A stretch of 34,770 bases of DNA from Actinomycetota bacterium (GTDB taxonomy: Bacteria > Actinomycetota > Actinomycetes > S36-B12): the NCBI GenBank assembly GCA_029978585.1, contig JAPOJD010000006.1, positions 1 through 34,770 of the forward strand, given 5' to 3'. Numbering within the stretch: the first letter of the stretch is position 1; the number at the start of each line of letters is the position of its first letter. Made by a program: the position numbers and the translations under genes. The notes below the pieces were generated by a model. The model was not told the DNA's origin and ran no database searches. It worked only from the letters and a program-made list of their open reading frames with translations. Positions 1-34,770 of this stretch are shown piece after piece.

Positions 1-14
1 CCCCAAATACAATA

Positions 15-28
15 TGGGGAGCACCCCC
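15..28 (-). terminator. possible terminator hairpin downstream of the MFS gene
   Basis: Read on the minus strand just after the MFS stop codon, a G-rich run and a C-rich run (GGGGGTGCTCCCC) can pair as a short stem, followed by the AT-rich stretch ATATTGTATTT. This is the only clearly AT-rich patch near the left edge. The stem is short and the window ends here, so the call is weak. Nothing else is visible in bases 1-37. Confidence 0.25.
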
Positions 29-37
29 AACCGCCAC

Positions 38-1300
38 TCAACGACTTGGGGTGGGCTTGCGGAGGGTCTCGGGCATGACGAGCACGAACACCAGCGCGAT
101 GGCGGCGACGGCGGCACCCACCCCGAACGCCCACTCGAAGCCGTAGAGGTCCAGCAGCAGGCCGCCGAGGAGCGGCCCGATGACGGCGCCGAGGTCGGAC
201 ACCATCTGGTACGTCGCGACCACGCTGCCACCCTGGCGCCCGCCCATGATGTCGCCGACCACGGCCGAGGGGGCCGACCCGAGGAACGCGGTGCCCACCG
301 ACATCACCACCATGCTCGCGAAGAAGACAACGAGGGCGAGGGACACCGAGCCACTGGCGAGGTCATCCGCCATGAGCATGACCATGCCCACGACGGTGGC
401 GCTCGTGCCGATGATCATCGCGGGGCGCCGCCCCCGCAGGTCGGTGAGGCGTCCGGCGGGAACCAGGAAGCACGCCTGCGCGATTGCCGCGACGAGGAAG
501 GCCCAGCCCGAAAGGCTGGGCCCCTGCTTCAGGCCCTGGACGACGAACAGCGGAATGAGCGCGGCGCGCAGTCCGAACGCCGTCAGGCCGGCCGTGAGGT
601 TGACCGCGAGCGCGGCCCGGTACGCGCCGTTGCCGAGGGCCTCGCGCAGCTCCGCCCAGCCGCCGGCCCGCGTCTCGGCGGGGACCACTCCGCCCTCCTC
701 GGCCACCGTCTCCTCGCGGGCGGCGATGCGGGCCGGGGAGAGGTAGACCAGGGCGATCACGGTGGCGACGGCGAGGGTCCCGGCGTAGAAGAAGAACGGC
801 GCGCGGATCGAGATGGCTAGCAGCACCGCCCCGATGGCCGGGCCCGTCACGCCCCCGACGAGGAAGCCGCCCTGCCAGGCCGCCGAGGCCTGCCCGCGCT
901 GGCCGGAGTCGACGACGCGCAGCAGGAGGCCGAGGGCGGACACCGTGAACATCGCCGACCCCACGCCGCCGAGGCCGCGCAGAACGAGGAGCTGGACGTA
1001 ACTCTGGGAGAGCCCGGCGAGGAGGCTGGACACCGCGACGACTCCCAGCCCGGTGGCGAGGACGATGCGCTCCCCGAAGCGGTTGGTCCAACTCCCGGCG
1101 AGGGGTGATGAGACGAACCTCATGAGGGCGAACGACGACACCACCGCCGAGGCTGCCAGCGCGGAGACACCGAAGGACTCCGCGAAGATGGGAATCGACG
1201 GGATGACGATCCCGAACCCGAGGGCCACGAAGAACGCGATCGATGCGAGGACGCTGACTTCGACCGGGAGGTCACGCAGCAGCGGAATCCATCGACGCAC
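38..1300 (-). CDS. MFS transporter (12-TM type)
   Basis: Major facilitator superfamily permease of about 420 residues, probably a proton-driven exporter in the cytoplasmic membrane; the substrate cannot be read from the sequence. The protein is a chain of hydrophobic helices. The N-terminal half has a helix rich in GFGIVIPSIP, followed by a loop with a G-x-x-x-D/E-R-like element (NRFGERIVL) typical of the MFS loop 2-3. The second half repeats this pattern with DLRGRRPAMI, as expected from the internal duplication of the family. The start is GTG at 1300, preceded by a TAGGCT -10 box eight bases upstream. It follows the VWA gene by 52 bases on the same strand but has its own promoter, so it need not belong to that operon functionally. 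Confidence 0.85.
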   Translation of the reverse strand: MRRWIPLLRDLPVEVSVLASIAFFVALGFGIVIPSIPIFAESFGVSALAASAVVSSFALMRFVSSPLAGSWTNRFGERIVLATGLGVVAVSSLLAGLSQSYVQLLVLRGLGGVGSAMFTVSALGLLLRVVDSGQRGQASAAWQGGFLVGGVTGPAIGAVLLAISIRAPFFFYAGTLAVATVIALVYLSPARIAAREETVAEEGGVVPAETRAGGWAELREALGNGAYRAALAVNLTAGLTAFGLRAALIPLFVVQGLKQGPSLSGWAFLVAAIAQACFLVPAGRLTDLRGRRPAMIIGTSATVVGMVMLMADDLASGSVSLALVVFFASMVVMSVGTAFLGSAPSAVVGDIMGGRQGGSVVATYQMVSDLGAVIGPLLGGLLLDLYGFEWAFGVGAAVAAIALVFVLVMPETLRKPTPSR

Positions 1301-1308
1301 GAGGGGCG

Positions 1309-1314
1309 AGCCTA
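1309..1314 (-). promoter_or_regulatory. -10 box of the MFS gene
   Basis: TAGGCT on the minus strand, eight bases before the GTG at 1300. The spacing implies a transcript that begins at or within one or two bases of the start codon. No Shine-Dalgarno site lies between. Confidence 0.5.
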
Positions 1315-1352
1315 CGTGGCGCCCGGCACCGAGGTTCGGACCGACCCGTGCG

Positions 1353-3308
1353 TCAGGCGGTACGCCGCCGTCCGCGGCGGGACCGCACGTAGTCGGTGAC
1401 GACGTAATCGCCCAGTTGGTCGCCGTCCGCGGCGAACACTCGGCCGCCGTTGCGCCGCGCCATCGCGTCGAGGAAGCGCTCCAGGCGGGGATCGTCGCCG
1501 AGGCGGAACCACGAGATCGGCACGCCGCGCCGCGTCAGCCGGTCGACCTCGGCCACGGTGAGGGCGATCGTCTCCCGATCGGGCGGCCAGGTGAACCACC
1601 ATTGCCCGTCCGGCAGCAGGTGAGCGGTCGGCTCGCCGTCCGTGACGACGAGGCACACGGGCTCGGCATCGCGGTGCCGGTCGAGGAAGCGGCCGGCGAG
1701 CAGCAGCGCATGGTGCAGGTTCGTGCCCTGGATGTCACCGGCGTCCAGGTCGGGAAGTTCCTCGGCGGGGACCACGCGGGCGAGATTGGAGAACGTGATC
1801 ACCTGCAGTGCATCGAGGGGGTACGCCGTCGCGGCGAGGGCGTGCAGGGCGAGCGCCGTGGTCTTCGCGGCACGCCAGGTGTCGTTCATGACCATGGAGA
1901 AGGACTGGTCGACCAGGAGCGCGACTGCAGCGCGCGTGCGGGTCTCGGTCTCGCGGACCTCGAAGTCGTCGGGGGACAGCCGGATCCGGCCGGGCGTGCC
2001 CTCCGCCAGGTGGCGCCGCGAGGCGTTGCCGAGGGTGCGCACGACATCGAGCGGCTGCTCGTCGCCGAACTGCCATGGTCGGGTCTGGCCCGTGAGCTCG
2101 CCGGCAGCGCCGGTGTCGTGAACGTCGTGGTCGCCGCGCGGCCCGGCCTCCATGCCGGCAAACACCCGGCGCAGCGCCGTGCGCCCGATGCGCCGGATGG
2201 CCCGCGGGGTGAGCTCCATCCGGTCGGTGAGGTACCCCTGCTCCCGCAGTTGCCGCTCGATCTCGCGCAGCCGCTCGATGTCGTCGACGGCCTGCCGCCC
2301 CAGGGCTCGACGCACGGCCTCCTCGTCGATGTCCTCCAGCGTGGCCCCGGGGTAGGACTGGGCGAGTTGAGACTCCAGTGAGTCGATGTCGGCGAGCTCG
2401 GCCAGCGCCTCGGTCGCATCGGGCAGCCCGAGGCCCTGCTCGCCCCGCATGCGCTGCCGCCCCTGCCACGCGAGGTCGGGTCGCAGCGCCCGCAGGTTGT
2501 CCTGGAGCGCGGCCATCTCCGCCGCGAGGTCGAGATCCTGCCAGGCCTGCGCCATCAGCCCGGCCAGCTCCTCCCGCTGCTCCGGCGTGAGCGAGTCGAG
2601 CATGCGCTGCATGGCGGCCGCGCGACGGGCCAGCTCGTCGAGCAACTGCTCGAAGGACTCCGGCCGGTCGGGGAAGAAGTCACCGTGCCGGTCCATGAAC
2701 TGCTCGAAGTCCGCGCTGACATCCTCGCCGCGACGGTGCTTGTCCATCATGGCGTTGAGGTCGGCCATCATGTCCTTGAGCGCTCGCTGCGCCTCAGGCG
2801 ACATCGGGTTCTGCATGGCCTGGGAGAGGTCCTTGAATTGCTGGTCGAGTACGTCGCGGCGCAGCATGTCGCGGATCTCGTCGTACGCCGCACGCGCCTC
2901 CGGGGAGCGCCAGTCGTATTCGGCGAGCTCCCGCACGGCACGAGCGGTGTCGTCCGGCAGCATGTCGAGCATCGACTCCCGGAACCGCGCGTCGTCGGAG
3001 GGGTCGGGGAAGAGCGCGGAGCGCTCGAGGTCGAGGGCCTCGTCGAGCTTGTCGCGCACCTGCTCCAGCAGCCCGTCGAGGCGACCCGACTTCTCCAGTT
3101 CGCGCCGCCGCTGCTGCAGCCGGCGCCGCAGGTCGTCGAGACCGCGCATCCCGTCAGTCCCGCGGCGCATGAGGTCGCGCAGCGCATCGCGCACCGAACT
3201 GCCGTCGAGGATGCGGTCCGCGAGAGCGTCGACGGCCGCGCCCGCGTCGACCGGCTCGGCCAGCGGGTCGGGGCCGCCGTGGTAGGCGCCGTATCGGTAG
3301 CGCGCCAT
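1353..3308 (-). CDS. VWA-domain protein, partner of MoxR-type ATPase
   Basis: Large cytoplasmic protein (651 aa) with a C-terminal von Willebrand factor A domain. The first 450 or so residues are charged and helical, without membrane segments or a signal peptide. The VWA domain shows an intact metal-ion-dependent adhesion site: DQSFS near residue 467, the threonine of GTNLHH near 529, and the aspartate of VTDGEP near 557. Proteins of this kind (CoxE/NorD/BchD-like) work with a MoxR-family AAA+ ATPase to insert metals or remodel a client. Such an ATPase lies upstream on the same strand (6530-7942), with the secreted glycine-rich/FN3 gene between them. The ATG at 3308 follows the FN3 stop by 15 bases, so co-transcription is likely. 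The client protein is unknown. Confidence 0.85.
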   Translation of the reverse strand: MARYRYGAYHGGPDPLAEPVDAGAAVDALADRILDGSSVRDALRDLMRRGTDGMRGLDDLRRRLQQRRRELEKSGRLDGLLEQVRDKLDEALDLERSALFPDPSDDARFRESMLDMLPDDTARAVRELAEYDWRSPEARAAYDEIRDMLRRDVLDQQFKDLSQAMQNPMSPEAQRALKDMMADLNAMMDKHRRGEDVSADFEQFMDRHGDFFPDRPESFEQLLDELARRAAAMQRMLDSLTPEQREELAGLMAQAWQDLDLAAEMAALQDNLRALRPDLAWQGRQRMRGEQGLGLPDATEALAELADIDSLESQLAQSYPGATLEDIDEEAVRRALGRQAVDDIERLREIERQLREQGYLTDRMELTPRAIRRIGRTALRRVFAGMEAGPRGDHDVHDTGAAGELTGQTRPWQFGDEQPLDVVRTLGNASRRHLAEGTPGRIRLSPDDFEVRETETRTRAAVALLVDQSFSMVMNDTWRAAKTTALALHALAATAYPLDALQVITFSNLARVVPAEELPDLDAGDIQGTNLHHALLLAGRFLDRHRDAEPVCLVVTDGEPTAHLLPDGQWWFTWPPDRETIALTVAEVDRLTRRGVPISWFRLGDDPRLERFLDAMARRNGGRVFAADGDQLGDYVVTDYVRSRRGRRRTA

Positions 3309-3323
3309 GGCGTCAGGCCGCGT

Positions 3324-5687
3324 TCATCGCGGGTACACCGCGGCCGTCGGGTTCGACCATGGGCCCCAGCCGGCATCGGTGAGGGCCTGGATGCGGAAGC
3401 GATACGACGCCCACGGGTCCAGGCGGCGGAACGTCACCTCGAGCCGGCCGGACCGGTCCACGCGCTGCACCGACCACGCGCCGCCGTCGCGGGACACCGC
3501 GATGCGGTAGGCGACGACCGCGCTCCCGCCGTCGCGCAGGGGCGGCAGCCAGGTGAGGTGGACCTTGCCGGTCGGTACGCCGCTGGCCTGCACCTGCCGC
3601 GGCACGGTCGGGAGCGTGAGCGGGACGACGGGGCCCGCCTGCGCCGACCACGCGCCGCGACCGGCCGCCGTGACGGCGGCGACCTCGACGACGTAGGCGC
3701 GGCCGTTGCGCAGGCTGCCGATGGTGAACGTGGTGGCCGGACCGCCGGTGTAGGCATGCGTCCACGTCATCCCGGCGTCCGCCGACCAGCGGATGCGGTA
3801 CTGCCGAATCGGCAGCCCCCCGGTGGCCACGGGCGCACTCCAGCGCACGGCGAGGGAGGCGTCCCCTCCGCGGACGAACACCTGCGTCGGCGCACCCGGG
3901 GCGCTCGCCGGAATCACCGGAGGGGATGGCACCGACTCCGGGCCGGCACCCGCGGCATTGATGGCCGCGACCCGGAAGAGGTACGGCGTGCCGTTCGACA
4001 GCCCGGTCGCGACGTACTCCGTGGCCGTCGATCCGGTGTCGGCGACGAGTTCGTACCACCCGGTATTCGAGGACGCCTCGATGCGGTAGCCGACGACGTT
4101 GCGGCCGTTGTCGCTGGTGGGCGGCTCCCAGGTCACCGTGGCCGTCGCGTTGCCCGCGACCGCGCTCACGCCGCTCGGCGTACCGGGGACCGTGAACGGT
4201 CGAGCGATCGCGGGCTGGCTGACGAGGCCGACCCCGAACGTGTTGGTGATCGCAGCGACGCGGAACTCGTAGGCCGTGCCGTTCGCCAACTGCGTCACGG
4301 TGTAGCGAGTCGCGCCGGTTCCCGTGGACGCGGTGTGGACGCGCCACTGCGAGGAGCCGGCCTCACGCAGGTCGATGCGGTAGCCCGTGAGCGTGCCCCC
4401 GCCCAGGTCGTTGGGCGGGTCCCACGTGAGCGTGACCGAGCGATCGGCCGGGGACCCCCGCAGCCGGGTCGGCGGCGACGACCGTGCCTCGGGGGAGATC
4501 GGGCCGGTGGGCGCGGACCAGGCGCTTGTCCCGGTCGCGCTCACGGCCGCGACCTCGAAGACGAGGTACGTCGCCTGCGTCAGGCCTGCGTAGAGGTAGG
4601 TCGTGGCCGTCGATCCCGTGGCGACGGGCGTGCTCCACGTCGCGCCGGAGTCGTCGGTGTAGCGCACGAGGTAGCCGGTCACCGGCACGGGCGATGCCGG
4701 AGGAGCCCGCCAGGTCAGGTCGACTGCCTGGTACGCCGACACGGCAACCAGGTCGGTGGGTGCGCCGGGGTCGAGCTCGGGGTAGATCAGCGATGACGCC
4801 GCCGACCACGCGCTCGTGCCCACGCTGTTGATCGCCGCCACCTCAAAGATGTAGCCCGCCTGGCTGGTCAGGTTGCCTACCGTCGCCGACGTGGCCGTCG
4901 ACCCCGTGTTCGGCATCTGTGCCCACGACCCGCCACCATCGGTGGAGTAGCGGATGAAGTACCCCGTCACCGGGGCGCCCCCCGTCTGTGTCGGCGCGGT
5001 CCACGACAGGGCCACCGACTCGTAGCCGGGCGTCCCCGCGACATTCGTTGGCGCGTTCGACACCGACGTCACCGTCACCGGCTGGGTCACTGCCGACGGC
5101 GGCCCGGTGGTCGTTTGGTTGACTGCTGAAACCTGGAACACGTACGTGCCCGTGGGCAGGGATCCCGTGTAGGACGTCTGCGACGCGGGCACCGCTGCCC
5201 AGAGGCTCCACGTCTGGCCGCCATTCGTCGACCAGCCGATCACGTAGTTCACCAGCGGCGTTCCGCCGGTGAAGGTGGGTGCCGTCCAGGTCACTGTCGC
5301 CGTGCCCGTCCCGGCCGTGGCGCTGACAGCCGTCGGCGCCCCCGGCACGCTGGAGGCCTTGACGTCGCCGCTGTAGGTGACGGTGCTCGTGGCCAGCGCA
5401 CCGGGTCCTGCCGTCGCCGACAGGGTGAAACTGAACACTTCGGCGCGCGTCGGGGTGCCCGACAGCAGGCCGGTCGGGCTCACGGACAGTCCGTCCGGGA
5501 CGACACCGCCGGTCACCTGCCAGGTGATCGTGCTGGCCGGGTTGGCGAAGGTGGCCACCAGTTGCTGTGAGACGGGCACGCCCGCGGTCATCGTCGACAG
5601 CGATGTCGTGGTGATGTCGACCCACTGGATCGTTGCGGAGGGTGAGGAGGCCGGGCTGGCCAGTGTTGTCGTGGCGTTGGTCACCAT
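3324..5687 (-). CDS. 3' part of a secreted Ig/fibronectin-III repeat protein, separated from its 5' part by an amber codon
   Basis: The frame from 5687 encodes 787 residues with no signal peptide: a putative-Ig (He_PIG-like) domain at about residues 30-110 (SPTGLLSGTPTRAE is typical), then seven fibronectin type III repeats of about 95 residues, each opening with PGAPT-like linkers and a conserved W in V-x-W-x-A/P-P. It is in the same frame as the glycine-rich ORF upstream. Only one TAG (5706-5708) separates them, and the bridging residues SYANPAMVTN continue the usual Gly-rich-to-Ig linker. ATG 5687 has no good ribosome binding site. I read the two parts as one former gene of about 1,070 codons, with start 6533. 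If the stop is real, this half is either untranslated or made without a secretion signal. Role inferred: cell-surface or extracellular binding. Confidence 0.75.
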   Translation of the reverse strand: MVTNATTTLASPASSPSATIQWVDITTTSLSTMTAGVPVSQQLVATFANPASTITWQVTGGVVPDGLSVSPTGLLSGTPTRAEVFSFTLSATAGPGALATSTVTYSGDVKASSVPGAPTAVSATAGTGTATVTWTAPTFTGGTPLVNYVIGWSTNGGQTWSLWAAVPASQTSYTGSLPTGTYVFQVSAVNQTTTGPPSAVTQPVTVTSVSNAPTNVAGTPGYESVALSWTAPTQTGGAPVTGYFIRYSTDGGGSWAQMPNTGSTATSATVGNLTSQAGYIFEVAAINSVGTSAWSAASSLIYPELDPGAPTDLVAVSAYQAVDLTWRAPPASPVPVTGYLVRYTDDSGATWSTPVATGSTATTYLYAGLTQATYLVFEVAAVSATGTSAWSAPTGPISPEARSSPPTRLRGSPADRSVTLTWDPPNDLGGGTLTGYRIDLREAGSSQWRVHTASTGTGATRYTVTQLANGTAYEFRVAAITNTFGVGLVSQPAIARPFTVPGTPSGVSAVAGNATATVTWEPPTSDNGRNVVGYRIEASSNTGWYELVADTGSTATEYVATGLSNGTPYLFRVAAINAAGAGPESVPSPPVIPASAPGAPTQVFVRGGDASLAVRWSAPVATGGLPIRQYRIRWSADAGMTWTHAYTGGPATTFTIGSLRNGRAYVVEVAAVTAAGRGAWSAQAGPVVPLTLPTVPRQVQASGVPTGKVHLTWLPPLRDGGSAVVAYRIAVSRDGGAWSVQRVDRSGRLEVTFRRLDPWASYRFRIQALTDAGWGPWSNPTAAVYPR

Positions 5688-5705
5688 GGCGGGATTCGCG
5701 TACGA

Positions 5706-5708
5706 CTA
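5706..5708 (-). other. in-frame amber (TAG) codon splitting one gene
   Basis: The reading frame GGC GGC GGG TAG TCG TAC GCG runs directly from the glycine-rich ORF into the FN3 ORF. A Gly-run followed by S-S-Y is the normal junction in this protein type, so TAG most simply derives from TCG (Ser) by one base change. It is codon 276 counted from 6533. Confidence 0.85.
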
Positions 5709-6533
5709 CCCGCCGCCGCCTCCGCCGCCCGCTCCCGCGTAGCCGACGATTCCTGCCTGTCCGGCCTGGCCCCCCCCGCCGCCGAGCCAGCCGCCGCCGC
5801 CTCCGCCGCCACCGGCGTTGCCCGTTCCGGTCTCGGAGTTGCCCCCCAGCTGGCCATTGCCGCTGGGATCCACGCCGCCGGGTCCGCCGTCACCGCCGTT
5901 GTCCCCGCCGGCACTCGCGCCGTCCTGCGCGGGGAAGACCCCGCCGCTCGCGGTCCCGGAGCCGCCGCTGCCACCCGCGCCCCCGGCCACATAGCCCTGG
6001 CCAGAGCCGCCCTGGTGCGCCCCGCCTCCACCGCCGCCACCGCCCGCGACCATGACCCGCGTGTCGGGGAGGTAGCCGCCGATGCGCAGGTCCGTGTCGC
6101 CGCCGCCCCCGCCGCCGCTCAAGCTGGCACCCGGCGACCAGCTGCCGGTCCCACCGCCCGCACCGCCGTTCCACCCACCCGTGCCGGGCGTGCCGCCATC
6201 GGCGTCGCCGCCGGCACCGCCGACCCATGCTGCGATGAGCGTCGTACCGGCGGTCCACGTGAGGGTGCCCTGCACCTGCGCTCCGGCACCGCCGGAGTCG
6301 TCCTGGATGCTGTCGGACCCACCGGCAGCGCCGATGAGGGTCACGTATGCAGACTGCACGCCCCTGGGGACCGACCAGCTCTGCGGGCTGCCGGTGGAGG
6401 AGAAGGTCACCTGGTTGGTGGCGCTCGCCCGCGACGAGGGCTCGGCTGTCGCCGTGGTAGGCACCACGACCGCGACTGCGGCCGCGAGGGCGAGGGCGGA
6501 TACGCCGATGACAGGGGTGCGCATGGGCCTCAT
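5706..6533 (-). CDS. secreted glycine-rich protein (5' part of the interrupted FN3 gene)
   Basis: 275 residues before the amber stop. The N-terminus has a signal peptide: Arg-containing start, hydrophobic stretch VIGVSALALAAAVAVVV, and a likely cleavage after TATAEP. Next comes a beta-rich segment (QSWSVPRGVQSAYVTLIGAAG) typical of the bacterial glycine-rich protein domain, then about 180 residues dominated by Gly with repeated GGAGG, GGTG and GGGGGGG tracts. The ATG at 6533 overlaps the TGA of the moxR-type gene as ATGA, which predicts translational coupling; a second ATG at 6524 gives a more compact signal peptide. The protein probably ends prematurely: in comparable proteins the Gly-rich domain is followed by Ig and FN3 domains, which here lie directly downstream in the same frame. 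Confidence 0.75.
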   Translation of the reverse strand: MRPMRTPVIGVSALALAAAVAVVVPTTATAEPSSRASATNQVTFSSTGSPQSWSVPRGVQSAYVTLIGAAGGSDSIQDDSGGAGAQVQGTLTWTAGTTLIAAWVGGAGGDADGGTPGTGGWNGGAGGGTGSWSPGASLSGGGGGGDTDLRIGGYLPDTRVMVAGGGGGGGGAHQGGSGQGYVAGGAGGSGGSGTASGGVFPAQDGASAGGDNGGDGGPGGVDPSGNGQLGGNSETGTGNAGGGGGGGGWLGGGGGQAGQAGIVGYAGAGGGGGGG

Positions 6534-7942
6534 TCTCCCGAGGCGGCGTAGGTGATGCGACCGCCCGCCTCGTCCTTGTCGATGCGCCGGGTGAGCCACA
6601 GCCCCTCGAGGGCCATCTCGACGCAGGCCGCGCTGATGCCCGCGGTGGGTTCTGCCTCCGGGCCCTCGAGGGCGCTGACGAGCCGGCCTAGACCCTCGAA
6701 CTGCCCGCCGGAGGCGAGGAGGTCAGGGCCGCGCACGAGGTCGCCGGTCTCGATGGTGGCCCCCTCGTCGAGGACGGCCACGAGCGGCCCGAGGTCCATG
6801 CCCCCGAGGTGGCGGCGGTAGGTCTCGGCGACCGCCTTGCGCGCGAGGTGATGCAGCACCTCCTCCTCCCGGCCCTCCTCGCTCACCTCGAACTCAACCT
6901 TCCCGCGGAGCGTCGGCACGACTCCGTCGAGATCCCCGACGCGCGCTACGGGGAAGTCGCCGGTGATCGCCGCGCGGCGCAGGGCGGCGCCCGCGAGTGC
7001 CTCGGCACCGGCGATGGCGAAGCGCGCGGATACGCCGCTGCGCTGATCGACCGCCGCGGACTCGCGCACGAGCCGGGTGAAGCGAGCCATCACCTCGAGC
7101 AGGTGACGCGGCACGATGGCGACGAGGTCGGCCTCCTGGGCGATCAGGTCGACCTCGTGGGCGACGTCGTAGGGGTAGTGGGTCGTGATCTCGGCGCCGA
7201 ATCGGTCCTTCATCGGCGTGATGATGCGGCCGCGGTTGGTGTAGTCCTCGGGGTTGGCGCTGGCCATGACGAGCAGGTCCAGCGGCAGGCGCAGGGTGTA
7301 GCCGCGCACCTGGATATCGCGCTCCTCGAGCACGTTGAGCAGGGCAACCTGGATGCGCTCGGCGAGGTCGGGCAGTTCGTTGATCGCGAAGATGCCGCGG
7401 TTCGTTCGAGGGACGAGGCCGAAGTGGATGGTCTCCGGGTCGCCGAGAGTTCGGCCCTCGGCCACCTTGACCGGATCGACGTCGCCGATCAGGTCGCCGA
7501 CCGACGTGTCGGGGGTGGCGAGCTTCTCGCCGTAGCGCTCGCTGCGATGCCGCCACGTCACCGGGGTGTCGTCGCCGAGCTCTGCCACGAGGCGCACCCC
7601 GTACGCGCTGACCGGGGCCATGGGGTCGTCGTTCACCTCCGACCCCTCGACGATGGGCATCCACTCGTCAAGCAGGGTGACCAGCGTCCGGATGAGGCGG
7701 GTCTTGCCCTGGCCGCGCTCGCCCAGGAGTACGACGTCGTGCCCCGCGAGGAGCGCTCGTTCGAGCTGCGGCAGCACGGTGTCGTCGAAACCGACGATCC
7801 CGGGGAATGTGGGCTCCCCGGCCGACAGTCGCGCGCGCAGGTTGTCGCGGATCTCCTCCTTGATGCTGCGGGGCTCATAGCCGGAGGAGCGCAGTGCGCC
7901 GAGTGTCCGCGGTAGGTGGGCCGGGATGACGGGGGTGCTCAT
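6530..7942 (-). CDS. MoxR / magnesium-chelatase-like AAA+ ATPase
   Basis: AAA+ ATPase of 470 residues. Walker A is GERGQGKT (residues 74-81) and the Walker B/ELPDL segment is IFAINELPDL (184-193), followed by the sensor-1 region MASANPEDYTNRGR (about 226-239) typical of magnesium-chelatase-I and MoxR relatives. Family role: ATP-driven remodelling or metal-insertion chaperone that pairs with a VWA protein. The VWA partner is encoded downstream (1353-3308), but unusually a secreted glycine-rich/FN3 gene sits between the two. The start is ATG 7942 (MSTPVIPAHL), preceded by TACCGT exactly six bases upstream; longer upstream extensions would run into the divergent FIST gene and are rejected. The stop overlaps the start of the next gene (ATGA). 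Confidence 0.88.
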   Translation of the reverse strand: MSTPVIPAHLPRTLGALRSSGYEPRSIKEEIRDNLRARLSAGEPTFPGIVGFDDTVLPQLERALLAGHDVVLLGERGQGKTRLIRTLVTLLDEWMPIVEGSEVNDDPMAPVSAYGVRLVAELGDDTPVTWRHRSERYGEKLATPDTSVGDLIGDVDPVKVAEGRTLGDPETIHFGLVPRTNRGIFAINELPDLAERIQVALLNVLEERDIQVRGYTLRLPLDLLVMASANPEDYTNRGRIITPMKDRFGAEITTHYPYDVAHEVDLIAQEADLVAIVPRHLLEVMARFTRLVRESAAVDQRSGVSARFAIAGAEALAGAALRRAAITGDFPVARVGDLDGVVPTLRGKVEFEVSEEGREEEVLHHLARKAVAETYRRHLGGMDLGPLVAVLDEGATIETGDLVRGPDLLASGGQFEGLGRLVSALEGPEAEPTAGISAACVEMALEGLWLTRRIDKDEAGGRITYAASGE

Positions 7943-7948
7943 GACCCG

Positions 7949-7954
7949 ACGGTA
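7949..7954 (-). promoter_or_regulatory. -10 box of the moxR-type operon
   Basis: TACCGT, six bases before ATG 7942, implying a leaderless transcript. It lies in a 27-base divergent gap and is four bases from the -10 box of the opposing FIST gene, so polymerase cannot occupy both promoters at once. Confidence 0.6.
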
Positions 7955-7957
7955 CGC

Positions 7958-7963
7958 CAGGAT
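7958..7963 (+). promoter_or_regulatory. -10 box of the FIST gene
   Basis: CAGGAT, six bases before GTG 7970. The same hexamer, spacing and start codon recur in front of ilvA (12135-12147). Confidence 0.5.
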
Positions 7964-7969
7964 GGTGCC

Positions 7970-9244
7970 GTGGCATCCCGGGAGTGCTCGGTCGGGCTGG
8001 GACTGGATCTCGACCGCGGCGTCACTGCCGCGGTGTCCGACGCTCTCGCAGGACTCGACGGCGTGCCGGACCTGGCCATCGTCACGGTCTGTGCGCCCGG
8101 CGATCCGGCGGCCTCCGGGCGGGCGCTCGGCGAGGCCGGGCGAATCATCCGCGACTCCTCGCCCGAGTGCACTGTGGTGGGGACGGGCGCGCACGGCGTC
8201 GTCGGGGGCGGTGAGTCCATCGAGATGCGTCCGGCGGTCTCCGTGTGGATGGCGACCCTGGCCGGCTCGCGCCCGCGCGGCTTCCGCATCGGGGCCGTCC
8301 CCGCTCCCGCGGGAGGGGTTGCGATCACCGGGTTGCCGGAGCTGCGCGCCGACGACCGCGTCGCGCTCCTCTTCGCCGATCCGTGGACCCTGCCGGTGGA
8401 CGAGGTGGTCGCGTCGTTCGCGCGAGTCGACGGGGATCTGCCCGTGGTCGGTGGGATGGCGTCGGGTGCGACACGGCATGGCGACTCCCGGCTCCTGCTC
8501 GACGGGGCGGTCTTCGACAACGGTGCGGTGGGGGTCGTGTTGGACCAGGCGTCCCCGGTGCGTGCCGTGGTGAGCCAGGGATGCCGGCCCATCGGGGATG
8601 CCATGACGGTCACGGCTGCGCAGGGGCACACCATCGGCGAGCTCGCGGGCCGTCCCGCGGTCGAGAGGCTGCGCGATGTCGTCGCCTCCCTCGATCCCGA
8701 GGAGCAGGCACTCGTGGTACGCGGGCTCCACATCGGGATCGCGCACGCGGGATCGGGAGACGGGGCAAGTGCAGCCGACTACGTCGTCCGCGGCATCCTC
8801 GGCGTCGATGCGGCGACCGGCGCGATAGCCGTGGGCGACGAGGTGCCCGTGGGCTGCGTAGTTCGCCTGCACCTGCGCGACGCGGATTCAGCCGACGCCG
8901 ACCTGCGCTCCGTCGTGGCAGCGATCCGGCCAGCGGGCGCTAGAGCCCCATCCGGGGCCTACCTCATCACGTGCAATGGCCGCGGCGGGGCGATGTTCAC
9001 GAGTTCCGACCATGACGGGGCACTCGTCCGGGAAGGACTGGGCACGGATGCCGTCGGCGGCTTCTTCGCGGCGGGGGAGATCGGGCCGGTGGGGGGAGCC
9101 AACCACCTGCACGGCTTCACCGCGGTCGTCCTCGTTGTCGACGCGGTTGATGGGGCCGGGGACGTGGAGATCCCGCGCTGGACGGCGCAGGACGAGCCGG
9201 GCGTGGACATCGACGCGGAACTGCGCGCACTCCTGGGACCCTGA
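7970..9244 (+). CDS. FIST domain-containing sensory protein
   Basis: A 424-residue soluble protein with the FIST_N/FIST_C layout found in proteins thought to sense small ligands such as amino acids. The N-terminal half contains the sheet-forming segment DLAIVTVCAPGD and the gly-rich VVGTGAHGVVGGG; the middle has DLPVVGGMASG. The C-terminal half ends with the typical GEIGPVGGANHLHGFT, which marks FIST_C. It lacks a signal peptide, membrane helix, kinase or GGDEF domain, so it is a stand-alone FIST protein. The GTG at 7970 was chosen over upstream codons because those overlap the divergent moxR-type gene and because a -10 box lies six bases before it. The ligand and any signalling partner are unknown. 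Confidence 0.85.
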   Translation: MASRECSVGLGLDLDRGVTAAVSDALAGLDGVPDLAIVTVCAPGDPAASGRALGEAGRIIRDSSPECTVVGTGAHGVVGGGESIEMRPAVSVWMATLAGSRPRGFRIGAVPAPAGGVAITGLPELRADDRVALLFADPWTLPVDEVVASFARVDGDLPVVGGMASGATRHGDSRLLLDGAVFDNGAVGVVLDQASPVRAVVSQGCRPIGDAMTVTAAQGHTIGELAGRPAVERLRDVVASLDPEEQALVVRGLHIGIAHAGSGDGASAADYVVRGILGVDAATGAIAVGDEVPVGCVVRLHLRDADSADADLRSVVAAIRPAGARAPSGAYLITCNGRGGAMFTSSDHDGALVREGLGTDAVGGFFAAGEIGPVGGANHLHGFTAVVLVVDAVDGAGDVEIPRWTAQDEPGVDIDAELRALLGP

Positions 9245-9295
9245 GGAGTCGACCTGAACCGTCGACAGGGGCCGTCCACAGGCCCGGGCGCGCCG

Positions 9296-9326
9296 TTGAC
9301 TCCGCCCGAGCGGCGCGATCTAGGTT
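9296..9326 (+). promoter_or_regulatory. promoter of the TIGR04338 operon (-35 and -10)
   Basis: TTGACT (9296-9301) and TAGGTT (9321-9326) are separated by 19 bases, and GTG 9334 begins seven bases after the -10 box. This is the most complete sigma70-type promoter seen in the window and supports a leaderless message. Confidence 0.65.
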
Positions 9327-9333
9327 GGACCGC

Positions 9334-9867
9334 GTGACCGTCGACCGTCATCGTTCCGCCGTGTACGCCGCCGAGGATCAGCTCGGCCGGCTCCTCGCGC
9401 GCGGCGGGACCGTCGACTTCTACGGCTCCGCGCTCACCCTGCCGGTCGAGCGACGCTTCGCCGACATCGCGAGCGTGACGCGCTACGTGGATTCCGTGCT
9501 CGCGCTGGCGTCCGTGCGCGCCCGCTGGCCCCAGGTCGCGCCGGTGCGCGTGCGCGAGCGCTCGGGCCTGGCGCGCGCGCACTACGAGCCGAGCTCCGCT
9601 GCACGCTCGGCGGTCATCGCCATTCCCCTCGCCGGTCCCGTCGAGACCCGGTGGGCGGCGCGGGAGACCGTCGTCCTGCACGAAGTCGCCCACCATCTCG
9701 TCGCCCAGGATCCAGCGACCGAGCCCTGGCATGGCCCGACGTTCTGCGGCGTTCTGCTCTCCTTGATCGGCACGGCGATCGGACCGGAGGCCGCACTGGC
9801 CCTGCGCGCGGCCTTCGACGGCGCCGGCATCCCGGTGAGCGAAAGCACGGTCGGGGTGCCGTCATGA
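9334..9867 (+). CDS. TIGR04338-family putative metallohydrolase
   Basis: A 177-residue cytoplasmic protein with a zincin-type metal-binding motif HEVAHH (residues 116-121) and a downstream WHGPTFC (132-138), whose His is a likely third ligand. This matches the actinobacterial TIGR04338 putative metallohydrolase family, related in logic to SprT-like peptidases. Its substrate is not established. The start is GTG 9334 (VTVDRHRS), seven bases after a TAGGTT box; the in-frame TTG at 9325 overlaps that box and is rejected. The stop overlaps the start of the DUF2786 gene (ATGA), so the two are translationally coupled, consistent with the frequent pairing of these two families. Confidence 0.85.
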   Translation: MTVDRHRSAVYAAEDQLGRLLARGGTVDFYGSALTLPVERRFADIASVTRYVDSVLALASVRARWPQVAPVRVRERSGLARAHYEPSSAARSAVIAIPLAGPVETRWAARETVVLHEVAHHLVAQDPATEPWHGPTFCGVLLSLIGTAIGPEAALALRAAFDGAGIPVSESTVGVPS

Positions 9868-10676
9868 GCCACCTCGACCGCATCGCCGCCCTCCTCGTCA
9901 AGGCCGAGCGCAGCGACAATGCCCACGAGGCGGAGGCCTACCTGGCGAAAGCGCAGGCGCTAGCCACGCAGGCGAGCGTCGATCTCGCGGTGGCCCGCGC
10001 TCTCACCGCCCGCCGCGAGGCACGGGAGCAGCCGGTGAGCGTGACGATCACCATCGGGGAGCGCGGCAAGCGGGCCAACACGCACCTGGTGAGCCTCTTC
10101 GTCGTCGTCGGGCAGTGCAACTCTCTGCAGATCGACATCGCGCACAACTCCACCTACGTCATCGCCTACGGCATGCCGAGCGACATCGAGCTCGCGGAGG
10201 CGCTGTTCGGATCACTCGCCACGCAGATGACGGCATCGGCGACGACCTGGCTGGCGCTGGGGGAGTGGCGCGGGGACACCTACGTCTCGCGCGACGGCTG
10301 GCGCAAGGACCACACGGCGCAGACGGCGCGCGCGGCGTTCTACCGCGCGTTCATCGATCGCATCGGTGATCGCCTGCAGCAGGCGCGGGAGGAGGTGCTG
10401 GCAGAGGCGGAGCGCCAGCGGATCCAGATCCCCGCGGAGGTGCCGGGCGGCACGGCCATCGCCACCACGGGAGCGCTGGTCCTGCGGAGCAAGGAGGCGG
10501 AGGTCCGTGCGTTCTACCGGCAGTCGTCCCGGGCCCGGGGCAACTGGTCCGGCTACTCGGGCGGGGTGAGTCGCCGCGGCGGGAGCGCCTCGCGCGCCGG
10601 CCGGGAGGCGGCCGACCGGGCGCGAACGACGAGTGCCCGCGGCATCGGCGCCAAGGGGCCGGGCCTGTCGGCCTAG
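9864..10676 (+). CDS. DUF2786 domain-containing protein
   Basis: A 270-residue protein of unknown function. The N-terminal 45 residues (LDRIAALLVKAERSDN, then EAEAYLAKAQALA) are the DUF2786 helical domain. The centre is alpha/beta and the C-terminal 50 residues are basic and rich in Arg, Gly and Ser, which could bind nucleic acid. ATG 9864 overlaps the stop of the metallohydrolase gene by four bases. The TAG stop shares a CTAG tetramer with the stop of the convergent P450 gene. No membrane segment is seen. Confidence 0.85.
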   Translation: MSHLDRIAALLVKAERSDNAHEAEAYLAKAQALATQASVDLAVARALTARREAREQPVSVTITIGERGKRANTHLVSLFVVVGQCNSLQIDIAHNSTYVIAYGMPSDIELAEALFGSLATQMTASATTWLALGEWRGDTYVSRDGWRKDHTAQTARAAFYRAFIDRIGDRLQQAREEVLAEAERQRIQIPAEVPGGTAIATTGALVLRSKEAEVRAFYRQSSRARGNWSGYSGGVSRRGGSASRAGREAADRARTTSARGIGAKGPGLSA

Positions 10677-12109
10677 CGCCGGCGCAGCACCATCGGCATG
10701 CCGCCCTTGCTGCGGAGCGTGACGGCGGGTGTCACCGTGATGTCGGCGCCGGGCACGAGCTCCGGCCGCCACCGCTGGGCGAGGGTAGCGAGCACGAGCG
10801 TCGCCTCGGTCCAGGCGAACTGCTCGCCGATGCAGCGGCGATTGCCCCAGCCGAAGGGGAACCAGGCACCGCGCGGCTGACCTGGGGCGTCCTCGCTGAA
10901 GGCGCCGTCAGCGTCGATCCAACGCTGCGGCATGAAGGTCAGCGACGAATTCCACCAGCGCGGGCTGCGGTGCATCGCGAACTGGCTGATGAGCGTTGTC
11001 GCTCCGGCGGGGATGGTCCACCCGTTGACCTCCGTGGGGGAGAGCATGCGTCGGCCCTGGATCCAGGCGGGTGGGTAGAGGCGGATGGCCTCCGCTATGA
11101 CCGCCCGGGTGCGCGGCAGCGATCCCATGTCGTCCATGCCCGGCGCGCGCCCGGCGAGCACCGAGTCGAGCTCCTCGTGCAGCCACTCGGCGACCGCGGG
11201 GTTCTGCGCGAGCAGCATCCAGGTCCACGTGAGCGTCATCGCGGTGGTCTCATGGCCGGCGAGGATGAGGGTCATGGCCTCGTCGCGGACCTGGGCGTCG
11301 TCGAACCCGGTGCCATCCTCCTCCGCGGCGATGAGCATGCTGAGCATGTCACCGGTATCACCGGCGATCCGATGCTCGTCGATGATGCGCTGGACGATCT
11401 GGTCGATCCGGGCAAAGGACGTCAGTGCGCGCCTGCGCAGCGGGGTCGGAATGCGCAGGACCCGAGGGCCCAACATGATGTAGCGTCCCATGCCCTGCAT
11501 CAATCCCTGGAGGGATTCACCGATCTCATGCGCGTCGCCGGCGAGGTCGGATCCGAAGAGAGTGCGTCCGACAATGGTCAGCGTGAGGGCCGACATGTTC
11601 ACCTGCATGTCGAGTGCGCTCCCGTCATCCCATGACTGCTCGTGGATGAGCGTGATGTCGACCATGTCGCGCGAATAGCCAGCGATGCGATCGCGGTGGA
11701 AGGCAGGCTGCACGAGGCGACGGTTGCGCAGGTGCACCTCGCCTTCGCTGGTGAGCAGCCCATTCCCCAGGACTGCCTTCGTGCCCTGCAGGCCGCGCCC
11801 CTTCATCGTGTCCCGGCCGTGCCCGATGAAGACCTCGACGATGGCCTCGGGGGAGGTGAGGGTGTACATGTGCTCCCCGAGCACCCTCATGTGCGCGATG
11901 GTCGGATAGTCGCGCTCGACCTCGACCATGAACCACGGAGCCCCGTCACCGGAGATGAACCGGCGCCACACCTGTGCGCGCGACGGCCCGGGGGGCCGCG
12001 CAACGGCACGCTCCCGATCCTTCGGGATGACCACGTCGCTGTGGTCAAGGCGAGCCAGGGCGACGCGCGCGGTCTCACGCAGGTCGATCGGCTGCGAGAT
12101 GGAGGTCAC
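10673..12109 (-). CDS. cytochrome P450
   Basis: A 478-residue soluble haem monooxygenase. The I-helix oxygen-binding motif is AGHETT (about 284-289), the K-helix ExxR is EAIR (340-343), and the haem-binding loop is FGWGNRRCIG with the axial cysteine at about residue 426. The AGHETT rather than AGxDT form and overall length resemble CYP102/CYP4-like bacterial class-II-type sequences rather than short CYP107-type enzymes. No ferredoxin or ferredoxin reductase gene lies nearby, so the redox partner is encoded elsewhere. GTG 12109 (VTSISQPIDL) is preceded by CAGACT at six bases; longer upstream starts would overlap ilvA. The substrate cannot be deduced. Confidence 0.88.
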   Translation of the reverse strand: MTSISQPIDLRETARVALARLDHSDVVIPKDRERAVARPPGPSRAQVWRRFISGDGAPWFMVEVERDYPTIAHMRVLGEHMYTLTSPEAIVEVFIGHGRDTMKGRGLQGTKAVLGNGLLTSEGEVHLRNRRLVQPAFHRDRIAGYSRDMVDITLIHEQSWDDGSALDMQVNMSALTLTIVGRTLFGSDLAGDAHEIGESLQGLMQGMGRYIMLGPRVLRIPTPLRRRALTSFARIDQIVQRIIDEHRIAGDTGDMLSMLIAAEEDGTGFDDAQVRDEAMTLILAGHETTAMTLTWTWMLLAQNPAVAEWLHEELDSVLAGRAPGMDDMGSLPRTRAVIAEAIRLYPPAWIQGRRMLSPTEVNGWTIPAGATTLISQFAMHRSPRWWNSSLTFMPQRWIDADGAFSEDAPGQPRGAWFPFGWGNRRCIGEQFAWTEATLVLATLAQRWRPELVPGADITVTPAVTLRSKGGMPMVLRRR

Positions 12110-12115
12110 CCCCCC

Positions 12116-12121
12116 AGTCTG
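12116..12121 (-). promoter_or_regulatory. -10-like box of the P450 gene
   Basis: CAGACT followed by six G residues and GTG 12109. A weak match to TANNNT, but at the same spacing as other genes here. It lies 13 bases from the opposing ilvA box. Confidence 0.4.
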
Positions 12122-12134
12122 CACCCGGACATGC

Positions 12135-12140
12135 CAGGAT
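12135..12140 (+). promoter_or_regulatory. -10-like box of ilvA
   Basis: CAGGAT, six bases before GTG 12147; identical hexamer and spacing to the FIST gene (7958-7963). The segment GCCAGGAT is shared between the two. Confidence 0.5.
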
Positions 12141-12146
12141 GCGTCC

Positions 12147-13364
12147 GTGGCATCGGAGACGCCAGTCACGCTCGCCGATATCGAGGCGGCAGCGGAACGG
12201 CTCCACGGAGTCGTACGCGACCTGCCCGTGCATTCCGCGCGGTGGCTCTCGGACATCGCCGGCGGCCCCGTCGTCCTGGCCACCGAGAACCTCCAGCGGG
12301 CCGGCTCCTTCAAAATCCGCGGGGCCTACAACCGGCTGTCCCAGCTCACCGAGGGGGAGCGGGCTTCGGGGGTCGTGGCCGCGTCGGCGGGCAACCATGC
12401 CCAGGGCGTGGCGCTCGCCGCCGGAATGCTCGGCATACGCGCGACGATCTTCATGCCCCGTTCGGCATCCATGCCCAAGGTGATCGCCACCCAGGACTAC
12501 GGCGCCGAGGTGCGGTTCGCGGGGGCCACCCTCGACGAGGCCATCGTGGACGCGAAGGAGTTCGCCCGGGAGACGGGCGCGCTCTTCATCTCGCCCTTCG
12601 ACCACGCCGACATCGTGGCCGGGCAGGGGACCCTGGGGCTGGAGATCCTCGCCCAGCGGCCCGACGTCAGGACGGTCGTCGTCTGCACGGGCGGTGGCGG
12701 CCTCCTCGCGGGAGTTGCCCTCGCCGTGAAGTCCCTGCGCCCCGACGTGAAGGTCGTGGGCGCTCAGGCGGCAGGTGCTGCGGCGTACCCGCCCTCGCTC
12801 GTGGCGGGGCACCCGGTGCCGCTGTCGCTGATGCGCACGATTGCCGACGGCATCGCCGTGGGCCGACCGGGCGATATCCCGTTCGCGCTGGTGCAGGAGT
12901 ACGTCGACGACATTCGCGTCGTCTCCGAGGACTCCCTGGCCCGCGCGCAACTGAAGCTCCTCGAGCGGTCGAAGCTCGTCGTCGAGCCGGCGGGCGCGGC
13001 GGCGGTTGCGGCGGTCATGGACGACCCGGATTCCTTCGAGACGCCGATCGTGGCGGTGCTGTCCGGGGGCAACGTCGACCCGCTCATCATGATGCGGGTC
13101 ATCCGACACGGCCTCACTGCCGGCGGGCGGTTCACCCAGCTCACTGTCCACATGCCCGATCGCCCGGGGTCGCTGGCGGCGCTGCTCGGGGAGATCGCCT
13201 CCCTGGACGCCAATGTCGTCGACGTCTCGCACCTGCGCACGAACCCGCGCCTGGCGGTCGACGAGGTCGAGATCACCATCGACCTCGAGACGCGCGGTCC
13301 GCAGCATCGCGACCAGTTGCTCCAGCGGCTGCGCGACTCGGGCTACCGACTCATGGCGCCGTAG
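12147..13364 (+). CDS. ilvA: threonine dehydratase (threonine ammonia-lyase) with ACT domain
   Basis: PLP enzyme of 405 residues that deaminates threonine to 2-oxobutanoate, the entry step to isoleucine. The Schiff-base lysine is in SFKIRGAY (K56) and the phosphate-binding glycine loop is TGGGGLLAG (about 191-199). The C-terminal 75 residues (QLTVHMPDRPGSLAALL) form one ACT domain. One ACT domain and about 400 residues fit the TIGR01127-type enzyme rather than the 500-residue E. coli IlvA with paired regulatory domains. GTG 12147 was chosen because of the -10 box six bases upstream and because longer starts overlap P450. It stands alone as a transcription unit and is convergent with greA across a 17-base gap. 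Confidence 0.9.
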   Translation: MASETPVTLADIEAAAERLHGVVRDLPVHSARWLSDIAGGPVVLATENLQRAGSFKIRGAYNRLSQLTEGERASGVVAASAGNHAQGVALAAGMLGIRATIFMPRSASMPKVIATQDYGAEVRFAGATLDEAIVDAKEFARETGALFISPFDHADIVAGQGTLGLEILAQRPDVRTVVVCTGGGGLLAGVALAVKSLRPDVKVVGAQAAGAAAYPPSLVAGHPVPLSLMRTIADGIAVGRPGDIPFALVQEYVDDIRVVSEDSLARAQLKLLERSKLVVEPAGAAAVAAVMDDPDSFETPIVAVLSGGNVDPLIMMRVIRHGLTAGGRFTQLTVHMPDRPGSLAALLGEIASLDANVVDVSHLRTNPRLAVDEVEITIDLETRGPQHRDQLLQRLRDSGYRLMAP

Positions 13365-13381
13365 GAACTATGGGTCAGTAA

Positions 13382-13873
13382 CTATCCGCCGTATGCCGCC
13401 ACCGTGACGATCTGCACGGTCATCTGCTTGCCATTGGCCAGCGCGTACGTCGCCGTGTCACCGACTCGGCAGCCCGTCACGGCGCTGCCCAGGGGCGAGG
13501 TCGGCGAGTAGACCTCGACGGAGGCGTGGGCTGCCTCCTCGCGCGAGCCGAGCAGGAAGGTCTCCTCGTCCCCGAAGTCCACGAAGCGGACTGTCACGAC
13601 CTTGCCCGGCGCCACCTCGTCCTCCGCCGATGCCGGAGCGCCGATGCGGGCGTTCTCGAGCAGGTGCTTGAGCTGGCGGATACGGGCCTCGTTCTTGCCC
13701 TGCTCCTCCTTGGCCGCGTGGTAGCCGCCGTTCTCCTTGAGGTCGCCCTCCTCGCGGGCAGCCTCGATGCGCTTGGTGATCTCTGCGCGGCGCGGCCCCG
13801 ATCGCTCGGTGAGTTCGTCCTCGAGACGGTTGTACGCCTCCTGGGTCAGCCAGGTCTCCTGCTCGGTCGTCAC
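13382..13873 (-). CDS. greA: transcription elongation factor GreA
   Basis: A 163-residue protein that binds the RNA polymerase secondary channel and stimulates cleavage of backtracked RNA. The N-terminal coiled coil begins WLTQEAYNRLEDEL and its tip carries the acidic residues of EAAREEGDLKENGGYHAAKE. The C-terminal FKBP-like domain contains YSPTSPLGSAVTGCRVGD. The ending VQIVTVAAY is typical of actinobacterial GreA. GTG 13873 is six bases downstream of TACCCT. It lies 22 bases after the DUF4307 gene on the same strand, the same order as I recall for Mycobacterium Rv1080c-Rv1081c, but has its own promoter. Confidence 0.95.
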   Translation of the reverse strand: MTTEQETWLTQEAYNRLEDELTERSGPRRAEITKRIEAAREEGDLKENGGYHAAKEEQGKNEARIRQLKHLLENARIGAPASAEDEVAPGKVVTVRFVDFGDEETFLLGSREEAAHASVEVYSPTSPLGSAVTGCRVGDTATYALANGKQMTVQIVTVAAYGG

Positions 13874-13879
13874 CGCACC

Positions 13880-13885
13880 AGGGTA
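13880..13885 (-). promoter_or_regulatory. -10 box of greA
   Basis: TACCCT, six bases before GTG 13873 with no Shine-Dalgarno site between; predicts a leaderless greA message. Confidence 0.6.
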
Positions 13886-13895
13886 CGTGCCGCAC

Positions 13896-14378
13896 TCAGC
13901 TATTGGGGGACCACGGCTGTTCCGGTGGCACCACGCCGGGGGGGAACTGCGGCGGCGGGACCCGCTGGGGCGGGCCGCCCGCGGAGCAGGCGAGCAGTTC
14001 CACGACGAAGGCGGGAGCCAGGGTGTGCAGCGAGTAAGTCTCCTGGACGTACGTCGTCCCGCGGGGCAGGGGCACGACCGCGTACCCGAGGTCCGCACGA
14101 GTCTCGTCCTGGGCCCGGATGACGCAGTACACGTCCGCCGATGCCGAGCGGCGGACCTCGAAGGTCACGTCGACCCGGTCGGCGCCCACGACGTTCCAGG
14201 CGAGCAACTTCGGCTGGAGGCCAGGGGACAGGACGTTATAGGCCACGAAGGCCAGCGCCGCCGTGAAGGTCACGGCGAACGCGACGCCGAGGACCACCGG
14301 CCACGGGTTGCGGCGGTCCAGGCCGTAGCGCTCGCGCATGCGCGGGCTGAGGTCACGGCTGCGCAGGGGGCTGCCCAT
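13896..14378 (-). CDS. DUF4307 membrane protein
   Basis: A 160-residue protein with an Arg-rich cytoplasmic N-terminus (SPRMRERYGLDRR), one transmembrane helix at about residues 27-50 (PVVLGVAFAVTFTAALAFVA), and an extracytoplasmic beta-rich domain in which VDVTFEVRR and YCVIRAQD stand out, ending in a Pro-rich tail. This matches the DUF4307 family found between greA and mca in Actinobacteria. ATG 14378 has a clear ribosome binding site, GGAGGT, four bases upstream, in contrast to the leaderless neighbours. It is divergent from mca across 46 bases. Function unknown. Confidence 0.85.
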   Translation of the reverse strand: MGSPLRSRDLSPRMRERYGLDRRNPWPVVLGVAFAVTFTAALAFVAYNVLSPGLQPKLLAWNVVGADRVDVTFEVRRSASADVYCVIRAQDETRADLGYAVVPLPRGTTYVQETYSLHTLAPAFVVELLACSAGGPPQRVPPPQFPPGVVPPEQPWSPNS

Positions 14379-14412
14379 GACACCTCCGCTCGCCGTTATC
14401 GCCGTCGATTGC

Positions 14413-14418
14413 GAGACT
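14413..14418 (+). promoter_or_regulatory. -10-like box of mca
   Basis: GAGACT, six bases before GTG 14425. A poor match to the first two positions of TANNNT, kept because of the recurrent spacing. Confidence 0.35.
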
Positions 14419-14424
14419 AGTGGG

Positions 14425-15300
14425 GTGACCTCCCCCCTCCGCCTCATGGCTGTGCACGCCCATCCCGACGACGAGTCGAGCAAGGGCGCTGCCACCACGG
14501 CCCACTACGTCAACGAGGGCGTCGACGTGATGGTCGTCACATGCACCGGGGGCGAGCGGGGAGACGTCCTGCACGCGGGGGCGCAGGCCGATGTCGACGA
14601 GATCGGCCTGGCGGAGGTCCGGCGCCGGGAGATGGCCGAGGCGGCCCGCATCCTCGGGGTTCGGCACGAGTGGCTCGGCTTCGAGGACTCCGGCTACCCC
14701 GAGGGCGACCCGCGCCCGCCCCTGCCCGACGGCTGCTTCGCGGCGCTGCCCCTCGAGGTGGCGGCCCGGCCCCTCGTGGCCATGGTGCGCGCGTTCCGCC
14801 CGCATGTGATGACGACGTACGACGAGAACGGCGGCTACCCGCATCCGGACCACATCCGCTGCCACGAGGTGGCGATGGAGGCCTTCACGAAGTCCGGCGA
14901 CGCAGACGCCTATCCGGGCACCGGGGAGCCGTGGCAGCCGGCGAAGCTGTACTACAACATGGCGTTCACCCGCAGCAGGGTGCTGACGTTCCACGAGGCG
15001 CTGATCGCGGCCGGCATGGAGTCGCCGTACGCCGAATGGCTGGACGACTGGGACGAGAGTGAGGAGGACCGGGTCACGACGCGCGTGCGCGTCGATGACT
15101 ACTTCCCGGTGCGCGACGATGCCCTGCGCGCGCACCGCACCCAGGTCGACCCGGAGGGGATGTGGTTCGCGGTACCCCTCGACATGCAGCGCGACCTGTG
15201 GCCGACGGAGGACTTCCACCTCGCGATCTCCCATGTTCCCACCGACCTGCCCGAGGACGACCTCTTCGCGGGGCTGCGGGGGGCATCATGGGACTCGTGA
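14425..15300 (+). CDS. mca: mycothiol S-conjugate amidase
   Basis: Zinc amidase of 291 residues that cleaves mycothiol S-conjugates into a mercapturate and GlcN-Ins, part of thiol-based detoxification in Actinobacteria. The zinc site is HAHPDDES (H13, D16) near the N-terminus, with the later ligand in YPHPDHIRCHE. The segment CTGGERGDVLHAG is typical of the Mca/MshB LmbE-like family. Length and the neighbouring greA-DUF4307 pair favour Mca over the deacetylase MshB. GTG 14425 lies six bases after a -10-like element; upstream in-frame codons overlap DUF4307. The 3' end overlaps the following small membrane protein gene by 13 bases. Confidence 0.92.
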   Translation: MTSPLRLMAVHAHPDDESSKGAATTAHYVNEGVDVMVVTCTGGERGDVLHAGAQADVDEIGLAEVRRREMAEAARILGVRHEWLGFEDSGYPEGDPRPPLPDGCFAALPLEVAARPLVAMVRAFRPHVMTTYDENGGYPHPDHIRCHEVAMEAFTKSGDADAYPGTGEPWQPAKLYYNMAFTRSRVLTFHEALIAAGMESPYAEWLDDWDESEEDRVTTRVRVDDYFPVRDDALRAHRTQVDPEGMWFAVPLDMQRDLWPTEDFHLAISHVPTDLPEDDLFAGLRGASWDS

Positions 15301-15596
15301 GCGGTGCCCTCTGGCTGGTCGGCCTGCCGTGGGCGGCGGACCCGAGTCCGCTGCCCGAGGAGCCCCCCATCGATCCCAATCGCGTCACGCCCGGCATCCT
15401 GGCCATCGGCTCGCTGCTCTTCTTGGTCGTCGCCGTTGCGCTGCTGTATCTGTCGATGCGCAAGCAGATGCGCAAGGTCGATCCCAACCTTCCCAACGGG
15501 CCCGGCGACGACGAGCGAGCGGAGGACGAGCGGCTCACCGATGAGGCCGTCGAGCGCGGCGAGGAGGGCACCGAACAGGCCGAGAAGGGGTCGTGA
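15288..15596 (+). CDS. small single-helix membrane protein downstream of mca
   Basis: A 102-residue protein. A hydrophobic N-terminus (MGLVSGALWLVGLPWAA) could be a signal or first helix; a clear membrane helix follows at about 44-62 (GILAIGSLLFLVVAVALLYL), then a basic stop-transfer segment (MRKQMRKVD) and an acidic tail rich in Asp and Glu. A small membrane protein directly after mca is conserved in Actinobacteria (Rv1083 position in Mycobacterium, from memory). ATG 15288 lies inside the end of mca and is preceded by a G-rich stretch. Its TGA overlaps the GTG of SURF1. No function is known. Confidence 0.8.
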   Translation: MGLVSGALWLVGLPWAADPSPLPEEPPIDPNRVTPGILAIGSLLFLVVAVALLYLSMRKQMRKVDPNLPNGPGDDERAEDERLTDEAVERGEEGTEQAEKGS

Positions 15597-16324
15597 CCTC
15601 CCGGCTCTCCGGTCGAGCGCTGGTGCTCACGCTTGCGGCGATCGTCGCATCTATTGCGTGCGTGCTCCTCGCGATGTGGCAGTGGGGACGAGCGTCGGAC
15701 GTACTCGAGGCGGAGCGTGCCGCCGCGAGCGCGCCTATTCCGCTGGCCGACGCGATCGTGGCCGGCGAGATCCCGGCCACGTCGATCGGCCGCACGGTGA
15801 TCGTGGCGGGGGGCCACGACCCCCCCCCGCCGCTTGTCGTCGCCCAGCGTGCCCTCGGCGATCGAGCAGGCGTCTGGGTGGTGGCCCCGATGACCACCGA
15901 GGCGGGAGTCGTAGCCGTGGTTCGCGGCTGGCTGCCATCAGCCCAGAGCCCCGGGCTCGAGGCCCCTTCGGGACCCGTGCGCGTCGAGGGCGTGCTCCAG
16001 GGCTTCGAGGAGTTCTACGGCGACCGTCCGCGCCGAGATGACGGGCAACTCGTCGCGATCGCCCGCGACGCGGTCGAGGAGTCCTGGGGGACACCCATCC
16101 TGCCGGGACTGGTGATCCTGCAGTCCCAGCAGCCCGCGACGAGCCCCGCTCCGGCGCCGGTCCCGCCGACGGTTCCTCGCGGGCAGGTGCCCTTTCCCCT
16201 GCAGAATGCCGCCTACACCCTTCAGTGGTTCGTCTTCGCCGCCTTCGTCTGGGTGATGTGGTGGTTTTGGCTGAGGCGCGATGGGGTCGCGGCGGAGGAG
16301 CCTGCGGATAGGTTGGAGGAGTGA
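15593..16324 (+). CDS. SURF1 family protein (cytochrome oxidase assembly)
   Basis: A 243-residue membrane protein with the SURF1 layout: one helix near the N-terminus (about 9-27, ending in MWQWGR, the equivalent of the family's WQ-x-x-R), a periplasmic beta domain containing VVRGWLPS, and a C-terminal helix in YTLQWFVFAAFVWVMWW. SURF1 proteins help assemble haem a in the aa3-type cytochrome c oxidase. The GTG at 15593 overlaps the upstream stop (GTGA), and its own stop overlaps the next start in the same way, so the genes form a tight operon with mca. A Pro-rich loop precedes the last helix. Confidence 0.85.
   Translation: MTSRLSGRALVLTLAAIVASIACVLLAMWQWGRASDVLEAERAAASAPIPLADAIVAGEIPATSIGRTVIVAGGHDPPPPLVVAQRALGDRAGVWVVAPMTTEAGVVAVVRGWLPSAQSPGLEAPSGPVRVEGVLQGFEEFYGDRPRRDDGQLVAIARDAVEESWGTPILPGLVILQSQQPATSPAPAPVPPTVPRGQVPFPLQNAAYTLQWFVFAAFVWVMWWFWLRRDGVAAEEPADRLEE
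16309..16314 (+). promoter_or_regulatory. internal -10 box before the DUF3817 gene
   Basis: TAGGTT within the end of SURF1, six bases before GTG 16321. The intervening GGAGGA abuts the start codon and is too close to act as a normal Shine-Dalgarno site. Confidence 0.5.
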
Positions 16325-16674
16325 AGGGCCTCTCCGGCGCGCTGCTGCGCTACCGCATCATGGCGTGGGTCACCGGCATCCTGCTCGCGGTCATGTCGGT
16401 GATCTTCCTGCCCCTGAAGTACGTGTTCTCCATGACGGGGGAGGGCATTCTCGCCACCGTCTACGCCGTCGGCTGGCAGGCGCACGGATGGCTGTACATC
16501 CTCTACGTCGCGACAGCCCTCGATATCAGCTTCCGGATGCGCTACAGCGTCGTGCGCACAGTGGCGGTGGCCCTCGCCGGCACGATCCCTTTCGCCTCGT
16601 TCTTCGCAGACCACCTCGTGGCACGCAGCGTGCATGCGCGCATGGAGCAGCAGGGAACTCCGTCGCCCGGCTAG
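16321..16674 (+). CDS. DUF3817 integral membrane protein
   Basis: A 117-residue protein with about three membrane helices: residues 12-32 (IMAWVTGILLAVMSVIFLPL), 50-68 (HGWLYILYVATALDI) and 78-97. It has the hallmark HGWLYILYV of the DUF3817 family, common in Actinobacteria and without a known biochemical role. The GTG overlaps the stop of SURF1, and an internal -10 box may give additional transcription. Its TAG stop shares the CTAG tetramer at 16671-16674 with the stop of the convergent EamA gene. Confidence 0.85.
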   Translation: MKGLSGALLRYRIMAWVTGILLAVMSVIFLPLKYVFSMTGEGILATVYAVGWQAHGWLYILYVATALDISFRMRYSVVRTVAVALAGTIPFASFFADHLVARSVHARMEQQGTPSPG

Positions 16675-17561
16675 GCGTGGGGCGTGTCCTCCAGGGCTGC
16701 CGCGGGATTGCGCTCCGGCCGGGTGGCGAGGTAGGACCCGAGCAGCACGAGCGGGAACCCGAGGAGAAGGCCGAGCGTGATCGGCTCGGAGAGCACGACG
16801 ACGCCGAGCAACACGGCGACGGCCGGGTTCAGGAAGGTGATGACCGTCATCCGTGAAGGCCCCACCTCCGCGACCAGGGCGAAGAAGATGAGGAACGCGA
16901 TGGCCGTGCACAGCACTCCGAGCGCGATGATGCTCCACCAGGCCGATGCGGGGACGGGTTCCGTCGGGCGCTGGATCCACGCGATGGGCGCGTAGATGAG
17001 GGCGTTGAGGCCCAGGGCGAGGGAGATCACCGCCAGCGCCGGGGTGTCGGCGAGTTTCGTCGAGATCACCATGGGGCCGGTCGCGTAGCCGACCACGGTG
17101 AGGGCGGCCGCGCCGACCGCCCAGAACTCATCGCGCGGGACATCGAGTCCCACCAGGACGGCAACGCCGCAGATTCCGACGGCGAGGCCGAGGATGCGTG
17201 TCCACCGCAGGCGACGATCCAGGCCGAGTGCGCGGGCAAGGACGGCCGCGACGATGGGCACCGCGGCGATGAGCAGCGCAGTCGTGGAACTGGTGAGCTG
17301 CGTCTCCGCGTAGCCCAGCAGCAGGAACGGTCCGGTGATCTCGCACACGGCGAACACGACGATCCACGGCAGGGCCCCGCGTATCCCCCGGAATTGTCCC
17401 CGGGCCAGGGCAACGGGCACCAGGAGGAGGGCGCCGAGGGCCACCAGGAGGAAGGCCATGACCGAGGGCTCCACCGACTCCACCGCGACGCGGATGAAGA
17501 GGTACGGCGTTCCCCAGATGATGGACAGGGCGATGAACAGCGTCAGCCCTCGACGCGTCAT
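16671..17561 (-). CDS. EamA/DMT family transporter
   Basis: A 296-residue permease with ten predicted membrane helices arranged as two EamA repeats, for example ALSIIWGTPYLFIRVAVESV at the N-terminus and ALVAEVGPSRMTVITFLNPA in the second repeat. Proteins of this drug/metabolite superfamily usually export amino acids or metabolites; the substrate is not readable. ATG 17561 lies seven bases downstream of the DUF4190 stop on the same strand, so the two are probably co-transcribed. It is convergent with DUF3817 by a four-base overlap. Confidence 0.87.
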   Translation of the reverse strand: MTRRGLTLFIALSIIWGTPYLFIRVAVESVEPSVMAFLLVALGALLLVPVALARGQFRGIRGALPWIVVFAVCEITGPFLLLGYAETQLTSSTTALLIAAVPIVAAVLARALGLDRRLRWTRILGLAVGICGVAVLVGLDVPRDEFWAVGAAALTVVGYATGPMVISTKLADTPALAVISLALGLNALIYAPIAWIQRPTEPVPASAWWSIIALGVLCTAIAFLIFFALVAEVGPSRMTVITFLNPAVAVLLGVVVLSEPITLGLLLGFPLVLLGSYLATRPERNPAAALEDTPHA

Positions 17562-17568
17562 CGCGAAC

Positions 17569-17955
17569 TCAGGCGGCGGGCGGCGACGAGGTGAGCGCCC
17601 CCACGAGGAGGGCGGCGAGGCAGCCGAGGGCGAAGGCGAGGCCGAGGTAGCCGAGGATGAGGCCGGCGGTGCCCATGCCGCGGCCGCCGGTCCCGTAGGC
17701 GCGCGTCTGCGACACCGAGATGTGGCCGAGGATGACGGCGATGACCTGGGGGGCCGGGAAGAGCCAGAAGCAGGGCAGGGCGAGCCCGAGGATGCCGAGG
17801 ATGAGCGAGGTCGCGGCGAACGCCTCGGTGCGCGGCGGCGAGGCGCTCGCTGGAGGGGTTGCCGGTGGGGCCGATGAGGTGGTCTCAGGCGCCGCGGGCA
17901 CCGGGTCCGGGGCGTCGGGGACGACGACGGACGGGCCCTGCTCCTGCTCGCTCAC
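17569..17955 (-). CDS. DUF4190 domain membrane protein
   Basis: A 128-residue protein with a cytoplasmic Pro/Ala/Ser-rich N-terminal 45 residues and two membrane helices (about 47-70 and 95-120) flanking GHISVSQTRAYGTGGRGMGTA. That loop is the core of the DUF4190 family. Role unknown. GTG 17955 is six bases after a TACGGT box, so the message is likely leaderless and continues into the EamA gene seven bases further on. Confidence 0.82.
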   Translation of the reverse strand: MSEQEQGPSVVVPDAPDPVPAAPETTSSAPPATPPASASPPRTEAFAATSLILGILGLALPCFWLFPAPQVIAVILGHISVSQTRAYGTGGRGMGTAGLILGYLGLAFALGCLAALLVGALTSSPPAA

Positions 17956-17961
17956 GGGGCC

Positions 17962-17967
17962 ACCGTA
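17962..17967 (-). promoter_or_regulatory. -10 box of the DUF4190-EamA operon
   Basis: TACGGT, six bases before GTG 17955, within the 25-base gap after the GNAT gene. Confidence 0.6.
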
Positions 17968-17980
17968 CCGGGACGAACGC

Positions 17981-18514
17981 TCAGGGCATGCGCCACTCGA
18001 CCGTGCGATCGAACTCCCGCATGCCCCGTGCGCGGTAGGTCGCGAGCGCCGCGGGGTGGTCCAGGTCGCAGGTGTGCACCCAGACCCGTCGCGTCCCGTC
18101 CAGTGCCCAGGCCCGCTCTAGGACGGTCGCCAGCCACCACGATCCCAGGCCTCGGCCCTGGAACCCGCCGAGCAGGCCGAAGTAGGCGATCTCGACATCG
18201 CCCCCGGGCTGCTGCTCGAGTTCGGCGTACCCCGCGGTATCGCCGTCGACGGTGCACACGAGGAGGCGGTACTCCGGGCGGTCGACCCAGGCCTGCCACT
18301 GCTCGGGGCGCCAGTCCAGTCGGTCCACCCAGTGCCAGTCGGCCCCGACGCGCCGGTAGAAGGACTCCGAGGCGTGCGGGGAGGGTTCCGCGACCACCTC
18401 GACGTCGGCGCCCGGCGGGCGCTCCGCTCGCACGAGTTGGTCGGGATCGGTCATCTCCAGGGAGGTGACCTCGACCGCCACGGCGCCGTCGGCGGGGCCT
18501 GGGAGCAGACGCAT
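17981..18514 (-). CDS. GNAT family N-acetyltransferase
   Basis: A 177-residue acyl-CoA-dependent acetyltransferase. The acetyl-CoA pyrophosphate loop is GFQGRGLGSWWL (Q/R-x-x-G-x-G), preceded by the beta-4 strand AYFGLLG and followed by VWVHTCDLDHPAALATYRARG, the usual C-terminal GNAT signature. The first 60 residues are less conserved. The substrate is unknown. ATG 18514 begins 47 bases from the divergent cydA start; CACTCT seven bases upstream is a possible -10 box. Confidence 0.85.
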   Translation of the reverse strand: MRLLPGPADGAVAVEVTSLEMTDPDQLVRAERPPGADVEVVAEPSPHASESFYRRVGADWHWVDRLDWRPEQWQAWVDRPEYRLLVCTVDGDTAGYAELEQQPGGDVEIAYFGLLGGFQGRGLGSWWLATVLERAWALDGTRRVWVHTCDLDHPAALATYRARGMREFDRTVEWRMP

Positions 18515-18521
18515 GCGCGAA

Positions 18522-18527
18522 AGAGTG
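18522..18527 (-). promoter_or_regulatory. possible -10 box of the GNAT gene
   Basis: CACTCT, seven bases before ATG 18514. A weak match kept because no Shine-Dalgarno site is visible. Confidence 0.3.
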
Positions 18528-18549
18528 CCATAAGCGACCGGCGAGGCGC

Positions 18550-18555
18550 TTAGAT
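18550..18555 (+). promoter_or_regulatory. -10 box of cydAB
   Basis: TTAGAT, six bases before GTG 18562, implying a leaderless cydA message. No operator for a redox regulator such as Rex can be recognised by eye in the 47-base divergent gap. Confidence 0.5.
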
Positions 18556-18561
18556 GGCGGC

Positions 18562-19965
18562 GTGGACGACAGCCTCCTCGTGGACCTCTCGCGCCTGCAG
18601 TTCGCGATGACGACGCTCTACCACTTCCTCTTCGTCCCGCTCACGCTCGGCCTCGCGCCGTTCGTCGCCCTCATGGAGACCCTCCACTGGCGCACCGGCA
18701 AGGCCAAGTACCGCAAGCTGGCGCGTCTGTTCGGTTCCCTCCTCGTCATCAACTTCGCCATGGGCATCGTCACGGGGATCGTCCAGGAGTTCCAGTTCGG
18801 CATGAACTGGTCGGTCTTCAGCAGATTCGTCGGCGACGTCTTCGGGGCGCCCTTGGCCATGGAGGGCCTCCTCGCGTTCTTCCTGGAGTCGACGTTCCTC
18901 GGGCTGTGGCTCTTCGGCCGCGACCGGCTGCCGCGGGGCGTCCACGTCGCCTGCATCTGGCTGTTCGTCGCCGGCACCTGGGCCTCGGCGTACTTCATCA
19001 TCGTGGCGAACTCCTGGATGCAGCACCCGGTGGGCTACGAGATCGACGCGCTGACCGGCGACGCCGTCCTCAACGACTTCGCCGCGGTGCTGTTCCAGCC
19101 CTTCGCGATCCTCGCCTACCTGCACACTGTCCTCGGCGGCCTCCTCGCGGCCAGCGCCTTCGTGTTCGCGGTGGCGGCGTACCACCTCAAGCGGCGCCAG
19201 CATGTCGAGGAGATGCGATGGGCGTGGAAATCCGCCATCGCCATGGGCCTCATCGCCGCGACCTGCCAGGTCTTCGTCGGCGACATTCTCGGCGTGGTGG
19301 TGACGCAGGTGCAGCCGATGAAGATCGCCGCCGGGGAGGCGCTGTGGGAGACCGCCGGCCCGTGCGCGGGTCTCGCGATCGTGGCGATTCCCGACCAGCA
19401 GGCCCGGGACAACATCTGGGAGGTCGATATCCCCTGCCTGCTCTCCCTGGTGGCGACGAACTCCCTCGACGGGATCGTGCAGGGCGCCAACCCGCTGGAG
19501 CAGCAGTACGAGGAGACCTACGGACCAGGCGAGTACACCCCCAACGTGTGGATCGCGTTCTACGCATTCCGTCTCATGATGGGGTTCGGTCTGCTCGCCG
19601 CGGCGTGGATGGTGGTCGCCTGGTGGCGCACACGCAAGGGCAGGCTCCCGAAGGGCAGGCTGTTCTGGGCGATCTCCATCTGGGTCGTCATCGGCCCGTG
19701 GCTGGGCAACATGTTCGGCTGGATCTTCACCGAGAACGCCAGGCAGCCCTGGGTCGTCTACAACCTGCTCAAGACCGAGGACGCCGTGTCAGACATCTCC
19801 GAGTACTTCCTGTTCATCAGCCTGCCCGTGTTCTTCCTCCTGTACGGGGCCTTCGCAATCGTGGAGTTCATCCTGCTGCGCAAGTACGCCATCGCCGGTC
19901 CGCCGGAGGACGACGTCCCGATGGCCGGCCAGCCCGCAGAGTCCCTGCCGAAGCAGGTGGTGTGA
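18562..19965 (+). CDS. cydA: cytochrome bd ubiquinol/menaquinol oxidase subunit I
   Basis: A 467-residue membrane subunit of the high-affinity terminal oxidase that reduces oxygen with quinol. The haem b595 ligand region is YHFLFVPLTLG (H21). The quinol/haem b558 region includes GIVQEFQFGMNWS, and the haem b558 His is in NSWMQHPVGYEI. The periplasmic Q-loop is short, as in most non-proteobacterial CydA. About nine membrane helices are present. GTG 18562 follows a -10 box by six bases. cydB begins immediately after the stop. No cydDC exporter genes and no small CydX ORF are seen downstream in this window. Confidence 0.95.
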   Translation: MDDSLLVDLSRLQFAMTTLYHFLFVPLTLGLAPFVALMETLHWRTGKAKYRKLARLFGSLLVINFAMGIVTGIVQEFQFGMNWSVFSRFVGDVFGAPLAMEGLLAFFLESTFLGLWLFGRDRLPRGVHVACIWLFVAGTWASAYFIIVANSWMQHPVGYEIDALTGDAVLNDFAAVLFQPFAILAYLHTVLGGLLAASAFVFAVAAYHLKRRQHVEEMRWAWKSAIAMGLIAATCQVFVGDILGVVVTQVQPMKIAAGEALWETAGPCAGLAIVAIPDQQARDNIWEVDIPCLLSLVATNSLDGIVQGANPLEQQYEETYGPGEYTPNVWIAFYAFRLMMGFGLLAAAWMVVAWWRTRKGRLPKGRLFWAISIWVVIGPWLGNMFGWIFTENARQPWVVYNLLKTEDAVSDISEYFLFISLPVFFLLYGAFAIVEFILLRKYAIAGPPEDDVPMAGQPAESLPKQVV

Positions 19966-20979
19966 GTGGGCCTGCCGGAGCTTTGGTTCATCATCATCGC
20001 GATCCTGTGGACGGGTTTCTTCTTCCTCGAGGGATTCGACTTCGGGGTCGGCGTCATCGCCCGCTGGCTCGGCTCGGACGAGAGCGAGCGCACCCAGATG
20101 CTCGCGGCCATCGGCCCCGTATGGGACGCCGATGAGGTCTGGCTCGTGACCGGTGGCATCGCCATCTTCGCGGCGTTCCCCGCCTGGTACGCCGCGCTGT
20201 TCCCGGCGGCGTACCTCCCGCTGCTCTTCGTCATCGTCGCCATCATCGTGCGTGCGGTCGCTATCGAGTACCGCTCCAAGCGGCCCGGTCAGAAGTGGCG
20301 GTCACGCTGGGACTCGGCGGTGGCGGTGGCCTCGCTGCTGCTCGCGTTCCTCTTCGGCGTCTTCTGGGCCGGGATCGTGCACGGCATCCCGCTCACCGCG
20401 GACGGACGTTTCGTCGGCCAGAGCCTGCTGTCGTTCATCAACGCCTACTCGATCCTCGGCGGCCTTACGGTCCTCACCTTCTCGCTTGCGCACGGCGCGA
20501 CATTCCTGGCCCTGAAGACCACCGGTCCCGTCCGGGCGATGAACGAGTCATGGGCCCGCCGGTTCGATGTCGTCGCAGGCGCCCTCATGACCGCGTTCGC
20601 GCTGTGGACCTACTGGGCGTATTCCCAGGGCAACGTGGCCGCGCTGCTCATCGGGCTGCTCGCGGTCCTCGCCATGCTCGTGGCCCTCATCGCGAACTCC
20701 CGCGTGCGCCCGTTCGTGGCGTTCTGGGCACACGGGGTCGCGATCGCGGCCTTCGTCGCCCAGATGTTCGTGGCCCTGTACCCCAATGTCCTGCCCAGCA
20801 CCCTCGACCCGGCCGACAGCCTCACGGTCCAGGGCGCCGCGGCGAGCCAGTACTCGCTCACCATCATCACGGTGATCGCCGTCGTGATGCTCCCGATCGT
20901 CATCGGGTACCAGGCGTGGTCATTCTGGGTCTTCCGGCGCCGCATCACCCCCGAGGAGGCCGCGGAGGCCTACGCGTAG
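19966..20979 (+). CDS. cydB: cytochrome bd oxidase subunit II
   Basis: A 337-residue membrane partner of CydA with about eight to nine helices. The N-terminal signature is ILWTGFFFLEGFDFGVG, followed by GPVWDADEVWLV, both typical of CydB. GTG 19966 abuts the cydA TGA with no spacer, so translation is coupled. The gene ends in a 14-base palindrome that includes its TAG stop and lies three bases from the stop of the convergent PLP-enzyme gene. Confidence 0.95.
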   Translation: MGLPELWFIIIAILWTGFFFLEGFDFGVGVIARWLGSDESERTQMLAAIGPVWDADEVWLVTGGIAIFAAFPAWYAALFPAAYLPLLFVIVAIIVRAVAIEYRSKRPGQKWRSRWDSAVAVASLLLAFLFGVFWAGIVHGIPLTADGRFVGQSLLSFINAYSILGGLTVLTFSLAHGATFLALKTTGPVRAMNESWARRFDVVAGALMTAFALWTYWAYSQGNVAALLIGLLAVLAMLVALIANSRVRPFVAFWAHGVAIAAFVAQMFVALYPNVLPSTLDPADSLTVQGAAASQYSLTIITVIAVVMLPIVIGYQAWSFWVFRRRITPEEAAEAYA

Positions 20980-20981
20980 GC
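20968..20981. terminator. palindrome across the cydB stop, possible bidirectional terminator
   Basis: GCCTACGCGTAGGC is a perfect 14-base palindrome that contains the end of cydB. As RNA it can fold into a five-pair stem with a four-base loop. It sits at the convergent junction of cydB and the PLP-enzyme gene. It lacks a U-tract, so a termination role is uncertain. Confidence 0.3.
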
Positions 20982-20982
20982 G

Positions 20983-22197
20983 TCAGGATTTCGCGATGCC
21001 CCGCAGGCCCTCGACGAGGCGGTCGACGTCCTCCTCGCTGGTGTACGGCGCGAGCCCTGCTCGCACGCCCCCAGCGTCGCCGAGGCCCAGCCAGCGCGAC
21101 GCCTCGAGGGCGTAGAAGTTGCCCGACGGCGCGTTGACGCCCTGCAGGGCCAGCCTTTCGGTCACCTCGTCGGCGCTCATGCCCTCGAGCGTGAACGTCT
21201 CGGTCGGGGTTCGGTGCCGGGCATTGCTGTAGGTGCGGATCCCGGGGACCGATTCCAGGCCCGCCCGCAGGCGCGCGTGCAGGGCGTCCTCGTAAGTCTC
21301 GAGTGCGGCGAGTGACACGAGGAGGCGCTCGCGACGGGACCCCTCCGACGGCACGAGGTCGGCGAGGATGTCGACGGCCGCGGTGACGCCGGCCAGGAGC
21401 TCATAGGGGAGGGTGCCGAGCTCGAATCTCTCCGGCACGCGGTCGGTCGCGGGCAGCAGCTTGTCGGGGTGCAGTGAGTCGAGCAGTTCCGGGCTCGCCG
21501 CCAGCGCGCCCAGGTGCGGGCCCAGGAACTTGTACGGCGAGCACGCGTAGAAGTCCGCTCCGATGTCCGCGACGCTGATCGGGGCGTGGGCGGTGAGGTG
21601 CACGCCGTCGGCGTACAGCAGCGCGCCCGCGTCGTGCACCTCGTCAGCGACGGCGGCGAGGTCGGGCCGCGTGCCGATGAGGTTCGAGGCCCCGGTGAGG
21701 GCGACCACCCTGGTGCGCTCGCTCAACTGCGCCCGCACGTCGTCGACGGTGAGTTCTCCGGTTGCCGGATCGAACTCGATCCAGCGCACGGTCGCGCCCG
21801 CGCGTGACGCATGGATCACCCAGGGGCGGACGTTGGCATCGTGGTCGAGGCGGCTCACGACCACCTCGTCCCCGGGTCCCCAGTCCTGCGAGAGCGTCCG
21901 GGCAATGTCGAAGGTGACCTGGGTCATGCTGCGGCCGAACACGATCCCGCCCGGGTCGGCGCCCAGCAGGTCCGCCATCGCCTCGCGGGCCGCGATGACC
22001 ATGTCATCCGCGCGCCGCTCGGCCGCGGTGACGCGGCCGCGGTTTGAGACAGCCGAGCGCAGTGCCTCGGACATGGCATCGGCCACCGGGTCGGGGATCT
22101 GCGTGCCCCCGGGGCCGTCGAAGTGGGCAGCGCCCTCGCGGAGCGCGGGCACCTGGTCGCGGAGGCGCTGGACGTCGTACGTCGTAGCAGGCGGCAT
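20983..22197 (-). CDS. cysteine-desulfurase-like class V aminotransferase (TIGR01976-like)
   Basis: A 404-residue PLP enzyme of the class V aminotransferase fold. The Schiff-base lysine is in YACSPYKFLGPHLG (K223), preceded by the cofactor-binding aspartate and histidine of LLYADGVHLTAH. The N-terminal segment AAHFDGPGGTQIPDPV resembles the VC1184/TIGR01976 group of cysteine-desulfurase-like proteins. These lack a confirmed reaction, and I see no iron-sulfur cluster genes nearby, so a SufS role is unlikely. ATG 22197 is preceded by TAGGGT at six bases, and the divergent beta-propeller gene starts 46 bases away. Confidence 0.85.
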   Translation of the reverse strand: MPPATTYDVQRLRDQVPALREGAAHFDGPGGTQIPDPVADAMSEALRSAVSNRGRVTAAERRADDMVIAAREAMADLLGADPGGIVFGRSMTQVTFDIARTLSQDWGPGDEVVVSRLDHDANVRPWVIHASRAGATVRWIEFDPATGELTVDDVRAQLSERTRVVALTGASNLIGTRPDLAAVADEVHDAGALLYADGVHLTAHAPISVADIGADFYACSPYKFLGPHLGALAASPELLDSLHPDKLLPATDRVPERFELGTLPYELLAGVTAAVDILADLVPSEGSRRERLLVSLAALETYEDALHARLRAGLESVPGIRTYSNARHRTPTETFTLEGMSADEVTERLALQGVNAPSGNFYALEASRWLGLGDAGGVRAGLAPYTSEEDVDRLVEGLRGIAKS

Positions 22198-22203
22198 AGC
22201 GGA

Positions 22204-22209
22204 ACCCTA
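22204..22209 (-). promoter_or_regulatory. -10 box of the class V aminotransferase gene
   Basis: TAGGGT, six bases before ATG 22197; one of the best matches to the leaderless pattern. Confidence 0.6.
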
Positions 22210-22231
22210 GGCCGTCGCGGTTCCCGCCCGT

Positions 22232-22237
22232 CACAAT
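22232..22237 (+). promoter_or_regulatory. -10-like box of the beta-propeller gene
   Basis: CACAAT, six bases before ATG 22244. The same hexamer and spacing precede the S51-fusion gene at 25405. Confidence 0.5.
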
Positions 22238-22243
22238 GTCGCG

Positions 22244-24172
22244 ATGAGCGCGCGGCCTCCGGCCCTCACCCGGGCCGTGGCGGCCCTGTGCACCGCCGCG
22301 GCGCTCGTGGTCCTGTCGCCGCTGGCCCTGCTGGGCGCGCTCTGGGTCGGACCGCAGACGGTGGTCGCCGGCCTGCGGGCGGCCTCGCCCGCCTACGCGG
22401 CCGCCGGTCTCGCGGTCGTCCTCGGCCAGGTGCTCGTCGTGGTCCTCCTCTCCAGCCTGCCGGGGGTGTGGCGAGCCGGGCGGCGGGCCGCGATCACGGC
22501 GCTCGTCGTCGTGGTCCTGCTCCTCCTCGTGACCCTCACCGCGGCATGGACGACGGTGGTGGCGCCATGGTGCCCGCGCCCGCTCGCCGCCGCCGTCCTG
22601 GCGGCCGCCGGGATCTCCCTGGTCGTCCTCCTCGCGCGCCGTGGCAGCACCCATGACGCCGACCAGGGTGCGAGCGTGCCTCGCGTCGGACTGGTCGCGA
22701 CCGGCATCGTGGTGGCGTACTGCGCCGTCGCCGTCGCCGTCGTGGTCGCACTCGGGTCCACGGGCATCCCGTCGTTCCCTCGACTGCCCGGGCAGGTTGA
22801 GTGGGTGCAGGGCGTCGCGGGCGGTGGAGCCGTCCCGGCAGAGCAGCCACCGCAGAGCCCGGGGCTGGCTCCCGGGGAGCACTCCGGAATCCACAACGAC
22901 GCGTGGATGACCGATGCCTACGCGGGTACCTCGATGATCGATGCTCGAACGGCCCAGGTGCGCTCCTTCTTCGCCGGCGGGGACTGCGCTTCGATGGTGT
23001 GGGACGACCTCGGCCGCATCGTCGCCGTGTGCGTGTCGCCGACTCAGACTCGCGCGTACCTGCTCGACCCGCGCACCCTCGAGCCCCTCGCCGAGCGCCG
23101 ACTCGCGGAACGCCCGCTCACGCCGGGCTTCCTCACGGACTTCTCCGGTTGCGGCTACGCGGTGCTCGACTCCGCGCAGCGCCTGGTCATCCCGCTCCCG
23201 GGCGGGATCATCGCGCGGTACGACACGCGCGCAGACCTCGCACCTGTCGATGCCTTCCCCGTGGGGGAGTCGTTGCAGGAGGGTGAGCGAATCACGTCGG
23301 TGCTGCCCGACTGGAGCGGTGCGCTGTGGTTCGTGGGCCAGCGGGGGACCGTCGGCGTCCTCGATCCCGTGCGCGGGACGCACTCGGCGCTGGTGCTCAC
23401 CGACGGGTCCGGGCGCCCGGTCGACATCGAGAATTCCTTCGCCTCCGCAGAAGGCGGCGGGGCCTACGTGGTCACGTCGGCGGACCTGGTGCGCCTCGAC
23501 ATCGCCGAAGGCCGCCCGACGGTCGCCTGGCAGCAGCCCTACGACCGCGGGGTGCGACGCAAGCCGGGCCAGACCAGTCGGGCTTCGGGTACGACGCCCA
23601 CCGTGTTCGCCGGGGGCCGGTACGTGGCGATCACCGACAACGCCGAGCCCCGGATGAACCTCGTGGTGGTCGACGTGTCCGGCCCATCGCCCAGGGTGCA
23701 CTGCGCGGTGCCGGTATTCGCGCCGGGCGCCAGTGCGACCGACAACTCGATCATCTCCCTGGGCAATGCGCTCTTCGTGGAGAACAACTACGACTACTCC
23801 GTGCTCTCCGTGGCGGGAGGCCGAACCTCGCAGCCGGGTCTAGCGCGCATCGACGTGACGGATGAGGGCTGCTCGGTCGGCTGGGAGTCATCGGAGGTGA
23901 CCATCCCGTCCCTGGTGTCCAAGGGGGTGGCCCTGGACGGCGCGATCCTCACGTACACGAAGGAGAGCAGCCTCGCCGGAGTGGATGCGTGGTGGTTCAC
24001 CGCGGTCGACGCATGGACGGGGCAGGTGCTCTGGCGCCGCCTGGCGGGCAACGGGCCCATGTTCAACAACCACTACGCCGCGGGCTACGTCGGCCCCGAC
24101 GGCAGCATCTACGTCGGCACGATCAGCGGCGTCGTTGCGCTGGTGGAGGACGTCTCAATCGACGGCGAGTGA
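22244..24172 (+). CDS. membrane-anchored beta-propeller (PQQ-like repeat) protein
   Basis: A 642-residue protein. The first 180 residues contain about five membrane helices (roughly 10-32, 46-70, 82-104, 112-128, 148-172). The remaining 450 residues form a soluble domain of repeated four-stranded blades, with blade-like elements such as GALWFVGQRGTVGVLDP and a final segment WFTAVDAWTGQVLWR and GPDGSIYVGTISGVVAL, the PQQ/WD-like blade pattern. Cysteines are scattered (GDCASM, DFSGCGY, VHCAV). No catalytic motif is recognised, and a scaffold or sensor role is a guess. ATG 22244 is six bases after CACAAT. It overlaps the convergent S51-fusion gene by 18 bases. Confidence 0.75.
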   Translation: MSARPPALTRAVAALCTAAALVVLSPLALLGALWVGPQTVVAGLRAASPAYAAAGLAVVLGQVLVVVLLSSLPGVWRAGRRAAITALVVVVLLLLVTLTAAWTTVVAPWCPRPLAAAVLAAAGISLVVLLARRGSTHDADQGASVPRVGLVATGIVVAYCAVAVAVVVALGSTGIPSFPRLPGQVEWVQGVAGGGAVPAEQPPQSPGLAPGEHSGIHNDAWMTDAYAGTSMIDARTAQVRSFFAGGDCASMVWDDLGRIVAVCVSPTQTRAYLLDPRTLEPLAERRLAERPLTPGFLTDFSGCGYAVLDSAQRLVIPLPGGIIARYDTRADLAPVDAFPVGESLQEGERITSVLPDWSGALWFVGQRGTVGVLDPVRGTHSALVLTDGSGRPVDIENSFASAEGGGAYVVTSADLVRLDIAEGRPTVAWQQPYDRGVRRKPGQTSRASGTTPTVFAGGRYVAITDNAEPRMNLVVVDVSGPSPRVHCAVPVFAPGASATDNSIISLGNALFVENNYDYSVLSVAGGRTSQPGLARIDVTDEGCSVGWESSEVTIPSLVSKGVALDGAILTYTKESSLAGVDAWWFTAVDAWTGQVLWRRLAGNGPMFNNHYAAGYVGPDGSIYVGTISGVVALVEDVSIDGE

Positions 24173-25405
24173 CCACTCGGGCCCGTCCGGCGTGTCGCGC
24201 ACCTCGATGCCCGCGGCCGCGAGGCGGTCGCGGACCAGGTCGCTCATGGCGAAGTCCTTCTGCTCCCGGGCGAGTTGGCGCGCGGCCAGGGCCACGTCCA
24301 CGACGGGCCCGAGCACCTCGCGCTCGTCGCGCAGCCCGGTCGAGGCCGCGGAGGCCAGGTCCACGAGCATCCCGCGCAGTGCGGCCCGGGCCCGGTCCAC
24401 GTGATCGCCCTGCACCGTGTCGGCCGACCAGGCGTGGATGGCGTCCTCGAGGTCCAGGGTCGCGGCGAGGGCGCCGTCGGCGTCGCCGGCGGCCAGGCAC
24501 TCGTCGAAGGCCGCGCGCAGCCTGTCGACCTCTGCTCTCAGCGACATGCTCTCGCCGCGCGGCTCGACAACAGCCGGGTCCGGGGTACTCACGGGGGAGA
24601 TCGCGACGGCGCCGGCGCCCCGGAGGGCGCGCGTGATGTCGTCGAACGACACGGACTCGCCGGAACCCAGGACCGTCGACACGCCGCGATGGCGCAGGGT
24701 GAGCCCCCCGACGCCCTGAACCGTGGCGATCCGCGATTCCAGGTCGAGGATCACCGCGGTGTGCTCGTCGACGCCGAGCACGCCGATGTCGGCGGGCAGG
24801 GACGCCTCCAGCCGCACGAGGCGCTCCTCGCCGAGGTAGCAGTAACGCGTGTCATGGCGCCCGCCCTCGCGATTGTCGTAGTGCGGAACCACCGCGGCCG
24901 TGATGCCGGTGAGCGAGCCCAGCAGGTCGAGGCCCTGGAGCCAGTGCGGCTCGACCCCGACCTTGTAGATCTCATAGACGGGTACGGCATACGCCCCGAC
25001 GGTGACCGCCGCCGCGCTCGCCATGACGAGCGTGCCGCCTCGAGCGACGAGGTCGCGCAGGGCCCCAGGGATAGGGGTCCCCTCCCACTGGCGCAGCGCG
25101 TAGGTCGGGCTGCCGGGGCCGGCGAAGGCCCACGACGCCCGGGAGAGGAGGGCCAATGCCCGCTCGCGCTCGGTGACCGCCTCCTCGCGGCTGCGCCATC
25201 GCACGACGTCCAGGCTCGACCCGACGGAGTCGCGGAAGTACTCGAGGATCTTGTCGGTGAGGTCGTCGGCGTTGACCTGGAACCCGAATGGCGTGTCTAG
25301 CATCGCGGCGGTCCCGGGGCCGGAGGAGCCGATGACCGCCCGATGGACCTTGACCATGGTGGGGGCGGTCTCCCCCGAGCCGATGATGACGAGGCGTCCG
25401 CTCAC
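24155..25405 (-). CDS. peptidase S51 (cyanophycinase-like) domain fused to a CysRS-type C-terminal domain
   Basis: A 416-residue fusion. Residues 1-270 resemble peptidase S51/cyanophycinase class-I-glutamine-amidotransferase folds: VIIGSGETAPTM at the start, the nucleophile elbow VMASAAAVTVG (normally G-x-S-A-G-A), and GVDEHTAVILD with a trailing VLGSGESVSFDD. Residues about 285-416 resemble the helical DALR/C-terminal region of cysteinyl-tRNA synthetase, most clearly REQKDFAMSDLVRDRLAAAG followed by IEVRDTPDGPEWSL, where CysRS has KDFxxAD-x-IRD-x-L and DTPxGxxW. The CysRS catalytic HIGH and KMSKS motifs are absent. GTG 25405 follows CACAAT by six bases. Possible roles: a peptidase on a Cys- or tRNA-linked substrate, or a protein-interaction use of the C-domain. 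Confidence 0.82.
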   Translation of the reverse strand: MSGRLVIIGSGETAPTMVKVHRAVIGSSGPGTAAMLDTPFGFQVNADDLTDKILEYFRDSVGSSLDVVRWRSREEAVTERERALALLSRASWAFAGPGSPTYALRQWEGTPIPGALRDLVARGGTLVMASAAAVTVGAYAVPVYEIYKVGVEPHWLQGLDLLGSLTGITAAVVPHYDNREGGRHDTRYCYLGEERLVRLEASLPADIGVLGVDEHTAVILDLESRIATVQGVGGLTLRHRGVSTVLGSGESVSFDDITRALRGAGAVAISPVSTPDPAVVEPRGESMSLRAEVDRLRAAFDECLAAGDADGALAATLDLEDAIHAWSADTVQGDHVDRARAALRGMLVDLASAASTGLRDEREVLGPVVDVALAARQLAREQKDFAMSDLVRDRLAAAGIEVRDTPDGPEWSLAVD

Positions 25406-25411
25406 GCCGCC

Positions 25412-25417
25412 ATTGTG
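25412..25417 (-). promoter_or_regulatory. -10-like box of the S51-fusion gene
   Basis: CACAAT, six bases before GTG 25405, in the 25-base gap after the DUF805 gene; suggests separate leaderless transcription. Confidence 0.45.
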
Positions 25418-25430
25418 TCGGTCGGCCCGC

Positions 25431-25871
25431 CTAGGCCGCGGTGGCAGGTCCCTCGCCGAATCGGTTGGGGCCGGGGGTGCTCGGGGACGCCCAGAAGATG
25501 ATGACCACGATCACGCCGATGATGCAGCAGAAGTAGTAGAGCAGCCACCACCAGCCGGAGCGGTCCGTGTCGTGCAGGCGTCGGCAGCCGACCGCGAGCG
25601 TGGGGATGATCAGCGCGAGGCTCCAGGCGATCGCGATGATCATGCCGAAGATTGCCAGGCCGCTCAGCCCGCCGCCGGAGACCGTGTTGGTGGCCTCGTT
25701 GACCTGGAGGGTGTTCAGGGAGCTGGTCAGTCCGATGTTGAGGGGGATGCTGATGATGATTCCGCCGAGGACGACGAACAGGTACCACCACCAGAACTCC
25801 GACCGGGATGCCCGGCCATTGAAGTTGGCGTAGTTGCTGAACACGTGCTTGATGGCCTGGCCGAATCCCAT
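25431..25871 (-). CDS. DUF805 family membrane protein
   Basis: A 146-residue protein with about three to four membrane helices. The N-terminus YANFNGRASRSEFWWWYLFV is the DUF805 signature (F-x-GRASRSEFW), and GCRRLHDTDRSGWWWLL is the second family motif. DUF805 proteins are inner-membrane proteins of unknown function, some near stress genes. ATG 25871 has a strong ribosome binding site (GGGAGGA, five bases upstream) and a -10 box about 33 bases upstream, so this gene has a conventional leader. Confidence 0.87.
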   Translation of the reverse strand: MGFGQAIKHVFSNYANFNGRASRSEFWWWYLFVVLGGIIISIPLNIGLTSSLNTLQVNEATNTVSGGGLSGLAIFGMIIAIAWSLALIIPTLAVGCRRLHDTDRSGWWWLLYYFCCIIGVIVVIIFWASPSTPGPNRFGEGPATAA

Positions 25872-25903
25872 GATTCCTCCCGAGGAGCGTCCCTTGGGCC
25901 TGC

Positions 25904-25909
25904 AGCCTA
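25904..25909 (-). promoter_or_regulatory. -10 box of the DUF805 gene (with leader)
   Basis: TAGGCT on the minus strand. The predicted start site gives a leader of roughly 25 bases containing GGGAGGA, a conventional promoter plus Shine-Dalgarno arrangement that contrasts with most of the window. Confidence 0.45.
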
Positions 25910-25930
25910 GTGACGGGACCGCGAATTGGG

Positions 25931-25936
25931 TAGCGT
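25931..25936 (+). promoter_or_regulatory. -10 box of the FAD monooxygenase gene
   Basis: TAGCGT, eight bases before GTG 25945. Confidence 0.5.
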
Positions 25937-25944
25937 CGACGCGC

Positions 25945-27084
25945 GTGAGGGTGAAGGTCGTTGGCGCAGGCATCGCCGGTCTCGCCACGGCGCACCTCCT
26001 GGCCAGGCTGGGCCACGACGTCGAGATCCTGGACAGCGCCGCCTCGGCGCCGGAGGAAGGCACCGCGCTGGCGCTGCAGCCGAATGGACTCGCTGTGCTC
26101 GAGGCGCTAGGCGTGGCCGGGGAGCTCGACGCGGCGTCGTCGAGGATGCGCCAACTTCGGGTCTTCGACGGCCTCGGCCGCGCGATCACGACCACGGTGG
26201 TCCCGGACTTCGGGCCGGGCCTGGACCACGTCCTGGTCGCCCCGCGGGCCGACGTCGTGAGGGTGCTCGCCGCCGCCGGACCTGTTGCCGTGCGCTGGGG
26301 AGCCGATGTCGGACACGCGGGCCCGGGGCTTCTCGACGTCCAGGAGGGACACGATCGGAGCACCGTCACGGCCGACCTCATCGTTGGAGCCGACGGCGCG
26401 TCATCGACGGTGCGCAGGTGCTTCGACCTGGGGGTCCGCCGACGCGGCGGGCGGCGCTACCTGCGGATGATGCTGGAGCGGCCCCTCGCTCACGCGCGGG
26501 CCGGGGAGTACTGGACGCGCTCGGGACTGGCCGGGATGCTGCCCTGCGGTCCGGCGCGGACCTATGCGTACGCCACCGCCACCCAGGAGATCGTCGACGC
26601 CCACGCGAGCGGCGCCGACGTGGCCGAGGCGATCGGTAGGGCCCACCCCATCCTGGCCGCGCTCCTGCCACGATCGCTGCCCAGCGATCGTGTGCTGGTG
26701 AACGACGTGTCGACAGTCGACTGTCGCAGTTTCGTCGGGCCCGGGGTGGTGCTCGTGGGCGACGCCGCGCATGCCATGGCTCCCAACCTGGGGCAGGGCG
26801 CGAACTCGGGCCTCCTCGATGCCGCCATCCTCACCCTCGAACTCGCGCAGGGCGACGACCTCGGATCAGCCCTGGAGCGGTACGACGCGCAGCGTCAGGC
26901 GGTCCGCCGCGTCCAGCGGGACGCCGAGCGCCTGGCGCGTGCAGCGCATTCCCGCGGTCCGCGCGAGGCCCGCAATGCACTGGCCCGCGCGCTCGGGCGC
27001 CTGCCCGTGGCTGGCGTCCTGAGGCGGGCCCAGCAGTGCGAACCCGACGAGCTCCGCGCGCGCCTGAGCGCGGCCCTGGGATAG
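25945..27084 (+). CDS. FAD-dependent monooxygenase
   Basis: A 379-residue flavoprotein hydroxylase of the PHBH/UbiH group. The FAD-binding Rossmann motif is VVGAGIAGLATAHLL at the N-terminus, the DG motif is VGADGASSTVR (about 149-159), and the GD motif is GDAAHAMAPNLGQGAN (about 272-287). The enzyme would use NAD(P)H and oxygen to hydroxylate an aromatic or similar substrate. GTG 25945 is preceded by TAGCGT; GTG 25951, two codons later, is an alternative. Its TAG stop overlaps the -10-like element of the following TlpA-like gene. Confidence 0.87.
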   Translation: MRVKVVGAGIAGLATAHLLARLGHDVEILDSAASAPEEGTALALQPNGLAVLEALGVAGELDAASSRMRQLRVFDGLGRAITTTVVPDFGPGLDHVLVAPRADVVRVLAAAGPVAVRWGADVGHAGPGLLDVQEGHDRSTVTADLIVGADGASSTVRRCFDLGVRRRGGRRYLRMMLERPLAHARAGEYWTRSGLAGMLPCGPARTYAYATATQEIVDAHASGADVAEAIGRAHPILAALLPRSLPSDRVLVNDVSTVDCRSFVGPGVVLVGDAAHAMAPNLGQGANSGLLDAAILTLELAQGDDLGSALERYDAQRQAVRRVQRDAERLARAAHSRGPREARNALARALGRLPVAGVLRRAQQCEPDELRARLSAALG

Positions 27085-27085
27085 T
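27080..27085 (+). promoter_or_regulatory. -10-like box of the TlpA-like gene
   Basis: GATAGT, six bases before ATG 27092, embedded in the last codons and stop of the FAD monooxygenase gene. Confidence 0.4.
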
Positions 27086-27091
27086 GGGGCG

Positions 27092-27679
27092 ATGCGTCGT
27101 ATCGCCGCGATCGCTGCGCTGTGCGCCGTCGGACTGACCGCGTGCTCGTCGGCCGCGCCGCCGACGGCCGCGTCTTCCTCGGCGGCCCCGGCGTCTTCGA
27201 CTGCCACTCCCGCCGCGTCGCCCACGCGGCCCCCGTCGGACGTCGCCGTCCCATCGGACGTCGCCGTCGCCTACGGCGGCCCGGCCTTCTCGGCACCCAC
27301 CCTGGATGGGGGCTTCCTCACCGATGCCGACGTTGCCGGGCGGCCCACCGTGATGTGGTTCTGGGCGCCGTGGTGCGGGGTGTGCCAGAAGGAGGCCCCG
27401 CAGGTCGCCGAGGCGGCCCGGGAACTCGACGGGGAGGCCGTGGTCGTGGGCGTCGGCGGCTTCGGGGAGACCGGGGCCATGCGGGAGTTCGTGGCCGAGC
27501 GGGGCCTTGAGGGGATACCGCACCTGGAGGACCCCGCGGGCCGGGTGTGGGGTGCCTTCGGGGTCGTGGGCCAGCCGACGACGGTGTTCATGGACGCTGC
27601 GGGCAACCTCGAGGTCGTGCCGGGGGTCCTCACGAGCCAGGAGATCGTTGACCGGGCCCGGGCACTGGCCAGCGCCTGA
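27092..27679 (+). CDS. TlpA-like thioredoxin-fold lipoprotein
   Basis: A 195-residue secreted lipoprotein. Lipobox LTAC with the lipidated Cys at residue 18 ends a short signal peptide. An Ala/Ser/Pro/Thr-rich spacer (about 19-58) tethers a thioredoxin-fold domain whose active site is WCGVC (C95, C98) in FWAPWCGVCQKEAPQV, followed by the cis-Pro element VVGQPTTVFMD. It probably carries out thiol-disulfide exchange outside the membrane, for example in cytochrome maturation or oxidative folding. ATG 27092 begins seven bases after the upstream TAG, so readthrough transcription from the monooxygenase is also likely. Confidence 0.88.
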   Translation: MRRIAAIAALCAVGLTACSSAAPPTAASSSAAPASSTATPAASPTRPPSDVAVPSDVAVAYGGPAFSAPTLDGGFLTDADVAGRPTVMWFWAPWCGVCQKEAPQVAEAARELDGEAVVVGVGGFGETGAMREFVAERGLEGIPHLEDPAGRVWGAFGVVGQPTTVFMDAAGNLEVVPGVLTSQEIVDRARALASA

Positions 27680-27692
27680 CCCGAACCACGGT

Positions 27693-27698
27693 TACGAT
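27693..27698 (+). promoter_or_regulatory. -10 box of the class III aminotransferase gene (with leader)
   Basis: TACGAT in the 71-base gap upstream of the aminotransferase. The predicted leader is about 46 bases and contains a hairpin and the ribosome binding site AGGAG (27737-27741). Confidence 0.45.
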
Positions 27699-27710
27699 CG
27701 CAGGGAGGCG

Positions 27711-27729
27711 CCGTGCCATGCGGGCACGG
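27711..27729 (+). promoter_or_regulatory. perfect hairpin in the aminotransferase 5' leader
   Basis: CCGTGCC - ATGCG - GGCACGG: a seven-pair perfect stem with a five-base loop, ending eight bases before the ribosome binding site. It could control translation or mRNA stability. There is no U-tract, so it is unlikely to be a terminator. Confidence 0.5.
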
Positions 27730-27750
27730 GCCGGTCAGGAGTGATAACGC

Positions 27751-29178
27751 ATGTCCCTCGACACTCGAACCGCGCATTCCACCGACTGGCCGGAGCCCGA
27801 TCCGGCGACCTGGCGTCACCTCTCGCCCGACCCCGAGCCGATCGACCCGGCGCGCGTGCAGGAGCTGCTCCAGGCCGAGTGGAAGCGCTTCACTGAGACC
27901 ACTCCGGAGTCGGGTGAGCACAACAAGCGCGCCAGCGCCTCGCTGCCCCTGGGCGTCACGTCCTCGTTCCAGCACTGGGACCCCTACCCCATTTCGATCG
28001 TGTCGGCGCGCGGTGCCTGGCTCACCGACGTCGACGGCCGCCGGCTCCTCGACCTGTCCATGGGATTCGGCGCCATGCTCGTGGGCCACCTCAACCCGGC
28101 CGTTGTTCAGGCGGTCACCCAGGCCCTCGAGGAGACCGGCACCCTGTTCGTCACGCCGTCGCCCACGGCCACCGAGGTCGCCGAGCGCTTCCAACGCCGT
28201 TTCGAGCTCGACCTCCTGCGCTTCGCCAACTCCGGCACCGAGGCGACGATGTACGCCGTGCGCACAGCGCGCGCGTACACCCAGCGCCACGCCATCGTGA
28301 AGATCGAGGGGGGCTACCACGGCGGCTACGACGCCCTGACCGTGTCGGTCAAGCCCGGCGTCGACGAGGCCGGCCCCGAAGGGGCGCCCGTGCCGGTCAC
28401 GCCGTTCGAGGTGGAGGCCGGCACCGTCCACGTCGTGCCCTACAACGACCTCGATCGTCTCGAGCAGGTGCTCGCCGCGCACGGCAGCGAGATCGCGGCC
28501 GTCGTCATGGAGCCGGTCCTGGAGAACATCTCCATCGTGGTGCCCGACGCCGGCTACCTCGCGGGAGTGCGGGCCGCGTGCGACGCGCACGGCGTGCTGC
28601 TCGTCTTCGACGAGGTCAAGACCGGCCTCACCGCCGGCTACAGCGGCGCCTCGCAGCGACTGGGCATCCGGCCGGACCTAGTCACCCTCGCCAAGAGCAT
28701 CGGCGGCGGCCTTCCGCTGGCGGCGTTCGGCGGGCGTGAAGAGGTCATGCAGGCCGTGGTCGACAATCGCATGCCGCACTTCGGCACGTACAACGGCAAC
28801 CCGCTCGTGATGGCGGCCGCGGCCGCGGTCGACGAGATCTGCACCCATGAGGCTCTCGCCGCCGCGGAGGATCGCAATGACCAGGCGCTCGCGGCCATGG
28901 ACGCGATCATCGCGGAGAACCGCCTTCCGGCGCAGACGGTGGGCTTCGGGGTCAAGGGAGCCGTGACCTGGGCGACCGATCCGGTCCGCAACTACCGCGA
29001 CTACAAGCGCACCGACTTCGGCGTCGCCGAGTTGTCGTGGCTGTGGGGGATCAACCGCGGCGTGCTCACGCCCCCCGGGCTGGACGAGCAGTGGCTGGTG
29101 TCCCTCATGCACACCGAGGCGGACATGCAGTTGCTCGTCGACGAGTTCGCCGAGCTGGCCCGGGCGCTGCGCTCCTGA
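27751..29178 (+). CDS. class III aminotransferase, glutamate-1-semialdehyde-mutase-like
   Basis: A 475-residue PLP enzyme. The fold-type-I class III features are FANSGTEATMYAVRTARA, the GGYHGGYD loop, the cofactor Asp in VFDEVKTGL, and the Schiff-base lysine in TLAKSIGGGLPLAAFGG (K315). The sequence resembles HemL, but an N-terminal extension of about 50 residues and VKTGLTAGYSGASQ in place of the usual HemL VMTGFR pattern argue for another substrate. No other tetrapyrrole genes are nearby. ATG 27751 has AGGAG nine bases upstream. Convergent with pheA across a 16-base gap. Confidence 0.85.
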   Translation: MSLDTRTAHSTDWPEPDPATWRHLSPDPEPIDPARVQELLQAEWKRFTETTPESGEHNKRASASLPLGVTSSFQHWDPYPISIVSARGAWLTDVDGRRLLDLSMGFGAMLVGHLNPAVVQAVTQALEETGTLFVTPSPTATEVAERFQRRFELDLLRFANSGTEATMYAVRTARAYTQRHAIVKIEGGYHGGYDALTVSVKPGVDEAGPEGAPVPVTPFEVEAGTVHVVPYNDLDRLEQVLAAHGSEIAAVVMEPVLENISIVVPDAGYLAGVRAACDAHGVLLVFDEVKTGLTAGYSGASQRLGIRPDLVTLAKSIGGGLPLAAFGGREEVMQAVVDNRMPHFGTYNGNPLVMAAAAAVDEICTHEALAAAEDRNDQALAAMDAIIAENRLPAQTVGFGVKGAVTWATDPVRNYRDYKRTDFGVAELSWLWGINRGVLTPPGLDEQWLVSLMHTEADMQLLVDEFAELARALRS

Positions 29179-29188
29179 GCCGGATCGT

Positions 29189-29204
29189 CGGCGCCTACGC
29201 GCCG
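29189..29204. terminator. hairpin at the aminotransferase/pheA convergent junction
   Basis: CGGCGC - CTAC - GCGCCG: a perfect six-pair stem whose loop holds the pheA stop codon. It can form in transcripts from either side and may act as a shared terminator. No U-tract follows. Confidence 0.35.
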
Positions 29205-30049
29205 GCGAGGTCCGCGCGGAATGGGCTTGCCGGATAGGTCCCTAGGACGCGCACGTACTCCGTGAAGAACGCGAGTTCCTCGAGTGCCAGCCGCAGCGGG
29301 CGGTCCTGCGGATGCCCCTCGACGTCGGCGTAGAACTGGGTGGCGTTGAAGGAGCCGCCCAGTTGGTAGCTCTCGAGCTTGGTCATGTTGACGCCGTTCG
29401 TGGCGAATCCACCCATCGCCTTGTAGAGAGCCGCGGGGACATTGCGCACGCGGAACACGAATGTCGTCACCACGGGGCCGTTGCCCGGCGCGGGCTCCTG
29501 TGCATCGCGTGCGAGGACGAGGAAGCGCGTGGTGTTGTGGTGCTCGTCCTCGACGTCCTCCGCCAGGATCTCCAGCCCGTAGAGTTCCGCGGCCAGTCGT
29601 GGCGCCAGCGCGGCGACGGAGGGATCCCCGAGGTCCGCCACCTCGCGGGCTGCTCCCGCGGTGTCGTCCGCCACGACGGCACGCCAACCGTGCTCGCGGA
29701 TGAGGCGACGGCACTGCCCCAGGGCGTGGGCGTGGCTGCGCACCGTGGAGATGGCACTGATCGGCGTACCGGGCAGGGCCATGAGCTGGAAGTGGATGGG
29801 CATGAAGTGCTCGCCCACGATGTGAAGGCCCGATTCAGGCAGAAGGTGGTGGATGTCCGCCACACGCCCCGCGATGGAGTTCTCGACGGGGATCATCGCC
29901 AGGTCGGCGTCACCCTCCTGCACCGCGGCGAAGACGTCCTCGAAGGTCGGGCACGGTAGGGCCTCCAGGGACGGGTAGACCTCTCGGCAGGCGGCATCGG
30001 AGTTCGAGCCGGCCTCGCCCTGATAGGCCAGCCGCGCGGACGTGGGCAT
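29195..30049 (-). CDS. pheA: prephenate dehydratase
   Basis: A 284-residue single-function enzyme that converts prephenate to phenylpyruvate for phenylalanine synthesis. The catalytic TTRF motif is at about 173-176 (EHHNTTRFLVLA), preceded by MIPVENSIAGRVADIHHLL. The C-terminal ACT domain (about 194-270) carries LESYQ at 225-229 where most bacterial enzymes have the ESRP Phe-binding motif. The run GVNMTKLESYQLGG and QFYADVEGHPQD matches what I know of alphaproteobacterial PheA rather than typical actinobacterial PheA, which suggests horizontal acquisition. ATG 30049 lies seven bases after TACGCT. Confidence 0.92.
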   Translation of the reverse strand: MPTSARLAYQGEAGSNSDAACREVYPSLEALPCPTFEDVFAAVQEGDADLAMIPVENSIAGRVADIHHLLPESGLHIVGEHFMPIHFQLMALPGTPISAISTVRSHAHALGQCRRLIREHGWRAVVADDTAGAAREVADLGDPSVAALAPRLAAELYGLEILAEDVEDEHHNTTRFLVLARDAQEPAPGNGPVVTTFVFRVRNVPAALYKAMGGFATNGVNMTKLESYQLGGSFNATQFYADVEGHPQDRPLRLALEELAFFTEYVRVLGTYPASPFRADLAGA

Positions 30050-30056
30050 GGCCGCC

Positions 30057-30062
30057 AGCGTA
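30057..30062 (-). promoter_or_regulatory. -10 box of pheA
   Basis: TACGCT, seven bases before ATG 30049; a leaderless message without an attenuator is predicted, so no leader-peptide control of pheA. Confidence 0.55.
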
Positions 30063-30084
30063 GACGGGTTGGGCAATGCCCTCG

Positions 30085-30570
30085 CTAGTGACCGTCGGCC
30101 TCGGGACGGTCCTTGGCCTGGGAGCGCGTCGCGTAGGCGAACGCGGCGAGAGCCAGGACGAGCGCGCCCGCGCCGACGCCGAAGAGAAGCACCGCCTCGG
30201 GATCCTTGCCCTCGACGAGCTCGCCGAGGAAGACGACGGCGATGACGGCGACGACCACGCCGATGAGCTTGCCCTTGAGGTCGTCCAGCGACCTGATCTG
30301 CAGCCAGGCGGGCAATTCCAGGGACTCGTCCACGAACAGCTCGTACAGTCCGTAGCCGATGACGAGCAGCACGGTGGCAAGCAGCAGGGTGTCGACCGCC
30401 GTAAGCACCGACACGATGGAGGCCTTGAGGGCCACGTCGAGGCTGACCAACTGGTAGATGGCTGCCCCGATCTCCCACAGACCGATCAAAATGAGGACCA
30501 GGGCTCCGATGAGAGCCCCTATCGACGGCAGGATCACGATGTAGCGTGATGCCTCGAGGATCTTGCGCAC
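30085..30570 (-). CDS. UPF0114 (YqhA) family membrane protein
   Basis: A 161-residue protein with four predicted membrane helices (about 10-35, 50-75, 105-120, 125-145). The N-terminus LEASRYIVILPSIGALIGAL and the middle YGLYELFVDESLELPAWLQI are the UPF0114 hallmarks. The family is an inner-membrane protein group of unknown function. GTG 30570 follows TAGCCT by exactly six bases. It is divergent from the PAS gene across 64 bases, and 35 bases separate it from pheA on the same strand. Confidence 0.88.
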   Translation of the reverse strand: MRKILEASRYIVILPSIGALIGALVLILIGLWEIGAAIYQLVSLDVALKASIVSVLTAVDTLLLATVLLVIGYGLYELFVDESLELPAWLQIRSLDDLKGKLIGVVVAVIAVVFLGELVEGKDPEAVLLFGVGAGALVLALAAFAYATRSQAKDRPEADGH

Positions 30571-30576
30571 CCGTGC

Positions 30577-30582
30577 AGGCTA
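30577..30582 (-). promoter_or_regulatory. -10 box of the UPF0114 gene
   Basis: TAGCCT, six bases before GTG 30570, no Shine-Dalgarno site between; a model example of the leaderless pattern in this window. Confidence 0.6.
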
Positions 30583-30604
30583 CCCTCGCGCAGCCCTGAG
30601 GACC

Positions 30605-30610
30605 TACGCT
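30605..30610 (+). promoter_or_regulatory. -10 box of the PAS gene (with leader)
   Basis: TACGCT, about 24 bases before ATG 30635, leaving a leader with the ribosome binding site CGAGGAG (30623-30629). Confidence 0.4.
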
Positions 30611-30634
30611 TCCGACACTCTCCGAGGAGTCACC

Positions 30635-30997
30635 ATGAACCCCGAGACCATCCTGGACACTCTTGATATCGCGGTCTACAGCAAGGACACCGACGGCCGC
30701 TACACCTACGCCAACCGCATGGTCTGCGACCTGTTCGGCGCCAGCCTGGACGAGATCGTCGGACGCGACGACTCCGAGTTCTTCGACCTCGAGGAGGCGG
30801 ATGACCTCAAGGTCAACGATCGCGAGGTGATGGCCACCGGGCACGCGGTCGCCCGCGAGGAGCGCGACATCGTCAGGGAGACCGGCGAGGAGCGGGTCTA
30901 CTGGACGATCAAGGCCCCGCTCAGGGACGCCAGCGGCAAGGTGATCGGCCTGTGCGGTGTCTCCCTGGACATCACGGGGACTACCCGGCCACGCTAG
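30635..30997 (+). CDS. stand-alone PAS domain protein
   Basis: A 120-residue protein that is almost entirely one PAS domain: LDIAVYSKDTDGRYTYANR at the N-terminus (core strand plus YxN), FGASLDEIVGRDDSEFF (the PAS helix region), and RDASGKVIGLCGVSLDIT at the end (the PAC-like strand). It has no output domain, so it probably acts on a partner encoded elsewhere. The ligand is unknown. ATG 30635 is supported by GAGGAG six bases upstream. Its 3' end overlaps the convergent MFS gene by 17 bases. Confidence 0.85.
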   Translation: MNPETILDTLDIAVYSKDTDGRYTYANRMVCDLFGASLDEIVGRDDSEFFDLEEADDLKVNDREVMATGHAVAREERDIVRETGEERVYWTIKAPLRDASGKVIGLCGVSLDITGTTRPR

Positions 30998-32516
30998 TCG
31001 AGACCTCCGGGTGCGCATCCGACGTGTGCGGGGGATCGGCGTGCTGGAATCGCTTGAGCAGCCACCACGCGGCGACACCGGCGACGATGACGGTCACCGC
31101 CAGGACGACCATCGTGACCGCGAACGACGCGCTGAAGGCGTAGGCGGCGTCGGGCAGGACTGAGGAGTTGGTCGGCTTGCCCCCCGTCGCCGACCACTGA
31201 GCGAGCTCGGACCCGGCCGAGGGACCGAGCTTGTTGCTCACCGCATTTCGCGTGAGGCCGTCGATGAGGACCGTGGAGCCGGCCAGTCCGAGGGCGTACC
31301 AGAACTGGCCGACGGTCGTGCGCGAGGAGGACACGGCTCCGTAGTGCTTGGCGTCGGCCTCCTGGAGGAAGAGCCCGCCGTAGGGGATCGCGGGGATGAT
31401 CAGCCCGAAGCCGGTGATGATGAGAGCCGGCAGGAACAGCAGCACGTTGGAGGGGCGCGACATCGCCGTGACGGCGAAGAGCGCCAGCCCGGCGACGAGG
31501 ACGATCGTGCCGACGAGGACTGCGCCGCGCTGGGTGATTCGGCCAGCGCCCCGCATCCGTCCGACGAGCAGGGCGGCGACGATGCCCGCGAGCAGGAAGG
31601 GCATCTGCATGAGTGACAGCGACAGTCCCTTGAGGTCGTTGGCGTACTGGAAGAGATTGCTGAAGGACAGCAGCAGAACGCCGTTGCTGAAGTTGAAGAC
31701 GAGGCCGACCAGGATCGCGGCGATGAAGACCGGCTCGCGGAAGAGGCGGATGGGGAAGACGCCCTCCTCGCCCTTCTTGCGCATCCACAGCGCGAAGAGC
31801 CCGAGGATGACGGCACCGGCGATCACGGGGATGACGGTCAGCGGTGATGTGATGCCGTTGGTGGCATGGGAGACGCCGTAGAGGAAGAAGATGATGCCGG
31901 CCGCGAGGAGGAACTGGCCGGTGAAGTCCCACGACCCCTGATGCGCAGCGCGCGGGCCGTCCTTGGGTAGGAGCACGAGGGCGAAGGCGATGCTCACGAG
32001 GCTGAGCACGGGTATGACGACATAGGCCAGTCGCCAATCCACGCCCACGAGCGACGACCCGAGGAAGGTGATGATGAGCGTGAAGAGGCTCGAGGTCGCG
32101 GTGAAGAGGCCCAGGGCGGCGGGCAGCCCACCCTTGCCGGTCGCGAAGGTCTTGACGTAGGCGAAGGCGGCGCCGAAGACCGCACCCAGGCCCACGCCCG
32201 CGAGCGCGCGACCGACGAGGTAGACGTAGACGTCCGGGGAGAAGGCGACGATCAGGTCGCTCGCCGCGCTGAGGACCAGTGCAGCGATCAGGATCTTCCG
32301 GCGTCCCAGACGGTCCGCCATCATCCCGGTCGTGATGACCGTGGCCGCGAGGACGAAGGTGCTGATGCTGGCGGCGAGAGCGGACAGCGTGCCCATGTCG
32401 AGCGCCTTGCCGGCGGTGAGCAGGGCCGAGGACGAGATGTTCGGGTCAGCGGACTGGATTGCGGCGAGCAGCCCGAGGAAGAGCAGGGGGATGAGGGGCT
32501 TGCGCGCGTCAGCCAC
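30981..32516 (-). CDS. MFS transporter, probably 14-TM drug/proton antiporter type
   Basis: A 511-residue permease. Membrane helices run through most of the length and the count appears nearer 14 than 12, as in the EmrB/QacA (DHA2) group. The loop 2-3 motif is GMMADRLGRRKIL, matching G-x-x-x-D-R-x-G-R-R. The start GTG 32516 lies inside the last codons of the upstream amidohydrolase gene (overlap of eight bases), so the two are translationally coupled. An in-frame extension to 32741 would run far into that gene and is rejected. Inferred role: import or export of the amidohydrolase substrate or product. Confidence 0.85.
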   Translation of the reverse strand: MADARKPLIPLLFLGLLAAIQSADPNISSSALLTAGKALDMGTLSALAASISTFVLAATVITTGMMADRLGRRKILIAALVLSAASDLIVAFSPDVYVYLVGRALAGVGLGAVFGAAFAYVKTFATGKGGLPAALGLFTATSSLFTLIITFLGSSLVGVDWRLAYVVIPVLSLVSIAFALVLLPKDGPRAAHQGSWDFTGQFLLAAGIIFFLYGVSHATNGITSPLTVIPVIAGAVILGLFALWMRKKGEEGVFPIRLFREPVFIAAILVGLVFNFSNGVLLLSFSNLFQYANDLKGLSLSLMQMPFLLAGIVAALLVGRMRGAGRITQRGAVLVGTIVLVAGLALFAVTAMSRPSNVLLFLPALIITGFGLIIPAIPYGGLFLQEADAKHYGAVSSSRTTVGQFWYALGLAGSTVLIDGLTRNAVSNKLGPSAGSELAQWSATGGKPTNSSVLPDAAYAFSASFAVTMVVLAVTVIVAGVAAWWLLKRFQHADPPHTSDAHPEVSTSVAG

Positions 32517-34251
32517 TCCAGGCCTCCTGGCCGCCGACGTAGGTGGCCTGGAACGCGATGTCCGCCCATCCGTCGGGGTCCGATCCCCACGGGTTGCCAT
32601 TGGCGACGCCGAAGTCGGCCGCCTTGCCGACGGCCAGGGTCCCGCGGTCGTCGGCGTGGATCTGCCAGGCGGCGTTGGTCGTGATCGCAGCGAGCGCCTG
32701 CTCCGGCGTGGCGCACTCGTCGGCGTTGAGCACGTGGCCATCGGCCTTGGTCTTGCGGAGGACCGCGGTGCGCGCGCTCAGCAGGGGGTGCACCTCGGTG
32801 ACGTTGTAGTCGGAGTGCAGTGACGGGCGCAGTCCTGCGCGGTACGCCGACGCGACCCGGTCGAGGCGCCCGGCGCGCTTGGGCCCGAGGATCGTGTCGC
32901 GGAAGGCCGCCCCCCAGTAGTAGACGTGATTCATGAGGAAGGACGGGGAGAGCCCCAGGGCCGCGATCCGGACGAGCTGGTCGTCGGTGGTGATGGAGCA
33001 GTGCTCGAGCCGATGGCGTAGGTCGGTGGTCCCGTAGCCGGGCAGCAGGTCCTCGTACGCGTCGAGCACGAACTCGACGGCGGCGTCGCCATTGGTATGG
33101 ACCATGACCTGCCAGCCGTCGTCGAGCCCGGCCTTCATGGCCTGGCGCAGCGTCTCGGGCGTGAAGTCCGCCTTCGCCCCGTTGTCCTCGCCCAGGTAGG
33201 GCTGGAGCATGTAGCCGGACCGTCCCTGGTTGGATCCGTCGGAGACCACCTTCCATGCGTCGGCCCGCAACATCTCGTCGCCGCTGAATGGGGTGACCCC
33301 GGCGGCCTTCCACAGGGCGGCGATCTCCACCGGCGACTTTCCGCCGAACACCGAGAACTGCGCCGTGGACACCCGGACCGGGAAACGCGACTCGGTGTTG
33401 AGCTGATGCAGCAGCGCGAGTTCCTTGGGCCCGGCCAACGCCCCCGTTGCGGCCTCGCGCACCGAGGTGACGCCCTGCGCCGCGCAGGCGGTGAGGATCT
33501 GGCGGATGTACATGGCCACGTCGGTCATCGAGGGCTTGGGCAGGCCCTTGAGGATCAGTTCCTCGGCCGGGGGCTCGCCGACGACGCCGGTCAGGGTGCC
33601 GTCGGCCCGGTAGAGCGTGCCCCCGGGCGGATCGGGCGTGTTGTCGGTGATCCCGGCCGCCTGGAACATGAGGCTGTTCACGTACATGAAGTGGCCGGAT
33701 GCGTTCCACACCAGGACCGGGTTGTCGGGTGCCAATTCGTCCAGGGTCTTGCGCGTCAGCACCGGCTCGCCGGGATACAGGCTCGGGTCGAAGTTCTTGA
33801 AGCACACCGCCTGCCCGCGCGGTGCCTGCGACACCGCCTTCTTGATCGCGGCCGTGGCGTCCTGGAGTGTCGGGCACAGTTCATGGGAGAGGTCGATGTT
33901 GGGGTACGTCAGGAGAGACGTCCAGATGTGCATGTGGGGGTCGATCAGACCGGGGAGGATGAAGCCGCCGGGCTTGAGCGTGGTGGTGGATGCGGTCACG
34001 AGCCCTTCGACGTCGGACTGCGAGCCGATGCCGATGATCTTCCCGCCGGAGATCGCCATGGCCTCGGCAGTCGGCGCCGACGGATCGTTCGTCACGATGT
34101 CGCCGATGACGAGGAGGTCAGCGGACGGCCCGGACGGCCGTGACGCGGCGTGGTGCGCCGGGTTCGCCTGGTCCGGGGCACCCGCCAGGGCGGGGCCCAG
34201 ATGAGCCGAGGCCAACTCCTTGGGATTGCAGCAGGACGTGCTCGACATCAT
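32509..34251 (-). CDS. amidohydrolase family 3 (YtcJ-like) metal-dependent hydrolase
   Basis: A 580-residue TIM-barrel metallohydrolase. The metal-binding HxH is in GLIDPHMHIWTS (H106, H108). Further elements are VLVWNASGHFMYVNS, VMVHTNGDAAVEFVLDA, RHRLEHCSI and LHSDYNVTEVHPL, the order seen in YtcJ-like exoenzymes of amidohydrolase family 3. The N-terminal 40 residues are poorly conserved in appearance, with Cys-Cys near the start, and there is no obvious signal peptide. Two adjacent ATGs (34251 and 34248) compete as the start. The gene is followed by an overlapping MFS transporter, suggesting a two-gene uptake-hydrolysis or hydrolysis-export unit. The substrate is not known. Confidence 0.87.
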   Translation of the reverse strand: MMSSTSCCNPKELASAHLGPALAGAPDQANPAHHAASRPSGPSADLLVIGDIVTNDPSAPTAEAMAISGGKIIGIGSQSDVEGLVTASTTTLKPGGFILPGLIDPHMHIWTSLLTYPNIDLSHELCPTLQDATAAIKKAVSQAPRGQAVCFKNFDPSLYPGEPVLTRKTLDELAPDNPVLVWNASGHFMYVNSLMFQAAGITDNTPDPPGGTLYRADGTLTGVVGEPPAEELILKGLPKPSMTDVAMYIRQILTACAAQGVTSVREAATGALAGPKELALLHQLNTESRFPVRVSTAQFSVFGGKSPVEIAALWKAAGVTPFSGDEMLRADAWKVVSDGSNQGRSGYMLQPYLGEDNGAKADFTPETLRQAMKAGLDDGWQVMVHTNGDAAVEFVLDAYEDLLPGYGTTDLRHRLEHCSITTDDQLVRIAALGLSPSFLMNHVYYWGAAFRDTILGPKRAGRLDRVASAYRAGLRPSLHSDYNVTEVHPLLSARTAVLRKTKADGHVLNADECATPEQALAAITTNAAWQIHADDRGTLAVGKAADFGVANGNPWGSDPDGWADIAFQATYVGGQEAWSG

Positions 34252-34330
34252 CGCTCGCTACCCCTCGTCTCCCGTCAGATGCCATGAGGGTAGGGCCCAG
34301 GCAGCGGTCGCGCACGGCGGCGAGGCCGGG

Positions 34331-34336
34331 GACAAT
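34331..34336 (+). promoter_or_regulatory. residual -10-like box before the DUF255 remnant
   Basis: GACAAT, five bases before GTG 34342. It resembles the -10 elements of intact genes here and suggests that the remnant kept its original promoter and start. Confidence 0.3.
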
Positions 34337-34341
34337 CGAGC

Positions 34342-34494
34342 GTGCCCAACCGCCTTGCGCAGTCGACGTCGCCCTACCTCCTCCAGCACCGGGACAAGTC
34401 GATGGATTCTTCCGATGGTGGTCGGCCCCCGGCAGGACTTACCTTCAGCCCAGAGCCTTGCGCAGGCGGCGGATGCCCTGCTCCAACTCGCTGA
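34342..34494 (+). pseudogene. N-terminal remnant of a DUF255/thioredoxin-domain (YyaL-like) gene
   Basis: From GTG 34342 the first 18 codons read VPNRLAQSTSPYLLQHRD, the highly conserved N-terminus of DUF255/YyaL (SPATA20-like) thioredoxin-domain proteins (NRLAxxxSPYLLQHAxNPVDW). The intact protein is usually over 600 residues. Here the similarity breaks at about base 34396: the expected NPVDW is replaced by KSMDSS and the frame closes at a TGA (34492-34494) inside the opposing antitoxin-like gene. A shifted frame contains VDGFFRWWSA, which may be a degraded continuation. The rest of the gene is absent from the window; what follows is the RHH gene. A truncation by deletion or recombination is the simplest reading. 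Confidence 0.7.
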
Positions 34495-34753
34495 GGGTCG
34501 CGCCAACGCTGTCTCCCTGATCGTGATGGAGTCCGGCGAGGACCCAGCCTCGCAGCAACGTGGACACGGGAATCCCCTGCGCCGACGCGAGGTCCGAGAT
34601 CGCGTCGGCATCCTTCCGGTTCAGGCGGAGAGCTACCGTCGTCGTGTCGTGCAGCGCCCGGTACTCCGCTGAGTCAGGGACGGGCTCACGGGCGAGACTC
34701 TCCGAGTCCGCCTGGATCGCCTTGACTTCGGCAGCCACACTCTTGCGACTCAT
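34445..34753 (-). CDS. ribbon-helix-helix antitoxin-like protein
   Basis: A 102-residue protein. Residues about 36-75 form a ribbon-helix-helix DNA-binding domain: the beta strand TTTVALRLNRKD, helix ADAISDLASAQ and helix VSTLLRGWVLAGL. This pattern is typical of CopG-like antitoxins of type II toxin-antitoxin pairs. The C-terminal 25 residues are polar and may contact a toxin. ATG 34753 overlaps a TGA in another frame (ATGA), and the upstream bases read in that frame as an ORF ending VEEMDT, so a coupled partner gene probably ends just past the window edge. GGAG lies nearby as a ribosome binding site. Confidence 0.75.
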   Translation of the reverse strand: MSRKSVAAEVKAIQADSESLAREPVPDSAEYRALHDTTTVALRLNRKDADAISDLASAQGIPVSTLLRGWVLAGLHHDQGDSVGATLSELEQGIRRLRKALG

Positions 34754-34770
34754 GTGTCCATCTCCTCGAC

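Follow-up and report, generated by a model that had tools for sequence, protein, structure and literature searches.

Two open reading frames on the minus strand of contig JAPOJD010000006.1 lie in one frame and are parted by a TAG codon. The locus raises the question of whether they represent two genes, one gene broken by a mutation, a gene that is read through its stop, or an artefact of the assembly. The window analysed here is the whole stretch of 34,770 nt, and the relevant features (all on the minus strand) are as follows.

1353..3308, minus strand: VWA-domain gene, the downstream neighbour (PF13519 match below cut-off)
3324..3326, minus strand: TGA, the natural gene end, with 15 bases between it and the VWA gene (from the sequence)
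3342..5345, minus strand: seven fibronectin type III (FN3) domains (PF00041, 7 stretches, E 9.5e-89)
5352..5624, minus strand: Ig-like domain of cadherin-like/He_PIG type, residues ~301–391 (AlphaFold2, structural matches, He_PIG in homologues)
5622..6425, minus strand: glycine-rich domain of ALK/LTK (TG/GRD) type, residues ~34–301, with the amber codon inside it (AlphaFold2 model, structural match, PF12810)
5706..5708, minus strand: in-frame TAG (amber), residue 273 (from the sequence; aligned with a motif Ser/Ala in homologues)
5710..5810, minus strand: GGC/GGA poly-Gly tract adjoining the stop, with a 20-base exact direct repeat (5710–5729 and 5791–5810; spacing 81, a multiple of 3)
6444..6533, minus strand: start region and signal peptide (from the sequence; signal peptide by eye)
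6530..7942, minus strand: MoxR/ChlI-like AAA+ ATPase gene, the upstream neighbour (Pfam and NCBIfam AAA/chelatase matches, the latter below their cut-offs)

The reading frame and its interruption

The frame begins at ATG 6533 or 6524, the former overlapping the stop codon of the upstream ATPase gene as ATGA, and extends to the TGA at nt 3324–3326, with the TAG at nt 5706–5708 as its sole interruption (minus strand: GGC GGG TAG TCG TAC). Depending on the start, 275 or 272 codons precede the TAG; six sense codons follow, and then ATG 5687, from which 787 codons lead to the TGA. An earlier note on this DNA had described two ORFs sharing a frame with only TAG and six sense codons between them, and this is borne out by the sequence. 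A frameshift in the poly-Gly tract was considered and is excluded, as the frame is identical on both sides of the TAG.

The second part is genuine coding sequence, and its openness is no accident of high GC content, since the 793 codons downstream of the TAG contain no further stops and no frameshifts, their GC3 (0.91, and 0.86 before the TAG) is like that of the two neighbouring genes (0.91–0.92), and third-position bias is present in every 100-codon block. The TAG is the single disabling lesion in 1065 sense codons, the coding frame being otherwise intact. A scan confined to sigma-70-like promoters and to terminators between the ATPase, split and VWA genes gave no match.

Homologues and domain architecture

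At least ten divergent homologues, from the same family and order, run through the junction as one ORF (L110, L123, L085, L086, L096, L109, L113, L120, L111, L121, L124, L125 and others) and continue past it with an Ig or FN3 domain. Many of them have a GGGG-[S/A]-S-[Y/F/W] motif that aligns with the poly-Gly, TAG, Ser and Tyr of the split gene, the amber codon occupying the Ser/Ala position. No stop was seen at this position in the homologues examined, and none of those found ends there. Because homologues cross the junction in a single ORF, with Ser/Ala where the amber codon stands, the comparative sequence data indicate that the split locus was one gene. This agrees with the earlier proposal that one in-frame nonsense codon divides a single secreted gene. 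The condition named there as refuting it, namely orthologues encoded as two separate genes, each with a start of its own, was checked in the nearest homologues available, all of which are single ORFs across the junction.

Four homologues (L086 of genome G033, L110 and L123 of G080, and L120 of G094) resemble the split gene in having an apparent signal peptide, an ALK/LTK-type or related glycine-rich domain and a GGGG-[S/A]-S-[Y/F] motif followed by Ig (He_PIG) or FN3 domains. They differ in being single ORFs, whereas the split gene has an amber codon in place of the motif Ser/Ala, and overall identity to its protein is only ~32–38%. In genome G030 a homologous glycine-rich/Ig gene (L094 / L106; contig C3, ~1304021–1304386) is spread over several frames; it is broken by frame changes elsewhere, not at the position of the amber codon, and from its sequence may be either a multiply frameshifted pseudogene or the product of assembly indel errors. 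A literature search for a glycine-rich plus Ig/FN3 architecture split by a stop found no paper.

The N-terminus of the split gene's product resembles a signal peptide, with likely cleavage after ATATA-A, and this is present only in the part upstream of the TAG (all by eye). An AlphaFold2 model of residues 1–400, read through the stop (14 sequences; mean pLDDT 71, pTM 0.76), shows a beta domain whose long glycine loops are poorly predicted and, C-terminal to it, an Ig-like domain that is predicted well (pLDDT mostly above 90). The top structural matches of the beta domain (residues ~34–301) are ALK and LTK, with Z 14.2–15.4 over residues 37–301, 186–225 residues aligned and 22–27% identity, and the next rows have Z 9.2 and below. 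A PF12810 match at residues 61–290 (E 4.5e-4) reaches 20.7 bits, under the curated cut-off of 24.5, while the homologue L086 passes that cut-off at 28.0. The predicted fold thus matches crystal structures of the ALK/LTK glycine-rich (TG) domain (Z ~15), but unlike ALK and LTK the domain here is bacterial, is joined to Ig and FN3 domains, and has no kinase. The Ig-like domain matches SraP and other Ig/cadherin-like domains (Z 5–7), and homologues have He_PIG where it stands. No sortase motif or membrane anchor was seen at the C-terminal end of the FN3 part. The gene probably encodes a large, secreted, adhesive surface protein.

In the model, strands 281–288 and 296–300, both beyond the amber codon at residue 273, belong to the glycine-rich domain, and the stop is thus predicted to cut through a folded ALK/LTK-type domain. 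The earlier note had placed the signal peptide in the first part and all adhesion-type domains in the second. The former holds, by eye, but the latter does not, as the ALK/LTK-type glycine-rich domain spans the stop.

Genomic setting: the MoxR-type ATPase and VWA neighbours

The neighbours of the split gene are well conserved, the ATPase gene at 84–93% in congeners and the VWA gene at 79–92% identity in all ten. The two genes are adjacent or overlapping in 10/10 congeners and in nearly all other relatives that have both, with match-to-match gaps of 5–53 bases within the genus and 8–86 bases in most other relatives. Only in the present genome are they separated by 3.2 kb, which is exactly the split gene, and no orthologue of it was found in the ten same-genus genomes. 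Because the pair is adjacent in all ten congeners and parted only here, the split gene appears to be a gain of this lineage, placed where the two members of a conserved MoxR–VWA pair meet. That the whole gene is, by this comparison, lineage-specific and interrupts such a pair is new relative to the earlier note. The flanking genes are of the same AAA+ ATPase and VWA type as the MoxR ATPase–VWA pairs ravA–viaA, norQ–norD and cbbQ–cbbO, but in contrast to those, the pair here is parted by a 3.2-kb surface-protein gene.

Two genomes of another family, G040 and G044, carry a small opposite-strand gene between the same ATPase and VWA genes (L071 3486–3974 and L074 3486–3986, respectively). The protein, of ~165 aa, begins with the motif GWYxNPxNxxQLRxWDGQxWT and is DUF2510-like by eye. 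Since these genomes have their own small gene there, insertion at the ATPase–VWA junction has happened more than once.

In the nearest congener, G010 (L098/L057, contig C73, 1–228), a spacer of 53 bases, containing an ORF of 14 codons, separates the ATPase and VWA genes, and the assembly breaks inside the ATPase gene, ~150 bases upstream. This spacer was considered as a deletion scar of the gene, and the idea was rejected because ~35% of shuffles resemble the insert's ends as closely as it does. A target-site duplication was likewise rejected: just one direct repeat, of 16 bases, lies close to both ends (3275–3290 and 6450–6465), one copy being inside the VWA gene and the other inside the signal-peptide region, and the two are not in register. 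A search for a source of the insert among plasmids, phages and viral contigs gave no match.

Nature and age of the stop codon

We favour, with some reserve, the interpretation of the split locus as a gene that encodes a secreted surface protein of several domains and has suffered a recent nonsense mutation. Translation would start coupled to the MoxR-type ATPase gene and end at the amber codon, residue 273, giving an exported fragment with a glycine-rich domain lacking its last strands, and with the Ig-like and all seven FN3 domains missing. Such a fragment would probably be non-functional. The 2.4 kb 3' of the amber codon would go untranslated, save for possible weak reinitiation, and this could also reduce expression of the VWA gene by polarity.

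The recency of the event is suggested by the absence of other lesions in the frame. About 2.8% of random substitutions in the second part (201/7137) would make a stop, and finding none bounds neutral change since the event at ~4–5% per site (about 3/67), or more tightly once indels are included; at fourfold-degenerate sites the difference from the nearest congener is 0.43–0.51. With this bound, the lesion is either recent or not real; the earlier argument from the preserved frame to a recent event is accordingly upheld in that wider form, there being no lesion in 793 codons. As no congener has the gene, there is no true orthologue by which to date the event. A single stop in an intact frame is also what is seen in pseudogenised bacterial surface proteins in general, and nothing about the present case is distinctive in that respect.

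The TAG may instead have arisen as an error of the consensus or assembly, or be a minority allele in a mixture of strains, with the gene intact in the living cells, but we consider this somewhat doubtful. The source genome is a fragmented, metagenome-type draft assembly (257 contigs, 91% complete), and the amber codon lies at the edge of the GGC/GGA tract, with the exact 20-base repeat 81 bases off. In Illumina data, substitution errors are over-represented after GGG and CGG 3-mers (PMC4787001), which would bear on the TAG if the reads used here came from that platform. The intact 2.4-kb frame 3' of the stop is also what an error would leave. Against this, no other main gene in the window was seen to be broken, indicating a generally clean assembly, and sequence-context errors are generally outvoted in the consensus. 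Recombination between the copies at 5710–5729 and 5791–5810, which are GC-rich, would delete 27 codons in frame.

Amber readthrough or recoding, yielding a small amount of full-length protein, had also been proposed. Neither the frame nor the coding bias is disturbed on either side of the amber codon, as readthrough would have it, but this explanation is unlikely and we give it little credence, because RF1 is present in the genome (464 bits, above cut-off), a CUA anticodon occurs in none of the 26 tRNA genes found (in a genome 91% complete, with an incomplete recovered tRNA set), and 13 other listed ORFs in the window finish with TAG, an ordinary terminator in this genome. The lack of a stop at this position in any homologue also argues against it. 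Basal readthrough is always possible, yet would be unremarkable.

The earlier suggestion of a recent nonsense mutation with phase loss of the protein fared unevenly: the intact frame over 793 codons points to a recent event or an error, while no repeat was found whose copy-number change would create or remove the amber codon, so there is no evidence for phase variation. It is improbable that the amber codon is kept as an on/off allele of an adhesin-like protein, specific to this lineage and encoded in a MoxR–VWA operon, with strains with and without the stop coexisting and the stop also lowering VWA expression by polarity.

It is no more credible that the truncated, secreted glycine-rich protein of 272 residues is itself the selected product. 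The apparent signal peptide would be kept, as would the greater part of the glycine-rich region, but the stop falls inside the predicted domain, ahead of the two strands that complete the fold, and no homologue found terminates there. Least plausible of all is separate translation of the second ORF by reinitiation at ATG 5687 to give an independent FN3 protein: this ATG is only 18 bases past the stop and its frame is open, but, in line with the earlier remark that the second part has no good ribosome binding site, it is without a Shine-Dalgarno-like sequence, the ORF also has no signal peptide although an FN3 protein should be extracellular, and the homologues have both parts fused.

Overall, the case serves mainly as a caution: where a draft assembly shows a surface-protein gene in two pieces, the best reading is a single gene that is broken or mis-sequenced, and neither two genes nor recoding. 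Across this order, bacterial proteins combine glycine-rich domains of ALK/LTK type with Ig/FN3 stalks, and in the present lineage a surface-protein gene, apparently lineage-specific, has come to lie precisely where the two genes of a conserved MoxR–VWA operon meet.

Follow-up and report, generated by a model that had tools for sequence, protein, structure and literature searches.

What does the anticodon-reading tail of cysteinyl-tRNA synthetase (CysRS) do at the end of a serine hydrolase? The question arises from an open reading frame in a 34,770-nucleotide stretch of an Actinomycetota genome (GenBank assembly GCA_029978585.1, contig JAPOJD010000006.1; hereafter the window), for which the original prediction, made from the letters alone, proposed a peptidase S51/cyanophycinase-like domain joined to a CysRS C-terminal domain. 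The frame is real and lies on the minus strand (24155–25405, from a GTG start at 25405 to the stop at 24155), and orthologous fusions occur elsewhere. It encodes 416 amino acids in the order S51 domain, linker, helical bundle and CysS_C tail. The pairing is confirmed by a match to PF23493 over its cut-off and by an S51 fold in Foldseek searches, and is conserved far beyond chance. A database scan recovered at least 565 related stretches, so the pairing is not confined to one genome; 79 fusions were aligned, and the architecture occurs in many actinobacteria and chloroflexi. A literature search found no description of the combination, and two annotated records list family members as 'hypothetical protein'.

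The N-terminal domain (residues ~1–262; 24620–25405, minus strand) has a clear cyanophycinase/peptidase E-like S51 fold in the AF2 model despite a sub-threshold Pfam score (against Peptidase S51, PF03575, the window protein on its own reaches 12.1 bits; cut-off 23.9). Foldseek matched the model to 6nqc (E = 1.9e-12), 3en0 (9.6e-11) and 1fy2 (7.8e-9), and the family profile matched PDB entry 6nqc at 1.4e-16. The fold is held in common with the cyanophycinase-like exopeptidase of acI actinobacteria (6nqc; Z 25.7 over 230 residues) and with cyanophycinase (3en0; Z 24.4 over 235). Alignment with 6nqc locates a presumed nucleophile, Ser130 (25016–25018, minus strand; the SAGA serine), a presumed catalytic histidine, His175 (24881–24883, minus strand; IPHF) and a presumed triad acid, Glu214 (24764–24766, minus strand; GIDE), in the Ser-His-Glu order of the cyanophycinase-type enzymes. 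Aspartyl dipeptidase (peptidase E) shares both fold and triad order. Serine and histidine are present in 79/79 fusions and the glutamate in 75 (Gly in three, Ser in one), residues with which hydrolase activity would be compatible. A modified nucleophile elbow had been predicted and is borne out, with the presumed catalytic residues themselves kept (the acid in 75/79): the window protein reads MASAAA, with Ser130 retained and the glycines of the family S51 motif GxSAG replaced, and all 79 fusions carry xSAAA. For peptidase E, an excerpt of PMC11078827 describes the triad and a GXSAG elbow, from which the fusions differ by xSAAA and the extra tail. The same two features separate them from the cyanophycinase types, as do an identity of ~20% and a score of 27.6 bits against the NCBIfam cyanophycinase model TIGR02069, far under its equivalog cut-off of 126.6.

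The C-terminal part is CysRS-like in both profile and fold, and the pairing thereby withstands the two refuting conditions set with the original prediction (no significant CysRS C-terminal profile match, or an unrelated fold). Residues 365–411 (24173–24313, minus strand) match CysS_C (PF23493) at 26.3 bits (gathering cut-off 23), and the tail alone does so at 29 bits (E = 1.2e-6). The CysRS signature had been placed over the last 130 residues; a single-sequence profile limits the likeness to the last ~50, whereas the family profile extends it to residues 296–415, aligned with E. coli CysRS 335–459 (E = 3.7e-9). The tail profile gave five PDB matches with E < 0.1, all of them CysRS (best 1.8e-12; next non-CysRS 0.29), and hhalign against 20 CysRS of the same order returned 98.8% (E = 4.8e-17, 46% identity over 81 columns). 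The helical bundle (residues ~289–357; 24335–24541, minus strand) resembles the anticodon-binding helices of CysRS, with AF2 helices at 289–305, 309–329 and 334–356 and an alignment of 290–414 with 332–461 of 1u0b. The sole Foldseek match of the tail model in the PDB at E ≤ 0.001 was 1u0b_B, CysRS bound to tRNA-Cys; in VIA-align, the tail on its own matched 1u0b at Z 8.1 alongside many unrelated helical bundles at Z 8–10, so a comparison limited to the bundle is not decisive. The tail shares profile, fold, G34-reading residues and the order of helix and hairpin with the CysRS C-terminal region, whereas the synthetase catalytic domain is missing and a hydrolase takes its place. As predicted, neither HIGH nor KMSKS occurs anywhere in the 416 amino acids. 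The protein is not itself a CysRS (20.6 bits against TIGR00435, cut-off 340, in the tail region only) or an MshC ligase (TIGR03447 is missing among its NCBIfam matches up to E = 10).

According to the portion of PMC12684709 consulted, E. coli CysRS contacts G34 of tRNA-Cys through R427, D436, W432 and R423. By alignment these correspond to R380, D389, F385 and R376 of the window protein, within a predicted G34 site at residues 376–389 (24239–24280, minus strand). The equivalents of Arg423, Arg427 and Asp436 are kept in 79/79 fusions and position 385 is aromatic in all of them; R392 and D404 are likewise invariant, and the same six positions are conserved in 46/46 further distinct CTD-bearing S51 proteins, short-tailed Chloroflexi forms included. 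The positions that do not vary among the fusion tails almost coincide with those of genuine CysRS, which speaks for the tether. Of the 54 tail positions six are invariant, and three of the four contact positions are among them (hypergeometric 0.003); because the tail is homologous to CysRS, this could also reflect a common folding constraint. The two groups differ beside these positions: ahead of Asp389 most fusions have Ser, in place of the usual Ala of CysRS, and ahead of Asp404 they have Arg or some other residue, in place of the usual Glu. The original prediction had left the tail a choice of partners (tRNA-Cys, a Cys-containing peptide or a protein partner of CysRS); targeting to tRNA-Cys is the best supported of these because the anticodon-contact residues are kept, from which we infer that the tail would bind tRNA-Cys. 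An ordinary tRNA-Cys(GCA) gene is present in the window genome. An additional, dedicated tRNA-Cys was sought in ten genomes by pattern search and then ARAGORN, yielding one ordinary tRNA-Cys each in nine (G000, G003, G030, G172, G265, G135, G388, G471 and G577) and none by pattern search in G281, where the pattern itself may have failed.

Detached parts of tRNA synthetases are known in new roles. Our preferred reading, to which we assign a probability of roughly 0.4, is that the protein is a serine hydrolase anchored on tRNA-Cys by its tail, and perhaps a deacylase that edits in trans. The tail would serve as the tether, most likely binding the GCA anticodon region through the G34 pocket of CysRS and placing the S51 active site on tRNA-Cys. 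As in a trans-editing factor, that site would then most likely hydrolyse an acyl group, an aminoacyl or peptidyl ester that is wrong, damaged or stalled; substrate and reaction are our guess. An anticodon module on a serine hydrolase, with its base-reading residues intact in two phyla, points to a tRNA-Cys-directed reaction; the fusion bears on whether bacteria proofread cysteine charging, and a family labelled hypothetical protein gains a likely function together with an operon partner. Several observations argue against the tether: 4/79 fusions lack Glu214, the GxSAG glycines are replaced, a glycosyltransferase-2 (GT2) protein shares the tail signature, and 5/51 further S51 proteins have no tail (L126, L174, L180, L185 and L191). 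The anticodon of a tRNA lies ~75 Å from its acceptor end, a long distance to be bridged. CysRS is not known to require editing for standard amino acids.

S51 enzymes of the peptidase E/cyanophycinase type act on aspartyl groups. The Asp specificity of peptidase E is also stated in the excerpt of PMC11078827, and the fusion is likened to it by analogy. A cysteine on tRNA-Cys that has been oxidised to the sulfinate or sulfonate resembles aspartate, and a dedicated tRNA-Cys quality-control deacylase could grip the anticodon and remove Cys that is oxidised or otherwise acidic. This narrower proposal is a long shot; if true, it would protect the proteins of aerobic actinobacteria and chloroflexi by post-charging proofreading of cysteine, with an enzyme fold that is not known in editing.

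The strongest alternative to the tether, if an unlikely one, is an S51 peptidase of the ordinary kind whose tail is borrowed: the tail would bind a protein or a small ligand, or mediate oligomerisation, and no longer meet tRNA, and the enzyme would cut Asp-containing or other peptides. The structurally solved S51 relatives are peptidases, the same subfamily includes proteins that lack the tail (L174, L180 and L185), and CysS_C is found in non-synthetase proteins. The domain is not promiscuous in the 17 genomes examined, where its carriers above cut-off were CysRS, the S51 fusion and one YqeB-like protein (assigned by coordinates and frame length). The latter is a membrane protein, presumably the one named YqeB or 'CysS/YqeB C-terminal domain-containing protein', with CysS_C at its C terminus as in the fusion. 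Its G34-site residues, in contrast, are degraded in the two examples examined (G463 by alignment, L248 by eye); the G463 tail has lost the equivalents of R380, F385 and D389, so a CysS_C tail can exist without them, and their invariance among the S51 fusions argues against a borrowed tail, as do an elbow and other motifs unlike those of peptidase E. In the GT2 protein, CysS_C sits at the N terminus and shows the residue signature of the fusions; either several enzymes share the tether or the residues are structural, and because a glycosyltransferase bears it too, the signature may be partly structural.

The tethered hydrolase must also be weighed against a sensor or regulator, in which the tail would sense tRNA-Cys and turn the hydrolase on at cysteine shortage, after the model of GCN2 with its HisRS-like tRNA-sensing domain. 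An anticodon module free of acceptor-end catalysis would suit sensing, as would an operon with an alpha/beta hydrolase and, in the window clade, a cysteine desulfurase-like gene two genes from the fusion. We consider it rather improbable, given that the anticodon end carries no information on charging and that no regulatory domain was seen in the protein. The alpha/beta-hydrolase gene lies directly upstream of the fusion in 61/80 loci and, under the tether reading, would presumably act in the same process in many lineages. It is rejected as an essential partner: it is missing beside the fusion in the window clade, which would manage without it, and the window genome gave no match at E ≤ 1e-20.

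A link to thiol metabolism, also raised by the original prediction, fares worst. The window genome encodes a canonical MshC (641.9 bits) as a separate gene on C135, and an MshC-like match occurs in 34/39 fusion genomes versus 86/357 others (Fisher p = 9e-15, kinship ignored). An enzyme acting on mycothiol, its precursor or a Cys conjugate, with the tail a relic of MshC/CysRS ancestry, is nevertheless very improbable, since the exceptions run in both directions (5/39 fusion genomes, G082, G177, G257, G265 and G444, each ≥90% complete, have no MshC-like match, and 52/53 genomes with MshC above the curated cut-off in the 396-genome sample have no fusion), the Chloroflexi-titled G455 and G457, MAGs that may be incomplete, show a single CysRS-level match, and the tail resembles CysRS most closely.

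A recent capture of the tail from the host's CysRS was also rejected: in a tree of 76 columns, the tails of 21 CysRS from the same order formed one group (support 95/99) separate from the fusion tails. Viral carriage was likewise rejected, as a single-protein query found no relative in viral contigs and phage records yielded just one match, in the tail region; a defence role was set aside as neither the fusion nor its alpha/beta-hydrolase partner had a PADLOC match. In the window, the gene upstream of the fusion (25431–26381, minus strand, the true start lying inside this range) encodes a DUF805 protein (match at residues 184–310), and its position beside the fusion is conserved solely in the window's clade (cluster 8).

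The fusion is encoded by a GTG-initiated ORF of 416 aa that runs from 25405 down to 24155 on the minus strand of the window. As a single sequence, its S51 domain scored below the Pfam and NCBIfam cut-offs, and the S51 fold is plain in an AlphaFold2 model (79-sequence alignment as input; mean pLDDT, 88.5), for which Foldseek matched the acI cyanophycinase-like exopeptidase 6nqc, cyanophycinase and peptidase E; VIA-align placed 6nqc on the model with Z 25.7 and 2.7 Å over 230 residues. Residues 272–286 form a low-confidence linker in the model, and PF23493 (CysS_C) matches residues 365–411 over its cut-off. The likeness to cysteinyl-tRNA synthetase (CysRS) extends past this 47-residue match: a fusion-family profile aligned residues 296–415 with residues 335–459 of E. 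coli CysRS, and Foldseek matched 1u0b_B (CysRS bound to tRNA-Cys) with the whole model (E 1.7e-3) and with the tail alone (E 9.8e-4), for which it was the sole match at E ≤ 0.001. The superposition of residues 290–414 on 1u0b 332–461 (VIA-align Z 8.3, r.m.s.d. 16.6 Å) reflects either a differing angle between the two sub-domains or a loose match; many unrelated bundles resemble the three-helix part taken alone. With hhalign, a set of 20 genuine CysRS from the same order aligned with approximately residues 337–416 only; the CysRS origin of the last ~80 residues is therefore secure, and that of the helical bundle before them probable. In a tree of the tails, those of CysRS from the same order grouped together, separate from those of the fusions (support 95/99), so the fused tail is old and not a recent copy of the host cysS.

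According to an interface analysis (PMC12684709), G34 of tRNA-Cys receives hydrogen bonds from CysRS Arg427 and Asp436, Trp432 stacks on it and Arg423 contacts it through water. These residues align with R380, D389, F385 and R376 of the fusion and are kept in all 79 aligned fusions, the stacking position as F, Y or W. Most genuine CysRS of this order likewise carry F or Y at that position, so that F385 represents no loss. The predicted contact positions were likewise kept in 46 of 46 further distinct tail-bearing S51 proteins (of 51 new distinct proteins, five lack the tail), in contrast to a YqeB-like membrane protein with C-terminal CysS_C, which has L, A and T at the three direct-contact positions. 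A GT2 glycosyltransferase with N-terminal CysS_C also retains the signature, which is thus no proof that the fusion binds tRNA.

Among 17 genomes (proteins identified from coordinates and frame length), PF23493 passed its cut-off in CysRS and in the S51 fusion and, only in G463, also in a YqeB-like protein. The fusion itself fell just under the cut-off in G265, G639 matched in a CysRS-sized frame only, and G471 and G585 gave sub-threshold matches, two in all. Most of 118 genomes of the phylum had one match; of the extra matches inspected, those with a clear reading, which leave out L278 and L279, were YqeB-like (L248) and GT2 proteins at L277:1486-2418 (+; PF00535 and PF23493 both over cut-off) and L280:3-656 (−; read by eye). 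In the GT2 proteins, CysS_C thus serves outside synthetases for a second time, and its anticodon-site signature is retained.

Alignment with 6nqc assigned Ser130 (kept in 79/79 fusions), His175 (79/79) and Glu214 (75/79) as the presumed catalytic residues. The S51 elbow, given as GxSAG in PMC11078827, is instead xSAAA in all 79. From these residues we infer that the fusion may be an active, or at least a substrate-binding, hydrolase. In some Chloroflexi-titled fusions (L156 and L157, the same genes as L070 and L088), Gly or Ser occupies the position of the triad acid (GVDGHTA, GVDSHTA), a hint that a different acid serves or that the reaction has changed.

The simplest reading of the mechanism is a tether: CysS_C would locate tRNA-Cys and the S51 domain would act on whatever this tRNA carries. 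By analogy alone, the most natural candidate reaction is trans-editing, with an incorrect or damaged aminoacyl group as the target. A peptidase with a borrowed tail is a possible but doubtful alternative, and a sensor is unlikely. A thiol enzyme is more improbable still: the link to mycothiol in the original prediction is weakened by the exceptions counted among both fusion and MshC genomes, in an association test that ignores phylogeny and uses our own MshC-like limit of E ≤ 1e-100. Separately, in G187 and 66 other genomes of the 396-genome phylum sample, MshC-like proteins scored 345–446 bits, well under the curated cut-off of 485.1 and above the matches at CysRS level; they may constitute a separate class of MshC found outside the classical producers of mycothiol. 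Literature searches, mostly without subscription papers, found no paper naming both 'cyanophycinase' and 'cysteinyl-tRNA synthetase' and, when widened, none on the S51–CysS_C pairing.

The fusion is conserved. Matches were found in 53 of 59 genomes (window genome included), and in 24 of them, counted from the match table, the match covers all or much of the S51 fusion. In a phylum sample, 47 of 396 genomes matched at E ≤ 1e-15, comprising 39 fusions, seven CysRS tails only and one tail-less S51 fragment located at the edge of a contig (G237). A named-genome scan returned at least 594 stretches, at least 565 of them encoding a relative; titles among the best 80 of these, which were kept, include Nanopelagicales, Kineosporia, Pseudonocardia, Dactylosporangium, Acidimicrobiia and some Chloroflexi. 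Around one Chloroflexi-titled relative, 50 of 201 genomes had an S51 match at E ≤ 1.6e-57, 15 of these full-length (counts from the match table). In the 36 loci read from this sample, most proteins whose alignment had covered S51 only carry a short CysS_C tail, absent only from L174, L180, L185 and the distant L191. The fusion also occurs on Streptomyces plasmids and in Nonomuraea, annotated as a hypothetical protein in both annotated records of that set.

In 61 of 80 fusion loci (77 of which have ≥300 nt of upstream sequence) and in 27 of 41 representatives at 70% identity, the gene immediately upstream, in the same orientation, encodes an alpha/beta hydrolase of ~300 aa. It overlaps the fusion by 4 nt in 41 loci and 1 nt in 13, a mark of translational coupling. 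The hydrolase family is generic at the Pfam level (Abhydrolase_1/6) and keeps a GQSWGG-type elbow; in G040 and G056 its matches are on contigs other than that of the fusion. In the window's clade DUF805 takes its place, and a search of the window genome for the hydrolase gave no match at E ≤ 1e-20, so the partner, though common, is not required. A cysteine desulfurase-like gene (window 20983-22197, −; TIGR01976 over its cut-off) lies two genes downstream of the fusion on the same strand and is conserved near it in six window-clade loci. The predicted 642-aa protein at 22244-24172 (+) matched no Pfam or NCBIfam family within the limits applied, and the 3′ end of its ORF overlaps the fusion's stop region convergently by 18 nt. 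In 23–33 loci (L047–L052 and other Acidimicrobiia-type loci), a metal ABC transporter (permease, ATPase and binding protein, identified by eye in the sequences) is found nearby, downstream of the fusion, mostly on the opposite strand.
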